In this document: positions 1-64,000 of the stretch, in pieces
Layout: each line of letters begins with the position of its first letter
Position numbering within the stretch: position 1 is the first letter of the stretch
Assembly: GCA_027491435.1 (NCBI GenBank)
Contig: JAOZFG010000004.1
Location: 124,001 to 188,000 of the forward strand
Direction: 5' to 3'
Length of the DNA: 64,000 bases
Source: Thermoproteota archaeon
GTDB lineage: Archaea; Korarchaeota; Korarchaeia; Korarchaeales; Korarchaeaceae
Translations under genes and position numbers: made by a program
The notes under the pieces: generated by a model
Seen by the model: only the letters and a program-made list of their open reading frames with translations
Told to the model about the DNA's origin: nothing
Databases searched by the model: none

Positions 1-2
1 CC

Positions 3-734
3 CTAACCTATGGTAGAACCCCGGAGGAGCTCTACCTAATACCTATAGGGGGATTTAAGCTGGACATAGGTAAGCTGTCGAAGACGACTAAGGTAGAACA
101 CCTGGTGGACCTGTTGGAGGACAGAGGGCTGGCTAAAATAATTCAGGGCTGGTATGCCAGCGAGTACAGGGAACCTTACAGGTTAGACCTAAGCCTCGAC
201 TCGTACTACGTAAGAACGCTGTTGTCTATGTTGGAGGGCATTAGAAAGTCAGTAGTTAAGAAAAGAAGTCCAGCCGGTCAGTTAATACTGTCTTACGCCG
301 AGAGCTACATTATGAGAAGCGCGTTGAAGGCCCTTTACTTAGACATAAAGGGTGACGAGGTAACCAGCATTTATGGGAAGCTTCCGTTTAAGAGATTAAT
401 GAACGTGATTAATTCTTCCTCAAACATAAATGAATTGCTGGATAACCTGCTAAAAATTGAACCATATAAGCCTTATGCCTATGAGATAATGGAGGCCATG
501 AAGGAAGTTGGAGAGCCTTGGGTGATCGAGCACACTATACAGAAGAAGATATACTTAGAATCCCTTAGAATTTCACTTAAACGGCCAGTGAGTGAAGCAT
601 ACATTCTAAAATACCTCAACGCAACTGAGTGGGAGGCTCAGAACGTAAAGACGATATTGCTGGGGAGAATAAGCAAGATATCAAGGGATACCCTGTATAA
701 GCTGTTGGAGCTTCCCACTACAACATCTTTCTAG
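3..734 (+). CDS. atpC: A-type ATP synthase subunit C, 5'-truncated by the window edge
   Basis: The frame is open from base 3, so the gene begins outside the window and about 243 residues are visible. The mostly helical, Leu- and Tyr-rich sequence resembles the C (AC39/NtpC) subunit of archaeal A-type ATPases, which joins the central stalk to the membrane rotor ring. The opening segment, with a YGRTPEELY stretch and a following G-G-F, lies where family members carry an inter-repeat turn. There is no signal peptide or membrane helix, as expected for a peripheral stalk protein. Other ATPase genes would be expected upstream, but none follows downstream, where the next gene is convergent. The call rests on recognised family character, not on an invariant catalytic motif. 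Confidence 0.62.
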   Translation, partial: LTYGRTPEELYLIPIGGFKLDIGKLSKTTKVEHLVDLLEDRGLAKIIQGWYASEYREPYRLDLSLDSYYVRTLLSMLEGIRKSVVKKRSPAGQLILSYAESYIMRSALKALYLDIKGDEVTSIYGKLPFKRLMNVINSSSNINELLDNLLKIEPYKPYAYEIMEAMKEVGEPWVIEHTIQKKIYLESLRISLKRPVSEAYILKYLNATEWEAQNVKTILLGRISKISRDTLYKLLELPTTTSF

Positions 735-809
735 AAACCCCTTCCCCATTATTTACTTCAAAAGAAAGTACAAACTAAGTCTAAGTGTAAAGCGACAGGG
801 TTCTTTCCT

Positions 810-1124
810 CTATGCGGACGCCGTGGCGGTGCCTAACTCAGTTAACTCATATACTCCTGCACTCACCTTCTTTATCAATCCCTTCCTGACCAAAAATCTG
901 ACCTTTCCAGCCACCTTCTGTGTACTCATTTTGGCTTTTTCAGCTACTTCTTTTATCCTAGCTGGCGACCCTAGGTCCAAGAAGGCCTTAAGTATAGTTT
1001 TTGTGTCAGGATCTACCTCTATCGGCTTAACAGTGGGTTCGACGGTAGCCTTTTTGCTAGCCTTTCTACCGGAAGTCCTCTTACCCTTAGAGGATGTCTT
1101 CTTACTGCCCTTCTTACATGGCAT
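810..1124 (-). CDS. Small Lys-rich winged-helix DNA-binding protein (H1-like layout)
   Basis: About 104 residues. An N-terminal tail very rich in Lys, Ser, Thr and Arg (residues 1-30) is followed by a compact winged-helix domain (about 40-100) with a recognition-helix-like stretch (STQKVAGKVRFLVRKGLI) and a short beta wing. A basic tail plus winged helix resembles histone H1-type architecture, so a chromatin or transcription role is an inference. A longer frame begins at 1154, but the internal ATG at 1124 is preferred: GGTGA lies 5 nt upstream, and a TATA element at 1157-1164 predicts a transcription start near 1134, downstream of the longer start. I do not recognise an orthologue by name. 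Confidence 0.7.
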   Translation of the reverse strand: MPCKKGSKKTSSKGKRTSGRKASKKATVEPTVKPIEVDPDTKTILKAFLDLGSPARIKEVAEKAKMSTQKVAGKVRFLVRKGLIKKVSAGVYELTELGTATASA

Positions 1125-1156
1125 AATGTCACCTACGGATACTAGCTTACCCATAA

Positions 1157-1164
1157 ATTATAAA
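1157..1164 (-). promoter_or_regulatory. TATA box of the winged-helix gene
   Basis: TTTATAAT on the minus strand, about 26 nt upstream of a predicted transcription start near 1134. It supports the shorter start at 1124. Confidence 0.55.
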
Positions 1165-1629
1165 CGTAACTAGGGGCTCTAATGGCCTACTATTATCTCG
1201 TTATATGCAAAATTAAGCCTTTAAGCTGATAAAATAATTAATAGATTAACGTATATTATATAAAATAAATTTGGTTAATCTCCAATCCATTTATTAGTTT
1301 GTCACTTAATGGATCATATCCTAGGATTGAGAGTTATAGAGGGATATCTGACCGTCATTTTCAACATTAAATCTAATTGGGAGTTATCTTTGGATTTATT
1401 ATTAAATTGGATAAATTATCAAAATATTATTTATTATAGTGGGATATATTTAAGAAGATTTCAGAAAAATGTTAGCGAGCCCTAAACGTCAAGCTATTGA
1501 ATAATCCTGTGGTTCAGTTAATAACCAATCATCGTTTCCGCCTGACTAAAGCCGTTAAGCTTCTGATTCGTCAATTGTTGAATCACGCCTATAAAATAAT
1601 ATGTCTACGAGTACCTAGGAGGTGGCGAG
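1165..1629. other. AT-rich intergenic stretch with a promoter at its right end
   Basis: There is no convincing coding frame and no tRNA or C/D box element. The stretch is strongly AT-rich from 1200 to 1460. A TATA element (CTATAAAATA, about 1590-1599) and a GGAGGTG ribosome site at 1618-1624 serve the gene that starts at 1630. Confidence 0.5.
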
Positions 1630-1884
1630 ATGGTTCGAGTTATCGATTGGAACAATTTCCCCGATGTCCCCCCCGGGTTTAAGGAGGTAGATGTGGTTGA
1701 GGTTAAGAGAGTTTATGACTACGAATTACCTCCCTTGGTCGTCTACGTAGGTGTGGCCGTTACTAATGAGGGCGAAGAGATTCCAGCTATAGCTGTCGTC
1801 GAAGAAGGCAACAACTACGCTAAGCTTTACCTGTTAATAGATAAGGAAACCGAGGCCGAGGAGCTCATATCAGCCTTTGCTTAA
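1630..1884 (+). CDS. Hypothetical protein, 84 aa
   Basis: The start ATG follows GGAGGTG with 5 nt spacing, and a TATA box lies about 36 nt upstream, so expression looks real. The protein is small, acidic and soluble, with alternating beta strands rich in Val and Tyr (residues 20-55) and a short helical C terminus rich in Glu. There are no Cys, signal peptide or catalytic motif. A T-rich run follows the stop. It lies just before the fused beta-oxidation gene but has its own apparent terminator. I do not recognise a family. Confidence 0.72.
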   Translation: MVRVIDWNNFPDVPPGFKEVDVVEVKRVYDYELPPLVVYVGVAVTNEGEEIPAIAVVEEGNNYAKLYLLIDKETEAEELISAFA

Positions 1885-1902
1885 GCCTGGCTTAGGAGTT
1901 AC

Positions 1903-1917
1903 TTTTTTCTTATTTTC
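1903..1917 (+). terminator. T-rich transcription terminator
   Basis: A run of Ts interrupted by C and A follows the stop of the 84-aa gene. Oligo-T tracts of this kind are the usual archaeal intrinsic termination signal. There is no strong hairpin. Confidence 0.4.
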
Positions 1918-1942
1918 AATCACTCACTCTCGGTGATCGGGT

Positions 1943-3874
1943 TTGATTAGGCGTATCACTGTTTTAGGAGCCGGTACCATGGGTCATGGTATAGCTCAAG
2001 TTGCTGCCATGGCCGGTTACGAGGTTATAATGAGGGACATCGAGGAGAAGTTTATCGAGTCAGGCTACAACAGGATAAAGAAGAGCCTAGAAAAGTTAGT
2101 GAAGAAGGGAAAGATAACTAGAGAGGAAGCAGATCTCATCCTGAAGAGGATAAAGAAGACCACTAACTTAGAGGAGGCAGTCAAGCAAGCGGACTTCGTA
2201 ATAGAGGCTGTCCCCGAGGTGTTCGAGATAAAGGCCGAGGTCTTTAAGGCTGTTGATGAGCTGGCTCCCCCTCACGCTATAATAGCTACTAACACAAGCA
2301 GCTTACCAATATCCGAGCTGGCAGAGGCTACTAATCGACCAGATAAATTCGTTGGAATGCATTTCTTCAATCCTCCTCAAATAATGAAGCTAGTGGAGGT
2401 TGTTAGGGGCAATAAAACGTCAGAGCAGACGGTCAACACGACTTTGGAGCTGGCAAAGTCCATGAAGAAAGAACCTGTTGTGGTGAACAAGGACGTCCCC
2501 GGCTTCATAGTCAACAGGGTGCTAGTGAGATGGCTCAATGAGGCCTGCCTAATAGTCGAAAGGGGAGAATCGGACATTTTGACGGTTGACTCTTCCCTTA
2601 AATATGTAGCAGAGTTGCCTATGGGGGCGTTTGAGTTATCCGACTTCATAGGAATCGACGTCATGAGGGACATAATAAGGGCCATGGTAAAGAGAGGTTT
2701 CAAGTTAACTCCCTGCAAGTCCTGGGATAAGCTAGTTGAGGAAGGGAAGCTGGGCGCAAAGTCCAGTTTAGGCTTCTACGATTGGTCTTCAGGTAGGCCC
2801 AACATACCTAAGGAACTCTCCACTAAGTTCGATCCCAAGCAAGTGCTCGCTATGGCGGTCAACGAGGGAGCTTGGTTGGTCAGGGAAGGAGTGGCTTCAA
2901 CGGAGGACGTGGATAAGGCTGTCATCTTAGGATTAAACTTCCCCAAGGGGGTGCTCTCCATGGGGGATGAATGGGGACTGGACGTCGTCAAATCGATAAT
3001 AGAGGGGAAGAGATCTAGGTACGGCCTGCCTGAGTATGAGGTAGACCCTCTTATTGAGGAACTGGTCTCAAAGGGGTTCTTGGGGGTTAAGTCTGGCAAG
3101 GGGTTTCATGACTACGGGTTAAGGGAGGAGGACCTGAACCAGGTCAAGTATAAGGCAACCCCTCCTATAGCGTGGATTATCCTGAACAGGCCTGATAAGC
3201 TGAACGCACTTGACATGGAGTTATTAAATTCGCTAAGGAAAGCCCTGGATATGGCGTTAGATGATGAGATAAAAGTGGTGGTGATAACCGGTTCAGGGAA
3301 GGCCTTCTCAGCGGGAGCTGACGTCTCAATGTTCAAAGGCCTATCCCCCATCGACGCCTATCGACTATCTAGGGAGTTGAACGAGTTCTTCGACGAGCTG
3401 GAGAGGTATCCTAAGCCTACCATAGCCTCTATAAACGGGTTCGCTTTGGGTGGAGGTTTAGAGCTAGCGATGGCGTGTGATTTGAGGGTTGCTAGCGACA
3501 GGGCTCAACTGGGTCAACCTGAAATAACTCTAGGTATAATCACAGGAGCCGGCGGATCTAAGAGGCTTCCGAAGCTTGTAGGGTTAGCCAAAGCCAAGGA
3601 ACTGCTCTTTACAGGGGACATAATATCAGCTGACGAGGCGGAGAAGATAGGGCTGGTCAACAGAGTTGTCCCACACGAGAAGTTGGAGGAGGAGGTCAGG
3701 TCCTTGGCCCTTAAAATAGCGTCAATGCCGTCTAATTCGATTAGGCTCTATAAATCGATATTAAACGGGGAGCAAGAGCCCCTAGCCTTCGGATTGGTGT
3801 TCTCAACAGAGGATTCAAAGGAGGGGATTAACGCTTTCCTCGAAAAAAGGAGGCCGAAGTTTTCCGGAAAATAA
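1943..3874 (+). CDS. Fused 3-hydroxyacyl-CoA dehydrogenase / enoyl-CoA hydratase
   Basis: 643 residues. An N-terminal Rossmann NAD domain (GAGTMG at 9-14) and 3HCDH helical domains (about 185-390) are followed by a crotonase fold (about 400-643) with the oxyanion-hole stretch FALGGGLELA. The order dehydrogenase-then-hydratase is that of the archaeal crotonyl-CoA hydratase/(S)-3-hydroxybutyryl-CoA dehydrogenase, not the bacterial FadB order. It hydrates crotonyl-CoA and oxidises the 3-hydroxyacyl-CoA with NAD+, in fatty acid or butyrate metabolism or in the 4-hydroxybutyrate carbon cycle; the window does not say which. The start is TTG with GGTGAT just upstream. An acyl-CoA synthetase subunit lies convergently downstream, consistent with acyl-CoA chemistry. 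Confidence 0.93.
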   Translation: MIRRITVLGAGTMGHGIAQVAAMAGYEVIMRDIEEKFIESGYNRIKKSLEKLVKKGKITREEADLILKRIKKTTNLEEAVKQADFVIEAVPEVFEIKAEVFKAVDELAPPHAIIATNTSSLPISELAEATNRPDKFVGMHFFNPPQIMKLVEVVRGNKTSEQTVNTTLELAKSMKKEPVVVNKDVPGFIVNRVLVRWLNEACLIVERGESDILTVDSSLKYVAELPMGAFELSDFIGIDVMRDIIRAMVKRGFKLTPCKSWDKLVEEGKLGAKSSLGFYDWSSGRPNIPKELSTKFDPKQVLAMAVNEGAWLVREGVASTEDVDKAVILGLNFPKGVLSMGDEWGLDVVKSIIEGKRSRYGLPEYEVDPLIEELVSKGFLGVKSGKGFHDYGLREEDLNQVKYKATPPIAWIILNRPDKLNALDMELLNSLRKALDMALDDEIKVVVITGSGKAFSAGADVSMFKGLSPIDAYRLSRELNEFFDELERYPKPTIASINGFALGGGLELAMACDLRVASDRAQLGQPEITLGIITGAGGSKRLPKLVGLAKAKELLFTGDIISADEAEKIGLVNRVVPHEKLEEEVRSLALKIASMPSNSIRLYKSILNGEQEPLAFGLVFSTEDSKEGINAFLEKRRPKFSGK

Positions 3875-3884
3875 CTCCTCTTTT

Positions 3885-4091
3885 TTAAACTTGAACTATG
3901 AAAATGTCCTTGCACGCCCTGACGGCATCATAGGGTATGGTCTTCTTCTCGCCGCCCCTACCGGTGGTTATCACCAGCGCAGCAAGTTTGCCCTCAACGT
4001 CATCGAAGATGAAGTCGTCAGTTATACCTAGATAGAGACCATCTATGGTGTAAACCTGCATGTCGTAAAGCTCGGATATCTTCCTGGCCAT
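3885..4091 (-). CDS. PRC-barrel domain protein
   Basis: 68 residues forming a single PRC-barrel: an N-terminal strand (ISELYDMQVYTIDGLYLG), then F-D-D-x-x-G-K-L-A-A-L-V and a PYDAV turn, as in archaeal stand-alone PRC-barrels. Such proteins are small beta-barrels implicated in RNA processing or cell division, and the exact role here is unknown. It starts 4 nt after the stop of the acyl-CoA synthetase beta gene, so the two are probably cotranscribed. The 3' end converges on the fused beta-oxidation gene across about 10 nt. Confidence 0.82.
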   Translation of the reverse strand: MARKISELYDMQVYTIDGLYLGITDDFIFDDVEGKLAALVITTGRGGEKKTIPYDAVRACKDIFIVQV

Positions 4092-4095
4092 AAGA

Positions 4096-4791
4096 TCACC
4101 CCAGTATAATCCTAGCGTCTACCACCTTAATGCCATCGGGATACGCTATGACCGGATTTAAATCCATCTCAGCTATCTCCGAATTTTCAACTCCGATGTC
4201 CCCCACCCTAACTATAGCCCTTTTGAGTGATTCCAAGTCCACCGGCTCAGAGCCCCTGTACCCCAGCAACAGCTTGTAGCCCTTTATCTCCCTAAGCATC
4301 CCTTCAGCGTCTTCCTCAGTCAAGGGAGCAACCCTGAACGAGACGTCTTCAAAAACCTCTACAAAGATCCCGCCTAACCCGAACATGACAGTAGGTCCAA
4401 ACTGAGGATCCCTCGTCAACCCAATTATCAGCTCAAGTCCTGGCGGGGCGAATTCTTGAACCAGAATCCCGACTATCTCAGCTTCAGGAACTTTACTCCT
4501 AACGTTCTCCAGTATCTCCCTGTAAGCCTTTCGAACTTCCTCTTCGTTTTTCAGGTTGACGATTACCCCGCCAACGTCGCTCTTGTGAATTACCTGGGGA
4601 GAGACTATTTTGAGCACCACGGGGTAGCCTATCTCTTCAGCCGCCTGAACGGCCTCCTCCTCACTCTTAGAGAGCTTAACCTTGGTCACGGGAATTCCGT
4701 ATAGAGAAATAAGCTCTTTAGACTCGTGTTCTAGCAGAAATTTCCTACCTTCCCTCCTGGCACTCTCTAGAATCTCCCTAGGGCTTACCAA
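4096..4791 (-). CDS. acdB: ADP-forming acyl-CoA synthetase, beta subunit (ATP-grasp)
   Basis: About 231 residues with the ATP-grasp fold of the small subunit of archaeal NDP-forming acetyl/acyl-CoA synthetase. A conserved GYPVVLKIVSP stretch is followed by the phosphate-loop HKSDVGGV, then VLVQEFAPPG and a terminal MDLNPV with a closing DARIILG. It catalyses acyl-CoA + ADP + Pi to acid + CoA + ATP, the energy-conserving step of peptide fermentation. The alpha subunit is not in the window. An ATG at 4806 lies upstream of the start predicted from the TATA element (4821-4829). A TTG at 4791, preceded by GGGGGTGA, fits better and is used here. Confidence 0.88.
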   Translation of the reverse strand: MVSPREILESARREGRKFLLEHESKELISLYGIPVTKVKLSKSEEEAVQAAEEIGYPVVLKIVSPQVIHKSDVGGVIVNLKNEEEVRKAYREILENVRSKVPEAEIVGILVQEFAPPGLELIIGLTRDPQFGPTVMFGLGGIFVEVFEDVSFRVAPLTEEDAEGMLREIKGYKLLLGYRGSEPVDLESLKRAIVRVGDIGVENSEIAEMDLNPVIAYPDGIKVVDARIILG

Positions 4792-4831
4792 AACAGTCAC
4801 CCCCATTCACTGAAGGAACCTCTAAAAAGGT

Positions 4832-6109
4832 TTACCTGAAGCTCCTCCTCAACCTCTTAAGCTTAAGTATTGTCTTTGAGATCCTCCTTGGCCTGGTTTT
4901 CTTAATTTCTCTCGGCTCTTCTTTTTCAGTTTCCTCCTTCTCAGGCTGCTCCTTCATCTCTAGGTTTTCCTTTGGTACGAAGTACCTGCCAGCTGGGTCC
5001 TTCTCCAATAACCCCATGACGACTAGGGCTTCTAGCCTGGAGTAGGCTTGAGCTAAAGGAACTTCCGACTCAACGGCAACCTTCTCTAAGGTTACCGGAC
5101 CTCCGCCGAAGACCCTCAGTATTATGTCAAGTTCCCTTCTCATCTTTGGAGGGGCCCTCCTCACGTAATCTATTATCTCCCTCTCAGAATCTATGACCTT
5201 GTCGAACACGTAAGCATCTATTCTTGACCTGCCCAGTATCAGAGACACCTCGAGAGTCTTCGACAGTATCTCTAGCAGCCTCGATGGGTTTCCTTCGGCT
5301 AGGTGATTGGCGGACACGACGACCTCCTCATCAAAGGGGTCGAGAGGAGTCCTAGGCTCGGTTACCCTGAACTTGGACAACCTCTTGGAAACTAGGCTTA
5401 TGGCCTCCTCGTCAGAGAGAGGGGGGATAGATACCCTCTCATGAACCCTAGAGGTTAGAGCCGGAAACTTCTTGTCTATCTCCTCGTAGGCCTCGTCGCT
5501 CATGGAAAGAACTACCAGTATGCCCTCAGGCATCAAAGAGACTATCTCCCTAATCATCTCGAAGAAAAAGAAGGACCATCTATCGTCGGCGTAAAGCATG
5601 TTGTGAACGTCGTCCAACAGCAAGGCGGACGGAATCATTGACTCTAGGGATTTCATTATCATCCTGCCTGCCTCAGAAGGAGATGTTTTCAGCTGGTAGA
5701 GCTCCTCATCAGTTAGCACGTCAGGCATCCCAAGGAGGACCTTTTTGAGGACCTTGGATATCCTCCTGGATCTACTGTATGACGTCATAAGTAGGTCGTC
5801 GATTATGTCAGGCCCCTCAACCACCGAGACCTCTTGAAAAATGGAGTCCAGGTTAGCCTTATCATAAGAGTAGTTCAACATGTTGAGCCTGATGGTCCTC
5901 CCCGACCCAGGAGGGCCCGTGATAACCACGAAAGCTGAGGCAACTCCAGACATGGCCTCAGCTGCCAACGAATCTAGTATGTCGTCCACCCACTGCTTTG
6001 TGAATATCGCTGTAGGATCCTCAAGTTCTATGATAGATGTCCTCAGGAAAGGATTCCTGTAAAGCCCTAGTAGCCTAGCATAATCCCTGGCCCCAGCTGA
6101 GCTCCTCAA
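4832..6109 (-). CDS. Cdc6/Orc1-like AAA ATPase with winged-helix C terminus
   Basis: 425 residues. The AAA domain spans about 20-285: a Walker A-like GPPGSGRT at 65-72, in which the usual Lys is Arg71, a Walker B LLLDDVH around 163-168, and sensor-type sequence after LSMSDEAYEE. A helical lid and a winged helix (about 310-380) follow, then a Glu/Lys-rich tail ending in a strongly basic KLKRLRR stretch. The order matches Orc1/Cdc6 or STAND-like archaeal ATPases. It is probably DNA-binding, with replication or regulation as the likely role. The start is a TTG with GGTGG upstream. The Walker A Lys-to-Arg change may weaken ATP hydrolysis. Confidence 0.72.
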   Translation of the reverse strand: MRSSAGARDYARLLGLYRNPFLRTSIIELEDPTAIFTKQWVDDILDSLAAEAMSGVASAFVVITGPPGSGRTIRLNMLNYSYDKANLDSIFQEVSVVEGPDIIDDLLMTSYSRSRRISKVLKKVLLGMPDVLTDEELYQLKTSPSEAGRMIMKSLESMIPSALLLDDVHNMLYADDRWSFFFFEMIREIVSLMPEGILVVLSMSDEAYEEIDKKFPALTSRVHERVSIPPLSDEEAISLVSKRLSKFRVTEPRTPLDPFDEEVVVSANHLAEGNPSRLLEILSKTLEVSLILGRSRIDAYVFDKVIDSEREIIDYVRRAPPKMRRELDIILRVFGGGPVTLEKVAVESEVPLAQAYSRLEALVVMGLLEKDPAGRYFVPKENLEMKEQPEKEETEKEEPREIKKTRPRRISKTILKLKRLRRSFR

Positions 6110-6214
6110 TTAGCATTCCACCCAATGTTCTGACCTTTCCTGTCCATTAAAAAGGTTAGCCCGCTTTAGGTGTTCAACGCAAAACCTGACGTCGAATAAA
6201 GGGAAGAGGGGGGT

Positions 6215-8134
6215 TCAGTAGTAGTACCAAATGGTCCAATATTCGTCTATGTTTTCTCCCCTCTCTTTTAACCTCATCAGGTAGTCATATATGGGAACGT
6301 CCACGTAAGGCCACGGGTTCACGGGGGCTATTCCCTTCTCCCACGGGTGCCACACGTATATCCTGCTTCCAGTCTTAGGCATTATGGCTATGAGTTCTCT
6401 GTCCTGCCAAGCCCTTATGTGGTTCTTGCCCAGGGCGGGAACGTTAAACACGGGCTCATCGGTTCTGAACTGGCCTGGAAGTAGTCTGGCCTCCTCCTTT
6501 CTCTCCTGAGCTATCCTAGCTATGGGCACCAGGTAGTCCTTCTGTTCGAACTTACCCTTCGGGTAGAAGTTGTAGTACGGGTCGACTCCTATCATCTTCA
6601 TGCCTATCCTGGCTAACACGTACTGAAACCTCCTTGAAGTCTCGAAGTGGTACACCTGCTGGTTGTATACGTATATCCCGTGCTCCTTGAGGGTCTTGAC
6701 AGCCTGGGCCATGTAGGGGGTTATCTCCTCAGCGCTCTCTATGTGAGTAACAAACGATATATTCCTCTTGCCGGGCTCTATGAAGCTGGAGAGCATCTCA
6801 GCATACTCATTGTTTATCCTCATAGGGACAGTCACCACGATCCTGCTTCCTATCCTGATCTCCCTTATGTGGTCGATCTCGGAGAGCTTGCTCAGTATGT
6901 ACTCCATGTACTTGTTGTTGAGTATTGCAGGATCTCCTCCTGTGAGGAGGACGTCGATCAGGGAGTCATGCTGGGCGAACCACTCAATGGCCTTCTCGAC
7001 CAGTTTGGGAGAGGGTATTCCAACGGGGCTCATGGCTTCCTCTATCTCCCAATTCCTCTGACAGTACACGCAGATCTGCGGACAGGTGTCAGCTACCTTT
7101 ATTATAGCTACCATCGGGTACCTCCTGGTCACCAGCTCAAGCGGAGAGGTGTCGTGCTCCTTCATGAAGTCGAAGACGTAGTCCCTATTCTGCCTATTCC
7201 TTATCATCTGCTCCAGGTAGTAGGAGGACGGAATCACTTGAGCCCTTACCTGGGGGTCCCTCTTCCTGTCCGCCCTGGTGAAGTCAAACAGGTGCAGGTA
7301 GTAGGGGGTTATCCCGAAAGGTATCCTGTTCTCTATCGCAGTCCTCATGTTCCTTACATCCTCTTCAGTCAGAGGAACCAGCTCCTTCAACATGTCGACG
7401 TGGTGGAGTCTCTTGAATACGTTCTTGAAGTGCCACTTGTAGTCATACCAGTCATCCTCGGTGGCGCCCAAGTAGTCCAGTATCTTCTTCTTGTTTTGCT
7501 CTCTCTCCTCAATGACCTTCGGATCCAGCCCGAAGGTGTACCTGCTGGTGAACTGATTGATAACCTTGCCCAACTCGTCAAGGTACTCAGACCTAATTAA
7601 GGCCGCCTGTCTCCCCTCGCTCTTCTGGAAGAGCTCCACTAGCTTGGTCTTCTCGCCAAGGATGTCGTGGAGCCACCCCTTGGAGTACTCTGCGGTCCCG
7701 TGGATAGCCTTAAATAAGTGCTTGAACTCCATTATAAAGCCCATTCCAACTTCATTAAGGACTTCGGGATCCTCCTTGGCTATCCTATAAAGGTACTCGA
7801 GCGTGCTGAAGGTGGCTATCTTCTCATTCTCAGGTGAGATAATGTTTTTAAATACTCTGATGGCCTCTAATGCCAGGGCATAATCTAACCTATGTACCTT
7901 TATCCTGCCCTCCCTGAATGACCACTCCAGGTCGTTTAGGTACTGGTAGAGGCGTTTCCTGGCCTCCTCTAGGTCTCCGCTCTCCCGGAGTAGCTTGTAA
8001 ATCTCCCTCCCTTCCTTCCACATCTCATCTATTGCAGCGATCTTCTCCTGGAGGGGGGCATCCTTCCAGGAGATCTTACCTAGTATATCCACACCGGCCT
8101 CCACTATGGTCTCCAAGGCTCTCACCGGCGTCAT
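6215..8134 (-). CDS. KamA-family radical SAM enzyme (lysine 2,3-aminomutase type), long form
   Basis: 639 residues, well above the roughly 400-470 of bacterial lysine 2,3-aminomutase. An N-terminal helical extension of about 250 residues precedes the radical SAM barrel. The [4Fe-4S] motif is C351-x3-C355-x2-C358 (TCPQICVYC), and the GGDP motif follows near residue 400. The family uses SAM, PLP and an iron-sulfur cluster to move an amino group from the alpha to the beta carbon. The substrate (lysine, glutamate or other) cannot be settled by reading. A TATA element about 26 nt before the ATG at 8134 suggests a leaderless message. Confidence 0.9.
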   Translation of the reverse strand: MTPVRALETIVEAGVDILGKISWKDAPLQEKIAAIDEMWKEGREIYKLLRESGDLEEARKRLYQYLNDLEWSFREGRIKVHRLDYALALEAIRVFKNIISPENEKIATFSTLEYLYRIAKEDPEVLNEVGMGFIMEFKHLFKAIHGTAEYSKGWLHDILGEKTKLVELFQKSEGRQAALIRSEYLDELGKVINQFTSRYTFGLDPKVIEEREQNKKKILDYLGATEDDWYDYKWHFKNVFKRLHHVDMLKELVPLTEEDVRNMRTAIENRIPFGITPYYLHLFDFTRADRKRDPQVRAQVIPSSYYLEQMIRNRQNRDYVFDFMKEHDTSPLELVTRRYPMVAIIKVADTCPQICVYCQRNWEIEEAMSPVGIPSPKLVEKAIEWFAQHDSLIDVLLTGGDPAILNNKYMEYILSKLSEIDHIREIRIGSRIVVTVPMRINNEYAEMLSSFIEPGKRNISFVTHIESAEEITPYMAQAVKTLKEHGIYVYNQQVYHFETSRRFQYVLARIGMKMIGVDPYYNFYPKGKFEQKDYLVPIARIAQERKEEARLLPGQFRTDEPVFNVPALGKNHIRAWQDRELIAIMPKTGSRIYVWHPWEKGIAPVNPWPYVDVPIYDYLMRLKERGENIDEYWTIWYYY

Positions 8135-8660
8135 AGAGCCTATAGTTCACACTAATAAAGATTTCTGAGTCGGCCAAGAGCTATTCGTTGTAAAAGGAGT
8201 CCAAAGAAAAGCTTATTAGATACGAAAATAGGGGACACACTAACTCCCAATATTTTTAATTAAACCTTATAGATAGCAGGAGAATGCATAGATTAATTTA
8301 CTTAAATATACAATATCGTTACATCAATATCAGGTAAAATAAGGTTATATCAGCTTAGAGAGTACTATGCACAACTACGATACTTCAATAAAATTGATTT
8401 TAGATAACTCGGAAATTAAAGATGATTAATTTCTATATAAACTAGATATAATCAAATATAATGAGGAAAGCTACTCAATTCTGAGCAGCGTCCCTATTGA
8501 ACTTGTAAAGACTGGAGAAAGGCGATCTCTATTGAACATAACGTGCTTATGATGGCATTACAATTTACAATGAAACTTCTGTCATTTATGTAAGCGATTA
8601 AATCCTAAATAAAATTGGTAAATTGTCAAATTTTAATAAATTACCTTAACTCAAAAAAGT
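8135..8660. other. AT-rich intergenic region
   Basis: No credible gene on either strand. It contains the promoter of the KamA-family gene (TTTATTAG near 8153-8160, minus strand). An imperfect repetition, CTATTGAAC, occurs twice in 8497-8545. I see no other structure. Confidence 0.45.
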
Positions 8661-9089
8661 TTATGGTTTAGGAGGTGGATAATTAGATGTGTCTTCATAG
8701 AACCATAGGTAAGTCTCCCCGTCACCCACCACGTACCTATCAGCCCCTACAGGTCCAAGAGTCCATCCCATTTTGTTATCCCACTTCCACCACATCCAGT
8801 AATAACTTCCCTCGTTTCTAACCCCCTCTATTGACTCTATGAACACGCCGTATGGATATTGTTTGTACTCCACGTCGGCAACCAACTTGGTAACGTCAAA
8901 CAAAGTGCTTCCAGCTGGCACCTTTGTGTTGTTATGCCAGGTCAGACTGTCTCCCTGCTTAAAACCTATGTTGACGACAACGTAGCCCTTCTCACCCTTT
9001 TCGTAAACGCAGGAAGCCAAGAGAGCAGACGCTCCAACAGCCCAGATCAGTAGGGTCAACATGAGGATCTTAGACAGCCTTTCCCTCAT
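8661..9089 (-). CDS. Secreted DUF4430 (transcobalamin C-like) domain protein
   Basis: 142 residues. A hydrophobic N-terminal signal (residues 5-25) ends in a possible lipobox LASC, so it may be a lipid-anchored exported protein. The rest is one DUF4430-type beta-grasp domain. It opens with an AGSTLFDV stretch and closes with an aromatic-rich WMWWKWD and the family-typical GADRYVVGDGETYLWFYED ending. The domain occurs in cobalamin-binding and cell-surface proteins, and the ligand here is unknown. The gene is monocistronic. Its promoter contains a perfect 10-bp inverted repeat ending at the start codon. Confidence 0.78.
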   Translation of the reverse strand: MRERLSKILMLTLLIWAVGASALLASCVYEKGEKGYVVVNIGFKQGDSLTWHNNTKVPAGSTLFDVTKLVADVEYKQYPYGVFIESIEGVRNEGSYYWMWWKWDNKMGWTLGPVGADRYVVGDGETYLWFYEDTSNYPPPKP

Positions 9090-9113
9090 AGGTTGGATTA
9101 TTTATCCAACCTA
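9089..9113 (-). promoter_or_regulatory. Perfect inverted repeat over the promoter/start of the DUF4430 gene
   Basis: TAGGTTGGAT (9089-9098), a 5-nt spacer, then ATCCAACCTA (9104-9113): ten perfectly paired bases on each side. It sits between the TATA-like element (about 9114-9122, minus strand) and the ATG whose first base is 9089, so it would cover the transcription start. It is best read as an operator for a dimeric regulator or as a hairpin at the 5' end of the mRNA. Confidence 0.65.
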
Positions 9114-9146
9114 ATAAAAAGGTGTCCTCTACAGGCAACAACGGCT

Positions 9147-9587
9147 TCAGGTGAGAGAGCTCGCTATGACGCCTCCGAAGGCCTTGTACACCAAGATCAG
9201 AATCGACATAACCAGAATTGCCCTATCAATCAATCCACCAGTCCTAAAAGGGCCTCTAACTCTACTCCCTATTAGAAGGAAGTCCACTCCTGCCTTAGTC
9301 ATGGCGTCCAGAGCCAAGTGAGTGGCGTATCCCACGGCCCAGGGAAACCATCCATCACCTAAGAGCTTGTATACCAACGCTGAAGATAACAAGAGGGCCC
9401 ACAGGTTATGTAGGGTCTTCCTGTGGACAATTAAAGGATATTCTCTTAACCAATAATCCAGATCGGGAAAGAGCGCACCTGACAGCGTGAGAAGGGCCCA
9501 CCCCATGACCTCCTCCGGAGTTAGAGACCTGCTGAGCGTATGTGAGATTACTGCTAAAGCAAATGCCACGTGGGTCTCCTTTTTCAT
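9147..9587 (-). CDS. Membrane-bound metal-dependent hydrolase-like protein (YdjM/DUF457)
   Basis: About 146 residues with four hydrophobic segments. It has the family pattern of an early His (KKETHVAFAL), an FPDLDYW acidic motif and HRKTLH in the middle, and an H-x3-D-A-x-T-K-x-G-V stretch near 105. Metal-binding His/Asp residues at membrane interfaces are typical of YdjM-like proteins, whose substrate is unknown. The shorter ATG at 9587 is chosen because GCGGTGC lies just upstream; a longer frame opens at 9614. It lies 57 nt from the DUF4430 gene on the same strand. Confidence 0.72.
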   Translation of the reverse strand: MKKETHVAFALAVISHTLSRSLTPEEVMGWALLTLSGALFPDLDYWLREYPLIVHRKTLHNLWALLLSSALVYKLLGDGWFPWAVGYATHLALDAMTKAGVDFLLIGSRVRGPFRTGGLIDRAILVMSILILVYKAFGGVIASSLT

Positions 9588-9893
9588 AGAGCACCGCCCG
9601 TTTAATCGGGCCATCCCCTTTTAAAGTTGTCCAGACGCCCCAGCCTATGAGCAAGTGAAGAACCTGATTGAGCGCAGAAGCCCCTTCAAGTTAGGCGTTA
9701 CCTCCGTGGCTCAGATAAATTTCACGACCACAGCCTATAAAGTCACCAACTCCTTGTTTCCACGTATTAACGCAATTTTGCGTCGACAATCCAGATTGCA
9801 GCAATAAGTCGTCTGTCAACGGCTCCCATAACTCGCCTTGCCGCTGAAATTAGAAAGCTTCTTTAGACCTGTTAGGTGGTAACGGCTCTAGGC

Positions 9894-10409
9894 CTAGTCC
9901 AAACTCCTACCTCTGAGAGGGGAGGGCAAGTACCTTCTATACTGAGCCCTTCTAACTACTTCTACAGCCTTGTCCTCGGGACAACCTTCAACGCACACCA
10001 CTTCACCTAACACATCCCCTTTAACTTCAGCCCTCAGCTTCTTCAGTTCACCCTCGCTCCTACACGCTAACACCTTGGCCACTCTTTCGTTAGACGAAGT
10101 CATCTTCCTGAACCCAACCAGTATTAACACGTCTGGTTCAACGGGCATCACGCACCTAACTAACCTAATTAGGCCGTCAACGTCTTCAGGAACGAATCCG
10201 GTGGACAATATCAGCCTGGACTTAGAATAGTTAAAGGCAACCATGGCCCCTCCCTCTGTAAGCTTTTTTAATTCCCTAGTGAGCTCCACTTTACGGCTCT
10301 GGACCGCAGATGATACCCTATACCCAGAGCTGGCCAGCTTGTTTGCAAGCAACCTGTAAAATTGTTCAGAAGCGCTTCCCAAGAGCGCCAAAGCGAGCAA
10401 CTCAGTCAC
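9894..10409 (-). CDS. Possible MobB-like protein without a P-loop; otherwise unknown
   Basis: 171 residues. The pattern of an N-terminal strand-turn-helix, a central segment of short strands, and DVLILVGFRK near 95-105 resembles the DLVLVEGFK region of molybdopterin-guanine dinucleotide protein MobB. The GxxGxGK nucleotide loop is absent, however; the equivalent N terminus reads LALLGSASEQ. If related, it cannot bind GTP in the usual way. Two Cys occur close together (VCVEGC). Its start overlaps the end of the YjjX-like gene by 8 nt, so the two are translationally coupled. The family assignment is weak. Confidence 0.4.
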   Translation of the reverse strand: MTELLALALLGSASEQFYRLLANKLASSGYRVSSAVQSRKVELTRELKKLTEGGAMVAFNYSKSRLILSTGFVPEDVDGLIRLVRCVMPVEPDVLILVGFRKMTSSNERVAKVLACRSEGELKKLRAEVKGDVLGEVVCVEGCPEDKAVEVVRRAQYRRYLPSPLRGRSLD

Positions 10410-10917
10410 CTCCCAAGACCCCTGTTAGGGCCATTATCACGGCGTGCTCGTAAAAGTCGGTCCTTGTAATGGCCCCCCTAGTTAAATAACCAACGGCACC
10501 CATCCCCCTCTTTATGTCTTGAATCCCCGTAACGCCCTGCATTATGGATCCAAGCTCTTCACCCATCAGCAACCTGTGGACAATTTCTTTTGGGCACTCA
10601 AACCAGCCAGTCATTCCGGTGGCCTGCCTCCCTCCCTTGTCGAGTATGTAAACGTATGCGGCGCAATAGTAATTGCCGAGGATTCCAAAGACCCCTCCCT
10701 CTATGCCGACCGAGTAATCTGCCTTGGTTATGGAGAGGGCCCTCAGCGCCCTGTTCTTAGCCCCCCTTATCACGTCCTCATTGATGGGCTGGGGGGGCAC
10801 GCCGCTCTCCACCTTAACCCCTACCACCTCCACCCCGTCGAAAAACCTGTTAAAAGCTTTTCTTACCGCTACAACCTTAACCGGGTTATCGGAACCCACC
10901 GCTACGAGCAACGGCAT
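10402..10917 (-). CDS. Inosine/xanthosine triphosphatase (YjjX family)
   Basis: About 171 residues. It shows the YjjX pattern: an N-terminal VAVGSDNPVKVVAVRKAF, a central VGIEGGV, then TGMTGWFECP and ELG, and a terminal GAVGYLTRGAITRTDFYEHAV. The family removes ITP/XTP (dITP) from the nucleotide pool to prevent miscoding. A TTG at 10929 is possible, but a TATA-like element at 10946-10957 puts the transcription start near 10926, so the ATG at 10917 with a very short leader is preferred. It is divergent from the gene at 10968. Confidence 0.85.
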   Translation of the reverse strand: MPLLVAVGSDNPVKVVAVRKAFNRFFDGVEVVGVKVESGVPPQPINEDVIRGAKNRALRALSITKADYSVGIEGGVFGILGNYYCAAYVYILDKGGRQATGMTGWFECPKEIVHRLLMGEELGSIMQGVTGIQDIKRGMGAVGYLTRGAITRTDFYEHAVIMALTGVLGGD

Positions 10918-10967
10918 CCCTCCGCACAACCTTTTTAGTGATGACGGAAAAATAAAGCGGTGATGAC

Positions 10968-11378
10968 TTGACTGGAATGGACGTTAAAAGCATTATCGGG
11001 GTGATCTCCGGCTACTTTGACAGGCTGGGCTTCAAATACAGAGTTGAAGATGAACTGATAATAACGGTCTGGGAGATCGAGGGCAGGCCTCACGTAGTCT
11101 TGATAGTTGCTACTGAGAAGATGGTCGGGATGAGGTCTAAACTGCTTGAACCTAAGGAGGTTCCGGAGGATCCTAACTTCTTCAAAGAGCTGTTGAAGGC
11201 CCATCACCTAATGTCCAACGTTAGGTACGATATGGACGGTGATGGGAACCTAGGGGTCTCGGCGTCAACCCCAATTGAAGCTTTAAACTTTGAGAGTTTT
11301 AGAATAATTTTTCTGACACTATTATTCGCCATAGAAGAATTTTGGAAAGATATAGCACCTAAATTCGGGTTAAAGTGA
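10968..11378 (+). CDS. YbjN / type III secretion chaperone-like protein
   Basis: 136 residues in a single alpha/beta domain. A helix (VKSIIGVISGYFDRLGF) leads to strands with YRVEDELIITVWE and a helical segment FKELLKAHHLMSNVRY ending in acidic turns. A final helix is rich in Phe and Leu. This order is that of YbjN/SycE-like domains, which bind or chaperone other proteins. It has no catalytic residues. GGTGATG precedes the TTG start with 3 nt spacing; an ATG at 10977 is an alternative. It ends immediately before the convergent aroB' gene. Confidence 0.5.
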   Translation: MTGMDVKSIIGVISGYFDRLGFKYRVEDELIITVWEIEGRPHVVLIVATEKMVGMRSKLLEPKEVPEDPNFFKELLKAHHLMSNVRYDMDGDGNLGVSASTPIEALNFESFRIIFLTLLFAIEEFWKDIAPKFGLK

Positions 11379-12395
11379 TCACTTCTCTATAATGAACTCG
11401 TCAACCGCTGTGCCGAAATGCCTTCCCTTGGCCTCGGGAAGGTACACAAGCACCCTGTCCCCTGGCTTCAACTCAGTTACCGGGATGGAGCCCTGCTCCC
11501 CCACCAGGGGGACGGTTTCAGCCAGCTGCAGGATTACCCACCCCTCGCTTTCACCTGTTCTCGCCCTAACTAGGGCCATGGGCCTCCTCTCCACCTTGGC
11601 CCTTCCCACGGAGACCGGCCTTCTGCTACCGTCCTTTTTCACGGCTAGAAGCTCTACTCCAGCTTTTACCTCTGAGAGGTAGTAGGTCTTCCCCTTGGGA
11701 GCCATCACGTAGTTGGACACAGCTCCAGCGTTAACCCTGAACTCCCTAGGCGATGTGTAGGGAGATTCTATGTTCTCACTATGAATTAGGAAGAGGAAGG
11801 AGGCAGATCCACCCACAAGCATGCCCTCTCCCCTGTCGAGCAGGGATATGGTGTCTACACAAACCCTCTCACCGGTCCCAACCTCCCTGACCTCGGTTAC
11901 TTCAGCGTAGGTCAGCTCCAAGGGGCTGGCAACCTCTATAAGCTCCTGAAACCTTCCAAGCTCGCCTTCATCCCTTAAATTAACGGCTATTCCCTCTACT
12001 CCTATTTCTAAGACGTCTAGAAGGGATTTAGCCTCATCTAGGTCGTCTGCTAGTGCTATTAAGTTCTTTCCCCCTCCGAGCTTAGCTATGACGTTTTCTA
12101 AGGGAATTATCTTCCAATCAACAGCATTTATAAGCACGGGCTTACTCCTCGCCAGGTTTACTAACCTGTCCTCATCCTCCTTGCCCCTAATTTCGAATAG
12201 GATGAAGTCGCCGCCCTCGTTCGGCCATTTTGAGAGCTTTAAGTCTCCTTGGGGCCCTATAACTTTCAGCCCCAATGACTTCGCCCTCTTCACGCCCTCT
12301 TCGGTTAGAGCTATTAGCTCAATTCCCTGACCGCTTCCGGAAACTAAAACTTCGTCCGGGGTACCTTCCACCAGAATGAAGGCCTTCTTCCTCAT
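11379..12395 (-). CDS. aroB': 3-dehydroquinate synthase II (archaeal type)
   Basis: 338 residues, the normal length for archaeal type II 3-dehydroquinate synthase. It makes 3-dehydroquinate from 2-amino-3,7-dideoxy-D-threo-hept-6-ulosonate in the archaeal shikimate route. Family signature sequence is clear: the EGMLVGG turn, the IHSENIESPYTSPREFRVNAGAV region, then GKTYYLSEVKAG. The TATA-like element CTTTTATC lies about 26 nt before the ATG at 12395, indicating a leaderless message. It is divergent from aroE, which acts two steps later. The synthase that makes its substrate is not in the window. Confidence 0.93.
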   Translation of the reverse strand: MRKKAFILVEGTPDEVLVSGSGQGIELIALTEEGVKRAKSLGLKVIGPQGDLKLSKWPNEGGDFILFEIRGKEDEDRLVNLARSKPVLINAVDWKIIPLENVIAKLGGGKNLIALADDLDEAKSLLDVLEIGVEGIAVNLRDEGELGRFQELIEVASPLELTYAEVTEVREVGTGERVCVDTISLLDRGEGMLVGGSASFLFLIHSENIESPYTSPREFRVNAGAVSNYVMAPKGKTYYLSEVKAGVELLAVKKDGSRRPVSVGRAKVERRPMALVRARTGESEGWVILQLAETVPLVGEQGSIPVTELKPGDRVLVYLPEAKGRHFGTAVDEFIIEK

Positions 12396-12484
12396 CTCCC
12401 CCTATGAGGACTCTCCAGATAAAAGCTAGATATACGGGCCCATCTGCACTTATGAGCTATAACGTCACCATCCCGATAGTGTCG

Positions 12485-13315
12485 ATGATAACCCCTAAGA
12501 CCAGGCTCTACTGCTTATTAGGGGGCTCAGTTAGGTATTCAGCGTCTCCAGCCATACACAACGCCTCCTTCTCCTTCTTAGGAGTGGATGCCGTTTACTT
12601 GGCCTTCAGCGTTAGAAATGTGGTTAAAGCAGTTGAGGGGTTAAAGGAACTGGGGGCCGGCGGCTGTAACGTGACTAACCCATTCAAGGAAGAGGTAATC
12701 AAAGCGCTGGACTGGGTTGACGAGAGGTCGTCCCTGTTGAGGGCCGTTAACACCGTAAAGTTAGAAGACGAAGCTATGGGCTATAACACGGATGTCGATG
12801 GAGTACTGCACGTCCTAGATCTCTTAGATTATGAAGGGGAGGAGACCCTAATCCTGGGGGCTGGAGGGGCTGCTAGATCTGCCATCTTGGCCCTGAGCTT
12901 GAAGGGTTGTGAAAAGTTGACCGTGATGTCTAGGAGCAGGGAAAGAGCTGAGAAATCTTTGAGGTTAGCTAGCTCCCTGGGGATAGAAGTTAAACACGAT
13001 AAATGGAATCCCCACATCCTGAAGAGGAGGCAGTATGGGCTGATAATAAACGCTACACCCCTAGGGACCGAGGGGGTGGGGAAACCCTTAGAAATACCCA
13101 CTGGGACAAGGTGTAAGCTCTTCGATATGGTGTACAACCCACCCGAGACTTCTCTGGTTAAAGATGCCAAGAAGAGGGGGTGTAAAGCTCTAGGAGGTGT
13201 TCACATGCTTGTTAGACAGGCTAGTCGTGCAGAGGAGATCTGGCTTTCCCTGAAGCCTGATGAAGGGGTCATGATGAGGGCGGCTCTAAAGTTCCTGGGT
13301 GTTGAGGTTGATTAG
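12485..13315 (+). CDS. aroE: Shikimate 5-dehydrogenase
   Basis: About 276 residues. The shikimate-binding S-x-S motif lies in GGSVRYSASPAIHN, the catalytic Lys in CNVTNPFKEEV, and NTDVDGV follows near residue 100. A Rossmann NADP loop GAGGAARSAI is around 127-136. It reduces 3-dehydroshikimate to shikimate with NADPH. A longer frame begins at 12404, but the ATG at 12485 gives MITPKTRL directly before the first strand, the position seen in archaeal homologues, and is preferred; an ATG at 12452 is another option. The stop overlaps the start of the shikimate kinase gene. Confidence 0.9.
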   Translation: MITPKTRLYCLLGGSVRYSASPAIHNASFSFLGVDAVYLAFSVRNVVKAVEGLKELGAGGCNVTNPFKEEVIKALDWVDERSSLLRAVNTVKLEDEAMGYNTDVDGVLHVLDLLDYEGEETLILGAGGAARSAILALSLKGCEKLTVMSRSRERAEKSLRLASSLGIEVKHDKWNPHILKRRQYGLIINATPLGTEGVGKPLEIPTGTRCKLFDMVYNPPETSLVKDAKKRGCKALGGVHMLVRQASRAEEIWLSLKPDEGVMMRAALKFLGVEVD

Positions 13316-14156
13316 GGTTAGGGTTGGAGGGGCTATAACGGTATTGAATGCCATAGTTCCCCTGCTGGGCTCGGCGCTGGGCGTAGACCTATGGGTGGAG
13401 GCCGAAGCTGAAAAGTGCTCGGAGCCTGTAGTACACCCGGAAACACCTCTGACAGTTGAAGCCCTGAGGGAAGCCCTCATAATCTCGAAATCTGAGGGCG
13501 CCAGAGTTAGGGTGAACTCCAGCGTGCCTCAGGGGTGGGGGTTAAAGAGCAGTAGCATAGTGGCCAACGCTGTAATATTAGCTACTTTAGCTCTTTACAC
13601 GGATTTTAGGCTGATAGAAGTGATAAAGGGCACTGTTAGGGCCTCTAGAAGGGCGGGAGTCACCATTACCGGTGCCATGGATGATGCAGCGGCTTCAGCG
13701 TTGGGGGGACTAGTTATGACAGATAACGGGAGAGATGAATTGTTGTTCAGGGCTCCAGTTAAGGAGTTGGGTGTGGCGATACTGCTCCCGGAGAGGTCGA
13801 AGCCCAGGATGACGTCCACAGTAGATCTCTCCAGTTATAATCACTTAAGGAACACTTTGAGATCTTTAGCGAGCTTAATTCCCAAGGATCCGTGGTCAGT
13901 AATGACTGTAAACGGCTTAATCTACTCAAAGCTCCTGGGATACGATGATACTCCAATACATGAGGCCTTAAAGGCGGGAGCTAAGGCGGCGAGCATTTCC
14001 GGAACTGGGCCAGCCGTAGCTGCTATCTGCGATCCGTGCGACGAGGTTGTGGATAGGTGGTCCTCTCTGGGGGAAGTTATCCTAACTAAGGTCAACAATA
14101 GGCCGGCCCACATTGAAAATCGTCCCAGCGAACAAACTGCAGGTTCTCTCCAATAA
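13299..14156 (+). CDS. Archaeal (GHMP-type) shikimate kinase
   Basis: 285 residues of the GHMP kinase fold, not the P-loop AroK type. The GHMP loop appears as WGLKSSSIVANA near residue 78, TGAMDDAAASALGG follows at about 125-138, and the C-terminal motif is SGTGPAVAAI near 235. It phosphorylates shikimate with ATP after AroE. GTG at 13299 and TTG at 13308 are both possible; GGTG at 13298-13301 would serve the latter. The gene overlaps aroE by up to 17 nt, so coupling is likely. Its last 65 nt overlap the convergent XPD gene, an unusually long antisense overlap. Confidence 0.88.
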   Translation: MLRLIRVRVGGAITVLNAIVPLLGSALGVDLWVEAEAEKCSEPVVHPETPLTVEALREALIISKSEGARVRVNSSVPQGWGLKSSSIVANAVILATLALYTDFRLIEVIKGTVRASRRAGVTITGAMDDAAASALGGLVMTDNGRDELLFRAPVKELGVAILLPERSKPRMTSTVDLSSYNHLRNTLRSLASLIPKDPWSVMTVNGLIYSKLLGYDDTPIHEALKAGAKAASISGTGPAVAAICDPCDEVVDRWSSLGEVILTKVNNRPAHIENRPSEQTAGSLQ

Positions 14157-15921
14157 ATCCCGGTAGGAGTTTGAAGTAGGAGACCCTGGAGTACCTCTCG
14201 TCACCCAACACGAAAATTCCCCTGTCTTCGCTGGATCTAATAACCCTGCCAAGCGACTGGGCAGCTCTCCTCAGAGCTGGAACCACGTAGGCCAAGTACC
14301 TCCCCTTCCTAATTCCGTAAATTCTCTGATAATACTCCACGTACAGCACGGTCTTGGTGGTCAACCTGTCAAATGGTATGCCCACCATGTAAGCAGCCAC
14401 CAGCTCCTCCCCCGGAAAGTCAGCGCCCTCTGAGAACCTGCCGCCTGCCGGAGCGACGAGCACGCCTTCTCTGCCCTCTTTAGGTAATCTTTTGAACTCC
14501 TCTAGCATTCTCCTGGCGACATCTCCTGGCATATCCCGCCTCTCCTCGAACAGAATTTTACCTCTCTTCCTGGCGAGCTCCCTTATCCCCTCAATGAGTT
14601 CTGATTGAACTCTGTAGCTGGCGGTGAAGATGGCCACGTTCCCCTTTATCTTGAGGAACTCATCGATGGTTCTCAGGTACCTCCTGACCATCCTGTTGCT
14701 GAGGCTCTCCCCCCTCGTCGAAACGCCCCTTATCAGGTAGGTGCTCACCCTCTCAGGATCGGCAATTTGGGGCACCACGAGGGACTCGCAGGACTCCAAT
14801 CCAACAGTTTCGGCGAACCCCTCGATCGGCTCGAGAGTTCCCGACATGAAAATTACGGCGTGGAAGTTCTTCCATATGTCCTTCAGTATTTCAGCAGACC
14901 TCATGTCCCAGACCTCGTACCTGATGCTATCTTCCTTGGAGTACACATATGCCACGCCGTCAATCCCTTCCTTCTTCTTAGCCACCTTGAGGAACTCGTA
15001 TACTGAGTTAGCGTAGGATCTAGGCTCCTTCCCCCTCTTCATCTGATCCCTGTAGACAGTCTGAGCCAACCTGTTCAGCTTGAGCAGGTCAGACTCCTCT
15101 ATCCCTGAGTAGAGCACCATCTTGTGGAAGTCGAAGGTCCCATCAACGTTGACCGCGTTCTCCTTCATGAACTCCATTAATTTCTTGAGCTTTTCAACCA
15201 AACTTCTCCTCCCAAATTTTATAGCCTCATTTATAGCCCTCTCAACGGTTCTAATGGTTATTGACTTACTGTTAAGGTCCATGGCCGCTGATATTATGTT
15301 GTGGGCCTCGTCTACGACGAGGATAGAGTCCTTGAAAGACAATACCCTCCGGATCACCCAGCCCAGGTCAGTCAATATGTAGTTATAGCTTAGGGACACC
15401 ATAGAAGCCCACAGCAGCAGGTCAAGCTGGAGGAAATAGGGACACACCCTCAGGGACTCAGCTAGAGCCAACACCTCAGTAAAGGTCATGGGCTCGCTCG
15501 GTATTGGGGTGCGGCCTTCATTTAGCCTCCTGTAGTAGGGGCACTCCTTTCTGTTTAGCCTACAGAAGGTGGTAACGGCTTCGTAACCCTTAACTCCTCT
15601 ATCCCTGGCTAAGAGGCACATATCCTTCTTTCCCCTGAAGGATAGGCCGAAGAGGCTCAACCCTTTCTTCCGAACAATTATTTTCAGCTCCTCAACAGGT
15701 CTGTCAGTCTCGTTACCCGTTCTCACCGCCCAGATTAAGTTGTGCCCGTCCAACATAGATGGAAGCGTAGCCGACAGGACTACAGGAGTCTTCCCAAATC
15801 CGGTGGGGGCTTGAAGGCAGAAGAAGCCTCCTTCCGAAGCTACCTCCTCTACGGCCTCGATGACCTCTTTCTGGTATGGCCTGGGCTTGTAAGGAAAGTA
15901 CTTAATTCCCTTGACAGGCAT
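14092..15921 (-). CDS. xpd: XPD/Rad3-family DNA helicase with iron-sulfur domain
   Basis: About 609 residues. Helicase motif I is QAPTGFGKT, and motif II (DEAH) is in VVDEAHN. Between them lie four Cys (CLLARD, FCRL, KECPYY, VCPYF) that would hold the [4Fe-4S] cluster of XPD. Motif VI is near the end (AAQSLGRVIRSSEDRG). XPD is a 5'-3' DNA helicase of nucleotide excision repair. The ATG at 15921 is chosen over 15984 because AAGGTGGG precedes it and a TATA element (about 15944-15950, minus strand) puts the transcript start near 15924. It is divergent from the metallophosphoesterase gene. Confidence 0.92.
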   Translation of the reverse strand: MPVKGIKYFPYKPRPYQKEVIEAVEEVASEGGFFCLQAPTGFGKTPVVLSATLPSMLDGHNLIWAVRTGNETDRPVEELKIIVRKKGLSLFGLSFRGKKDMCLLARDRGVKGYEAVTTFCRLNRKECPYYRRLNEGRTPIPSEPMTFTEVLALAESLRVCPYFLQLDLLLWASMVSLSYNYILTDLGWVIRRVLSFKDSILVVDEAHNIISAAMDLNSKSITIRTVERAINEAIKFGRRSLVEKLKKLMEFMKENAVNVDGTFDFHKMVLYSGIEESDLLKLNRLAQTVYRDQMKRGKEPRSYANSVYEFLKVAKKKEGIDGVAYVYSKEDSIRYEVWDMRSAEILKDIWKNFHAVIFMSGTLEPIEGFAETVGLESCESLVVPQIADPERVSTYLIRGVSTRGESLSNRMVRRYLRTIDEFLKIKGNVAIFTASYRVQSELIEGIRELARKRGKILFEERRDMPGDVARRMLEEFKRLPKEGREGVLVAPAGGRFSEGADFPGEELVAAYMVGIPFDRLTTKTVLYVEYYQRIYGIRKGRYLAYVVPALRRAAQSLGRVIRSSEDRGIFVLGDERYSRVSYFKLLPGFIGENLQFVRWDDFQCGPAYC

Positions 15922-16008
15922 TCCCACCTTTAAGGGAGCGGTCAAATAAAAAAGGCCGTTCACCCTTAAAAACGCGTCACCCAACTATGGCCGGGGAGTA
16001 GTGAAGAG

Positions 16009-16731
16009 ATGAAGCTCTTCCCCTATGGAGTTTACTTGGACGGTCTGCTGGCTGTGGCTGACCTGCACTTGGGATACGAAGACGCGCTCAGGGAGAGGGG
16101 GATTGAGCTCCCCTACGAGCAATACCCTAGGATAAAGAAGGCCATGCTGAACGCTATAGGGAGGTTCTCTCCGGAGAAGGTTATAATCGTGGGGGACGTC
16201 AAACACGAGTTCGGGACAGCCCTTAATCAGGAGTGGAGGGAGGTCTTGGACCTTATAAGGATCTTAAGGGATCTAGGAGTTGAGCTAGAGGTTGTAAGGG
16301 GCAATCACGATAACTTCCTGATACCAATACTAAGGAAGGTGGGTATAGAGATTAGGGACCCTCACCTGGTAGAAGGAAATCTCATGTTCGTTCACGGGCA
16401 CAAGCCATTCATACCCCCTGATGACGTTGATCTAATAGTAATGGGGCATGAACACCCTGCCATAGCGTTAAGGGATGAACTGGGAGCCGGGCATAAGATG
16501 AAAGCCTTCTTAAGGACTAAATTCATGGATAGGGAACTCCTGGTGCTCCCCGCCCTCTCTCCGCTGGCCCCCGGGACTGACGTCCTACAATCTTATGGGG
16601 GTTTTCTCTCTCCGGTGTTGAGGTCCATTGATCCATCTAAGATACAAGTGCTGGTGGCTGATCACGAGCTTGATCTGGTAGAAGAGCTCGGTCCGCTTAA
16701 TCTGGTTAGGAGAGCGGCCGGGGTGGTTTAA
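16009..16731 (+). CDS. Metallophosphoesterase of the archaeal/ligase-associated type
   Basis: 240 residues with the full calcineurin-like metal set: DLHLG near 18-22, GDVKHEFG near 62, GNHDN near 99, VHGHKP near 128 and GHEHP near 146. It hydrolyses phosphodiester or phosphomonoester bonds with two metals. Relatives are often encoded beside Lhr helicases, as here, which suggests a nucleic-acid role. It is first in a tightly packed set: the next gene's ATG overlaps its stop by one base. Confidence 0.88.
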   Translation: MKLFPYGVYLDGLLAVADLHLGYEDALRERGIELPYEQYPRIKKAMLNAIGRFSPEKVIIVGDVKHEFGTALNQEWREVLDLIRILRDLGVELEVVRGNHDNFLIPILRKVGIEIRDPHLVEGNLMFVHGHKPFIPPDDVDLIVMGHEHPAIALRDELGAGHKMKAFLRTKFMDRELLVLPALSPLAPGTDVLQSYGGFLSPVLRSIDPSKIQVLVADHELDLVEELGPLNLVRRAAGVV

Positions 16732-17249
16732 TGAAGTGCGCAATTTTTGACATAGACAACACCTTGTTCGACAGCAGAAGGAGGTTTTACCTTGTGTTAA
16801 GGAAGTACGGGGTCACCTCGCCTTCAGAGGTACCATTAAGCCTGAGGAAGAGGTTCTGGCTGGATTACATGGACCCTTCCCTATTCCATCTGGATAGGCC
16901 CATACCTAGGGCTGTAGAGATGGTCCTAGAGGCCAAGCTTAGAGGGCTGAAGGTGGTGCTCATAACCGGAAGGTATGAGCTGGTCAGGGTTCCCACCGAA
17001 ATACAGCTTAGGTCTGCTGGAATACCGTTCGACGAGCTCTTAATGAGGCCCAACGATAATATGGACAAGGACTATGTGCTGAAGCCTAACTTAGTTAAGA
17101 AGATAGACTGTAAGTTCTCTGAGTACCACGATGACGACCTAGATACCCTGCTGGTCCTCAGGAAGATTTACCCACAAGCTGTGTACTTCCACCACCAGCC
17201 CGATGGGACCTTCACTATACTGGGTGGTTTAGATGATAAGGAGGGCTAG
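16731..17249 (+). CDS. HAD-superfamily hydrolase
   Basis: 172 residues. HAD motif I is DIDNT (8-12), motif II is LITGR near 83, and the motif IV acidic group is YHDDDLD near 130. There is no large cap domain, as in small HAD phosphatases of nucleic-acid or nucleotide substrates. Its ATG overlaps the stop of the metallophosphoesterase by one base and its end overlaps the Lhr helicase start by 17 nt, so the three are an operon. A phosphatase acting on DNA or RNA ends is an inference from that context. Confidence 0.83.
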   Translation: MKCAIFDIDNTLFDSRRRFYLVLRKYGVTSPSEVPLSLRKRFWLDYMDPSLFHLDRPIPRAVEMVLEAKLRGLKVVLITGRYELVRVPTEIQLRSAGIPFDELLMRPNDNMDKDYVLKPNLVKKIDCKFSEYHDDDLDTLLVLRKIYPQAVYFHHQPDGTFTILGGLDDKEG

Positions 17250-19869
17250 AAGAGAGTACAGCATGGAAGAGGTGCTACAGGTCCTACATCCGGCGGTGGC
17301 GAAGTGGTTTAGCTCCAAGTTCAAATCGTTAAGCCCTCCCCAGAGGTATGCAGTGGTTCCCATATCCAAGGGCAGGAACGTCCTGGTCACCAGCCCTACG
17401 GGCACTGGGAAGACTTTGACGGCCTTCCTCAGCATAATAAGCAGGCTTCTAGAGATGGCTGACAGGGGGGAGCTAGAGGATTCCGTGTACGCTGTCTACG
17501 TATCCCCTCTCAGGGCCTTGAACAACGACATATACAAAAACCTGGAAGTTCCCCTGTCGGAAATAAAGGAGATGTCTCCCGACCTCCCGAAGATAAGGCA
17601 TGCTGTGAGAACTGGGGATACTCCCACCAGCGAGAGGGCTAAGCAGCTTAGAAAGCCACCCCACATTCTCATAACAACCCCCGAGACCCTGGGCATAATT
17701 CTAACTGCCCCTAAGTTCAGGGAGAAACTTAGGACGGTTAGATGGGTAATAGTGGATGAGATACACAGTCTGGTGGAGAATAAGAGGGGAGTTCACCTCT
17801 CGCTCAGCCTAGAGAGGCTTCAGCACCTAGCGTATCAGAAGTTCACCAGGATCGGGCTCTCAGCCACTATAAACCCGCTTGAAGAAGTGGCCAAGTTCCT
17901 AGTGGGTTACGAGAACGGAAAGCCGAGGGACTGCCTCATAGTGGAAACCAGTTGGGCCAAAGCGATAGATTTAGCCGTTCTCTCGCCTGTGGAGGATCTG
18001 GTAAATACACCACCAGAGGTAACCTCAGAGAGGATGTACAAGCTGATTGCAGATCTGGTCAAGGAGAATAGGACCACACTCATATTCACTAACACGAGGA
18101 GCGGCACTGAAAAGGTTGTCTTCCACCTGAAGAAGTATCTGGACGGAGTTGAAAACGTCGATGAGAAGATAGCAGCACATCACAGCTCTCTATCCAGATA
18201 TGTGAGAAAGGAGGTTGAGGACAAGCTGAAGAGGGGTGATCTGAGGGCGATAGTGAGCTCCACAAGCTTGGAGTTGGGGATAGACATAGGGTACATAGAC
18301 ATGGTGGTGCAGATAGGAAGCCCCAAGTCCATAACCAGGGCCCTCCAAAGGATAGGCAGGGCTGGCCACAAGCTTCACGAGGTGAGTAGGGGTAGGTTCG
18401 TAGTGGTGGACAGGGACGACGCCTTAGAGGTGGCTGTTATGGTTAGGGAAGCCCTCAGAGGGAGGCTGGACAGGGTACACATGCCCAAAAAGGCTCTAGA
18501 CGTGCTGGCCCAGCACATAGTTGGTATGGCCGTGGAGCAGAAGTGGGACGCTAAGGAGGCCTTTGAGCTGGTTAGATCGGCCTATCCCTACAAGGACCTC
18601 ACCTGGGAAGAGTTCGAGTCGGTTTTGAGGTACCTGTCGGGTGAGTTCACTCAGCTCGAGAGCAGGAAGGTGTACGGGAAGATATGGTACGACCCCGAGG
18701 AGGGCACGTTCGGGAGGAGGGGGAAGTACGCTAGGGTCATCTACGCATCTAACATAGGTACCATACCCGACGAGGTCAGCGTTAAGGTGTACACGACCGA
18801 TGGGAAGTACGTCGGGAACTTGGAGGAGGAGTTCCTGGAGAGACTGGTTCCAGGTGACAGGTTCGTGTTGGGAGGTAAGGTTTACGAGTTCATCTCCGCC
18901 AGGGGGTTGAGGGTCAAAGTTAGGCCTGCTTTCGATCAGAAGCCAACAGTACCAGCTTGGTTCTCCGAGATGCTTCCTTTAAGCTACGACTTAGCAGTAA
19001 GAATAGCCGAGTTCAGGGGGTGGGTCTTCAGGAGGATAGACGAAGGGGTTCCCGCCGACGAAATAGTTGAAAGCATAAGGGAAATGAGCAACGCCAACGA
19101 GCAGGCTGCTAAGGCAATATACAATTACTTGGTGGATCAATACCTGTACCTTAAGCATTTGGGGCTATCGGTTGAGGACATGCCCTCAGATAAGGTGATA
19201 TTGGTTGAAACTTACGTGGATGAGGACGGAAGGAGGCATCAGGTGACGCACTCCCTCTTCGGAAGGAGGACTAACGACGCCCTTTCCAGGGCCTTAGCTT
19301 ATCTGGCAGGCCTTAAGGTCAGGAGGAACCTGGGAATCGCTGTAAAGGATACGGGTTTCGCCATAATATACCCGAGAGGGGTGAAGCCAAAGATCAACAT
19401 AGGGGCCCTCGTGGGAGAGGACCTAGAGGAGTTGCTGAAGAAGGCCTTAGACAAGACGGAGATATTGAGGAGGAGATTTAGACATGTAGCAGCTAGAGGA
19501 CTAATGATCTTAAGAAATTATAAGGGATACGAGATAAGCGTGAATAAACAACAGCTGAGCGCCCAAAAGCTGCTCAAGGTGGTTCAGGAGATAGTGAACT
19601 TCCCCCTACTTAAGGAGGCCTACCGCGAAATAATGGAGGATTACATGGACATAGAGCACGCCAAGGAGGTGGTAGGAAAAATAGCTAGCGGCGAGATAAG
19701 GGTCGTGGACGTAGGAGAGATCCCAGTCCCGACTCCCTTCGCTCATAACATAGTGTTAGAGGGGCTGAGCGACCTTATATTCATGGAGGACAAGATGGCC
19801 GCCCTCAGGAGGTTCCAACTGGCCATAAAGAATATGATTGAGGAGGAGGTTCAAGTAAGAGGAAGGTGA
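17233..19869 (+). CDS. Lhr-type superfamily 2 DEAD/H helicase
   Basis: 878 residues. Motif I is SPTGTGKT (about 54-61), motif Ia SPLRALNN, motif II VDEIHSL, motif III SATINP and motif VI QRIGRAGH. The winged-helix and Lhr-core region (from about 420) includes the PDEVSVKVYTTDGK barrel stretch. Archaeal Lhr is a 3'-5' ATP-driven helicase that acts on branched DNA or RNA:DNA hybrids in repair. GGTGG precedes the ATG at 17233. It overlaps the HAD gene and is followed 1 nt later by the Nre gene. Confidence 0.93.
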   Translation: MIRRARREYSMEEVLQVLHPAVAKWFSSKFKSLSPPQRYAVVPISKGRNVLVTSPTGTGKTLTAFLSIISRLLEMADRGELEDSVYAVYVSPLRALNNDIYKNLEVPLSEIKEMSPDLPKIRHAVRTGDTPTSERAKQLRKPPHILITTPETLGIILTAPKFREKLRTVRWVIVDEIHSLVENKRGVHLSLSLERLQHLAYQKFTRIGLSATINPLEEVAKFLVGYENGKPRDCLIVETSWAKAIDLAVLSPVEDLVNTPPEVTSERMYKLIADLVKENRTTLIFTNTRSGTEKVVFHLKKYLDGVENVDEKIAAHHSSLSRYVRKEVEDKLKRGDLRAIVSSTSLELGIDIGYIDMVVQIGSPKSITRALQRIGRAGHKLHEVSRGRFVVVDRDDALEVAVMVREALRGRLDRVHMPKKALDVLAQHIVGMAVEQKWDAKEAFELVRSAYPYKDLTWEEFESVLRYLSGEFTQLESRKVYGKIWYDPEEGTFGRRGKYARVIYASNIGTIPDEVSVKVYTTDGKYVGNLEEEFLERLVPGDRFVLGGKVYEFISARGLRVKVRPAFDQKPTVPAWFSEMLPLSYDLAVRIAEFRGWVFRRIDEGVPADEIVESIREMSNANEQAAKAIYNYLVDQYLYLKHLGLSVEDMPSDKVILVETYVDEDGRRHQVTHSLFGRRTNDALSRALAYLAGLKVRRNLGIAVKDTGFAIIYPRGVKPKINIGALVGEDLEELLKKALDKTEILRRRFRHVAARGLMILRNYKGYEISVNKQQLSAQKLLKVVQEIVNFPLLKEAYREIMEDYMDIEHAKEVVGKIASGEIRVVDVGEIPVPTPFAHNIVLEGLSDLIFMEDKMAALRRFQLAIKNMIEEEVQVRGR

Positions 19870-19870
19870 C

Positions 19871-21073
19871 TTGCCCAAGAGGATAAGCCCCGACCTGTGC
19901 GTTAAGTGTAAAGGAGTAAAGATGCTCTGCGGGCTTAGCAAGTGCCCAATACTGGAGAGGATAGCCGGTCATAAGAGGATTAAGAGAACGGACTACGTCC
20001 ACGGGGACACGCCACCTTCAGTCTTGACAGGTGAGCACGGCTATCCCTTAGTGTGGATGGGACCCATGATCGAGCCAGGCGAGCTTCAGTTCCCAGAGGA
20101 TCCTAAAAGGTGGATAAGAACGCCCCTAACGAAAGTGGTCGAGGGAATGTCTTCGAGGGTTAACGCTGGCTTCAAACTGAACGTAAGGCGGGTAGACGAT
20201 CCTAGGTTGGAGGAGGTGAGGTGGGCAGCCTTAAGCTTGAGGCCCGTAGGGGTAGAAGCCAGGTTCCTAAAGCCGATATCTCCCAAGGTGAGCTTTGACG
20301 GCATACTTGCTCCAATAGGCCCTAGGGCCCTAGCCGAGAAATTGTCCGTGGAAGGGGAGCCTAGGGTTCCTGCTAAGCTGGAGTACCTGGTGTATGATAA
20401 AGACGTCAAGACAGAACAGGCCGTGGTGGAGCTTTATTCGTCAGGCATAGACGTATACATGATACACAGGGCCCTTTCCTTAGGTTCCCTTGGCGTCAGG
20501 GTTAACAGGAGATTGGTTCCTACTAGGTGGGCCATAACGGCAACGGACTCTATGGTGGGAAACTGGCTTAAGGGGAGGCTCAAGGAAATGCCTGAGTACG
20601 GCGGGGACTACTTGCTCTTCTCATCATATTATGAGGGAAATAAGTACTTAGTAGCGATGTTTCCCGGATCTCTGGACCTGGAGATTTTTGAGATATGGCT
20701 TCCCATGGGGTTGTGGACTGGGGATAAACCCGTAGTTATGAGAAATGAAGAGGGCAGCAGGGGGCTATCTTACATGGACGGGGGCCATTACGCCATGAGG
20801 GTAGCTTGCTTTGAGAAGCTCTACCACATGAGGAGACAGGCCAGGGTACTAGCTATAAGAGAGGTAGGTCCAGAATACTTCTCTCCAGTTGGGGTCTGGC
20901 AGGTTAGAGAAGGGGTCAGACTGGCCTTGAGGGGCGAGCCTAGGAAATTCGATAGGGTTGAAGATCTCGTAAGAGCGATAGAGGCCCATCTAAAGTATGA
21001 CTTTAAGGTCACACAATCCAGAATATTAAAAGAAGTAATCGGTTTAATTGCAAAAATAACTGATTTTATGTGA
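19871..21073 (+). CDS. Nre-family DNA repair protein
   Basis: 400 residues. The N-terminal zinc site has Cys10, Cys13, Cys20 and Cys25 (CVKCKGVKMLCGLSKC), and the two-part conserved body spans about 35-390. Archaeal Nre proteins act in DNA damage tolerance and often carry a C-terminal PCNA-binding peptide (Q-x-x-hydrophobic-x-x-aromatic-aromatic). The tail here (IGLIAKITDFM) shows no such motif, so PCNA binding is doubtful. The start is a TTG with GGAAGGTGA upstream, 1 nt after the Lhr stop, so the two are cotranscribed. Confidence 0.88.
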   Translation: MPKRISPDLCVKCKGVKMLCGLSKCPILERIAGHKRIKRTDYVHGDTPPSVLTGEHGYPLVWMGPMIEPGELQFPEDPKRWIRTPLTKVVEGMSSRVNAGFKLNVRRVDDPRLEEVRWAALSLRPVGVEARFLKPISPKVSFDGILAPIGPRALAEKLSVEGEPRVPAKLEYLVYDKDVKTEQAVVELYSSGIDVYMIHRALSLGSLGVRVNRRLVPTRWAITATDSMVGNWLKGRLKEMPEYGGDYLLFSSYYEGNKYLVAMFPGSLDLEIFEIWLPMGLWTGDKPVVMRNEEGSRGLSYMDGGHYAMRVACFEKLYHMRRQARVLAIREVGPEYFSPVGVWQVREGVRLALRGEPRKFDRVEDLVRAIEAHLKYDFKVTQSRILKEVIGLIAKITDFM

Positions 21074-21745
21074 GTTAATTAAGAATAATTCCATAATACA
21101 GACAATCATTATTTTTACGGGAGATATTAGTTGCAGCACTTGACAGGACCCCTTCCGCGTATCCAGCTGAACACAGCCTGTTACACGAGCTCCAAAACTC
21201 CACAAGTATGCTAGGTCAAAATCAGCAATAATTTCTAGATAATCCAGATTAATTTAAATAATATTTCTGTTAAAACGGTAAATAATTTAAATATATAACG
21301 TATAAATTCGTCATATTACAATTCTTATTATAATAAAACCGGGTTAAACGTTGATTATTTTGGTAAATAAATCAGAATAATGAAAATTAATTAGAGTAAG
21401 TAGGCGCTAAACAAAAATATATAGGTTATAAGAAAACGGAGGAAATGTAAAATTACTTAATTTGAACGTATCTTCTAACCAAACTCGTCGAGATCTCTGT
21501 ACTACAATTGAATCTTAGCAATCCGACCTCTCCTGGCCAAGATAATGTAGGTAAGGGTGGTAAGCAACTTGTTCGTTCAATACATATTTATTCTTCGTAT
21601 AATAACATCTCTTACGTGTCATCTCGTCGAATAAAGGAACATAGACTAATCCTGTTGCTGGGAAGTGTTTATAAATAACCCCCTGATTAATTCTCTAGTG
21701 TCCAGGTATGACCTTTATTTTTCCAAATCACTGGGAGGTCTAAGT
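21074..21745. other. Long AT-rich intergenic region before the Liv operon
   Basis: No believable gene on either strand. At the right end a TATA box TTTATAAATA (21668-21677) would start a transcript near 21698. A second TATA-like CCTTTATTTTT lies at about 21712-21722, and GGGAGGT is just before the start at 21746. The length of the region leaves room for regulation, but no repeat or palindrome stands out. Confidence 0.5.
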
Positions 21746-23101
21746 ATGAGAAGAGGCGTTTCGAAAGGCGTTACTATCGGTGTCATAGTCGTAGTCATTT
21801 TAGTTGTTGCCGCCGCCCTGCTAATGATGCAGGGCCCCACCCCTACAGAGACTAAGACAGCCCCTCCAGCAACCACGCCTAAACCAGTCACTACCCCGAA
21901 AACCAAAACCACCACGAAAGTAGAGAAGCCCATAGACAAGATCGTGATAGGATTCACCACCTCCCTGAAGGGTAAGTACACCCATCAGGGACAGAGGGCT
22001 CTATACGGAATCCAGGCCATGGTCAAGTGGATAAACGAGAAGAAGGGTGGACTCAACGTAGGAGGAAAGAAGTACTTCATAGAGATCAAGTATTATGATG
22101 ACGAATCCAGTTCCCAGAGGGTTCCCGAACTTTATAGCAAGCTAATCAAGGAGGATAAGGTTAATTTCTTGATAGCCCCCTACTCATCTGGATTGACTAA
22201 GGCAGCGGCCCCCATAGCTGAACAGAACAAGATAGTTATGGTAAGCCATGGGGGAGCTAGCGATTCCATCTTCCAGCAAGGGTATAAGTATGTGGTGCAG
22301 ACCTTGAGCCCAGCCTCCACCTATCTAAAGAGTGTGGTGGACCTCATAGCCGAGAAGGACCCGAATGCTAAAATAGCCCTAATTTATGAGAACACTGCCT
22401 TCGCTGCTACCGTAGCTAAGGGAGCTAAGGAGGAGGCTCAGAAGAAGGGCCTCCAGATAGTATATGAGAAACCCTATGAGAAGGCAGCTACCGAGTTCGG
22501 GTCTATAATAAATGAGGCAATGGCTGCTGGAGCTGACGTGCTCATAGGAGGCGGACACTTCGTGGATGGAGTAGCTTTGGTACAGCAGGCATGGGAGCTT
22601 GGGTGGAAGCTTAAGGCCATAGGCATACTGGTAGCCCCTGCACTACCTGAGTTCAAGGAACAACTTGGTGATGCCACTAATGGAGTTATGTATCCATCCC
22701 AGTGGGAGCCCACCGTGAAGTACACCCCTGAAGTGGCTAAGAAGCTAGGGATAGAGTGGTGCGGTCCCACTAACGAGGAGTTCATCAGGATATACAAGGA
22801 GGTCAGCGGCGGGCAGGAGCCCAATTACCACGCGGCCGAGGCAGCCGCTGCCGTGTTACACTTGGCTAAGGCTATAGAGGTGGCCGGCAGCATAGATTCT
22901 AAAGCAGTAAGGGAGGCTTTCAACAAGGTGGACATCCTGACCTTCTTCGGAAGGCTCAAGATAGATCCTAAGACGGGCCTCCAGATAGGGCACTCCATGG
23001 TTGTGGTTCAGTGGCAAGCCGGTGAGAAGAAGATAGTATATCCAGCCAGCGCCGCAGAGGCCGAGCCCATATACCCGGCCAAGAACTGGTACGAGAGGTA
23101 A
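21746..23101 (+). CDS. Liv-type ABC transporter substrate-binding protein with pilin-like signal
   Basis: About 451 residues. An N-terminal MRRGVSKG segment and a long hydrophobic helix resemble a class III (type IV pilin) signal peptide. A Thr/Pro/Lys-rich linker (about 30-60) leads to a type I periplasmic binding fold (from about 65; IVIGFTTSLKGKYTHQG). It should capture a branched-chain amino acid or related acid outside the cell for the LivHMGF system downstream. The ATG at 21746 is chosen for its GGGAGGT; an upstream in-frame start at 21665 lies at the TATA box. A close paralogue lies at 27741. Confidence 0.9.
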   Translation: MRRGVSKGVTIGVIVVVILVVAAALLMMQGPTPTETKTAPPATTPKPVTTPKTKTTTKVEKPIDKIVIGFTTSLKGKYTHQGQRALYGIQAMVKWINEKKGGLNVGGKKYFIEIKYYDDESSSQRVPELYSKLIKEDKVNFLIAPYSSGLTKAAAPIAEQNKIVMVSHGGASDSIFQQGYKYVVQTLSPASTYLKSVVDLIAEKDPNAKIALIYENTAFAATVAKGAKEEAQKKGLQIVYEKPYEKAATEFGSIINEAMAAGADVLIGGGHFVDGVALVQQAWELGWKLKAIGILVAPALPEFKEQLGDATNGVMYPSQWEPTVKYTPEVAKKLGIEWCGPTNEEFIRIYKEVSGGQEPNYHAAEAAAAVLHLAKAIEVAGSIDSKAVREAFNKVDILTFFGRLKIDPKTGLQIGHSMVVVQWQAGEKKIVYPASAAEAEPIYPAKNWYER

Positions 23102-23115
23102 CTCACCTACACCCA

Positions 23116-23125
23116 CTTTTTTATT
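23116..23125 (+). terminator. Oligo-T signal after the binding protein gene
   Basis: ACTTTTTTATT lies between the binding protein and the first permease gene. It may allow partial termination, which would make more binding protein than permease. No hairpin is seen. Confidence 0.3.
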
Positions 23126-23142
23126 AATTCGGGGGTGATCTC

Positions 23143-24057
23143 TTGGATATCTCCTTACTAATTATTAGTTCAATCTATGGGCTCTTCTGGGGTGCAATTC
23201 TGGGATTCGCAGCTGTCGGCCTTACTTTACTCTGGGGCGTTATGAAAGTGGTTAACTTGGCTCAAGGAGAGATGATAATACTTGGATCCTATGTAGCAGT
23301 CATAATATTCGCCATGGTATATAACCCGTTCGCAGGAGCCATTGTAGCTTTACTGCTAGGGTTGTTCGCCGGCTTTCTGGTGTACTGGGCCTTACTTCAC
23401 AAGCTGGTGGGTAAGGTGGAGAAAATCACTCTGAAAATTGAGATGTCCACTCTGTTAGCGATGTTCTCTCTGAGCATAGCCCTGATGAACTTCTACTACT
23501 TCATATTCGGCGATGAGCCTAGGGGGTTTGGCCTCTGGAATATCGGGATTTCAAACATAAAGTTAGGGGCCATGACCGTCAGGACCAACGTGTTGCTCGC
23601 TGATGTGCTGTCGATAGTGTCCATAGTTGTCGTCTACCTATTCTTGGAGAGGACTATACTAGGCAAGTCGATAAGGGCTGTGATGCAAGATGCTCAAGCC
23701 GCTTCCCTGGTGGGAATCGACCCCGTTAAGATAAAGATGTTGACGGCCGTTCTGGGGATAGGTTTAACTACCTTCTCAGGTTTTATGGTGCTCCTCTACG
23801 AATCTGCTGTAACTCCTGATATAGCTCACAAGTACGCCCCGCTAAGCTTCGTCATAGTAGTGCTAGGGGGTTTAGGAAGCGTTATAGGGGCTCTCATAGG
23901 GGGGCTTATAATAGGGCTAGTTTATGGATTGTCCAAGGGGATCGTCACCTTTTACAACGCTAAGATGAGCGATCCCGTAGCTCTAGCTGTGGTGTTCGTT
24001 ATACTGATAGTCATACTGCTTGTAAAGCCCGAGGGGCTGTTTGGGAGGAAGAGATAA
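23143..24057 (+). CDS. livH: Branched-chain amino acid-type ABC permease (LivH)
   Basis: 304 residues with about eight hydrophobic helices. It carries the LivH hallmark GLTLLWGVMKVVNLAQGEMIILG near the N terminus, the GKSIRAVMQDAQAASLVGID coupling loop in the middle, and the VVLGGLGSVIGALIGG end region. It forms half of the membrane channel. The start is a TTG with GGGGGTGAT upstream. The stop overlaps the livM start by one base. Confidence 0.92.
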   Translation: MDISLLIISSIYGLFWGAILGFAAVGLTLLWGVMKVVNLAQGEMIILGSYVAVIIFAMVYNPFAGAIVALLLGLFAGFLVYWALLHKLVGKVEKITLKIEMSTLLAMFSLSIALMNFYYFIFGDEPRGFGLWNIGISNIKLGAMTVRTNVLLADVLSIVSIVVVYLFLERTILGKSIRAVMQDAQAASLVGIDPVKIKMLTAVLGIGLTTFSGFMVLLYESAVTPDIAHKYAPLSFVIVVLGGLGSVIGALIGGLIIGLVYGLSKGIVTFYNAKMSDPVALAVVFVILIVILLVKPEGLFGRKR

Positions 24058-25049
24058 TGCTTAAGGAGTTTAGGAGCGTCACCCTGGGTATTATAATAGC
24101 CATCATCGTGGCCATACTTGTGGCCAGGGTACTTCACCTCACGACGCTAGACACCTTGATGACCATAATGTACTTCATGGGAATTGCCCTGTCGCTCAAC
24201 ATAATAATGGGCTTTGCAGGATACGTGAGCTTCGGCCACGCCGTGTTCTTGGGCTTAGGGGGGTATGTGTACATATTGCTGGTCTACTTTCTCGAGCCAC
24301 TTAATCAGCTACAGAGGGCCGGGTTTGGCATAGGAGCCTTACTGGTATCGGTGATTGCAGGTCTAGCAGCTGCTGCCTTAGCAGCAACTGTAGGAGCGGC
24401 CGTTTTAAGGCTTAGAGGGGCCTTCTTCGCCATAGCCACCATAGGGCTGGACTTCACGATCCTATACCTGATGAAGGCCATAGTTCCCGAGCTTAACCCG
24501 GATCAGTTCTTCGGCGGTCAGGTGATCCTTCCCGCTGACAGGATAGTGGACAAGGAGACCATATTCAACGCTTTCTTCATAGCTACAGTAGTCTTGATAG
24601 CAGTCAATTACTACATCAGAAAATCCCCGTTTGGTATGGGCCTCACTGCCATAAAGGAGGATGAGGACGCGGCAGAAGTCCTGGGAGTCCCGACCACATT
24701 GTTTAAGATACTGGCCTTCTCGCTGGCAGCATTCTTCACAGGCATGATAGGCGCTCTCTTCTCCCTGAATGGAGGAGGGGTGGACGAGACCCTATTCGGC
24801 CTGAACCACTCGATAGACATGATAGTCATGATAGTAATAGGTGGCCTAGGGACTGTTCTAGGCCCTATAATAGGCTCCTTAATATACTACGAGCTGTACG
24901 ACCTCCTCTTGGTACACTACCCAGGAGTTAACCTGATCATATTAGGGGTGATAGTGGCTATAATGGTGCTGTTCTTCCCAGAGGGGCTCATAGGGATCTT
25001 GAGGAGGTACAAGATTGGAAACGTTAGGTTGAGGGACATATTGGAGTAA
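24057..25049 (+). CDS. livM: Branched-chain amino acid-type ABC permease (LivM)
   Basis: 330 residues with about nine hydrophobic segments. Family features are GYVSFGHAVFLGLGGYVY in the N-terminal half, the coupling-loop sequence FGMGLTAIKEDEDAAEVLGV and IGGLGTVLGPIIG. It pairs with LivH to form the pore. The ATG overlaps the livH stop. Confidence 0.92.
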   Translation: MLKEFRSVTLGIIIAIIVAILVARVLHLTTLDTLMTIMYFMGIALSLNIIMGFAGYVSFGHAVFLGLGGYVYILLVYFLEPLNQLQRAGFGIGALLVSVIAGLAAAALAATVGAAVLRLRGAFFAIATIGLDFTILYLMKAIVPELNPDQFFGGQVILPADRIVDKETIFNAFFIATVVLIAVNYYIRKSPFGMGLTAIKEDEDAAEVLGVPTTLFKILAFSLAAFFTGMIGALFSLNGGGVDETLFGLNHSIDMIVMIVIGGLGTVLGPIIGSLIYYELYDLLLVHYPGVNLIILGVIVAIMVLFFPEGLIGILRRYKIGNVRLRDILE

Positions 25050-25062
25050 TGGGGGTGAGCCC

Positions 25063-25842
25063 ATGTCAAGTTCAGACGTAATACTCATCGTTGACAACGT
25101 CACTAAGAGGTTCGGCGGTTTGGTTGCCAACAGCAGGGTGTCTTTTCAGCTCAAGAGGGGGGAGATATTGGGGCTGATAGGCCCCAACGGGGCAGGCAAG
25201 ACAACGCTCTTCAACGTGATAACTGGAGTCTACAAGCCCGATGAGGGCAAGGTCATCTTTAAAGGTGAGGACATAACAGGTAAGCCCCCTCACGAGATAA
25301 CTAGGAAGGGGATAGCTAAGACTCACCAGATAGTGAAGCCGTTCAACGACATGACCGTCCTAGAGAACGCCATGGTGGGGGCGCTCTTCGGTAAGAGGGC
25401 GAGGCAAGTCGCCATGGAAGAGGCTAGAGAAATAGCCATGGATTCCCTGAAGCTGGTAGGCCTCGACGCCTTCTCGGACGAGTTTGCGGCTAAGCTCAAT
25501 TTACATCAGAAGAAGATGCTCGAGCTAGCTAGGGCCCTCTCCGCCGAACCAGATCTTCTGTTACTAGATGAGGTGCTCGCTGGCCTTAATCCGAAGGAAA
25601 TAGAGGAGAGCCTTGAGATAATAAGGAAGGTGAAGGATGAGAGGAACCTCTCCGTCATAATGATAGAACACGTGATGCACGCCGTCATGAACATATCCGA
25701 CAGGATAGTGGTGCTGCATTATGGTAGGAAGATAGCCGAGGGAATCCCTGAGGAGATAGCCAATAATCCCGAGGTCATAACGGCCTACTTAGGCGAGCCC
25801 GAGTTAGCCCTTAAGTTCGTTAAGAGGAGGGTGACCAAATGA
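25063..25842 (+). CDS. livG: ABC transporter ATPase (LivG) with a degenerate signature motif
   Basis: 259 residues. Walker A is GPNGAGKT (about 46-53) and Walker B is LLLLDEVLAGL, with the LivG-type ending NPEVITAYLGE. The ABC signature, usually LSxGQ in LivG, is LNLHQ (in KLNLHQKKMLELARAL). The paired LivF keeps a normal LSGGE, so one of the two ATP sites may be altered. It starts 13 nt after livM, and its last 4 nt overlap the livF start. Confidence 0.92.
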   Translation: MSSSDVILIVDNVTKRFGGLVANSRVSFQLKRGEILGLIGPNGAGKTTLFNVITGVYKPDEGKVIFKGEDITGKPPHEITRKGIAKTHQIVKPFNDMTVLENAMVGALFGKRARQVAMEEAREIAMDSLKLVGLDAFSDEFAAKLNLHQKKMLELARALSAEPDLLLLDEVLAGLNPKEIEESLEIIRKVKDERNLSVIMIEHVMHAVMNISDRIVVLHYGRKIAEGIPEEIANNPEVITAYLGEPELALKFVKRRVTK

Positions 25843-26552
25843 AGGTGTTGGAGCTGAACTCGGTTGAAACGGGGTATGGCGAGACCCAGGTCCTGTGGGG
25901 TATAGACCTATCCGTTGAAGAGGGCAAAATAACAGTACTGCTCGGCAGCAACGGAGCTGGGAAGACGACTACTCTGAGGGTCATAACCGGGCTTCTGTTC
26001 CCATGGAAAGGGTCGGTCCTGTTCAAAGGGGAGGACATATCCAGGGTCCCAACCCACAAGAGGGTTGCCATGGGCGTCGTCATGGTCCCTGAAGGCAGAA
26101 GGCTGTGGCCAGAGCTGACGGTCTACGAGAACCTGGAGCTCGGCGCGTACACTAAGAGAGCCAGAGAGAAGTTCGACGAGAGTTTAGAGCTAGTTTACTC
26201 GTTGTTCCCAAGGCTCAAGGAGAGGAAGAACCAGCTAGCCGGTACCCTGAGTGGAGGGGAGCAGCAGATGCTCGCCATTGGAAGGGCCTTGATGTCGGTT
26301 CCATCCGTTTTACTGCTGGACGAGCCTAGCTTAGGCCTTGCTCCAAAGCTAGTGGCGGAGATAATGAACGTCATAAGGAAGCTTAAAGAGGAGGAGAAGT
26401 TAACCGTGTTGCTGGTGGAGCAGAACGTCCACATGTCCTTACAGATAGCTGACTATGGTTACGTGATTGAACAAGGTAGGATAACCCTGGAGGGAAGCCG
26501 GGATGAGTTGGAGGCAAGTGATAAAATAAAGAAGGCCTACCTGGGTATGTAG
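25839..26552 (+). CDS. livF: ABC transporter ATPase (LivF)
   Basis: 237 residues. Walker A is GSNGAGKT (about 36-43), the signature is LSGGEQQML, and Walker B is LLLDEPSLGLAP. The middle has the LivF-typical VPEGRRLWPELTVYENLELGAY. It powers the transporter together with LivG. It overlaps livG by 4 nt. Confidence 0.93.
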   Translation: MKVLELNSVETGYGETQVLWGIDLSVEEGKITVLLGSNGAGKTTTLRVITGLLFPWKGSVLFKGEDISRVPTHKRVAMGVVMVPEGRRLWPELTVYENLELGAYTKRAREKFDESLELVYSLFPRLKERKNQLAGTLSGGEQQMLAIGRALMSVPSVLLLDEPSLGLAPKLVAEIMNVIRKLKEEEKLTVLLVEQNVHMSLQIADYGYVIEQGRITLEGSRDELEASDKIKKAYLGM

Positions 26553-26563
26553 AGGCGATCCCA

Positions 26564-27751
26564 GTGATAGAAGGGATCAAAATCCTCGATTTTTCTCGCG
26601 TTCTAGCCGGTCCCTTTGTAACCATGATTCTGGGGGAGTTGGGGGCCGACGTCATAAAGGTAGAGCCCCCAAGAGGAGATGAGACCCGTCAATGGAGCCC
26701 CATAGTCAATGGGGAGAGCGCTTACTTCATGAGTATAAACAGGAACAAGAGGAGCATAGTGATAAACCTGAAGGATGAGAGGGGCAGGGAGATAGTTCAC
26801 AAGCTGGTTAGAGAAGCTGATGTAGTTGTAGAGAACTTCAGGGCCGGTGTCGCTAAGTCCTTGGGAATAGATTACGAAACTCTGAAGGAGATAAACCCCA
26901 AACTCATCTATTGTAGCATCAGGGGGTTCGGAGACAGCAGCCCCTACTCTCAAAGGCCAGCCTACGACATAATACTGCAAGCCATGAGCGGCCTGATGGC
27001 AACTACCGGTGAAGAGGGCAGACCACCTGTTAGGGTCTCTTTCGCATTGTTCGACATAATCTCAGGGTTAATAGCTGCAATCTCAATATTAGGAGCTTTG
27101 ATAGAAAGGGAGAAGACGGGCAAGGGGAAGAGAATAGAGGTCTCTTTATATGACAGCTCGATATTCGGGATGAGCTATATCCCCATGATTTACCTGATGA
27201 CCGGCAGGGTTCCGCCAAGGCTGGGCTCAGCCCATCCATCAATAGTGCCTTATCAGGCCTTCCTGTGCAAGGATGGGAAGTGGCTGATAGTGGCGGTGAC
27301 TAACGAGAAGTTCTGGTCGAACTTCTGTAGGGCCATCGGCAGAGAGGATCTGATAGAAGATGAAAGGTTCAGGACGAATCCGGACAGGGTGAGGAATAGA
27401 GACCTGTTAATCCCAATCCTAGAGGAGATCATGAAGGGAAAGACAAGAGAAGAGTGGATGAAGATATTTGAGGAGTACGGCGTCCCCTATGGGCCCGTTT
27501 ACGAACTTAATGAGGTGTTTGAAGACCCCCATATCAAGTCCTCTCGCATAGTAGTTGAGTTAGACCACGAGTCCCTGGATAAAGTCAAGCAGATACTGTT
27601 TCCTGCCTTATTTGACGGCCGTAGGCTGAAGCCCAAGTCGGCTCCCCCGACCTTAGGTAGTAGCGCAAGGGAGATATTAAAGGAACTGGGTTACCCAGAT
27701 GATCTCGTAGATTCCCTAATAAGCGAGGGGGTAGTTTGCTGTGATAGGTAG
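26564..27751 (+). CDS. Class III (CaiB/BaiF-type) CoA-transferase
   Basis: 395 residues. It has the family N terminus (IKILDFSRVLAGPFVTMILGELGADVIKVE), the RNKRSIVINLK strand, and the catalytic Asp in a Y-D-I-I-L-Q segment near 135 (RPAYDIILQ). It moves CoA between carboxylic acids. Sitting inside a Liv-type transport operon, it suggests that the imported compound is, or becomes, an acid that is activated as a CoA thioester. The start is a GTG at 26564, 11 nt after livF. It overlaps the next gene by 11 nt. Confidence 0.9.
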   Translation: MIEGIKILDFSRVLAGPFVTMILGELGADVIKVEPPRGDETRQWSPIVNGESAYFMSINRNKRSIVINLKDERGREIVHKLVREADVVVENFRAGVAKSLGIDYETLKEINPKLIYCSIRGFGDSSPYSQRPAYDIILQAMSGLMATTGEEGRPPVRVSFALFDIISGLIAAISILGALIEREKTGKGKRIEVSLYDSSIFGMSYIPMIYLMTGRVPPRLGSAHPSIVPYQAFLCKDGKWLIVAVTNEKFWSNFCRAIGREDLIEDERFRTNPDRVRNRDLLIPILEEIMKGKTREEWMKIFEEYGVPYGPVYELNEVFEDPHIKSSRIVVELDHESLDKVKQILFPALFDGRRLKPKSAPPTLGSSAREILKELGYPDDLVDSLISEGVVCCDR

Positions 27752-29042
27752 AGTTAAGGCCCTACTGTTGCTAACCCTGTTAGTCTTAGTGGGCGTAGCC
27801 CTTTTCGTTTTCATAACATTTACCTCGGAGAACACGTTAAAATCAGAGATACTAGCTCCTAAGAAGACGGAGTACATAGTCGTGGGTACAGTACTGCCCT
27901 TGACTGGGAAGTACTCGATAGAGGGGCTTAACGCTCTCAACGGAATTCAGACCATGATAGAATGGGTAAACGTACACAAGGGCGGACTTAATATTGGAGG
28001 AAGGCTCTACAAGTTAAAGCTGGTCTACTTCGACTCCAAGAGCTCTCCTGAGGAGACCACCAGATTGTACAGGGAGCTTCAGGAGAATTACAAGGTGGAC
28101 TTCTTCTTAGGCCCCTACACCAGTAAGCTGACCGTAGCGGCCTTGAAAGCCGTAAAGGACAAGATAATGATGATTCACGGGGGAGCCAGCGACATGTTGA
28201 TAAGGATGGGATACAAGTACGCTGTTCAGGTGATAACCCCTGCCAGCTTCTACATGAAGGGAGTAGTAGACCTAATCGCTGAGAAGGACCCAAACGCCAA
28301 AATAGCACTCATATATGAGGAATCTCCGTTCTCGCTTTCAGTAGCTGGAGGTGTCCGATCTCAGGTGAAGTATCATAACATGTACGGTAAGAAGATAGAG
28401 ATAGTTTATGATAAAGCTTACAGAAGTCTAGAAGATATACCGAAACTCGTGGAGGAGGCGATGAACTCTGGGGCTACCGTGTTGATAGGAGGGGGGCACT
28501 TTGAAGACAGCTCCTACTTGGTTGAGACGGCTTGGAAGAAGGGATGGAGGCTTAAGGCCTTAGGAATACTGATAGCTCCCGTGTTCCCCGAATTTTACGA
28601 TAGGTTAGGTGAGGCTGCCAATTACGTGATGGCTCCAACTCAATGGGAGCCTTCAGCCAACTACAACCCAATATTGGCCACGAAGATAGGCGTTGAATGG
28701 TACGGACCTCCTATAGAAGAGTTCGTCCACATGTACAAGAACCTAACTAGGGGAGAGGAGCCCACTTATCAAGCCGCTGAAGCAGCTGCAGCGGTCCTAT
28801 ATCTAGTGAGGGCCATAGAAGAGGCTAACAGCCTTGATCAGAAGGCTGTAAGAGACGCCTTCAACAAGCTCGACATTCTAACGTTCTTCGGAAGGCTCAA
28901 GATAGACCCGGCAACTGGTATGCAGGTGACCCACGAGATGTTGATAGTCCAGTGGCAGGACGGTAAGAAGGTGATAGTCTACCCGGAGAAGGTGGCCCAA
29001 AAGGAGCCCGTTTACCCTGCAGGCAGGTGGTGGACCGGTTGA
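27741..29042 (+). CDS. Second Liv-type substrate-binding protein (paralogue)
   Basis: 433 residues: an N-terminal hydrophobic anchor (about 5-28) followed directly by a type I periplasmic binding fold. Large parts match the protein at 21746 closely, for example VDLIAEKDPNAKIALIYE and the DAFNKLDILTFFGRLKIDP stretch. It lacks the Thr/Pro linker and the pilin-like MRRGVSK start of that copy. The two copies probably arose by duplication within the operon and may bind different ligands. The GTG start overlaps the CoA-transferase gene by 11 nt. Confidence 0.88.
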   Translation: MIGRVKALLLLTLLVLVGVALFVFITFTSENTLKSEILAPKKTEYIVVGTVLPLTGKYSIEGLNALNGIQTMIEWVNVHKGGLNIGGRLYKLKLVYFDSKSSPEETTRLYRELQENYKVDFFLGPYTSKLTVAALKAVKDKIMMIHGGASDMLIRMGYKYAVQVITPASFYMKGVVDLIAEKDPNAKIALIYEESPFSLSVAGGVRSQVKYHNMYGKKIEIVYDKAYRSLEDIPKLVEEAMNSGATVLIGGGHFEDSSYLVETAWKKGWRLKALGILIAPVFPEFYDRLGEAANYVMAPTQWEPSANYNPILATKIGVEWYGPPIEEFVHMYKNLTRGEEPTYQAAEAAAAVLYLVRAIEEANSLDQKAVRDAFNKLDILTFFGRLKIDPATGMQVTHEMLIVQWQDGKKVIVYPEKVAQKEPVYPAGRWWTG

Positions 29043-29650
29043 GGGACAGGATAGACGCCACTATACTCAAGAGCTCAGCTAGCGTTCAGGAGGTAATTGA
29101 CTTCGCGCTGAAGGTCGATGCAGGTAGGTTTAGGGCCCTAGCCACCTACCCCTTCTTTTATCTCTATATGCAAGGCCTAGACCTGAGGGTGAAAAAGGTA
29201 GGGGTCGTGGACTTCCCCTATGGCGTCTCCCCAGTAAATGTTAAGGTGAAGGAGGCCCTCCTATGCAAGGAGCTCAGGTTAGACGAGATAGATTACGTAG
29301 TTAACATAGCGGCCTTCAAGAGTTTTCCTGGCTATGCCAGGCAGGAAGCTCTAAGCATAACTTCGGCCTTTCCGGGAACCGTCAAGGCCATAGTGGAGGT
29401 CCCCTTGCTGACCGAGGATGAGCTCTCAAGGCTCGTGGAGGAGCTTAGGGGATCTGGTGTCAGCTTCCTGAAGACCTCTACAGGCCTTTACAGGCCTGTA
29501 ACTCCGGAAGACGTGAGGAAGTTAAGGAAAATATCCAAGGGAGACTTCCTGATAAAGGCCTCCGGAGGAATCAGGGACTCGAAGACGGCCAAGAAGCTGA
29601 TAGAGGCAGGGGCTGACGTCCTAGGGACTAGCACCCCCTTCAACTTTTAG
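29039..29650 (+). CDS. deoC: Deoxyribose-phosphate aldolase
   Basis: About 203 residues of a TIM barrel. The Schiff-base Lys is in FLKTSTG, and the second conserved Lys is in LIKASGGIRD. It splits 2-deoxyribose-5-phosphate to acetaldehyde and glyceraldehyde-3-phosphate in nucleoside breakdown. A TTG at 29039 follows AGGTGGTGG and overlaps the stop of the binding protein gene; a GTG at 29027 is also in frame. The 3' end overlaps the convergent phosphohexomutase gene by 30 nt. Its link to the transporter upstream is positional only; a nucleoside phosphorylase lies at 54110. Confidence 0.9.
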   Translation: MRDRIDATILKSSASVQEVIDFALKVDAGRFRALATYPFFYLYMQGLDLRVKKVGVVDFPYGVSPVNVKVKEALLCKELRLDEIDYVVNIAAFKSFPGYARQEALSITSAFPGTVKAIVEVPLLTEDELSRLVEELRGSGVSFLKTSTGLYRPVTPEDVRKLRKISKGDFLIKASGGIRDSKTAKKLIEAGADVLGTSTPFNF

Positions 29651-30955
29651 AGCCTCCTTCAGTAACGACTCCCCCAACTCAAATAGCCTCTTAAGTGCGT
29701 GAGGAGTTTCCGCTTCCACGTACAGCCTGAACAGGGGCTCAGTACCTGAGGGTCGGATTAAGAACCACCCCTCTTGAAAATCAACCCTCACGCCGTCTAT
29801 ATGAGAAAAGCTCCCGTCAAGTTGGCTTGTTAACTCCATAACCCTCTTCAACACTTCCCCCTTCACCTTATCTGGGCAGTAGTAGCCTCTCTTCTTCCTG
29901 AAGTATTTGGGGAACTTCTCGAATAGGCCGGACGGCCTCTTGGCTAGGTTAACTAGTTTAATTAACGTGTACAGTGGATCCCCATAGAGTAGGTTGTCCG
30001 GCCATATGTACTTGCCGCTCTCCTCAAAACCTAAGAATCCACCTTCTTTCAGAAGGGCATCTACTATGGCCGGAGGTCCTATCCTAGTGTATACAACGCG
30101 AATACCCCTCTCCGCCAGCAGGGTAACCACTCTAGAAGTGTTTATGGGGCAGATCACCACATCCCCTGGCTTACCGTATTCCATGGCCAACAAAGTGCCC
30201 AAGTAATCTGGGGGTATGACTTCCCCCCTTTCATCCACAAAGATCGCCCTGTCGCCATCCCCATCAAAGGAAATCCCTAGATCAGCTCCCTCATCTCTTA
30301 CCTTAGCTCTCAGCCTGGCCAGGCTATTTTCATCTGGCTCGGGTGCCCTTTTAGGGAAGGTTCCATCGAGCTCCTCGTTGTACACCACGTAGTCGAACTC
30401 GAGGGCGTCAAAGACACCCTTTAACGCCCTTACAATGGGGGAATGGCCACCGTCAGCCACCACTTTAAGCTTTCTAGGCTCGATCTCAACCTCTAACAGG
30501 TCCTCTAGGTAGTGCCTATCAGGATCTTCCTCTGACAATTTACCTACGTCCCTCCATGAGGCCCCTCGAGAACTCCCCTCGGACAATATCCTCTCCACAA
30601 GGGCCTCATGCTCCCCGTGGAGCTCTGAGGTATCCTCTTCAAAGAGCAGAATGCCGTGTATTTCTGGGGGCGTGTGAGAACCCGTCACCACCGCTGAGCC
30701 CTTCAGCCCGAGCGACTTGGACGCGTGGAGCGCCGATGGGGTTGAAGTGATCCCATAGTAAATTACGTCGTTTCCCGTGTACATTATCCCAGACATTAAA
30801 GCCAAGGAGAGTAGCTCGCTTCCAAGCCTGGTGTCCCTACCAACCCCCACTGTTCCCCTCGCGAAGGTTGAGAAGGCCATGCCCAACCTCAGCGCCAGCT
30901 CGGGAGTTAGCCTATCCAGAGTCCCCCTTATCCCGGAGGTCCCGAACAACCTCAT
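29621..30955 (-). CDS. Phosphoglucosamine/phosphomannomutase family protein
   Basis: 444 residues, normal for the alpha-D-phosphohexomutase family. The catalytic phosphoserine is S93 in TGSHTPP, metal binding is DGDGDR around residue 229, and the phosphate-binding loop is RPSGTEP near 405. It interconverts the 1- and 6-phosphates of hexoses or hexosamines for glycan synthesis. The exact sugar cannot be read; the family in archaea includes GlmM. The loop has Thr where many archaeal members have Asn (TGSHNPP). It is divergent from the alcohol dehydrogenase. Confidence 0.9.
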   Translation of the reverse strand: MRLFGTSGIRGTLDRLTPELALRLGMAFSTFARGTVGVGRDTRLGSELLSLALMSGIMYTGNDVIYYGITSTPSALHASKSLGLKGSAVVTGSHTPPEIHGILLFEEDTSELHGEHEALVERILSEGSSRGASWRDVGKLSEEDPDRHYLEDLLEVEIEPRKLKVVADGGHSPIVRALKGVFDALEFDYVVYNEELDGTFPKRAPEPDENSLARLRAKVRDEGADLGISFDGDGDRAIFVDERGEVIPPDYLGTLLAMEYGKPGDVVICPINTSRVVTLLAERGIRVVYTRIGPPAIVDALLKEGGFLGFEESGKYIWPDNLLYGDPLYTLIKLVNLAKRPSGLFEKFPKYFRKKRGYYCPDKVKGEVLKRVMELTSQLDGSFSHIDGVRVDFQEGWFLIRPSGTEPLFRLYVEAETPHALKRLFELGESLLKEALKVEGGASP

Positions 30956-31005
30956 CCGCAGTCGCCCACCCTTATAACTTATAATCTTGGGTTAACTTGA
31001 TCCCC

Positions 31006-31980
31006 ATGAAGGCGGCCTTACTTTACGGTCCTAAGGACATCAGGGTTGAGGAGGTTCCCGAACCCAGTGGAGAGGTGCTAATTGAGGTTGAGGAGGTGGG
31101 CATATGCGGCACAGACAAGTCGCTCTACAGGGGAACCTACAGGCTGAAGAAGAGGCCCCTGATCCCAGGTCACGAGATCTCCGGAAAGGTCGTCTCGGCC
31201 CCAGTTGAAGGGCTTATAGGCAAGAGGGTGACCACGGAGATAAACATCTCTTGCGGAAAGTGCTGGTACTGCAGGCGAGGGATGGAGACCCATTGCCCAT
31301 ACAGGAAGGCAATAGGCATATCCACCGACGGGGGGATGGCAGAACTGCTCAGCGTCCCCTTAAAGCTGGTTCACCCGGTGGATTTACCTCCGGAGGAGGC
31401 AAGCTTCGTGGAACCACTGGCCGCCGTTATAGAGACCTTTGTGATGGCTCCCCCTGAAGAGGGCTCCAATTTCCTGATTCTGGGAGCCGGGACCATAGCC
31501 TTGCTGACCGCTCAATACGTTAGGACGTTCAAACCTGGTGACGTGGTGATAACCGCTAGGGGAGATTCGCCTAAGAGGGAGATGGCCTCTAGATACGCCC
31601 GATTCGTTCCGTTAGAGGAGCTAGATAGCTACAAGAGAAAGGAAACACCGGAAGGAGCTGGATTCGATTACGTGATAGAGGCCACAGGAAGCCCTGAAGG
31701 AGCTAAGCTAGCTCTAGAACACGTTAGGCCCAGGGGAGTGGTGGCCGCTAAATCCACTCACGGCGAGATTGTTGGTTTGGATTACACTTCACTGGTTGTC
31801 AAGGAGGTCTCCCTGGTAGGCAGCAGGTGCGGCCCCTTTGACAAGGCCATAGAAGCCATATCTTCTGGAGTAGTTGAGGTAACCTCTCTGATAACGTCGA
31901 AGTTCTCCTTGGATGAAGTCAAAGAGGCGTTCGAGACCTCCCTAAAAAGGGATCAGGTGAAGGTGCACATCATTCCTTAA
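31006..31980 (+). CDS. Zinc-dependent medium-chain alcohol/polyol dehydrogenase
   Basis: About 324 residues. The catalytic zinc ligands are in GICGTDKS and PGHEISG, and a structural zinc Cys cluster reads C-G-K-C-W-Y-C and, further on, THC. The Rossmann loop is LGAGTIALL near 165. It oxidises an alcohol or polyol with NAD(P)+; threonine or sugar-alcohol dehydrogenases are the nearest types. The ATG at 31006 is preferred to a TTG at 30997; a TATA-like CTTATAACTTATAAT lies about 30 nt upstream. The last 11 nt overlap the convergent permease gene. Confidence 0.88.
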   Translation: MKAALLYGPKDIRVEEVPEPSGEVLIEVEEVGICGTDKSLYRGTYRLKKRPLIPGHEISGKVVSAPVEGLIGKRVTTEINISCGKCWYCRRGMETHCPYRKAIGISTDGGMAELLSVPLKLVHPVDLPPEEASFVEPLAAVIETFVMAPPEEGSNFLILGAGTIALLTAQYVRTFKPGDVVITARGDSPKREMASRYARFVPLEELDSYKRKETPEGAGFDYVIEATGSPEGAKLALEHVRPRGVVAAKSTHGEIVGLDYTSLVVKEVSLVGSRCGPFDKAIEAISSGVVEVTSLITSKFSLDEVKEAFETSLKRDQVKVHIIP

Positions 31981-32869
31981 TGTACGGCTTCCCCAGCGCC
32001 GGCGGTATCTTGGCCTTCCTCATGAAGACGGTCACCACGGCTAGGGTAGCTACGTAAGGAACTATCTTGAACAAGTACGCCATTGACGGGTTTAAGCTGA
32101 CCACGCTAAGGTAGATTGCCAAGGATTCAAAGAACCCGAAAATGAACCCGCCTAGCAGGGCGTTAATAGGGTTCCACTTGCTGAACACGACATTAGCCAG
32201 GGCTATGAACCCCCTTCCAGCGGTTATCTCCTTAGTAAACTGGCCCACCCAATCTAGGGAGAGGTGAGAGCCAGCCAAACCAGCGAGCATCCCCCCAACT
32301 ACCGTAGCTATGGACCTAACTCTCATCACGTTAACTCCCATAGCTTCAGCAGCCTTGGGGTCCTCCCCACAGGCCCTTATCATGAGACCCCACTTAGTCC
32401 TGAACAGGACGTACCAGGATAGCAGGCTTATCGCGACGCTAACTGGCAGCAGGGTGGAGATGGGATAACAGCATACGTATATCTTGGGAAGGGTGGGTAG
32501 CTGAGGGGAGTTACCGTAGGTGCCCCACATGTAAACCAGGGTTACGACGGACATTCCGTAGGCGAATAAGTTCACCCCAACTCCTATCACTATCTGATCT
32601 CCCCTAAGTAGAACCCCTAGGAGGGCGTGTAGCGCTCCAAGGAGAGCTCCGGTTACCAGCCCCACCGTAATGGCTAAGGCCAGATTTCCTGTGTAGTAAG
32701 CAGTGACCCCTGAAGTCAGGGCTGACAGCAACATCGTCCCCTCTATGCCTATGTTCACCACCCCAGACCTCTCCGCTATTATCTCCCCAACTCCCGCTAG
32801 AACCAGAGGTATCATGGGAGGTATAGAGCCCGCTATCAGGTCGGCAACCTCACTCAGCACCTCTACCAA
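31970..32869 (-). CDS. BMP/nucleoside-type ABC permease, second subunit
   Basis: 299 residues with about eight hydrophobic helices and the family's coupling sequence RACGEDPKAAEAMGVNVMRVR. The N-terminal PPMIPLVLAGVGEIIAERSGVVNIG stretch is typical of YufQ/BmpC-type permeases of purine nucleoside importers. It overlaps the upstream permease gene by 20 nt, indicating translational coupling. Confidence 0.9.
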   Translation of the reverse strand: MVEVLSEVADLIAGSIPPMIPLVLAGVGEIIAERSGVVNIGIEGTMLLSALTSGVTAYYTGNLALAITVGLVTGALLGALHALLGVLLRGDQIVIGVGVNLFAYGMSVVTLVYMWGTYGNSPQLPTLPKIYVCCYPISTLLPVSVAISLLSWYVLFRTKWGLMIRACGEDPKAAEAMGVNVMRVRSIATVVGGMLAGLAGSHLSLDWVGQFTKEITAGRGFIALANVVFSKWNPINALLGGFIFGFFESLAIYLSVVSLNPSMAYLFKIVPYVATLAVVTVFMRKAKIPPALGKPYIKE

Positions 32870-33893
32870 CCTTCCTCACCCTTAAGTAGCTTATCAGCAT
32901 CCTATAGGCGTAGGGCATCGCCAACGATATTATTATAACCCCGCTAAGAGCGTCTGTGAGCTCTTTGGGAACGTTCATCGAGACTTGCATTCTCTGACCG
33001 CCTAGCAACAACATGGAGAAGAATATGGACGAGAGGATTATCCCGATCGGGTTGTTTCTCCCCATGAGCGCCACGCCTATGCCGTCAAACCCCATCCCAT
33101 ACATGGAGGTTAGGAGCTGATCCATGTAGTACGTGAAACCTATAACGTTAAGGGCCCCGCTGAACCCGCCGAACACACCTCCCAGGGCCATTGATAGGGT
33201 GAAAGTCCTCCTCGGGTTTATGCCCGCATAAACAGCTGACCTCCTGGAAAGCCCTGAGACCCTGATCTCATATCCTAGCTTAGTGTGATAGACTAGGAAG
33301 TAGGCCACTAAGGCCAGGGCTATGGACACTAGAAAGGAAACGTGAAGCTTAACCCCGCTCAGGTCTATTGTAGACAGCCTAGAGCCTTCAGGAACTGAGA
33401 CAGACCTGTAAGGAGCTAAGGGATTGTAGAGGTACGTGGTTATCAGGTAGATGGAGAGGTAGTAAAAGGTCCAGTTCATCATTATGGCAGTTATCACCTC
33501 ATTTACTTCTCTATAAGCCCTTAAAGCCCCTATTACGAGCCCCACTAACCCTCCTGCCAGGGCCCCAGACGCCAAAGGCAGCAAGGGGTTGGGAGAATAA
33601 AGGGAGACGGCCAGGGCAACTAGACCTCCCACGTACATCTGGCCCTCTCCTCCTATGTTGAAGGCCGACGCTAAAGCTGGCACCGAGAAGGCCAGACCGG
33701 TCATCATGATCAGTGAAGACCTGCTCAACAGGTAGTCTGGGTCAGATAGACCCCCAAGGGTTATCAGGTAGAGTCCCTTTAAGGGGTCGAATCCCATAAG
33801 GCTCATTATCAAGGCAGCTACTGAGAAACCGGCTAGTACTGAGCCGATTACCTCCAACACAAACTGAAGGTATTCCCTAAGCACGTACACCAC
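32850..33893 (-). CDS. BMP/nucleoside-type ABC permease, first subunit
   Basis: 347 residues with about nine membrane helices. It carries the YufP/BmpB-type pattern FNIGGEGQMYVGGL in the first third and EIRVSGLSRRSAVYAGINPRR as the coupling loop. With the next gene's product it makes the nucleoside channel. It overlaps the ATPase gene by 17 nt and the second permease gene by 20 nt. Confidence 0.9.
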   Translation of the reverse strand: MVYVLREYLQFVLEVIGSVLAGFSVAALIMSLMGFDPLKGLYLITLGGLSDPDYLLSRSSLIMMTGLAFSVPALASAFNIGGEGQMYVGGLVALAVSLYSPNPLLPLASGALAGGLVGLVIGALRAYREVNEVITAIMMNWTFYYLSIYLITTYLYNPLAPYRSVSVPEGSRLSTIDLSGVKLHVSFLVSIALALVAYFLVYHTKLGYEIRVSGLSRRSAVYAGINPRRTFTLSMALGGVFGGFSGALNVIGFTYYMDQLLTSMYGMGFDGIGVALMGRNNPIGIILSSIFFSMLLLGGQRMQVSMNVPKELTDALSGVIIISLAMPYAYRMLISYLRVRKVGRGAE

Positions 33894-35367
33894 CCATTAA
33901 CAGGCCTATTCTCTCCAAACTGAAGCTCTCGGATGGGCCCTCAGCTATTATCTTCCCTTCGTACATGACAGCTATCCTATCGCTCAACTGAAATACCTCA
34001 TCCAAATCTGTGGAGACCAGGAGGATGGCCTTGCCAGAATCTCTTAACTCTAGTATCTTCTTTCTTACGTACTCAGTGGCCGCCACGTCCAATCCGTGAG
34101 TGGGCTCAGAGGCTATAACTAGAGAAGGATTTCTCGATATCTCCCTGCCCAACATGAACTTCTGTTGATTTCCACCGCTTAACCTTCCCACAGGAGTATT
34201 GAGGCTGTCCACTAACACGTTGAACGACTTGACTATTTTATCAGCCTCCTCTCTAGCCCTCCCCCATTCTATCACGGGTCCGCTGGAGAACTCCTTGATC
34301 CTAGTCAAGACCACGTTCTCGACGAGGTTCATCTCCATCACTAGCCCGACAGGCCTTAGGTCTGGTATATAAGCTAGACCCCTATCGTAAACCTCCCTAG
34401 TAGCCCTGCCAGTTAACTCTTCACCGCCTATGATGACCTGTCCCCTCTGCGCTTTCCTGATTCCAACGATGGCTTCGACCAGCTCCTTCTGACCGTTGCC
34501 CTGCACACCTGCGATCCCAACTATTTCCCCCTCCCTGACCGTTAAGGAAGCGCCTTTGACAGCCCAGACGCCGTCATCGCCCTCGACCCACAAGTCCTTG
34601 ACCTTGAGGACGGGCCTTCCTGGGCTGACCTTTTTGCGGCTCAGTTGAAACAGAACCTCCCTTCCCACCATCATCCTAGCTAGCTCTACGTCGCTCACTT
34701 CCTCAGTCCTGTGAGTGCCAACCACCCTGCCCCTTCGAAGCACCGTCACCCTATCGGTAATTTCCCTAACCTCCTTCAACTTGTGGGTTATGAATATTAT
34801 GGTCAAACCATCATCCCTGAGCCTCCTTAGAACCTTAAAGAGGTCCCTCACTTCTAAAGGCGTCAGAACTGAAGTGGGCTCGTCCAGTATGAGTACCTTG
34901 GCCTCCCTGACTAAGGCCTTAAGTATCTCAACCCTCTGCCTCATCCCAACCGGTAGATTAGACACCTCCTGATCTAAGGGGACCTTCAGACCAGTTGCCT
35001 CTATTAGATAATCTAACCTCTTCCTTACAGCCCTCTCATCCATCCCTATGCGAGTTGAGGATAGGACGATGTTTTCCATGACGGTGAATCCCTCTACCAG
35101 GGAAAACTTCTGGTAGACCATACCTATGCCGGCCTTAATGGCATCCCACGGACCGGAGAACCTCGCCTCCCTTCCGAACACCTTGATTCTACCGCCAGTC
35201 GGCTTGATCTCCCCGTACAATATCCTCATTAACGTCGTCTTTCCAGCGCCGTTCTCCCCAAGCAATCCGTGGATCTCGCCTTGTTCAACGGAGAAAGACA
35301 CCCCCTTTAAAGCGTAGGTGCCGTCAGGGTATACCTTCCTAACTTCCTCGAAGGAAACTGCCTCCAT
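33877..35367 (-). CDS. Duplicated ABC ATPase of a nucleoside/BMP importer
   Basis: 496 residues with two nucleotide-binding domains. Domain 1 (about 1-240) has Walker A GENGAGKT, signature LPVGMRQRVEI and Walker B LILDEPTSVLTP. Domain 2 (about 250-496) has a degenerate Walker A (GVQGNGQKEL), signature LSGGNQQKFML and Walker B region VIASEPTHGLD. This asymmetric design is usual for the YufO/RbsA-like class. It lies between the binding protein (25 nt away) and the permease genes. Confidence 0.92.
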   Translation of the reverse strand: MEAVSFEEVRKVYPDGTYALKGVSFSVEQGEIHGLLGENGAGKTTLMRILYGEIKPTGGRIKVFGREARFSGPWDAIKAGIGMVYQKFSLVEGFTVMENIVLSSTRIGMDERAVRKRLDYLIEATGLKVPLDQEVSNLPVGMRQRVEILKALVREAKVLILDEPTSVLTPLEVRDLFKVLRRLRDDGLTIIFITHKLKEVREITDRVTVLRRGRVVGTHRTEEVSDVELARMMVGREVLFQLSRKKVSPGRPVLKVKDLWVEGDDGVWAVKGASLTVREGEIVGIAGVQGNGQKELVEAIVGIRKAQRGQVIIGGEELTGRATREVYDRGLAYIPDLRPVGLVMEMNLVENVVLTRIKEFSSGPVIEWGRAREEADKIVKSFNVLVDSLNTPVGRLSGGNQQKFMLGREISRNPSLVIASEPTHGLDVAATEYVRKKILELRDSGKAILLVSTDLDEVFQLSDRIAVMYEGKIIAEGPSESFSLERIGLLMGGVRA

Positions 35368-35391
35368 ATCAATTCCCTCAAAAAAGAGGGG

Positions 35392-36702
35392 TTAACTGGT
35401 GCTGCCCTTCGAGAGGGCAGCATCCAAGTTGCCTGCCTCGATCTCCTTTATTATCTGATCCCTTTCCTGAACGCTCATAGGGCTCTTAAACTCAATCTCT
35501 CCATTCTTTATCTTCTGTTCAAGCTCCTTAACTAAGTTCCAGATCTCGGGCTTTATGTACTTCTCCCTAAGCTTCTCCACTGTCTTAACTACGTCATCAG
35601 GAGTCATGTCCTTGAGCTTACCGTTTTTGTAAGCCTCCTCAGCGAACCACCTTACCTCCTCTAGCGTAGCTATACCAACCCCTCCCTCCTTAAGGCCTAG
35701 GGCTATTATGCCACCCTTCCAGGTTCCCTTGATCACCATCTCTATTGCAGTATAAACGGCGACGTCCACTCTCTTCCTGCCGCTTATGGGTATGTGCATA
35801 GGATCTATCCACTCCTGAGAGGCGTCCTGCCCTATGGCAAAGGCCTTCTCCTTATGTTGTTCCTCCCACTCCTTGACGGCAGTAAAGGCACCCAGGTGAG
35901 TGGCGCCGGCTAAACCGTAAACTACCCTCACTCCCTGCTTGAGCATCTGCTCAGTGTACTGTTTGCCCACGGCCGGGTCAGTGAACGTGCCCGTTATGGT
36001 CCAGGTCACCTTAACGGGCTTGCCCATCTTCTTCTCGAAGTACTTGGCGCCGAAGTAGTATCCCACCTGGAACCTCCAGAGCGGAGGTATGTCCATCCCA
36101 ACTAAAGCTCCAATGTTATCGCTTCCCAACTCGTAGGACATGCCTGCCGCTATAATTCCTATAAGGGACGCTACCTCCTGCTCCTTGAAAAGGATGTCCA
36201 CCTCGTTATCCCTCACCTTACCGGTGGTGGAGTCTATGAGGGCGAACTTCTGGTTGGGGTACTTGTCGGCCACCTCATCCAGCGGGGATGTCCACAGGAA
36301 TCCGACCAATACTAATAGGTCGTACTTGCCCTCGCTGGCCAGCTGCTCCAAGGTAGGCTTCATGTCGGCCAGGGACTTGGGTGTGAGGTAGCTTACCTCA
36401 ACGCCTAGCTCCTTTTTGGCCCTCTCAGCCCCTAGCCAGGCCATATCGTTGAAGCTTAGGTCGCCCCTGCCGCCCACGTCGAATAACACGAGAACCTTCG
36501 CTTTCTTGGCCTGGGTCTGCGTGGGGGTCTCGGTCTTCTGAACCTCCGCAGTTTTGGTTACCGTCTTAGTTAATGTAGTGGTTACTGTAGTGGTCATGGT
36601 CACGGTCTCAGAGGGCTTAGAAACGATGACGGCTCCCAGGGCAATAATCAATACGAGGATGACCGCTCCCATAAGGGCGGTCTTACTTACGCCGCTCCTC
36701 AT
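35392..36702 (-). CDS. BMP-family substrate-binding protein with pilin-like signal
   Basis: About 436 residues. A class III-like N terminus (MRSGVSK, then a hydrophobic helix) and a Thr/Val/Lys-rich linker (about 28-58) lead to a BMP/PnrA-type fold that starts KVLVLFDVGGRGDLSFNDMA. This class binds purine nucleosides, so the operon probably imports nucleosides. The ATG at 36702 has GGGGGTG upstream; a longer frame opens at 36732. It is first in a four-gene operon, and a divergent regulator gene begins 65 nt away. Confidence 0.9.
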   Translation of the reverse strand: MRSGVSKTALMGAVILVLIIALGAVIVSKPSETVTMTTTVTTTLTKTVTKTAEVQKTETPTQTQAKKAKVLVLFDVGGRGDLSFNDMAWLGAERAKKELGVEVSYLTPKSLADMKPTLEQLASEGKYDLLVLVGFLWTSPLDEVADKYPNQKFALIDSTTGKVRDNEVDILFKEQEVASLIGIIAAGMSYELGSDNIGALVGMDIPPLWRFQVGYYFGAKYFEKKMGKPVKVTWTITGTFTDPAVGKQYTEQMLKQGVRVVYGLAGATHLGAFTAVKEWEEQHKEKAFAIGQDASQEWIDPMHIPISGRKRVDVAVYTAIEMVIKGTWKGGIIALGLKEGGVGIATLEEVRWFAEEAYKNGKLKDMTPDDVVKTVEKLREKYIKPEIWNLVKELEQKIKNGEIEFKSPMSVQERDQIIKEIEAGNLDAALSKGSTS

Positions 36703-36727
36703 AAGACACCCCCTTCTCAAACCCTGT

Positions 36728-36750
36728 GTCATATTAAAATTATTAATGAC
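36728..36750. promoter_or_regulatory. Candidate operator: GTCAT...ATGAC inverted repeat between divergent promoters
   Basis: GTCAT and ATGAC half sites flank a 13-bp AT-only centre that also holds the likely TATA elements of both divergent genes. A protein bound here could block both promoters. The likely ligand-sensing regulator is the product of the adjacent gene at 36768. Confidence 0.5.
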
Positions 36751-36767
36751 CGACTCAAGTATTTAAC

Positions 36768-37487
36768 ATGGGCATGTTAAAAATGAGGAGGAAGACCTCT
36801 GAGCTGACCTTGAAAGTGCTGGCCATAAGGGCCCTCAAGTCGATGGTACAAGCCTACGGGCTGAAGAGAACTTCTGAAATTCTTAAGTTATCCCCCGTAG
36901 TGATAAGTCGGTACACCAACGGGAGGACACTCCCTAAAGCGGAGAGGGCTAAAGAACTATTGAAGATATTCAGGGAGCATTATCTGGAGGACGTAGTCAG
37001 GAAGAAGCTGAATGTAAGCGATGGGGTTATAAACATAGCTGACCTGCTACACGACATACAGCTGCTGGACCTGATATCCTTCATAATCTTTCCTAAGTAC
37101 TACAAGTCTGACGTGGACAAGGTCCTGACCAAAGAGGTTGATGGAATACCTCTGGCCACTCTAATTTCGAGGCACCTGGGAGCTAGCCTAGTTGTAGCCA
37201 AGAAAAGGAAGGAACCAGGGATAGAACGCTTTCTTGAGGTTAGGCAGACCTATGAGTCAGGGCTTTACACCTTCATATACATCCCATCAAACCATCTTAA
37301 ACAAGGAGATAACGTGCTCATAGTGGATGACGTGATCAGGAGCGGATCGACCATAAGGGCTCTCGTGAAGGCTGTCAGGGATAGAAAGGCAAGAATAGCT
37401 GGGATTTTCACAATAGTGGCCTTGTCGTCGGGGATAAAATCTTTGGAGGGGGAAGGGCTTCACGTAGACGCCATAGTGAGAATATGA
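36768..37487 (+). CDS. HTH-phosphoribosyltransferase transcriptional regulator
   Basis: 239 residues. An N-terminal helix-turn-helix (about 20-60; KRTSEILKLSPVVISRYTNG) is fused to a type I phosphoribosyltransferase domain with the PRPP loop VLIVDDVIRSGST near 182-194. The design is like archaeal GfcR and bacterial PurR, where PRPP or a nucleotide is sensed and no transfer need occur. It is divergent from the nucleoside-type importer and probably controls it. A TATA-like AT stretch about 26 nt upstream suggests a leaderless start at 36768; an ATG at 36783 is an alternative. Confidence 0.88.
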   Translation: MGMLKMRRKTSELTLKVLAIRALKSMVQAYGLKRTSEILKLSPVVISRYTNGRTLPKAERAKELLKIFREHYLEDVVRKKLNVSDGVINIADLLHDIQLLDLISFIIFPKYYKSDVDKVLTKEVDGIPLATLISRHLGASLVVAKKRKEPGIERFLEVRQTYESGLYTFIYIPSNHLKQGDNVLIVDDVIRSGSTIRALVKAVRDRKARIAGIFTIVALSSGIKSLEGEGLHVDAIVRI

Positions 37488-37891
37488 TCAGCTTCCAACG
37501 TACACGTAGTTGTCTGAGGAACCCCCTAATCTCACGGAGACCGTGTATTGAGAGCGAGGGTTGACTCCTGAGCATTTACACATCAGCGTGAGTATTCCCT
37601 GACTGCCCCAGGAGTCTCCCGACGCAATCACTCCGTAAACTTCGCACGGACTTCCGTCCAAGTAGACCTCCCACCCGCTGAGATCGGACACCCCGCTGTA
37701 AGGAACTGACTCGCCGACATTCTTGAGGTAAATTTTAACCTCCTCGTTGAACCCCACGTTGACGTTTAGTATCTTAAAGGAACATCTGGAGGTTCCCTGG
37801 GAGATAGGCTCTAGGAGCCCACTTCCCAGTAAGATTGCTAGCCCTAAACCCAACAGCAATGCTACAACTATTGTCTTAATTCTGATTTCAC
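37488..37891 (-). pseudogene. Pilin-like gene with a broken signal peptide
   Basis: The 3' 123 codons encode a pilin-like body (ILNVNVGFNEEVKIYLKNVG, then SGWEVYLDGSPC) that parallels the pilin at 55239 (VLNANIDSSGNLNLYVKNMG, then SWQIFVDNNAC). The natural start, a GTG at 37891 behind GGAAGG and a TATA box at 37934-37942, runs into a stop after seven codons (VKSELRQ). The next frame then reads IKTIVVA, as a class III signal would, before the third frame continues with LLGLGLAILLGS. At least two frame changes are needed to restore a full pilin, unless an internal ATG at 37859 is used. Confidence 0.55.
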
Positions 37892-38072
37892 AACACCTTC
37901 CTCGACTAGTCGTTTGAAGGTTAGACGTATTGTCATATAAAGGTTCCTGTTCACTTTTATTAGCTTACACGGTTTAACTAATCGGCCGTAATATTAATTA
38001 ATTTCTCCATAAATCGTGGATTTATTTACAGTTATACACTCAATTCTGCTATTAAAAAATCAAGTAGTTTAC

Positions 38073-39140
38073 TTAAAGACGGTCTTTGGGGGCGTTAGGC
38101 AGAATTTCGCTCAACTGTTCTAAAGCGTACTTCACCTCATCCCACGTTGTAAACGGGGCAATTCTCAAAACTAACCTGTTCTTTGTGAGATAGTCTTCTC
38201 TACCTATCGCCCTGAGTACGTAGCTGGTTTCTCCACCGACTTTAGACACGTAGACTCCCCTCCTGCTCAACTCCACAATGGCGGCGTCTACGTTACCGTC
38301 TATGGAGACGCTCAAGGTATCCACTGCCTCATCAGGGCTGTTGATGTACACTCCCTCAACCTCACCTAGACCCTTTGATAAGAAGTCCCTCTTCTCCTTC
38401 ACACCCGCCCAGTTTCCCCTAAAGATCTCTATAGCCTTTAACATCCCAGCTAGTGAGGCCACGTTTATCCTACCCCTCCAATGTTCCTGAAGAATAGAGG
38501 GGCCTTCTATAAGCTCGGGGAGCTCCACATCCTCCCTCATGAACAGAATACCGCTGCCCCTGGGAGCATATACCTTAGCGCCGCTTAGGGTCACGACGTC
38601 CACTTCCGGCACGTCCACCCTAAGAAAGCCGTCACAAGCGTCTACATGTAGGAGGGCTTCTACACCCTTATCTTCTAGAATATCCCTGACAGCCTTAATG
38701 TCGTTGATGGACCCCAGCTCTTGATTGACAAGTTGAACGCTTACCAGGGTAACTTCTCTATCTAGGGACTCCTCCAGCCTGTCTAACCTAACATGACCGT
38801 AACCGTCCACTGGCACCTCTACAACTTTCCTCCCAAATCTCCTAGCTGCGTATATGATACTTTCATGCTCTACAGAACTTATTATAATTTTACCCTTAAT
38901 ACCGCTCCTTATTATCAAGTTGTTGGCCTCGCTTCCGCCTGGTAGGTAGATAGCGACTCCTTCGAAGAGGAGTTCGTTAAGGACCTCCTGAAGGTTGTAT
39001 AAAACCTCAAAGGCCTCCAATCCCGGCTTGTACGGGACTGAAGGGCTACCGTAACCTTTCTCAGTTAGGTACTCGTAGACTACTTCGGCCACCTCCTTGG
39101 GAACCTTGGGGGCCGATTCGTGATCCAAGTAGACCTCCAT
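38073..39140 (-). CDS. NifS/IscS-like class V aminotransferase lacking the catalytic Cys
   Basis: 355 residues with the class V PLP fold. His92 is in SVEHES, Asp167 in HVDACD, and the PLP Lys is K189 in SGAKVYAPRG. In cysteine desulfurases a Cys lies in a GSACSS-type loop before the VLRAIG helix. Here the same place reads VGGETSYVLRAIG, with no Cys. It may therefore be a selenocysteine-lyase-like or other beta-eliminating enzyme, or may pass sulfur differently. GGGGTGATC precedes the ATG at 39140. It is divergent from a cysteine synthase-like gene. Confidence 0.85.
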   Translation of the reverse strand: MEVYLDHESAPKVPKEVAEVVYEYLTEKGYGSPSVPYKPGLEAFEVLYNLQEVLNELLFEGVAIYLPGGSEANNLIIRSGIKGKIIISSVEHESIIYAARRFGRKVVEVPVDGYGHVRLDRLEESLDREVTLVSVQLVNQELGSINDIKAVRDILEDKGVEALLHVDACDGFLRVDVPEVDVVTLSGAKVYAPRGSGILFMREDVELPELIEGPSILQEHWRGRINVASLAGMLKAIEIFRGNWAGVKEKRDFLSKGLGEVEGVYINSPDEAVDTLSVSIDGNVDAAIVELSRRGVYVSKVGGETSYVLRAIGREDYLTKNRLVLRIAPFTTWDEVKYALEQLSEILPNAPKDRL

Positions 39141-39179
39141 AGGATCACCCCTTTTATCTCTCCGGCTCCCGATACTATT

Positions 39180-40037
39180 ATGGAGCTATGGAGTCAGGTG
39201 GGCAACACCCCTTTGATCAGGCTTAGGGAAGGGAACGTTTACTTAAAGCTAGAATACCTGAACCCAGGAGGTAGCCACAAGGATAGGGCAGTGATCTCAA
39301 TGTTAGAGGACTTAATGGACAAGCATGGTCCTGGAATTAGGATAGTTGAGTCCACCAGTGGGAGTACGGGCGTTTCCCTTGCGCTCTATGGAGGTCTAAT
39401 GGGGTTTGAGGTACACCTGGTGGTTAAGGAGAACGCGAGCCCCATCAAAGTGGGCCTCATGAAGAAGCTGGGGGCTCACGTTTATGTGTGCCCTAACGTA
39501 TCTCCTGAAGATCCTAGGAGCGCTAAGTCTACTGTTAAGAGGTTAGAACAGGAGTTAGAGGCTGTTTACTTGAACCAGAACGCCAACAAGGCCAATCCCA
39601 AGGGGCAGGAGTCCATAGCTTACGAGGTACTGGACAGGGTTGAGGTGGACTACTTCGTGATGGGCGTTGGTACAGGAGGCACCATAACAGGGGTGGGGCG
39701 CGTGTTGAGGAGGGAGGGGGTAAGGGTAGTGGCCGTCACCCCTAAGGGGTCCGCATTGGCCAGGAAGCTGAACCTCCCCGGAGAGTTCGAAGGGGGAATA
39801 GATGGCTATGACTCCGAAGAGGTGCCGGCAAACTTGGACTTGGGGTTGATCGATGAAGTCAGAGCGATCTCCCCCTCGGAGGCCAGGAACTGGGCCAACT
39901 TCTTGGTCAGCAGGGGGATCTTTGGAGGGCCTTCCAGTGGGGCTCAAGTGAAAGTGGCTTTAGAGCTGGCGAAGAGGGGGTATAAGGTACTGACCATAGC
40001 CGCTGATCACGCGCTGTTCCATAACCTTCACGTTTGA
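39180..40037 (+). CDS. Cysteine synthase-like PLP enzyme
   Basis: About 285 residues of the fold type II PLP family. It begins MELWSQVGNTPLIRL, has the PLP Lys in NPGGSHKDRA (K34), the substrate loop STSGSTG near 60, and the phosphate-binding GTGGTITGVG. It would make cysteine from O-acetylserine, O-phosphoserine or a related donor. The ATG at 39180 is preferred to one at 39120, which gives a 20-residue non-homologous lead; a TATA-like TTTTATC about 27 nt upstream suggests a leaderless start. It is divergent from the NifS-like gene, so the pair may handle cysteine sulfur. Confidence 0.88.
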   Translation: MELWSQVGNTPLIRLREGNVYLKLEYLNPGGSHKDRAVISMLEDLMDKHGPGIRIVESTSGSTGVSLALYGGLMGFEVHLVVKENASPIKVGLMKKLGAHVYVCPNVSPEDPRSAKSTVKRLEQELEAVYLNQNANKANPKGQESIAYEVLDRVEVDYFVMGVGTGGTITGVGRVLRREGVRVVAVTPKGSALARKLNLPGEFEGGIDGYDSEEVPANLDLGLIDEVRAISPSEARNWANFLVSRGIFGGPSSGAQVKVALELAKRGYKVLTIAADHALFHNLHV

Positions 40038-40108
40038 TTTGGTTCGACTATCATTGAAGCAAATCAATTCCGTTTTTATTTTCGAGCTCTTTGAACAACA
40101 GGGATTGT

Positions 40109-40978
40109 ATGAAGAAGGCGATTCTGATAATAGTTGTAGCGGGACTGCTGATAGCTGGTTACGCGATTTACCCAATAGTATTCGAGGGCTCCGGGGCGGG
40201 GACAACCTTTGGGGCCAAAGGGGCACCCAACGTTCCGCTGACCATTACTAGAGCTGCTAAAGCCCCAGTGATTGCGGGTGAACCAAAAGAGGGAGTGCCT
40301 GTGCAAGCTTATCCCACATCAAACGACTTAATGATCGTTGAAACTTTCAGGAAGATATCTTACGAGGCCTTCATAACAGTTGAGGTGGAGGACGTCAGGG
40401 AAGCTGCCTTCCAAGTAATATCCAAGGCCTCAGAGCTCGGCGGCTACGTTTACACCTCTGAAGTTTCGTCTGACTACGCCAACGTCGTCGTCAAGGTACC
40501 GGCAGACAGACTTTGGGACGCCTTAAACTATTACAGGAGGTTGGGGAAGGTTCTTCAGGAGAGGTTGAGCGCTAAGGATGTCACGGAGAGGATATTGGAT
40601 TTGGAGGCAAGGATTAGAAACGCCGAAGCTCAGGAACAGAGGCTCCTCGAGCTATACAGTAAAGCTACTGACGTGAGAGATATGCTCGCCATAGAGGACA
40701 GGCTATCAGCCGTTAGGGAAAAGATAGAGAGGCTGAAGGCCATGAAAAAAGCTTTGGAGAATATGGTGGATTATTCGACAATACACGTGGAGTTAAGAAA
40801 GCCAGGTAAACACGTAGAGCCATCTGACGTAGAAAAATTGTTGAGAGATGCCTACAAAGCCTTCATGGGATCCATTTACATCATAGTGGTTTTAACAGCG
40901 ACGTTACTTCCGGTACTCATCATAGGGGCCTTAGTTTACGTGGCCTATCGCTTAAGTAGGAGAGGAAAGCTTGCTTAG
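40109..40978 (+). CDS. DUF4349-type membrane-anchored protein
   Basis: About 289 residues. There is an N-terminal signal/anchor (3-25) and an extracytoplasmic beta-alpha domain (ETFRKISYEAFITVEVEDV to about 150) of the DUF4349 type. A coiled coil rich in Arg, Glu and Leu follows (about 150-215; RILDLEARIRNAEAQEQRLL), and a C-terminal membrane helix lies near 252-280. The family's function is unknown; the layout suggests an envelope protein. The ATG at 40109 follows a TATA-like TTTTTATTTT (about 40073-40082). The 3' end overlaps the convergent MTH1187-family gene by 27 nt. Confidence 0.75.
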   Translation: MKKAILIIVVAGLLIAGYAIYPIVFEGSGAGTTFGAKGAPNVPLTITRAAKAPVIAGEPKEGVPVQAYPTSNDLMIVETFRKISYEAFITVEVEDVREAAFQVISKASELGGYVYTSEVSSDYANVVVKVPADRLWDALNYYRRLGKVLQERLSAKDVTERILDLEARIRNAEAQEQRLLELYSKATDVRDMLAIEDRLSAVREKIERLKAMKKALENMVDYSTIHVELRKPGKHVEPSDVEKLLRDAYKAFMGSIYIIVVLTATLLPVLIIGALVYVAYRLSRRGKLA

Positions 40979-41257
40979 AACCGCTTGCACTTTGTACTCC
41001 ATGTCTATTTTCTTATCCCTTCTATCATCAATTTTTATCATAGTGACAACCCTTTGAACGCCCTCCTTGAAGGGGGCCTCGTGCATCTCCTTGAGGACCT
41101 CGAAGAGAGTATCTAAGTCGCCTTCTATCACCGTTGAGGTTGGAGTTACCTTGAACTTAAGTCCCCTACTCTTCAGTACCTCTATCGCCTTAGCTACGTA
41201 CTTACTAACGCTGGTTCCAGCTCCCACTGGAACTATGGTTATCTCAGCCATGGGCAT
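40952..41257 (-). CDS. MTH1187/YqgV family thiamine-binding-type protein
   Basis: 101 residues of a ferredoxin-like fold. It opens MAEITIVPVGAGTSVSKYVA and has the KVTPTSTVIEG strand and FKEGVQRVVTMIKIDDRRD of the MTH1187 family. Members bind thiamine or a hydroxymethylpyrimidine as tetramers. GGGGGAT lies 5 nt before the ATG at 41257. It converges on the DUF4349 gene. Confidence 0.85.
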   Translation of the reverse strand: MPMAEITIVPVGAGTSVSKYVAKAIEVLKSRGLKFKVTPTSTVIEGDLDTLFEVLKEMHEAPFKEGVQRVVTMIKIDDRRDKKIDMEYKVQAVLSKLSSPT

Positions 41258-41290
41258 GTTATCCCCCGTTAAGCTGGAATGGGGAAAAAA

Positions 41291-44200
41291 TTAAGTTGCG
41301 GGCAGGCGAGCGGGCACGTCCTTCCTCAACAACTTGACGTTAAAGCCGAGCTTCCTTATGTCCCTCGCTATCTTCGGATCGGTCACGTAAGCGGGCGCCT
41401 TCAGGGATTCGGCTAGGGCTATAGCTGAAGCGACCTCTTCGTCGATTCCCTTAACCCTCGGGGACTTCTTGGGAACTTTCCTCACCCTTATGTCATTGCT
41501 GACTACATACTTGTCTAGCAACGCCATCAAGTTCTTGTCCTTCTCCACCTTGGAGAATGTCTCCGGGCTCACCACTATGATGTTATCGCTTAATAGAGCT
41601 TCCAACATGCCCCTAACCACAGCCGCCTTAAGGGACTCGTAGTCAAGTACCACAACGCCTCTCTTATCCCTCTTCCTTCTTGCAGCGAGGAACACAAGTA
41701 ACGGGAGAGGGAGGAGGATTAACCACCAAGGCAAGCTTATGGGCGAGGAAGGATAGCTGCTCCTCTCCTTGGGCTTAACGCTTATTACGTGCTCATCGCT
41801 CTTGCCGAACGAAGGGAGGTAAGCCCTGTTTACTATCTTATCCCCGCTGAAGTCCTCTGAGAGGCTGGCACTGAAGGTTATCTTGACGGAACCTCCCTTG
41901 GGCACATTAACTACCCACTCCAGGCTATTTCCACTTCGTTTCGGTTCCTTAAAAGAGCCCTCTACGGTGGCCGAGCTCGGATCGTAGCTCAGATATGGTG
42001 GGAGCTGATCCACCACCCTTGTCCTGGCCCCTGTGGGACTAGTCACAGTTATTGTGTAGAGAACCTTACCTCCTTCCAACTGACCATCTAACTTTATGTC
42101 AGCTATTGGTGGTGGAGGCGGGAGCTTTACCTCCTCCTTCTTCGGCTCCTCCTTGGACACTACCTTAAGTTTGGCGTAGGCCATGGATCCCTTAAACCTG
42201 ACCTCATTTCTAAGCTCTCCCGAGTGAGCCTCAACTTTAGCCCTAAAGGAGATCTCAACTGCCCTCCTTGGGAGTATGACGGGTATCTTCCACCTTAGGA
42301 CGTTCCCACTCCTCTCAGGCTCGTCCTTAACCCCACCAACCTTGGAGGTGCCTGATATGTAGTCTAAGCCTTGAGGTAAGTTGTCGATCACCTCAACCTC
42401 ATTGGCCTGCACGTTCCCTATGTTCTTCACCCTAATTATGAAAGTGACTATATCCCCCTGACTGGCGACGCTTGGCGTTACGAACTTCTCTAAAACTATC
42501 CTAGCCACAGGTTTTTCAGACAGCTTCTGAGGCTGTTCAACTACCTGTCCAGTGCCGCTGTTAGGGGGGAGAGGGCCGGCGCTAGACACAGCTACCATGA
42601 CTATGGGGAGCTCCTTGATCCTATAGGACGTACCGCCTGATGGTGAATTGTCATCTCCATCATCTTTGTCGTCGTTACCTGACGATCCAGGAGGCATCGA
42701 AGGGCACGGAGGGGTAACTCCACCTACAGAGCCCCCTGGGGGGATGACCGGCCTCTCCCTGACGATGACAGTTGACGATGTCGAGTCAGTCCCGTTTAGG
42801 ACCACCACGTTTCTATGAACTCCCTCTTCAACAGCCTCCATGACATAGGTTATCCTCAGGGAGCTGCCCCCGCTTATCCTGCCCTCGGCTATTATGGAAG
42901 TTCCGTTCAACTCGAGCCTGTCCAGCGGATAAGTTGATCTAAGACTTCCCTTGACGAACCTAAGGCCTGACGGCAATTCGTCCACCAGGTTGAACGAGAC
43001 TGTGCCGTGGCCCAGGTTATCCACCCTTATGGCAAACGTCACCTTTTCCCCAACGTAGACGGAGGTGGAAGAAGCTACCTTGGTCACCCTGAGATTGGGC
43101 TCCTCGATGACGTTAACCGAGTCATCGTCGGTTGAGTTGTAGTCGTCCTGCGAGAGGACAGCTACGTTCCTCAGGGTAGTGCCTGGAGAAGCTGTAACTC
43201 TGGCCCTAAAAGTTATAACCGTTGAGGAGTTTGCCGGCACGTCCAAGTGCCAAGCTAGGACGTTGTCCGACCTTGATGGCTCCACGGGGGCTCCATCCAC
43301 TTTAGAGCTTCCTGACACGTACTCCATGCCTTCAGGGAGTTCATCAGTTATAGTAACGTTGTAAGCAGTCCCATTCCCGTTGTTCATTACCAATATGGTC
43401 ACGTTAACCAGGTCGCCGGTCATCACCTCATCGGGGCTCATCTCCTTGGTCACAGATAAGTCCGTGTAAACCCTCACGACAGGATAGTTGGGCCCAAACT
43501 CTGAGGTACCGTAAACCGTCGTTGTGGTTCCAGTTAAGTTAAACTCCTCAGGAGTTCCCTCTGGGAGGTTTATCCACCCGAGAAAATTGCCTTCAATCAC
43601 CTTCAGGCTTCCTAGGTATGATTTGCCCTCCCCGTAACCTGTGGGATCGTCGTCTGATATAAAGAGCTCAACCGTTCCGTTAAATGAGGATGAGCCGTTC
43701 CCAACCCCCTCTCTGTTGACGTAACCCTTGACGAGCATCCTCGAGCCGTACACGACCGCCCACTCTATAACTGGGTAATCCACGTACCTATTAGGCCCCT
43801 CGTCATAAGTTCCATTGTTAGGGGTGACCAGGTCAGCTCCCAGGTCTATGCCCAACAGGCCGTTGTCCCAGAACTCGGTCATGGAGAAAGCGTTACCCAC
43901 GGAGTTCTCCTCCACGACTGCCCCGGAGTAAGTGTTATTGTGTATCCTGCATCCGAAGAAGGTGTTGTTGTGGGAGCCATCGACCCCGTAGATTATTGCT
44001 CCCCAACCGTTGAAGCTCAAGTTAGAATTCTCGACCCTGTTCCTAGAGGAATCCATTAAGTATATTCCGTAACGGCTTCCCGAGACCGTAGAGGAATTGA
44101 TCAGGTTGCCGCTGGACCACTCTAAGTAGAAGCCCGCTACTGAATTGTTGATCGATTTCAACCCTTCGAACGTGTTGTTTTCCGAGTAATCCGCCAGCAC

Positions 44201-45061
44201 GACTCCATATACGTTATTCCCTATTACTGAATCATGTAGGAAGTTGTTGCTGGATCCTTGATAAAGGTAAATTCCTATGCTCTCGTTTCCTATCATGTTG
44301 TTGTCCTCTGAGGTGACGTTAACTATCTCGTTGTAATGGGAATCTTGCAAGTATAGGCCGTACCACCCGTTCCACCTCACGTTAGATCCGGAGATGGTGC
44401 TATTCCTGGTGTACTTCAGCAAGATTCCGCCATAGGTGTTATTCCTTGAAGTTAACCCCTCCACCAGGACCTCTTCGCCGTGACTGATCACAAGTCCAAC
44501 TTTGTTCCTGTAAGACTCAGAGTCAGTCAGGTTGGCGTAGATAGAGTTCTCAATGAGTAGGCCGGCGTCATAGTTGTCAAAGGAAGTCACGTTTTCCACA
44601 GTCACGGCCGATGAGGACGCCACATATATCCCATAGAAGTTCTCCTTCGTTATCACGTTCTTTATAACCGTCTCCCTGGTCCTGAACAAGTAAAGGCCCG
44701 CCATCTGGCTGCCAGCTCCCTTCAGAGTCACGTTGTACAGTTCCACGCCTGAAGTCCCGCTTATCTTGAACGTATGCTGGGAGGTGTTCTGAGCCTCTAT
44801 CACCACAGTTTCTGGCCCTCCATACCCGTAAATTTTAAGGGAGCTCTTCCTGATGACAACGTTTTCCACGTAAGTGCCCGGGCATATGATTACCTCATCT
44901 CCTGGGGAGGCGCTGTCTATCGCCAGCTGTATTGAGTCATAAGTGAGGTCCCCGGAGGTGCAAGAGGAGCCTAAAGCGACCACTATCCTCCTTCCGGTGG
45001 CAGAAACGTGAACTATCCCGGGGAGCAACAGTAGGATTATTAAGACCAGTTGCCTCTTCAT
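41291..45061 (-). CDS. Giant surface protein: beta-helix, DUF11 repeats, membrane helix, PIN-like tail
   Basis: 1256 residues. Order: signal peptide (1-22); right-handed parallel beta-helix of NosD type (about 30-440), with many N-N-T/S turns and likely N-glycosylation sites; a beta segment (about 440-540); DUF11/CARDB-like domains at about 540-650, 650-770, 840-950 and 970-1090, each with an LPxGLxY-type strand; and a Gly/Asp/Pro linker near 775-815. A membrane helix (about 1107-1127, WWLILLPLPLLVFLA) and a cytoplasmic domain of about 125 residues follow. That last domain has a PIN-like pattern: VVVLDYESL, SPETFSKVE, DEEVASAIALAESL and AYVTDP. It is probably an S-layer-associated or adhesive protein whose tail carries a nuclease-like fold. 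The nuclease activity is unproven. Confidence 0.8.
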   Translation of the reverse strand: MKRQLVLIILLLLPGIVHVSATGRRIVVALGSSCTSGDLTYDSIQLAIDSASPGDEVIICPGTYVENVVIRKSSLKIYGYGGPETVVIEAQNTSQHTFKISGTSGVELYNVTLKGAGSQMAGLYLFRTRETVIKNVITKENFYGIYVASSSAVTVENVTSFDNYDAGLLIENSIYANLTDSESYRNKVGLVISHGEEVLVEGLTSRNNTYGGILLKYTRNSTISGSNVRWNGWYGLYLQDSHYNEIVNVTSEDNNMIGNESIGIYLYQGSSNNFLHDSVIGNNVYGVVLADYSENNTFEGLKSINNSVAGFYLEWSSGNLINSSTVSGSRYGIYLMDSSRNRVENSNLSFNGWGAIIYGVDGSHNNTFFGCRIHNNTYSGAVVEENSVGNAFSMTEFWDNGLLGIDLGADLVTPNNGTYDEGPNRYVDYPVIEWAVVYGSRMLVKGYVNREGVGNGSSSFNGTVELFISDDDPTGYGEGKSYLGSLKVIEGNFLGWINLPEGTPEEFNLTGTTTTVYGTSEFGPNYPVVRVYTDLSVTKEMSPDEVMTGDLVNVTILVMNNGNGTAYNVTITDELPEGMEYVSGSSKVDGAPVEPSRSDNVLAWHLDVPANSSTVITFRARVTASPGTTLRNVAVLSQDDYNSTDDDSVNVIEEPNLRVTKVASSTSVYVGEKVTFAIRVDNLGHGTVSFNLVDELPSGLRFVKGSLRSTYPLDRLELNGTSIIAEGRISGGSSLRITYVMEAVEEGVHRNVVVLNGTDSTSSTVIVRERPVIPPGGSVGGVTPPCPSMPPGSSGNDDKDDGDDNSPSGGTSYRIKELPIVMVAVSSAGPLPPNSGTGQVVEQPQKLSEKPVARIVLEKFVTPSVASQGDIVTFIIRVKNIGNVQANEVEVIDNLPQGLDYISGTSKVGGVKDEPERSGNVLRWKIPVILPRRAVEISFRAKVEAHSGELRNEVRFKGSMAYAKLKVVSKEEPKKEEVKLPPPPPIADIKLDGQLEGGKVLYTITVTSPTGARTRVVDQLPPYLSYDPSSATVEGSFKEPKRSGNSLEWVVNVPKGGSVKITFSASLSEDFSGDKIVNRAYLPSFGKSDEHVISVKPKERSSYPSSPISLPWWLILLPLPLLVFLAARRKRDKRGVVVLDYESLKAAVVRGMLEALLSDNIIVVSPETFSKVEKDKNLMALLDKYVVSNDIRVRKVPKKSPRVKGIDEEVASAIALAESLKAPAYVTDPKIARDIRKLGFNVKLLRKDVPARLPAT

Positions 45062-45130
45062 ACTTCCTCAGGTAGACATGCTACAACCCCTAATATTGGG
45101 GGTTAGCCGGAAGTAATAGCTCAATAATAG

Positions 45131-47272
45131 GTGAATAGCTTGACCACGCTAATACTAACTGAGAAGCCTAAAGTGGCCAAGAGGATAGCCGGAATACTCT
45201 CCAAGGGTAAGGCCAAACAGCTAAGCTTCGAGGGAGTAAGTTACTACACCTTCGAGCTTGAGGGGGAAAGGTACTTCGTAGTACCTGCGGCTGGCCACTT
45301 GATAGAGCTGGACTTCCCCGAGGGAAAGTGGACATATCCCGTGATAGTCCCACCGGAAAGGCTGGTCATGAAGGTGATCAGGTCGAAGTACAAGTATCTG
45401 AAGGTGATAAAGAAGATAGGAGAGCTATGCGACAGGGTAATAGTTGCCACAGATTTGGACACGGAGGGAAGTTCCATAGCGCTGGAGATAATCAAGTCTC
45501 TGGGATGGGAGGGGAGCAAGGAGATAAGGAGGATGGAATTTTCATCCCTAACACCACAGGAGATCTGGCAATCCTTCAGGAACTTGAAGCCCTTCGACTA
45601 CCCGAGGGCTAACGCAGGGTGGGTCAGGAGGGTAATAGACCTAGAGTGGGGGGCCAACGTCTCCAGGGGGCTGACCTTAAGCGCTAGAAAGAGGGCCAGG
45701 GTCAAGGTCTTAAGCTCCGGAAGGGTACAAGGCCCCTCTCTGGCCCTAATAGTTAGAAGGGAGAGGGAGATAAGGGAGTTCAAACCCAGGAAGTTTTACA
45801 GAGTGGTGGCTAGGTTCAGGGGTAGCAGCGGGGAAATAGAAGCTGAGCTAGTTCCGCCCAGTGGGGATAGGATATGGGACAGGGAGTACGCTGAGAAGGT
45901 ATCAAAGGAGGTCGTGGGCAAGGAGTTCACCGCCAAGGTGACAAGGCAAGTGGTTAGAGTCAGGCCCCCACCCCCTTTCGACGGCACCGACATGCAGGTA
46001 GAGGTTAGCAGGATCACTGGCTTATCCCCAAGGCAGATAGCTGATAGGTCCAAGGGAATAGCTCAGCAACTTTACGAGATGGGCTTCATCAGCTACATAG
46101 GTACGGAGAGCCAGAAGTACCCCAAGACTTGGGGGAAAGAGGACTTCGTTAAAATGGTTCGCCTGATAGGTAAGTTTCCTCCCCTGAAAGAGGAAGCAGA
46201 ATATGTCCTGTCCAACATGAGGGACAGACCCGTAGAGGGGAAGAAGGACGATCCAGCACATCCGGCCATACACGTGGTGGGCGCGCCCTCCGGACTACAG
46301 GATCCACACTTCAAGGTATTCGAGGTAATAGCTAGGAGGAACCTGGCCACCTTGGCACCTGACGCCGTTGTGGAGAAGGCGTCCGTGGAGATCACGAACG
46401 GGCACAGGTTTAGGGTTTCAGGGTCCAGGCTCATAGAGGAGGGCTGGCTCAGGGTATACCCCTACGTTAAGAGGGAGTTCAAGGATGTCAAGGTTAAGGA
46501 CGGGGAGAAGCTCGTCTGCATATCCGCTGAGGTCAAGGAAGGCAAAACACAACCGCCCAAGAGGTACACCCAGACCTCCATAATTAAGGAGATGGAGCGC
46601 CTCAACTTAGGAACTAAGAACACAAGGGTGCAGATTCTCGACATACTTAGGGAGAGGAAGTACATAGAGGGGAGGACGATCAGGCCGACCAAGCTGGGGG
46701 AAACCGTGGTGGAAGTTCTAGAAGAGCACGTACCAGAGTTGACGAGCCCAGAGCTCACCTCAAGGCTTGAACAGGCGATGAGGGAGATAGAGCTGGGCAA
46801 AAGGGATCCTAACGAGTTTGTAGCTCAGACCTTGGATCAGATAAGGGAGATAATGAATAAGTTCAAGGAGAGGGAAGAGGCCATCTCAGAGAAGCTAGCC
46901 GGCGCCTTGTCAGAGTTAAAGAAGGGCGACTCCGTTGGAAAGTGTCCTAAGTGCGGGAGCGACCTAGTGATAAAGGAGAGCAGGTATGGGAGGTTCGTAG
47001 CCTGCTCAGCCTATCCTAAGTGCGACGTAAAGTTCCCGCTCTACCCAGGGGAGAGGGTGCTCAAGTCAAGGTGTGAGTGCGGCCTGCCATTGGTCTCCGG
47101 AAAGGTGAAGACCAGGTCAGGTCAAATAAGGTATAGGAGATGCCTGGGTAACTGTGAGAGGTCTCCTTTAAGGTGCTCTAAATGCGGAGGGGTCATGATT
47201 CCGAAGATGGGCAGGTACGGGCTCTTCCTCAAGTGCACGAAGTGTGGTTCCGTGAACTCGGTAAGCCAATGA
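45131..47272 (+). CDS. topA: DNA topoisomerase I (type IA)
   Basis: 713 residues. The Toprim domain has Glu11 (LTEKP) and the acidic triad in ATDLDTEGSSIA. The catalytic region is GFISYIGTESQKYP with the expected nucleophile Tyr322. The usual Y-P-R-T is Y-I-G-T here, so the conserved Arg is Gly324. Zinc ribbons lie in the C terminus: CPKCGSDL with its partner Cys, CECG and CLGNC, CSKCGG and CTKCGS. It relaxes negatively supercoiled DNA by single-strand passage. The start is a TTG at 45131. It is divergent from the giant surface protein gene and has no operon partner. Confidence 0.92.
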   Translation: MNSLTTLILTEKPKVAKRIAGILSKGKAKQLSFEGVSYYTFELEGERYFVVPAAGHLIELDFPEGKWTYPVIVPPERLVMKVIRSKYKYLKVIKKIGELCDRVIVATDLDTEGSSIALEIIKSLGWEGSKEIRRMEFSSLTPQEIWQSFRNLKPFDYPRANAGWVRRVIDLEWGANVSRGLTLSARKRARVKVLSSGRVQGPSLALIVRREREIREFKPRKFYRVVARFRGSSGEIEAELVPPSGDRIWDREYAEKVSKEVVGKEFTAKVTRQVVRVRPPPPFDGTDMQVEVSRITGLSPRQIADRSKGIAQQLYEMGFISYIGTESQKYPKTWGKEDFVKMVRLIGKFPPLKEEAEYVLSNMRDRPVEGKKDDPAHPAIHVVGAPSGLQDPHFKVFEVIARRNLATLAPDAVVEKASVEITNGHRFRVSGSRLIEEGWLRVYPYVKREFKDVKVKDGEKLVCISAEVKEGKTQPPKRYTQTSIIKEMERLNLGTKNTRVQILDILRERKYIEGRTIRPTKLGETVVEVLEEHVPELTSPELTSRLEQAMREIELGKRDPNEFVAQTLDQIREIMNKFKEREEAISEKLAGALSELKKGDSVGKCPKCGSDLVIKESRYGRFVACSAYPKCDVKFPLYPGERVLKSRCECGLPLVSGKVKTRSGQIRYRRCLGNCERSPLRCSKCGGVMIPKMGRYGLFLKCTKCGSVNSVSQ

Positions 47273-47309
47273 GAATTTATTTTAACGCCATTATTTTTCC
47301 CGTGATAGC

Positions 47310-48263
47310 ATGACCTCGGAACGGCAAGACGAGCTGGTTGTCATAGCTCTGGGAGGGAACGCTTTGCAGAGGTACGGGCAGAGGGGCACCTTTGAGGAGC
47401 AGCTGGAGAACGCTCGAGTTACCGCCAAGCAGATAGTGAGACTCATAAGAAGGGGCTACAGGGTAGTGATAACCCATGGGAACGGTCCTCAAGTGGGGGC
47501 TATCCTGCTACAACAAGAGCTGGCCAGCGAGCAGGTCCCCCCTATGCCCCTCCACGCCTGCGGCGCCATGAGTCAAGGGCTGATAGGCTACATGATACAA
47601 CAATCCCTGATAAACGAGCTCAGGGCTCAAGGGATGGAGGTTCCAGTGGCCACCGTGATAACTCAGGTGCTGGTTAGGGAGGACGACCCCGCCTTCAAAA
47701 ACCCGACGAAGTTCGTGGGTCCCTGGTTCAGTGAGGAGATGGCGAAGAAGAAGATGGCTGAGGGCTGGCTGATGAAGTACGACGTCGGTAAGGGGTGGAG
47801 GAGAGTTGTACCTTCGCCTGACCCGATAGCCCAGGTGGAGGTAGAGGCCATAAGGAGGATGGTAAACTCAGGCATCGTGGTCATAGCATCTGGCGGCGGG
47901 GGAGTACCAGTGGTGGAGAAGATGGGTGAGCTCAGGGGGGTAGACGCCGTGATAGACAAGGACTTAGCCGGAGAGAGGCTAGCCACTCTTTTAGGGGCGA
48001 ACCTCTTCGTGATATTAACTGACGTGGAGAAGGTAGCCCTTAACTACAAGAAGCCTAACGAAGTTTTGCTGGACGTCATGAACGATGAGGAGGCTGAGAG
48101 GTATTACAGGGAGGGGCACTTCCCTCCAGGAAACATGGGGCCCAAGGTTCTAGCGTCAATAAGGTTCGTTAGGAACGGGGGTAGGATGGCGATAATAACA
48201 AAGCTCGACAAACTGCTAGAAGCTTTAGACGGCAAAACTGGGACGAGGATAGTCCCTAAGTAA
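47310..48263 (+). CDS. arcC: Carbamate kinase
   Basis: 317 residues of the amino acid kinase fold. It has the N-terminal [24 protein letters not shown], the middle [14 protein letters not shown], the KPTKFVGP-like [34 protein letters not shown] and a terminal GGRMAIIT. It converts carbamoyl phosphate + ADP to ATP + carbamate + NH3, usually in arginine fermentation. No arginine deiminase or ornithine transcarbamoylase gene is in the window. The 3' end overlaps the small convergent gene by 8 nt. Confidence 0.95.
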
Positions 48264-48522
48264 CGTCTGGCACGTCGTCGGTTATGTCCCTCTCCCTGAG
48301 CTGCCTAATCTTCCAACCCTCTATCTCCGGGAGTATGTAGGGCAGCACCCTGAGCACCAGAGGGGTAGACATTATGGGGAGCCCCAAGAATTCGCCCAAC
48401 AACAAGAGGTTTATGGCATCTTTCCTCTTAACTGCCTCCTCCTTAGTCTGCAGGTAGATGTCGAACAGGAAGAGGCCGAATAAAAACTCCTTGACGGCCT
48501 TCCAGAACTTCTGCCAGTTAAT
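48256..48522 (-). CDS. Conserved-looking small protein, 88 aa, with an ATT start
   Basis: The reading frame has good coding character and ends in a TAG overlapping the carbamate kinase stop. No ATG, GTG or TTG gives a full-length start. The frame is open from an ATT at 48522, placed 4 nt after a perfect GGAGGTGATC and overlapping the TAA of the upstream gene. The protein starts [14 protein letters not shown] and contains a hydrophobic middle ([26 protein letters not shown]) and a basic, then acidic, tail ([14 protein letters not shown]). It may associate with membranes, and I do not recognise the family. An internal in-frame ATG (within GLPIMST) would give only about 40 residues. Confidence 0.72.
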
Positions 48523-48967
48523 GGCAGATCACCTCCACCCTGTCGAATATGTCCATCAAGTCATATTTAGTCTTCCCCTTGAACTCGATTTTTATCGTTC
48601 TATTGGTCACGTTACAGTAGTAGAGAATTACCAAAGCGTCTTTCTTGTCTAGGAAGCCCTTCTTCCCCCTGAAGTACCTGGCCACGTGTCCGCCAACGTA
48701 TGTGGTCCCCTCATCCTCAACCTTTATCCCCGGGGACATGCCCCTCAACCCAGGCCTTATCACAACCTTCATGTCAAGGGCATAGTCCCTGCCTACCAGG
48801 AGGTGGTAGCTCTCCCCATAAGTAACCAGAAAGCTCTTCCTGTCGTAAGAGGTCACGTCGGAGCCGTAAGCGGTAGGGAGAACCCTCACGTCATCCGGCA
48901 CCATAACCTTGAGGAATTCAACAGTACCGACCAGCGAGTTGACGGCCCTGAGGAACACCTCCCTCAT
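48518..48967 (-). CDS. Hypothetical protein, about 149 aa
   Basis: A soluble alpha/beta protein. The N-terminal helix is REVFLRAVNSLVG, then strands rich in Val, Tyr and Asp, and a C terminus with three strands (DALVILYYCNVTNRTIKIEF). Lone Cys occur near the end. The ATG at 48967 is chosen because AAGGTGG lies 5 nt upstream; a GTG at 48976 overlaps that site. It is cotranscribed with the ATT-start gene, whose ribosome site lies in this gene's last codons. I recognise no family. Confidence 0.68.
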   Translation of the reverse strand: MREVFLRAVNSLVGTVEFLKVMVPDDVRVLPTAYGSDVTSYDRKSFLVTYGESYHLLVGRDYALDMKVVIRPGLRGMSPGIKVEDEGTTYVGGHVARYFRGKKGFLDKKDALVILYYCNVTNRTIKIEFKGKTKYDLMDIFDRVEVICH

Positions 48968-49002
48968 AGAAACCACCTTAAGTTACCGGGGCCTCAACCC
49001 AT

Positions 49003-49482
49003 ATGTACGAGTTGGAGATTATAATAGCTCTCTCGGCCGTGCTCACCGGCTGGTACTTTATAGGCCTTAGGATGAACAGGAGGTTAACTGAAAGGGTGTG
49101 GAAGTCAATTTTAGAACAGTTAGAAGACTACACACCCTCGGTTACCGCCAGGGAGTTGGGAACTTCAGGCTTCATAGCGGTGGCCGACTCCCCAAGGGGA
49201 GTGTTCACCAGGATGGAGATGGCCTTCGTCTGCCTTCCCAGAGACATACTCATAAATTATCTGATATCGAAGGCTATAGGGAGAGTAGACCTCTTTTCTC
49301 TCAAGGGAGATGTCAAAAATCCTAAAGATTTAACTGACAAGATAAAGGACCTGGAGGGGCTGGTGCTACGGTACTCGGTCAAGACCGCGAGGCCCCACGT
49401 CACCCTGGTGCTGTCAGCTGAGCAGGTGCTGAAGGGCAACCTCAGGAAAGCTTTAAAGGTCTTAGAAGGCGCTCTAGCCTAG
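49003..49482 (+). CDS. Hypothetical single-pass membrane protein, 159 aa
   Basis: An N-terminal membrane helix (about 4-24, IIIALSAVLTGWYFIGL) is followed by a Met/Arg-rich stop-transfer and a soluble alpha/beta domain of about 130 residues (SGFIAVADSPRGVFTRMEMAF and HVTLVLSAEQVL). It is probably anchored with the domain in the cytoplasm. It is divergent from the gene at 48967. The stop overlaps the convergent Tsr3 gene by 9 nt. No known motif. Confidence 0.65.
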   Translation: MYELEIIIALSAVLTGWYFIGLRMNRRLTERVWKSILEQLEDYTPSVTARELGTSGFIAVADSPRGVFTRMEMAFVCLPRDILINYLISKAIGRVDLFSLKGDVKNPKDLTDKIKDLEGLVLRYSVKTARPHVTLVLSAEQVLKGNLRKALKVLEGALA

Positions 49483-49962
49483 CAACTCCCGCCTGAAGTC
49501 CTCACTTAATCTCCTAACCTCTCCCTCATCCTCGGCCTTGGAGTAAGCTTCAAGCCTCTCCTCGTTTATCCTGTAGAATTCGGGGCCCCACTTAAACGCG
49601 GACAGAACGCGCCAGCCCTCCTCATAGAAGCCAGTGATGAGCAGGGCTGCAGCGATGGCCTCGGCCGTCGACAGGTACTCTGGCAAACCGTAGTTTATCG
49701 GGTTAGCTGCTACAAGGAATGGGAGCCTCCGGGAGGGGGTTCTGGGCCACCTGACCTCATTAATCCTCCTCCAAGAGGCATCTATGGCCAGTATGCCTCT
49801 TTTCCTGATAATTTCTCCGTCTCTGGGGGATATTAGCCTTAAAGAAAGTGGGTTGAGGGTTAAGGGGGAACCCCTCATGAACTTCAGGGCGATCCCCAAC
49901 CTTAAGAGCCTAGCCCCTGTAGCCTTCTTGGGGTCGTCGTGTTTCAACCTTATAACGTAAAT
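49474..49962 (-). CDS. tsr3: Tsr3-type rRNA aminocarboxypropyltransferase
   Basis: About 162 residues with the Tsr3 pattern: an HDDPKKATGARLLRLG start, LNPLSLRLISPRD, ILAIDASWRR, LPFLVAANPINYGLPEYLSTAEA and GFYEEGWRVLSAFKWG. The enzyme transfers the 3-amino-3-carboxypropyl group of SAM to a small-subunit rRNA pseudouridine. The start is unclear. The homologous N terminus begins at VRIYVIRL, where no ATG, GTG or TTG fits. ATT at 49962 and GTT at 49968 are the nearest candidates, while an ATG at 50022 lies inside the preceding gene and adds 18 Ser/Arg-rich residues. I set 49962 tentatively. Confidence 0.88.
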   Translation of the reverse strand: MYVIRLKHDDPKKATGARLLRLGIALKFMRGSPLTLNPLSLRLISPRDGEIIRKRGILAIDASWRRINEVRWPRTPSRRLPFLVAANPINYGLPEYLSTAEAIAAALLITGFYEEGWRVLSAFKWGPEFYRINEERLEAYSKAEDEGEVRRLSEDFRRELLG

Positions 49963-49969
49963 CCTAACT

Positions 49970-50212
49970 TCACTTGAGCTTCTCGAGTACGATGAAGGTG
50001 ACCGTGTTTTCAACTCCCTCAATTCCCCTCAGGTCCTCAATAACCCTGGCAAGCTCGTAGGTATTGGAGGCCTCAACCCTTAGCAGGAAGTCAAACTCCC
50101 CGGTGACGTAGAAGACTTCCTTTATCCTCTCGTGGTCGGGTAGGGCATTTTTAAGGTTTGTGGTGCTAGCAGGCCTGACGCTCACGGCAATAAATGCCTC
50201 CACCACGTTCAC
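49970..50212 (-). CDS. Stand-alone Lrp/AsnC ligand-binding (RAM) domain
   Basis: 80 residues comprising only the effector-binding alpha/beta domain of Lrp/AsnC regulators (AFIAVSVRPA at the start, VFYVTGEFDFLLRVEA, then IEDLRGIEGVENTVTFIVLEK). There is no helix-turn-helix. Such proteins bind amino acids and can modulate full-length Lrp partners; none is in the window. The tsr3 gene begins at or before its stop. Confidence 0.88.
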   Translation of the reverse strand: MNVVEAFIAVSVRPASTTNLKNALPDHERIKEVFYVTGEFDFLLRVEASNTYELARVIEDLRGIEGVENTVTFIVLEKLK

Positions 50213-50253
50213 CCCCGCTCTCTTCTGATAGTGATCAGGAGTCCCATTTAAAC

Positions 50254-50628
50254 TTACTTTTGAACCTCCGTCGCTTGCAACCTCTTTATCTCAGAGATAA
50301 CCTCTTTCATATCTAATACCGGCCCCCTGAACACCCTGTCTCCCACTATTATAGAGACGCCCTTGTTGAGCCTGTACCTCAGCGCCAGCAGCACGCCCCT
50401 GAGTGAGTCCAGCCCCACCACCTCGAGCTTTATTGAACTGCCAAACTCGCTTAAATCCCTGTAAATTCTAAGGAGAAGTTTGTAATTCTCGATCATCCAA
50501 TCAGGGTATTCGGACAGCTGCCTTCTCTTCTCCTCCGTCAGGCTTGAAGCGTAATCGTACGTGCAGCAAGAGGCGACCATCGAGTAAAGAGTTGGGAAAA
50601 TGCCTACCACAGTAACCCTGACTGGCAC
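50254..50628 (-). CDS. Small CC-motif protein, possibly thioredoxin-like
   Basis: About 124 residues. An N-terminal strand (VRVTVVGIF) leads to a Cys-Cys pair (ASCCTYDY), a helix, a strand ending in VVGLDS and a helix of basic character. A strand pair with a G-D/R turn (VSIIVGDRVFRGP) comes near the end. The order is compatible with a thioredoxin-like fold, but the family is not certain. GTG at 50628 follows GGGAGGTG with 6 nt spacing; a GTG at 50637 is inside that site. Confidence 0.5.
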   Translation of the reverse strand: MPVRVTVVGIFPTLYSMVASCCTYDYASSLTEEKRRQLSEYPDWMIENYKLLLRIYRDLSEFGSSIKLEVVGLDSLRGVLLALRYRLNKGVSIIVGDRVFRGPVLDMKEVISEIKRLQATEVQK

Positions 50629-50663
50629 ACAAATCACCTCCCACTGTATCCCTTTTCATTATT

Positions 50664-51662
50664 TTATTCCTCTGAACCCAGCAATGTGGCGTAGGGGTCT
50701 GTTATCTCATTAGGGGGCTCGAAGACCTCGCCTCCCTTTAGCAGGTATCTGCCCTCCCTCACAATCTCGCCTATCACTGAGGCGTTGTACCCGTGGTACC
50801 TGAGGTTCTCAATTATGAACCTAATCGGCCTATGCCTGCTAACTATGACGATTAAGAGCCCTGAGCTGGAGGAAGCTAGGGGGTCAAACCTGTACTCCCT
50901 AGACAGGAGCTCGAGCTCCCGGGGGTACTCCACCCTGTCCACCCACACCCTGTAACCCAGACCGGTGGCACCCCTTATGTCCTCTAAGACCCTTAAAAGC
51001 CCGCCTTCAGCCCCGTCTTTTACGAATGACGGATCTACCATTGAGTAAACCAAGAAAGCCTTGTCTATAGCCGTTAGCATCCATCTAGCCCTCATCCACG
51101 GGGATGGGTCCACGCCCAACTTCTCTAGCATATCCGGCTTGAAGTTAGCGACCCCGTATAGGAGCTCGGCCCCCACGTATCCTACTTGTAGGATCAGGTC
51201 CCCCACCCTGACGTCCTCCGGGGACACGTAGTGTCTAGTCTTGCCCACCAGTGTGACGACTACCACGGGCTCCTTAATCGATTCATACCTGCCGGTGTGA
51301 CCCGTCACGACAGATGTGTTGTAGAGGAAGGACTGCTCGTGCAGGCCTCTAGCTATGGAGAGGGCCACCTCGTCCCCGGCCTCGGGAGGCAAGAGTATGG
51401 TGCTGGTCAGAAGGTAAGGGACTGCGCCAGACGAGGCGATGTCGGAGGCGGGGAAGTGAAAGGCGAAGAAACCCAGATCCCTGACTGGAACCCCAAGAGA
51501 GGGATCGCAGGCGTAAACCCTGTACTCCTTTCCCTCCTTAACGACGCCAACGTCCGTGTAAGGATTAGGAGGCACCAAGACCTCATCCCTAGGGTACCCG
51601 CTGTACTCAACTATGCCCTCAAGTAGCTTCCTGTCAGCCTTCCCCAGCTTAGGCATCGGCAA
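50664..51662 (-). CDS. AIR synthase-related protein (PurM/HypE-like)
   Basis: 332 residues with the two-domain PurM fold. The acidic ATP region (ACDPSLGVPV, FPASDIASSGAVPYLL) and a TGHTGRYE stretch correspond to the D-x-x-A-x-G-A and G-G-H-T-E regions of HypE/ThiL/PurM. The C-terminal domain has DPLASSSSGLLIVIV. The substrate is not known; archaeal HypE-like AIR synthase-related proteins are often of unknown function. It overlaps the upstream gene by 14 nt. TTG at 51662 and ATG at 51656 are both behind AAAGGTAG. Confidence 0.8.
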   Translation of the reverse strand: MPMPKLGKADRKLLEGIVEYSGYPRDEVLVPPNPYTDVGVVKEGKEYRVYACDPSLGVPVRDLGFFAFHFPASDIASSGAVPYLLTSTILLPPEAGDEVALSIARGLHEQSFLYNTSVVTGHTGRYESIKEPVVVVTLVGKTRHYVSPEDVRVGDLILQVGYVGAELLYGVANFKPDMLEKLGVDPSPWMRARWMLTAIDKAFLVYSMVDPSFVKDGAEGGLLRVLEDIRGATGLGYRVWVDRVEYPRELELLSREYRFDPLASSSSGLLIVIVSRHRPIRFIIENLRYHGYNASVIGEIVREGRYLLKGGEVFEPPNEITDPYATLLGSEE

Positions 51663-52206
51663 CTACCTTTAGGCACAAATCCACATAAGCTTTATACCTA
51701 AGCGGGGGAAGTATTGCCACTCCCGGAGATACAGAGGACATCGGCGAGAATATTGCCAGTTTGGAAGTCTCCAGCTCAGCTTCAACGAATTCAACGATCC
51801 AATCGCCACTCTTCAACTCCTCCATAATCCTTCTTATGGCTCTCTCAACTGAAGCGCTGTCCAACAAAATCCTAACCTTCATGCCCAAGGGCGTGATCGA
51901 GACGGACTGCACAAAGTCCCCCCTACTGGCAGCGATTTCCTCAACCTTTCCTAGCCTGTCCTCACTGATCTCCAGTACAGCTTCTATGGCCCCTATGTAG
52001 TGCTCCGACTCGACGAACTCCACTATCCTGCCATATCTCTCATAAGACTTCCTGGCATCATTCAGCAGGGTTTTCATCCTGCTCTCGACGTAATGAGGGT
52101 CGATTACGACGGTTATTCTAGCAGCCTGAAAGTTGACGTCTACCTCTATTATCTCATCCCTCTCAGCGAGGGATTTAGCGACCTCCGCAATTTTCAACGG
52201 GTTCAT
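51649..52206 (-). CDS. Hypothetical protein with an internal duplication, 185 aa
   Basis: Two related segments are visible: about 30-69 (ITVVIDPHYVESRMK ending IVEFVESE) and about 109-144 (VRILLDSASVERAIRR ending IVEFVEAE). Each is a strand, a helix and a strand. The C terminus is a hydrophobic coil. The two copies suggest a tandem alpha/beta domain. No enzyme motif is visible. Its ATG overlaps the stop of the gene upstream by 4 nt. Confidence 0.6.
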   Translation of the reverse strand: MNPLKIAEVAKSLAERDEIIEVDVNFQAARITVVIDPHYVESRMKTLLNDARKSYERYGRIVEFVESEHYIGAIEAVLEISEDRLGKVEEIAASRGDFVQSVSITPLGMKVRILLDSASVERAIRRIMEELKSGDWIVEFVEAELETSKLAIFSPMSSVSPGVAILPPLRYKAYVDLCLKVVADA

Positions 52207-52733
52207 TCCTCCTCTACCTCCTCATGGTGATGCACGTGAACGGGGGTGCACTCCTCTTTAGTGGACAGGAAGAGGGATATCTCAAGGTGATCGCCATGAA
52301 GCTCGTAGCCTATAATAGAGAATGACTTGACTGTATCGGGGAGCATTGATACGATCTCGTAACAAGCCTTTATAGTTAGCCCACTAAGGGACCCTTTAGG
52401 GTAAATTAGCGACCCAACCTTATCTCCCTTGATCTCAAGGCTTCCCATAACGTGTCCTAGCTCCCCTATTTTCCTGAGGAAAGTGTCCAGCTTATCTCTA
52501 GGGAATTCCACATAAGCCCAAGCGTCCAACTGCTCTTCACTGACACCTCGCTCCTTAACCTCTCCTATTCCCTTGAACGCCTCATCTAAGCCAGCTATCA
52601 CATTTTCAAGGTCCTCTGACTTCTCTGTAAGGCTGAGCTTTTTCCTCAAAGTCATGATGTAAAGGCCTTCCTCCTCTGGGTCCTTGGTCAGCTCAACACT
52701 TTCAAATGAGAACTTGGTCTTAATATCATTCAT
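52203..52733 (-). CDS. Hypothetical protein with a His/Glu-rich tail
   Basis: About 176 residues from the ATG at 52733; a longer frame opens at 52802. A TATA-like element (about 52785-52796, minus strand) predicts a transcript start near 52764, which favours the shorter start. The body is alpha/beta with no known motif. The last residues (VHVHHHEEVEEE) form a likely metal-binding tail. It is first in a set of tightly spaced genes that includes the duplicated-domain protein and the AIR synthase-related gene. Confidence 0.6.
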   Translation of the reverse strand: MNDIKTKFSFESVELTKDPEEEGLYIMTLRKKLSLTEKSEDLENVIAGLDEAFKGIGEVKERGVSEEQLDAWAYVEFPRDKLDTFLRKIGELGHVMGSLEIKGDKVGSLIYPKGSLSGLTIKACYEIVSMLPDTVKSFSIIGYELHGDHLEISLFLSTKEECTPVHVHHHEEVEEE

Positions 52734-52976
52734 CGACTTGATCAACACGGATGTGGCGCCCACAAGAGGGAGGTCCCTAATGTTACATATAAAACCAACC
52801 AACGTGTTTCAATCAAAGTCAAATAGACATCATGCGAGCTCTTATTACTTATCTTTTTGAGTTTATGGATGAGTGGTTTATTAATTTGGGTAGCTGAAGC
52901 GCCGTCGAGAGCTATTGTTTGACTATAGGGACTTCAGAGATTATTTAATAAGCTGTTCTCACCATTCAAACTGGAA

Positions 52977-53489
52977 ATGAGCCCAAACATAGATAGTTAC
53001 ATGAAGTTGATGTTTGCCAAAGATAGGCAGATAATGCAAATTTCAGCAGATAAAGGCGAAGATGTCCTGGAGAAGCTAAACGAACTGAGGGGCAGGAAAC
53101 TATTCGTTTTAATTAGCAGGGCTAATGCAACCCTTCTGGGCTATGTTCTGGACCTCAGGGAGGAGTACCTAGCTAAAAAGGTGAGAGTAAGGAAGAAGAA
53201 GCAAATGATAGACTTAGTTAAGTTCTTAATCAATAGAATATCCATAGAGGCCTCTGAACTGTCCCCTAAGTACGTGATAATTTACAGGACAAATGACCTA
53301 GTTCCTAGGGTTAAGAGGATACCTTTTATTATGGTAGAAAGGATGATGTGGGGGATCTTAATCTCTGGGCTCAGGTTCACTCCTTTTAGGTACATTCTAG
53401 TCACGGAGGAGGGAAGCCCACCCTCTAGGGACCTTTACTGGTACGTGGATGCTTACCTCAGGACTAAACCCCTTGAAGTCGTTCTCTAA
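52977..53489 (+). CDS. Hypothetical protein, 170 aa
   Basis: A basic soluble protein. An N-terminal alpha/beta part (DVLEKLNELRGRKLFVLISR) is followed by a strongly basic helix (AKKVRVRKKKQMIDLVKFL) and a C-terminal part with the pattern RYILVTEEGSPPSRDLYWYV. The basic helix suggests nucleic-acid contact. It has a TATA-like AT stretch about 30 nt upstream. I do not recognise it. The 3' end abuts the convergent DedA gene. Confidence 0.6.
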   Translation: MSPNIDSYMKLMFAKDRQIMQISADKGEDVLEKLNELRGRKLFVLISRANATLLGYVLDLREEYLAKKVRVRKKKQMIDLVKFLINRISIEASELSPKYVIIYRTNDLVPRVKRIPFIMVERMMWGILISGLRFTPFRYILVTEEGSPPSRDLYWYVDAYLRTKPLEVVL

Positions 53490-54077
53490 TCAATTCCTCT
53501 CCCAGGCCACATAAACTACTAGGCCCAGAACTACAGCTAGGGCTAGAGGGTCCAAATACATGGAGATGACCTCCCAGTTATCCCTCAACACCATGCCGGA
53601 GTAAACCAGGGCGAGGTTCCAGGGTACGGAGCCGAGTACCGTTAGCAAGGTGAACTTGATCAAGTCCATCCTAGACAAGCCAGCTGGTAGCGAGATTACG
53701 GTCCTTACAGCGGGTAGCACTCTGCCAAAGAACACGGCCAGCTCCCCTTGTTCATCAAATAACTTCCTCGCCTTTCTCAGGGACTTTCCGAAGAGGAAAC
53801 TGAGCTTCCTCTCTACAGGATCCCAACCGATTTTAGCGCCTATTAGGTATATCGCAAGTGAACCTATCAGGTTTCCTAGGACGCCGCTAGTCACAGCGAG
53901 CCAGAAGTCCATCTTGCCTTCATACACCAGGAATCCGGCGAAAGGCATGATGACCTCACTGGGTATTGGAATGAGAGCGCTCTCCAAGGCCATCAAAGTA
54001 ACGACTAGCGGGTAAGAACCTCGCTCCACCAGCTCTACTATGAGCTCTACCACAGGCTCTACTAAAGACACACTCAC
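53490..54077 (-). CDS. DedA-family membrane protein
   Basis: 195 residues with four to five hydrophobic segments. Signature regions are LESALIPIPSEVIMPFAGFLVYEG near the start, GSLAIYLIGAKIGWDP, FFGRVLPAVRTVISLPAGLSRM and a terminal NLALVYSGMVL. DedA proteins take part in lipid scrambling/transport or pH homeostasis. A GTG start at 54077 follows a TATA-like TTTTATG. It is divergent from the nucleoside phosphorylase gene. Confidence 0.92.
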   Translation of the reverse strand: MSVSLVEPVVELIVELVERGSYPLVVTLMALESALIPIPSEVIMPFAGFLVYEGKMDFWLAVTSGVLGNLIGSLAIYLIGAKIGWDPVERKLSFLFGKSLRKARKLFDEQGELAVFFGRVLPAVRTVISLPAGLSRMDLIKFTLLTVLGSVPWNLALVYSGMVLRDNWEVISMYLDPLALAVVLGLVVYVAWERN

Positions 54078-54109
54078 TACTGTTATAAGAACATAAAAGC
54101 CTATTGGAT

Positions 54110-54871
54110 ATGCTCTATCACCTGGGAATTGATAGAGGAGATCTGCCCCCTAGGGTTCTCTTGCCAGGTTCTAGGCCTAGAGTGGGGAGGATCAAGGAAG
54201 TGATTAGAGGGGAAGTGATTTCAGATGGTAGGCAACTAGTTGTAGTGGGAGAATATGAGGGAAAGGAGGTGGCAGCGGTAGATACGGGAATGGGGCCCTC
54301 GTCAGCCAGCATAGTAGTTAGAGAAGTTATAGAAGCTATTGGCGGCAAGGGCGTGCTTATAAGGCCTGGAACCTGCGGAAGCTTACAACCTCACGTAAAA
54401 GTAGGGGACCTTGTGGTATCGTCGAGCGTAGTTGCAGATGACGAAGTGTCCAAGATGATAGTGGGCCCAAACTACCCGTTATGCGCATCCAGGGAGGTTG
54501 TAGACGCCTTAGTGAGGTCATCCAGTGACTTGGGATATGTGCTGGGAAAGAACTTGCACTTAGGGGTGACCCACACTAAGCCTTCCCTGTACGAGTTTGA
54601 GGTGCCCGATCTCTCAGCTGACCCTGAACGAATGATGGAGCGCTTAAGGTCACTAGAATCTCTGGGAGTCTTGGCTACAGAGATGGAGTGCTCTATTTTG
54701 CTTGCACTCTCAACGAGGTATAACTCGCTAGGAGGTAAGCTCCTGTCCGGTTGCGTACTGCTGGTGGTGTCTGGATATTCTCGGGATCATAGGAAGATAC
54801 CCTTTGAGCCGGTAAGCGATATCGACCTGATAAGGGCGTCTCTATCTGCAATTACCTCGCTTGACATATAA
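54110..54871 (+). CDS. Nucleoside phosphorylase (uridine/purine type)
   Basis: About 253 residues of the NP-I family. It has the LPGSRPRVGRIKEVI start, the phosphate-binding RPGTCGSLQPHVKVGDLVV, and ATEMECSILLAL, whose Glu contacts ribose. It splits a nucleoside with phosphate to base and ribose-1-phosphate. It fits a salvage route with the BMP-type nucleoside importer and deoC elsewhere in the window. The ATG at 54110 is favoured over a TTG at 54104; a TATA-like GTTATAAG (about 54080-54087) puts the start of transcription close to it. Confidence 0.9.
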   Translation: MLYHLGIDRGDLPPRVLLPGSRPRVGRIKEVIRGEVISDGRQLVVVGEYEGKEVAAVDTGMGPSSASIVVREVIEAIGGKGVLIRPGTCGSLQPHVKVGDLVVSSSVVADDEVSKMIVGPNYPLCASREVVDALVRSSSDLGYVLGKNLHLGVTHTKPSLYEFEVPDLSADPERMMERLRSLESLGVLATEMECSILLALSTRYNSLGGKLLSGCVLLVVSGYSRDHRKIPFEPVSDIDLIRASLSAITSLDI

Positions 54872-55238
54872 GCTACTTATTTTAGAGAAAATATACCTGC
54901 TGGCCTGTTACTTGGGCTGCACAAGCCGTTAGGCCCTTTTTCAAGCCCGTAATTTTATTCTATGACTACATATTATTAATTATAATAACACCAAATAAGA
55001 GGTTGAAAATAGGAATATTAATAGATTATTAGTCTAATTTATTTATTAAATAAGGCGATACCATGATCTAGGTAACTTATAAATCGGTATTTTATGAAGT
55101 ATTTATAGGTCAAATATCCATCGTATACTATACTATGAAAAGTAGCAGTCTAATAATCAAATTTCACATATACTCTTCATAATCTGGAAAAAAGATTATA
55201 TATAAGTTGGAGCAGGTAACTATAAGGAGGTGAAATCT
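54872..55238 (+). promoter_or_regulatory. AT-rich regulatory region of the pilin gene
   Basis: A non-coding AT-rich block. A strong TATA element TTATATATAAG (55196-55206) and a near-consensus ribosome site AAGGAGGTG (55224-55232) precede the pilin ATG at 55239. The sequence AGTCTAAT occurs twice (near 55031 and near 55147). The strong signals fit an abundant structural protein. Confidence 0.65.
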
Positions 55239-55703
55239 ATGAAGGCCGGAATCTCCAGGGTAGTTGTGGAGGTCATAATCCTAGTGATAGCTGTAGCCCT
55301 AGCGTTGCTGATCTTCTCGCCCATAGGCAGCTACATATTCGGTTCGCTTGGAAGGACCTCTGCCGTTGGTGGAAGCACCACCATAAGCGTGCTTAATGCC
55401 AACATAGACAGTAGCGGGAACCTTAACCTTTACGTGAAGAACATGGGACCCAACTCCATAGACGGAACCACTGCTACTAGCGCTGCGAGCTGGCAGATAT
55501 TCGTTGACAACAACGCCTGCACCATCGGTGGGACCATAAGCCTTAACGACGGCAACAGCAACGGCCTCTGGGACAAGGATGAGACCTTAACCATCCCGAG
55601 CATAACTTGTAGTGGTTACACGCTCTCCTCCACTGGCTCCTACACAATAGTAATCTACGGTCCTGAGGGTACTCAGACTGAGTACCTGTACAGGGGTGGC
55701 TAA
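55239..55703 (+). CDS. Type IV pilin / archaeal pilin-like protein
   Basis: About 154 residues. The class III signal begins MKAGISR and is followed by a long hydrophobic helix (about 8-28) and a beta-rich head with a repeated N-L-N-L-Y strand and a DNNAC loop. Two Cys (DNNACTIG and ITCSGY) may form a disulfide in the head. Cleavage by a PibD-like peptidase would be between Gly4 and Ile5. The very good ribosome site and TATA box suggest high expression. A related but broken gene lies at 37488-37891. No pilus ATPase or prepilin peptidase gene is in the window. Confidence 0.88.
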   Translation: MKAGISRVVVEVIILVIAVALALLIFSPIGSYIFGSLGRTSAVGGSTTISVLNANIDSSGNLNLYVKNMGPNSIDGTTATSAASWQIFVDNNACTIGGTISLNDGNSNGLWDKDETLTIPSITCSGYTLSSTGSYTIVIYGPEGTQTEYLYRGG

Positions 55704-55736
55704 AACTCACCCCTCTCAATTTTTACGGGTTTCCTC

Positions 55737-57062
55737 ATGGATAGTTTCATCTGTTATGTAGTTCCTCTATTTTCTCCTTCAATCATTTTATTTACAGGCC
55801 TACTAATATCTGGGAGATTGGAAGAAGCCCCTCTGACGGGTCTCCTAATATACGTTCCTTTTCTCCTATTTATCAGACAGCCTTTTAATGCTTATGTGGG
55901 TCTACTATTCCTTCCCATAGCGGCTTATGCTCTCCTTAAAAATAGATCTAGATATAAACTAGAATTAGATTACTTACAAATAATTTCTATAATTCTCCTT
56001 ATATATCTAATGCTTTTTAAGCCAATAGTGGCGTCTTGGACTAACCCAGACGACCGCATTCACTATCATGAGATTAAATCTTTTTATAAGGATCCGATAT
56101 CTATGACGTTATATCTCAGATACACTCCTCTATTCTACATATTCGGGGCCGTGATCAGGTCGTTAACTCCCTCACCTCTATGGATGATATCGCTAAGGTT
56201 ACTCTTAGTGATAATAATTTTTATAAATTTTGGGCTATTACGCGATTTATCCTTAAAGACGGGAGCCGATTGGAGGATAACTTCGGCATCTTACCTAGTT
56301 ATAGGGGCTCCCTTTATAGCCTTATTTTCGACGGGCACGTATCCCAACGTGATGATGGACTACCTAGTCCTCCTATCCTTTAAGAAGCTCTTGGAGGGTG
56401 AGAAAAGGTCAGCCTACTTGATTGCCCTTCTCCTACCTGCCCTTCACATAACTTCCCTACTTTACTTGTACTTCCTCCTGATGACCTCGATCAATTCCAG
56501 CGAGAGCAGGATGGCTAAGTACTTGATACCGCCAACCGTCACATCTCTAGCGTTCTTGGTTCTGTACCTGAAGATGCCTGACTACATCAGCCTGTACTTG
56601 GCTAACGGCTTTAGCCCAGAGAACTTATTACATTTTCCCGTGATGTACATACATAGCTTAAAGGCAATAGGGATTGTCGCTTTACTGTCTATCTTATCAA
56701 GAGATCTTAGGAAAAACCCTATAATTATTCTAATGGTTCTGAACATGGCTGTCGCCTACCTGTTCTCGCTCTCCATGCTCGGGGTAGCCTGGCGGATCCT
56801 GCAGGCCTACTCATACCTTTACGGGTGGTCCTTCTCTCTTCTTAAAAATAAGTTGGGAATAAAGTCATATGTGGCAACCGTAGTAATAGCTCTCTCGATA
56901 AGTTCTATATTTTTTGCATCAATGGACGCGTATCAGTATAAATTTATTGACATAATCTGCTCTCACAACTGTATGGCTATGGTCTACGAAAGGCTGTACC
57001 ATAACTTCATTGAGGTGGTGGGATGTGCTGGAGAGCTTATCTCCGGGGTCCCTGGTAGGTAG
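55737..57062 (+). CDS. Multi-pass membrane protein, possible GT-C-type glycosyltransferase
   Basis: 441 residues with about eleven hydrophobic segments. The first extracytoplasmic loop contains the motif NPDDRIHYHEI, resembling the D-D-x-x-H-x-x-E of GT-C glycosyltransferases that act from polyprenyl-phosphate sugars. The C-terminal part ends in a short hydrophilic stretch. Its position 33 nt after the pilin gene suggests a role in pilin or surface glycosylation, by inference. AT-rich codons in its first third differ from its neighbours. It overlaps the convergent trpS gene by 26 nt. Confidence 0.6.
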   Translation: MDSFICYVVPLFSPSIILFTGLLISGRLEEAPLTGLLIYVPFLLFIRQPFNAYVGLLFLPIAAYALLKNRSRYKLELDYLQIISIILLIYLMLFKPIVASWTNPDDRIHYHEIKSFYKDPISMTLYLRYTPLFYIFGAVIRSLTPSPLWMISLRLLLVIIIFINFGLLRDLSLKTGADWRITSASYLVIGAPFIALFSTGTYPNVMMDYLVLLSFKKLLEGEKRSAYLIALLLPALHITSLLYLYFLLMTSINSSESRMAKYLIPPTVTSLAFLVLYLKMPDYISLYLANGFSPENLLHFPVMYIHSLKAIGIVALLSILSRDLRKNPIIILMVLNMAVAYLFSLSMLGVAWRILQAYSYLYGWSFSLLKNKLGIKSYVATVVIALSISSIFFASMDAYQYKFIDIICSHNCMAMVYERLYHNFIEVVGCAGELISGVPGR

Positions 57063-58218
57063 ATTCCCACATTTTAGAGGCTAACCCTCCAGTATATTTC
57101 ACTTTGTCCACTACTTTTTCGGCGTCTTTCCTCTTCCTTTTGTGCTCATCCAAGAATTTAATGACCTTCTCTGTCAAGTACGCCTTACATTCCCCACAGA
57201 GTATCTCTCCCCTCTTACAGGCCCAGTACCTCTCCTCTAACTTCTTATCGTCGGGCTCGAAGAATATCTCCAACCACTTGAATACCACGCATTTCTCAGG
57301 CTCTCCTCCCTTCTCCCTCTGCTCTTTGGCTGTAGCCCTTCCCCCTGTGAAGGCGAATTTCCATATCTTCCTTTTCACATCTTCTGGGCTATCCGTCAAG
57401 TATATAGCTGTTTCAGGCTTGCTAGCACTCATCTTCCCGGATATTCCCGTGAGAGGGGGGAAGAACTTAGAGTGTATAGCGGCAGTCTTGTAGTAGCCTA
57501 GGCTCTCGGCGTAATCCCTTTGAATCCTCCAGTAGGGATCCTGATCTATTGCCGCAGGTATCAAGCACCTCCTCCTTTCGAAGAAAGTAGGGGCCGCCTG
57601 AATCGCTGGAAAGAATATCATCCCTATCTTGCTCTGTTCGTTGAACCCGAAGACAGCTCTAGCCGTGGAAAAAGTGACCTTCTTAGCTATGGGAAGGGCC
57701 ATCTCATATATTTTAGTGAATTCGCTGTCCTGGAAGATGAACGTCTTGTCCGGGTTAAAGCCTACGGCGACTATGTCCAGGATGTTGTCAAGGGCCCACT
57801 TCCTAGTATCCTCTAAAGTGAGCTCCGGCTTAAAGAAGAATTTCTCATCGTCAGTTATCTGTATGTAAAGGTTGACGTCGAATTTCTCTTGAAGCCACTT
57901 AGTCATGTAAAACGGTATTATGTGTCCAATGTGCATCGGGCCAGATGGTCCCCTCCCAGTGTACAGGAAGAATCCCCTTCCCTCTTCGTAGTCTTTCAAC
58001 ACCAGATCGTAATCCCTATGGGAGAAGAAGAACTTCCTCCTGAGAAATATGGGTAACTCCGACTTGGTAAGCTCCTGCGTCTTTTTAAGTAGGTCATCGG
58101 TTAAGGGTTGAGTTCCAAACCTCTCTATTAGCTTCCTGTAGTCGACTACGCCTTCCACTTCCCAAGGAGTTACAATGAAATCTTCCAGTGAGGTCACCCC
58201 CTCACCAAAATACGTCAC
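57037..58218 (-). CDS. trpS: Tryptophanyl-tRNA synthetase (archaeal/eukaryotic type)
   Basis: 393 residues, typical of the archaeal type. The HIGH-like motif is GPMHIGHIIPF and the KMSKS-like motif is KMSASKP. Other family sequence includes YIQITDDEKFFFK and IDQDPYWRIQRDYAESLGY. It charges tRNA(Trp) with ATP. The GTG start at 58218 follows a TATA-like TTTATTTT with the transcript start near 58229. Two perfect 10-bp palindromes lie at that start site. The gene stands alone on its strand, with the protoglobin-like gene 42 nt upstream. Confidence 0.95.
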   Translation of the reverse strand: MTYFGEGVTSLEDFIVTPWEVEGVVDYRKLIERFGTQPLTDDLLKKTQELTKSELPIFLRRKFFFSHRDYDLVLKDYEEGRGFFLYTGRGPSGPMHIGHIIPFYMTKWLQEKFDVNLYIQITDDEKFFFKPELTLEDTRKWALDNILDIVAVGFNPDKTFIFQDSEFTKIYEMALPIAKKVTFSTARAVFGFNEQSKIGMIFFPAIQAAPTFFERRRCLIPAAIDQDPYWRIQRDYAESLGYYKTAAIHSKFFPPLTGISGKMSASKPETAIYLTDSPEDVKRKIWKFAFTGGRATAKEQREKGGEPEKCVVFKWLEIFFEPDDKKLEERYWACKRGEILCGECKAYLTEKVIKFLDEHKRKRKDAEKVVDKVKYTGGLASKMWESTYQGPRR

Positions 58219-58223
58219 CCGAG

Positions 58224-58246
58224 GGCATATGCCTGCTCCCCGGGGA
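58224..58246 (-). promoter_or_regulatory. Twin palindromes at the trpS promoter
   Basis: GGCATATGCC (58224-58233) and TCCCCGGGGA (58237-58246) are each perfect inverted repeats, with centres 13 bp apart. They lie between the TATA-like element (about 58250-58260, minus strand) and the GTG start, over the predicted transcript start. They may be regulator binding sites. Confidence 0.45.
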
Positions 58247-58259
58247 CTACAAAATAAAG

Positions 58260-58859
58260 TTAATTGGACCCTAACTCCTCGGAGAGAACTTCGCTGACTT
58301 CCTCATAAACCTTGCTGGCTGAAAGCTTTATGCTCTTATCCAAAAGCTCTCCGCTTATTCCGGCAGTTTTCTCTATACTCAAGGCCACTGCCATTGAATA
58401 GGCCTCTGAGATTATACCAACACTCCAGAGGACTCCTTTCTCTAATGACAATATCAAATCAGGCTTTCCCCTTTCAACTAGAATATTTGTGATTTTTATT
58501 AGAATAACCCCTATAAGTGCTAAGAACTGTCTCATAGAGACCCCAAACTTACAATGAGCTAGCCCTACTTTGGAGATTTTAAGAGCATGCCTGTAACCAA
58601 AGCCCTCAGAGAAGAGATTCCTAATACACAATTCAAGCAAATTTTCAGCCGCCTCTCTAGTAAGCCCAACGGCCTTCACTATTTCAAAGGATTCTTTGTC
58701 AGCCAATAAGATATCTACGGCCTCTTTTACAACTTCCTTTAAGCCATCATCACCAAGAACTTTATACACTTCCCTAATATTCTTTATATCCTCTTCAGAA
58801 ATTCTCAGAAACTCTCTTAAATTGGAATGTATCTCTTCAAGTCTGCTTATGAACTCCAA
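58260..58859 (-). CDS. Protoglobin-like heme protein
   Basis: 199 residues, all helical, with the layout of protoglobin and globin-coupled sensor domains. An N-terminal LREFLRISEEDIKNIREVYK is followed by helices and a proximal-His segment with the pattern VGLAHCKFGVS (His102). Length and the position of the His match the family. It may bind O2, CO or NO for sensing or storage; no signalling domain is attached. A TTG start at 58859 follows GGTGAG with 5 nt spacing, and a TATA-like ATTTTTATTT lies about 40 nt upstream. Confidence 0.6.
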   Translation of the reverse strand: MEFISRLEEIHSNLREFLRISEEDIKNIREVYKVLGDDGLKEVVKEAVDILLADKESFEIVKAVGLTREAAENLLELCIRNLFSEGFGYRHALKISKVGLAHCKFGVSMRQFLALIGVILIKITNILVERGKPDLILSLEKGVLWSVGIISEAYSMAVALSIEKTAGISGELLDKSIKLSASKVYEEVSEVLSEELGSN

Positions 58860-58951
58860 AATCTCACCGAAGAGACGACGGTAACTGTTCTAAATAAAAA
58901 TATGCTATACAAGTTTTCTTTACTCGTAATAATGACATGGGTCAACTGTGG

Positions 58952-59068
58952 TTATGACAGGTCTATGGAGTATTGCTCCTTCTCTCTAAATGGCAACGAT
59001 ATGGGGAGCCTTCCCATGATCCTGCTCATCAGTTGAGCGAGCTCATTGTAATTCTCCTGGCTAAGCAT
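58952..59068 (-). pseudogene. Short coding remnant or micro-gene, 38 codons
   Basis: The frame reads MLSQENYNELAQLMSRIM, then GRLPISLPFREKEQYSIDLS and a stop. The same frame runs upstream through FGGVCYL to a stop. Codon use is like neighbouring genes, but there is no ribosome site and no promoter in place. It is best read as the 3' piece of a decayed gene. Confidence 0.35.
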
Positions 59069-59292
59069 GAGGTAGCAGACCCCCCCAAATTACTGGTATT
59101 TTCTTAGCCCCTTATAAGTGACTTTTCGAAACTCAAGAGCTCTTACTGCTAGAATGGAGAGGGACTTGGAAGTCATACCCTAAGTTATAATTTTTATGAG
59201 GTCAATATAATCTCTAAAGGTTGATCCCAATAACAGCAGCTGAAGTTATACCCCTGCCAGATCCGCAGGAACAGGAGTAATTTCCTTACATC

Positions 59293-59548
59293 TCAACTGG
59301 AGCACATCAGGTAGACTTCATATATCACGTCCCACGACTTGAGGAGGGTCATTACGTGATGAAATGCATATCTATTACCTCTAATTAAAACATTAACCCT
59401 GTCTAGCAACACGATGCTCCCTTCTAAAGACATGAATGGACCTGCTTGGAGGGTTATGGAGCTGCTTTACCTCCGGCAGGTCTGGTAACCTGACGGGCTT
59501 CCCTTCCAGGAGATCCCTCAGCACTTTGCTGAGCTCCAGGTATATTTT
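59293..59548 (-). pseudogene. Frameshifted gene remnant behind the S-layer-like gene
   Basis: One frame from 59548 reads KIYLELSKVLRDLLEGKPV and goes on to PDLPEVKQLHNPPSRS. It then fails, while another frame continues from an internal ATG with MSLEGSIVLLDRVNVLIRG and ends VYLMCSS before a TGA at 59293-59295. Joining the two needs one frame change. Both halves have normal codon use. The remnant begins right behind the stop of the gene at 59552. The original function is not recognisable. Confidence 0.45.
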
Positions 59549-59551
59549 CTA

Positions 59552-60037
59552 TCAGTATGGTGGCACAATAACCACGATCTTATTTGCCAAAAACCTCCTC
59601 AGGTCGTCCAAGCCCTTTAGGATGAACGTGTCGACTACCTCGTAAGTTTCTACCCTGGTGTTGCCAGCTATTATCACCACCGGGACCTTACCTATCCTCC
59701 TAAAGAAGTAGTATCCATTGTACGGCTTCTCCAAGAACTCCTTCTCCCTATCGGTGAGCATCTTCCCAACTATCTTGCCAATTCCCTCCGGAGCCTTATG
59801 TCCCCCCAACACCACAACTATCTTGGCCCAGCTGAACGATTCGTCGTAGTGCTCTGGCGACCTTACTTCAGCGTCAATCCCCATACCCATCAACGCTTTC
59901 TGTAACTTGGTGGCGGCAGGCCTATCAATGCTGTTAGATATGATGGCCACAGGCCCACTTAAATCAGCAGCTGTAATCGCTACAGGAGTTAATAGGATTG
60001 CCATAACGAGCACAAGGGAAAGCTTGGACCAGCTCAT
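59552..60037 (-). CDS. Secreted S-layer-associated-type protein
   Basis: About 161 residues: a signal peptide (1-24) followed by an alpha/beta domain. It carries VAIISNSIDRPAATKLQKAL, VVVLGGHKAPEGIGKIVGKML and VVIIAGNTRVETYEVVD, resembling the terminal domain of archaeal S-layer and cell-wall-binding proteins. It is short for an S-layer protein and may be a stand-alone domain. The ATG at 60037 is favoured: a TATA-like CTTATTATG (about 60060-60068) would start transcription there. A longer frame begins at 60061. Confidence 0.6.
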   Translation of the reverse strand: MSWSKLSLVLVMAILLTPVAITAADLSGPVAIISNSIDRPAATKLQKALMGMGIDAEVRSPEHYDESFSWAKIVVVLGGHKAPEGIGKIVGKMLTDREKEFLEKPYNGYYFFRRIGKVPVVIIAGNTRVETYEVVDTFILKGLDDLRRFLANKIVVIVPPY

Positions 60038-60090
60038 CACTATCAGGGCCGGGGACGGCATAATAAGGTTTCCATGTTCAAAATCAAACT

Positions 60091-60100
60091 ATTTTTATTT
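60091..60100 (+). promoter_or_regulatory. TATA box of the C/D box sRNA
   Basis: ATTTTTATTT lies with its centre about 26 nt before 60121, where the sRNA's terminal stem begins. Confidence 0.55.
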
Positions 60101-60120
60101 GTACGTCGTATCGTCAACTT

Positions 60121-60179
60121 GGCCTATGATGAGAATTCCTTCGCCGGCATCAATGACGACCGACGGGCGGCCTGAGGCC
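60121..60179 (+). ncRNA. C/D box guide sRNA, predicted target 16S rRNA C1402
   Basis: Box C ATGATGA (60126-60132), C'-like ATGACGA (60153-60159) and box D CTGA (60172-60175) are flanked by GGCC on each side (60121-60124 and 60176-60179), which pair as a short terminal stem. The D guide CGACGGGCGG (60161-60170) is complementary over ten bases to the universal 16S sequence CCGCCCGUCG. By the rule of the fifth base before box D, the methylated nucleotide is C1402 in E. coli numbering. The D' box is degenerate (near 60145-60150), and its target is not assigned. A TATA box stands at the right distance upstream. Confidence 0.75.
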
Positions 60180-60374
60180 GCCTACCTATCTAACCTCACA
60201 TGTCTAGGCCTTCGGGGGCTGCTGGGGATAGCTTATGAGTTATGATAGTCACATGCCTATCAGGATCTTATCAGGCGCAGCCCCTCCTGGAGAGGGTTCA
60301 GGAAGGGGGCTTTCCTCCGCAAGATACCCAAACCCTCTTTTATATACACAGGCCCTATTTCAGGGTGTTGAGGG
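60180..60374 (+). promoter_or_regulatory. Upstream region and promoter of the antiporter gene
   Basis: A TATA element CTTTTATATAC (about 60336-60346) would start transcription near 60367, just before the ATG at 60375. The left part (60180-60330) is non-coding and G/C-rich for this genome; I see no further gene. Confidence 0.5.
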
Positions 60375-62060
60375 ATGGGAGGAGAGGCCGTTCATATAGG
60401 AGGAATAATCTACATGACCATAGCCGTGTCCCTAGCCGTTCTATACAACAGGATAAGCCCGATAGTAATCCTCCCATCCCTCATGATCGCATCCCTTATA
60501 GGCAAGGCCTTTGGCGTCGCTCCCCCACTGATAATAGCCTCTCTGAGCCCTTTCGCTTTAGCTCTCTTAGTGTTCACGGCAGGTATTGAGCTGGATACCG
60601 ACTTCTTCAAGAAGGAGAAGGAGAGGCTCCTTTTCTTCATATTCGTTGAAGCCTCCATAATACTGACCCTATACGGGATCCTCAGGACCGTGTGGTCTTG
60701 GGAGATGGCCCTAACCTTAACGGCCATAATGATCGCATCAAATGAGGCCTTTGCCTATGAGTTGGGAAAGAAGATTGATAAGACCCTCGCTAATTACGGG
60801 ATAGCTATATCCATAATGGAGGACTCCCTGGCCATATTGCTAGCTTCAATAGGCTATTTCACTTCTCTAAAAGTCTCTCAGGAGGTGTTAGTGGCCGTTA
60901 CAGCTTGGAGCCTCCTGTCAATAATAGTGTCTTACTTTATCTCCATCTGGATAGACAGGATGATTAAAAGAGCTAGGGAGTTGAGCACTAAAGTCCTGAT
61001 AACCCTCCTCTACCTGCTCATACTAATCTCGATGTCAGAGCTAATGCACATGCCTGAGGCGCTAATAGTTTTCATAGGGGCCATAGCGATAGCCTTTAGG
61101 GGGTTTGACAAGGAGACTCTGAAGGTCATAGAGAGCTTCATGATCCTTGCTTTGATGGGCTTCGTGATGAGCCTGCCGTACGAGGTAACCTTAAAGGGGG
61201 CCCCCACGTTATTTGACGTGGGAGTGATCTACTTTAAGGCAGTGTTGCTCGGCTTCATCTTGGCAATTTTAGCCTTCATTATAAGGTTTGCAGCCCTCTT
61301 CTCAGCTTTCTTCTTGAGCGGGATAGAGTTCATGAGGGGGCTGAGGCTCAGCGTCGCTCTAGCTAACACAGGTGAATTTGGGCTAGTAGTTCTAGCCACA
61401 CTCCTAGCTGGCGGTCTGGAACTCCCTCCCGAGGTGGCTTTAGGCGCCATGTTCGCCTACGCCTTTAACCTGACCATCTTAAACCTGTTAGTCAATAGGA
61501 TAGGCCCCATTATAGCCTGGATGACTCAAGGTCCCACGGCGGAGATAATGGAGAAGGTTAGGGAAGCCCATAAAGAGGTGAAGCTCATAGTAGATGGGCT
61601 ATTCTCAGACGTTAACTTCAAGAGGCACATATACGAGCTCATATTCCTGGGCACTATGACCTATTTCTTGACGGGCCTATTCTACAGAGTAGCTGAGAAT
61701 CCCTTGCTGTCCCAAGTGGTCGTGGTGCTTATGACCTCCGCCCTATTCTCGTCCCTGTTCGTCGTGTTTAACAGGATATCCCAGGACTTGTTGAGGGCTG
61801 GCGCAGGTTTCTCTTACAACAAGGCTTTCAGCTCTATACTGAGAATTCTAATAATTTACGTGATACTTCTGCCGTTGATAGGGCTGGTGAGCGACCTAAT
61901 AAGGAGGAGTATCAAGGTAACCTTCTCAAACCCCCTGATCTTCCTGTTGATAGTGTTCTTCTCAGTGTTCTTCGTGAAGATGGCCGACTCGTTCATAAAC
62001 ATGCTGTCCAAAGGTGTTCCCGGTGAGATACCTGGCGTTGGGCAACCTGACTCTGGATGA
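60375..62060 (+). CDS. CPA2-type cation/proton antiporter
   Basis: 561 residues with twelve or more membrane helices. It has the Kef/NapA-type pattern: LLVFTAGIELD in helix 3, SNEAFAYELGK and IMEDSLAILLAS in the ion-binding helices, and ALANTGEFGLVVLATLL near 330. The C terminus has further helices (about 425-545) in place of the usual soluble TrkA domain. It probably exchanges Na+ or K+ for H+. The overlap of its end with the PfkB kinase gene is 38-47 nt, depending on the start chosen there. Confidence 0.87.
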   Translation: MGGEAVHIGGIIYMTIAVSLAVLYNRISPIVILPSLMIASLIGKAFGVAPPLIIASLSPFALALLVFTAGIELDTDFFKKEKERLLFFIFVEASIILTLYGILRTVWSWEMALTLTAIMIASNEAFAYELGKKIDKTLANYGIAISIMEDSLAILLASIGYFTSLKVSQEVLVAVTAWSLLSIIVSYFISIWIDRMIKRARELSTKVLITLLYLLILISMSELMHMPEALIVFIGAIAIAFRGFDKETLKVIESFMILALMGFVMSLPYEVTLKGAPTLFDVGVIYFKAVLLGFILAILAFIIRFAALFSAFFLSGIEFMRGLRLSVALANTGEFGLVVLATLLAGGLELPPEVALGAMFAYAFNLTILNLLVNRIGPIIAWMTQGPTAEIMEKVREAHKEVKLIVDGLFSDVNFKRHIYELIFLGTMTYFLTGLFYRVAENPLLSQVVVVLMTSALFSSLFVVFNRISQDLLRAGAGFSYNKAFSSILRILIIYVILLPLIGLVSDLIRRSIKVTFSNPLIFLLIVFFSVFFVKMADSFINMLSKGVPGEIPGVGQPDSG

Positions 62061-62880
62061 AAAGGGGGACTGGATAGGGCTTGGGGGCACCGTAGCTTAC
62101 GGGGCCTGGGCCGCTTTGCACTTCACGAACTCGGTTCTAGTCATCTCTAAGGTAGGGAAGGACTTTAATCTAGATTTATTGACCCCTCTACAGGATCTAG
62201 GAGCGTCCTTCCTTATAGAATTCAACGAGGAAACTGCCAGGTTCAGGAGGGAGAAGGGAAGGCTGGTGATGGTATCGCCAGGGCCTGAGGGATACGAGGA
62301 TCTCCCTTTCCTCCCTGAGAACTTCGATGTGATACACCTGGGCCCTGTCTCAGGGGAATTAAGCGAAGAAACCGTTAAGCGGGCTTTAAAATCCAATTTC
62401 GTGACCATAGACGCTCAAGGTGTGTTGAGGTCCAGGGTTAGGGGGCCCATCAAGTTAGAGGATGGCGAATGGTTGCTAAACAACCGCCTGGATCTGGTGC
62501 ACCTGAACCTGGAGGAGGCTTCCTTCCTGACAGGCCTAGAGGACCCTAGGGAAGCTCTTAATTCCCTGAAGAACTCGTTTAGAGGCGTGTTACTGACGCT
62601 AGGTGAGAGAGGAAGCCTGGTATACTTTGAGGGCAACCTTTGGGAGGTGCCTGCCCTTACCCTAAGGCTGGTGGACCCTACCGGGGCCGGTGACGTGTAC
62701 ACCGCCTCCCTGGCAGTGCTCCTATCCTCGGGAGAGGAGCTTAGAGACGCAATTTCCAAGTCAGTGGCCTTAACTTCTGTTATACTTGAGCACGTTGGAG
62801 TCCCTACAAAGCTAGTCTCCCGGGATGAAATAGAGAGGAGGGCAGAAATGGTCAGATCTAAGATGAAGCGCATCCACTGA
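62023..62880 (+). CDS. PfkB-family carbohydrate kinase
   Basis: About 285 residues. The N terminus has RYLALGNLTLDE and GGTVAYGAWAA, and the C-terminal signature is DPTGAGDVYTAS with the catalytic Asp. It phosphorylates a sugar, inositol or nucleoside with ATP; the lid region is short, so the substrate is not clear. A GTG at 62023 (MRYLALG) behind AAAGGTG is preferred; a GTG at 62014 is also in frame. It overlaps the antiporter gene. Confidence 0.87.
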   Translation: MRYLALGNLTLDEKGDWIGLGGTVAYGAWAALHFTNSVLVISKVGKDFNLDLLTPLQDLGASFLIEFNEETARFRREKGRLVMVSPGPEGYEDLPFLPENFDVIHLGPVSGELSEETVKRALKSNFVTIDAQGVLRSRVRGPIKLEDGEWLLNNRLDLVHLNLEEASFLTGLEDPREALNSLKNSFRGVLLTLGERGSLVYFEGNLWEVPALTLRLVDPTGAGDVYTASLAVLLSSGEELRDAISKSVALTSVILEHVGVPTKLVSRDEIERRAEMVRSKMKRIH

Positions 62881-63064
62881 TGCCTAACGGTTATATTTCT
62901 CGCCTTCTCTGTCTAAGGGGTGGTGCAATAGGACGCACGATGAGCCTCCCGGCCTGATAATAACCTCAATATCCCCGGAGGAGACCTATGAGAACGGGCT
63001 TAGAAGGCTGGATCCCCTTATACTGGGAAGCATATCTCTAATAGGCCTTAAAGAGGATGAAGTC

Positions 63065-63661
63065 ATGGCCAGCGATAGGAGGTTAAGGAGGGCAGGAACC
63101 TTTGAGGTTCCCAGTGGGGTGATGATGGCCCTCTTCGTCCCTACTAGGGCTGGAATGGCAAGGTTAGTTTCTTTAGGCAGGGTTCTGGCTACAGTCTCGT
63201 CAGCGGATTGGGCTAAAGCCTCTCAGGAACCTAATGACATGGAGGAGGTCAGGAGGATAAACTCGGAGGTCAAGGACTTCTTAGGGAGGGAGGTGGTGAC
63301 CCCCCTGGACAGGGTCAAGGACGGGTACTTGATAGTGGCCGAGAACGTGCTCAAGTCTGGGGTTATATTCCCTGGGATGGGGGAGTGGCCTGATGAAGGT
63401 TTTATACTGACCGAAAGCTGGCTCGAACTTTCGAACCTTAAAGGGGGTTTTGCGGGCTTTTGGGGGAGAACCTGGGGCAGGCTCTACGCCATGTCCCCAA
63501 GAGAAGCCCTGACCTTGCTGGTAGGATCTATGGCCTCCTCCCCAACGTTAGAAGGTCTGCTCAACATAGAGAGGGCTGAGAACTTCACCGAGTTAATAGA
63601 TCTTGAGATAAGGAGGCTAAGGTATTTGGGCTGGCACCGCCTTTACAGGGGCATGATATGA
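63065..63661 (+). CDS. Hypothetical protein upstream of lipoate ligase; N terminus unclear
   Basis: 198 residues from the ATG at 63065, but the coding-like frame extends upstream to about 62959 (LIITSISPEETYENG) with no ATG, GTG or TTG. An ATG at 62940 behind AGGA lies in another frame and would join at CTGATAATAACC if one base were added near 62955. So the true start is a CTG, or there is a frameshift. The protein is soluble and alpha/beta, with no known motif. Its stop overlaps the lplA start (ATGA), so the two are cotranscribed. Confidence 0.55.
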   Translation: MASDRRLRRAGTFEVPSGVMMALFVPTRAGMARLVSLGRVLATVSSADWAKASQEPNDMEEVRRINSEVKDFLGREVVTPLDRVKDGYLIVAENVLKSGVIFPGMGEWPDEGFILTESWLELSNLKGGFAGFWGRTWGRLYAMSPREALTLLVGSMASSPTLEGLLNIERAENFTELIDLEIRRLRYLGWHRLYRGMI

Positions 63662-64000
63662 GGTGGAGACTTCTCCTGATAGAAGGTGACGCAGCCTTTA
63701 ACATGGCCGTTGACGAGGCCCTTATGGTAATTGGCACGCCAACAGTTAGGTTCTACAGGTTCAGGCCTTCAGCGGTGACCATAGGCAGATTTCAAAGGGT
63801 CTCCGATTCAGTTAACTTGGAGGCTTTAAGCGAGTTGGGCATTAAATTCGTCAGAAGACCCACGGGCGGGGGTTCAGTATTCCACGACGAATTGGGTGAG
63901 ATAACCTACAGCGTGGCTGGTCCCAGGGAACTATTTCCCGTCTCCATAGAGGGGAGCCTGAGGTGGATAGCCAAGGGGGTGATTAAAGCCCTCGATGAAT
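63658..64000 (+). CDS. lplA: Lipoate-protein ligase A, N-terminal part, cut by the window edge
   Basis: About 114 residues are visible. The protein starts RWRLLLIEGDAAFNMAVDEAL and has the RFYRFRPSAVTIGRFQ strand pair and the lipoate-binding RRPTGGGSVFHDELGEITYS. It attaches lipoate (or octanoate) to E2 or H proteins after activation with ATP. It overlaps the unknown gene upstream by 4 nt. The gene continues past the window's end. Confidence 0.88.
   Translation, partial: MRWRLLLIEGDAAFNMAVDEALMVIGTPTVRFYRFRPSAVTIGRFQRVSDSVNLEALSELGIKFVRRPTGGGSVFHDELGEITYSVAGPRELFPVSIEGSLRWIAKGVIKALDE

Follow-up and report, generated by a model that had tools for sequence, protein, structure and literature searches.

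An archaeal dual-guide C/D box sRNA gene predicted to target C1402 and most likely A915 of 16S rRNA

Positions 60121-60179 of the 64,000-nucleotide stretch of archaeal DNA analysed here (the window) very probably constitute a gene for a dual-guide C/D box sRNA, which has its own TATA/BRE promoter and would target C1402 and, most likely, A915 of 16S rRNA. Comparison with related genomes (genomes, contigs and loci are denoted by G, C and L) confirms, at the level of sequence, that this is a real and conserved gene.

Direct reading of the gene gives GGCC-T-ATGATGA-GAATTCCTTCGC-CGGC-ATCA-ATGACGA-CCGACGGGCGGC-CTGA-GGCC (Table 1), i.e. it contains boxes C, C' and D as well as the GGCC/GGCC terminal stem, as described in the first-pass annotation of this DNA, and both guide regions comprise 12 nt. 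The three-base bulge TAT, which starts with T60125, and the abutment of box D on the 3' strand of the stem would correspond to the standard geometry of a k-turn. Pairing of the terminal stem is retained in homologues despite altered sequence, the variants among the members being GGCC/GGCC, GGGCC/GGCCC, GGCC/GGTC and, in G016 and G020, GGCGCC/GGCGCC. Box D' is variable among the relatives and reads CTGA in G025, G016, G020 and G002. Thermodynamic folding of the region was no better than that of shuffles (z 0.20), which is expected for a k-turn RNA and thus uninformative. The RNA gene matched no Rfam family at the gathering threshold, and weak similarities to sR1 (the best score, 17.8 bits versus a threshold of 45 bits) and sR2 (16.1 versus 42 bits) were not taken as evidence as both scores are below threshold.

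Table 1. Features of the RNA gene and its surroundings (window positions).
Feature	Position	Strand	Remarks
Divergent neighbour gene, 169-aa protein	59552-60061	-	no Pfam match
Promoter-like element: A-rich BRE-like bases, then TATA-like ATTTTTAT	60088-60098	+	A+T profile over 21 loci
Terminal stem, 5' strand GGCC	60121-60124	+	pairs with 60176-60179
Box C ATGATGA	60126-60132	+	exact RUGAUGA; homologues nearly all RTGATGA or ATGAGGA
D' guide GAATTCCTTCGC (conserved guide stretch AATTCCTT)	60133-60144	+	ATTCCTT core invariant in alignment
Box D' position, CGGC (degenerate)	60145-60148	+	aligns with CTGA of G025, G016 and G020, 12 nt past box C
Box C' ATGACGA	60153-60159	+	one change from RUGAUGA; TG and G invariant in alignment, homologues mostly ATGAGGA/ATGACGA
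D guide CCGACGGGCGGC, 12 nt	60160-60171	+	kept in 17 aligned homologues
Box D CTGA	60172-60175	+	invariant in alignment
Terminal stem, 3' strand GGCC	60176-60179	+	starts directly after box D
Sodium/hydrogen exchanger gene	60375-62060	+	right of the RNA gene

When 180 bases were compared with 61 genomes by BLAST, strong foreign matches were confined to 60121-60179 (within three bases) and the flanks were unmatched. These matches (81-83% identity, E-values of 6e-10 to 8e-11) are located in G022 and G023, which belong to another genus of the same family, and in G025, from another family of the class. A search of 345 genomes for GACGGGCGG-N(0-8)-CTGA found the one-base spacing in 14 of the 16 genomes of the genus and in four more of the same family (G018, G019, G022, G023), other spacings being scattered. 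Moreover, a sequence-only model built from 17 homologues and searched in the 26 genomes of the class identified full-length homologues in 21 of them, and G016, G017 and G020, although outside the training set of the model, gave full-length matches with E-values from 1e-13 to 2e-10. These 21 genomes preserve the boxes, the D guide and the register, the opposite of the loss of boxes in relatives that had been named as speaking against the prediction. Almost no homologue departs from the D guide or from its register to box D, and in the alignment both the GGGCGG core of this guide and the ATTCCTT stretch of the D' guide are invariant. G018 contains the D-guide half only, the rest of its RNA being different, and the sequence model found no homologue in G004, G021 and G024, which are 63-71% complete. 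Neither did it detect one in G012, a 99% complete member of the genus that shares the 16S target, so that the RNA may either be dispensable or have diverged there. Besides the orthologous copy of the RNA gene, a further possible guide for C1402 is located in G016 at L236 (C30:36594-36625, minus strand), which reads AACGGGCGG-G-CTGA followed by GGTCTC.

The TATA box that had been proposed 26 nt upstream was found as the AT-rich ATTTTTAT at 60091-60098, the centre of which is about 26 nt from the RNA gene, and it is present at a fixed distance in 21 homologous loci, where the A+T fraction is 0.86-1.00 at -32 to -28 and 0.81-0.86 at -38 to -36 relative to box C. The RNA gene is thus preceded by what reads as a conserved archaeal TATA/BRE; a scan of the region for bacterial σ70 promoters and terminators was set aside as not applicable to archaea. 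In 13 loci of the genus the divergent neighbour gene adjoins the RNA, with 37-46% amino acid identity, and therefore these loci are orthologous, while the right-hand gene has no match across them. The protein encoded at 58260-58859 on the minus strand shows a match to a Protoglobin domain (E 2.3e-6).

C1402 is located at the P site of the ribosome, and its ribose is methylated by a protein in bacteria and by an RNA guide in eukaryotes. The organism's own 16S and 23S rRNA genes are absent from its 43-contig assembly and the target was therefore taken from the 16S rRNA of relatives, which around this site reads CCGCCCGTCAA.. in five congeneric genomes and two from the same family, all with A at position 1408 (..ACACACCGCCCGTCAA.. 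around the target). In numbering based on the universal 1392 primer site, CCGCCCGUC corresponds to 16S 1399-1407. In the 16S rRNA of six relatives C1407-C1399 form nine contiguous Watson-Crick pairs with 60162-60170, and the fifth base before box D, 60167, faces C1402, in agreement with the register given by the first-pass annotation. The latter had counted ten pairs, nine of which are contiguous as claimed; the tenth is lost as C60161 faces A1408 in the relatives, where G1408 had been assumed. C1399-C1407 is the best rRNA site of the D guide in all six relatives, matches to 23S rRNA being shorter, and a second 16S site, CCGCCCGT, offers eight pairs in four members of the genus and is lost in G022 and G023. 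Judged by pairing and register, the D guide almost certainly directs ribose methylation at C1402, and methylation of this nucleotide is strongly predicted.

The guide content had been recognised correctly as regards the D guide, but the equally conserved D' guide had been overlooked. Its best 16S site in six relatives is 913/914-921, with AAGGAAUU corresponding to 914-921 in numbering based on the archaeal 915 primer site. Nucleotides 60134-60142 are complementary to 16S 921-913, followed by a G.U pair at 60143 (912), i.e. the guide of the window extends to 913 (C-G) and 912 (G.U) on the 16S rRNA of G001, G005, G022 and G023, and forms eight pairs with that of G009 and G011. One could argue that the D guide alone acts on rRNA, the D' guide being an orphan or targeting another RNA, given that the window has a degenerate box D', that this box varies among relatives and that pairing at 913 is not kept in G001 and G005, the own guides of which have an A facing G913 and at most eight contiguous pairs. 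However, ATTCCTT, the invariant part of the guide, has its best 16S match at 914-921, and the guide base facing 913 is T in G009 and G011, where the 16S rRNA has A913 and pairing becomes longer, and C in G022 and G023, where it has G913, rendering an orphan D' guide unlikely. A D' guide for 16S rRNA is thus preferred, and its target is probably A915 (or A914). With box D' set 12 nt past box C, as suggested by the position of CTGA in G025, G016 and G020, the fifth base before D', 60140, faces A915, and the spacing of 13 nt observed in G002 would shift this position to A914. As box D' reads CGGC in the window and is variable elsewhere, the register between A914 and A915 is uncertain, and methylation at A915 is, due to the degenerate box, predicted with less confidence than that at C1402.

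Guides for C1402 are not limited to this class. A scan of GTDB genomes with TGATGA-N(2-32)-GACGGGCGG-N-CTGA yielded at least 119 loci; among the matches listed most are bacterial chance matches with scattered gaps, and at least 16 are archaeal, mostly with full C/D anatomy. The Aciduliprofundum-like genomes G109 and G250 as well as G118 encode C/D RNAs that share this D guide and have a D' guide for 16S AAGGCUGAA / AAGACUGAA (E. coli 900-908). Eight loci of Aciduliprofundum/DHVE2 type (L087, L088, L098, L113, L131, L156, L159, L198) have canonical C/D sRNAs with the same C1402 D guide and the D' guide TTCAGCCTTA or a sequence near to it, the D' guide of this type having been matched to 16S 900-908 in G109 and G250. 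At L089 and L090 (G053 and G203) the C1402 guide apparently precedes an internal CTGA, i.e. the D' position, which is followed by a C'-like box, and the second guide forms ten pairs with 16S GCUACAAUGG (about 1233-1242). C1402 thus has several unrelated putative guides in archaea, and their coupling to a guide for the 900-921 strand is seen with two or more distinct guide sequences.

In 16S rRNA 913-921 provides the 3' strand of the central pseudoknot, and 1399-1407 lies at the start of helix 44, the two being distant in sequence and close in the folded subunit. The main selected role of the sRNA might thus be that of a chaperone, with both guides holding 913-921 and 1399-1407 together until release and methylation being secondary. 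Both guides are indeed kept together across the class, the Aciduliprofundum-like genomes and G118 also join a C1402 guide to one for 16S 900-908 with a different sequence, and a role as folding chaperones has been proposed for dual guides to distant 16S strands, e.g. sR17 of N. equitans on helix 28 (PMC4644070). On the other hand, the register to box D is as strictly kept as the guide itself, and register is needed for methylation and not for simple pairing; moreover, G053 and G203 join the C1402 guide to another 16S site. We therefore regard chaperoning as the main role as improbable, and methylation directed by both guides remains the favoured reading. Since the coupling of C1402 and 900-921 recurs with unrelated guides, in this class and in Aciduliprofundum-type archaea, a single RNA that holds the pseudoknot and helix 44 strands while methylating both might constitute a folding or quality-control step, although we consider this rather doubtful, too.

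That the guide match is coincidental, or a piece of the 112-aa open reading frame at 59907-60245, which spans the RNA gene, is extremely improbable, as conservation is limited to the 59 bases of the sRNA, homologues differ by 1-4 bases in length between the guides, which breaks the frame, and tblastn with the open reading frame returns either short stretches that overlap the sRNA or reading frames lying antisense to the neighbour gene. A boxed, in-register 9-mer (box C and box D) complementary to the relatives' 16S or 23S rRNA occurs once in the window versus 0.13 expected per randomised window, a figure that alone is only suggestive; it is conservation that settles the non-chance origin.

Based on these features the gene would be transcribed from its own TATA/BRE promoter, and boxes C and D together with the terminal stem would form a k-turn and C' and D' an internal k-loop, on which L7Ae, Nop5 and fibrillarin would assemble. 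Pairing of the D guide with C1399-C1407 would then place fibrillarin on the ribose of C1402, and pairing of the D' guide with 913-921 most likely on that of A915. The genes for fibrillarin and Nop5 are located side by side in this genome (G000 C10; E 7.9e-90 and 3.4e-65), and L7Ae is described as a universal archaeal protein (PMC5539422). Searches of G000, G001 and G009 did not detect RsmI (TIGR00096), and RsmH (PF01795) was found neither in these genomes nor in G022. G022 has a TIGR00096 match below threshold, which is most likely a related enzyme with tetrapyrrole-methylase fold. The presence of fibrillarin and Nop5, and RsmI and RsmH not being found, support the earlier suggestion that the archaeon may reach the 2'-O-methyl mark at C1402 by an RNA guide.

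The bacterial enzymes RsmI and RsmH also modify C1402 (2'-O-methyl and N4-methyl, respectively), but they are protein enzymes, and of the two bacterial marks the sRNA would match only the 2'-O-methyl group. In eukaryotes the equivalent nucleotide (yeast 18S Cm1639, human Cm1703, Arabidopsis Cm1645) is likewise 2'-O-methylated in an RNA-guided manner by yeast snR70 or vertebrate U43 (PMC2653536), snoRNAs that differ in size from the archaeal RNA and for which no sequence homology is claimed. In archaea, Cm1369 of P. abyssi, tabulated together with E. coli Cm1402, yeast Cm1639 and Arabidopsis Cm1645 in a 2024 review that refers to the study of Pyrococcus sRNAs by Gaspin et al. 2000 (PMC11542601, Table 2), is the same 16S nucleotide, the likeness referring to the modified site alone and not to guide sequence. 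In its main text, a survey of seven archaea describes predictions for helix 44 as sparse and does not name the C1402 site (PMC4644070).

As for architecture, the sR RNAs of Sulfolobus and Pyrococcus share with the window RNA the order C-D'-C'-D, 12-nt spacers, a terminal k-turn stem, the N+5 register and a length of about 60 nt, but the guide sequences are unrelated, box D' of the window RNA is degenerate and it belongs to no Rfam family at threshold. N. equitans sR17 (PMC4644070) resembles it in having two guides on 16S strands around helix 28 that are distant in sequence and close in the fold, although its target sites differ. As a second guide, directed to the central pseudoknot strand, is conserved alongside the first, the idea of sRNAs as chaperones becomes testable, and a deeply conserved archaeal family of C1402 guides, together with several unrelated archaeal guides, suggests selection for the mark irrespective of the route by which it is made. 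Taken together, the window RNA can be regarded, from its sequence, as a new family of orthologues within a known kind of guide RNA, since the equivalents of C1402 are RNA-guided in eukaryotes and the site is listed for P. abyssi, i.e. RNA-guided methylation of C1402 as such is already known.
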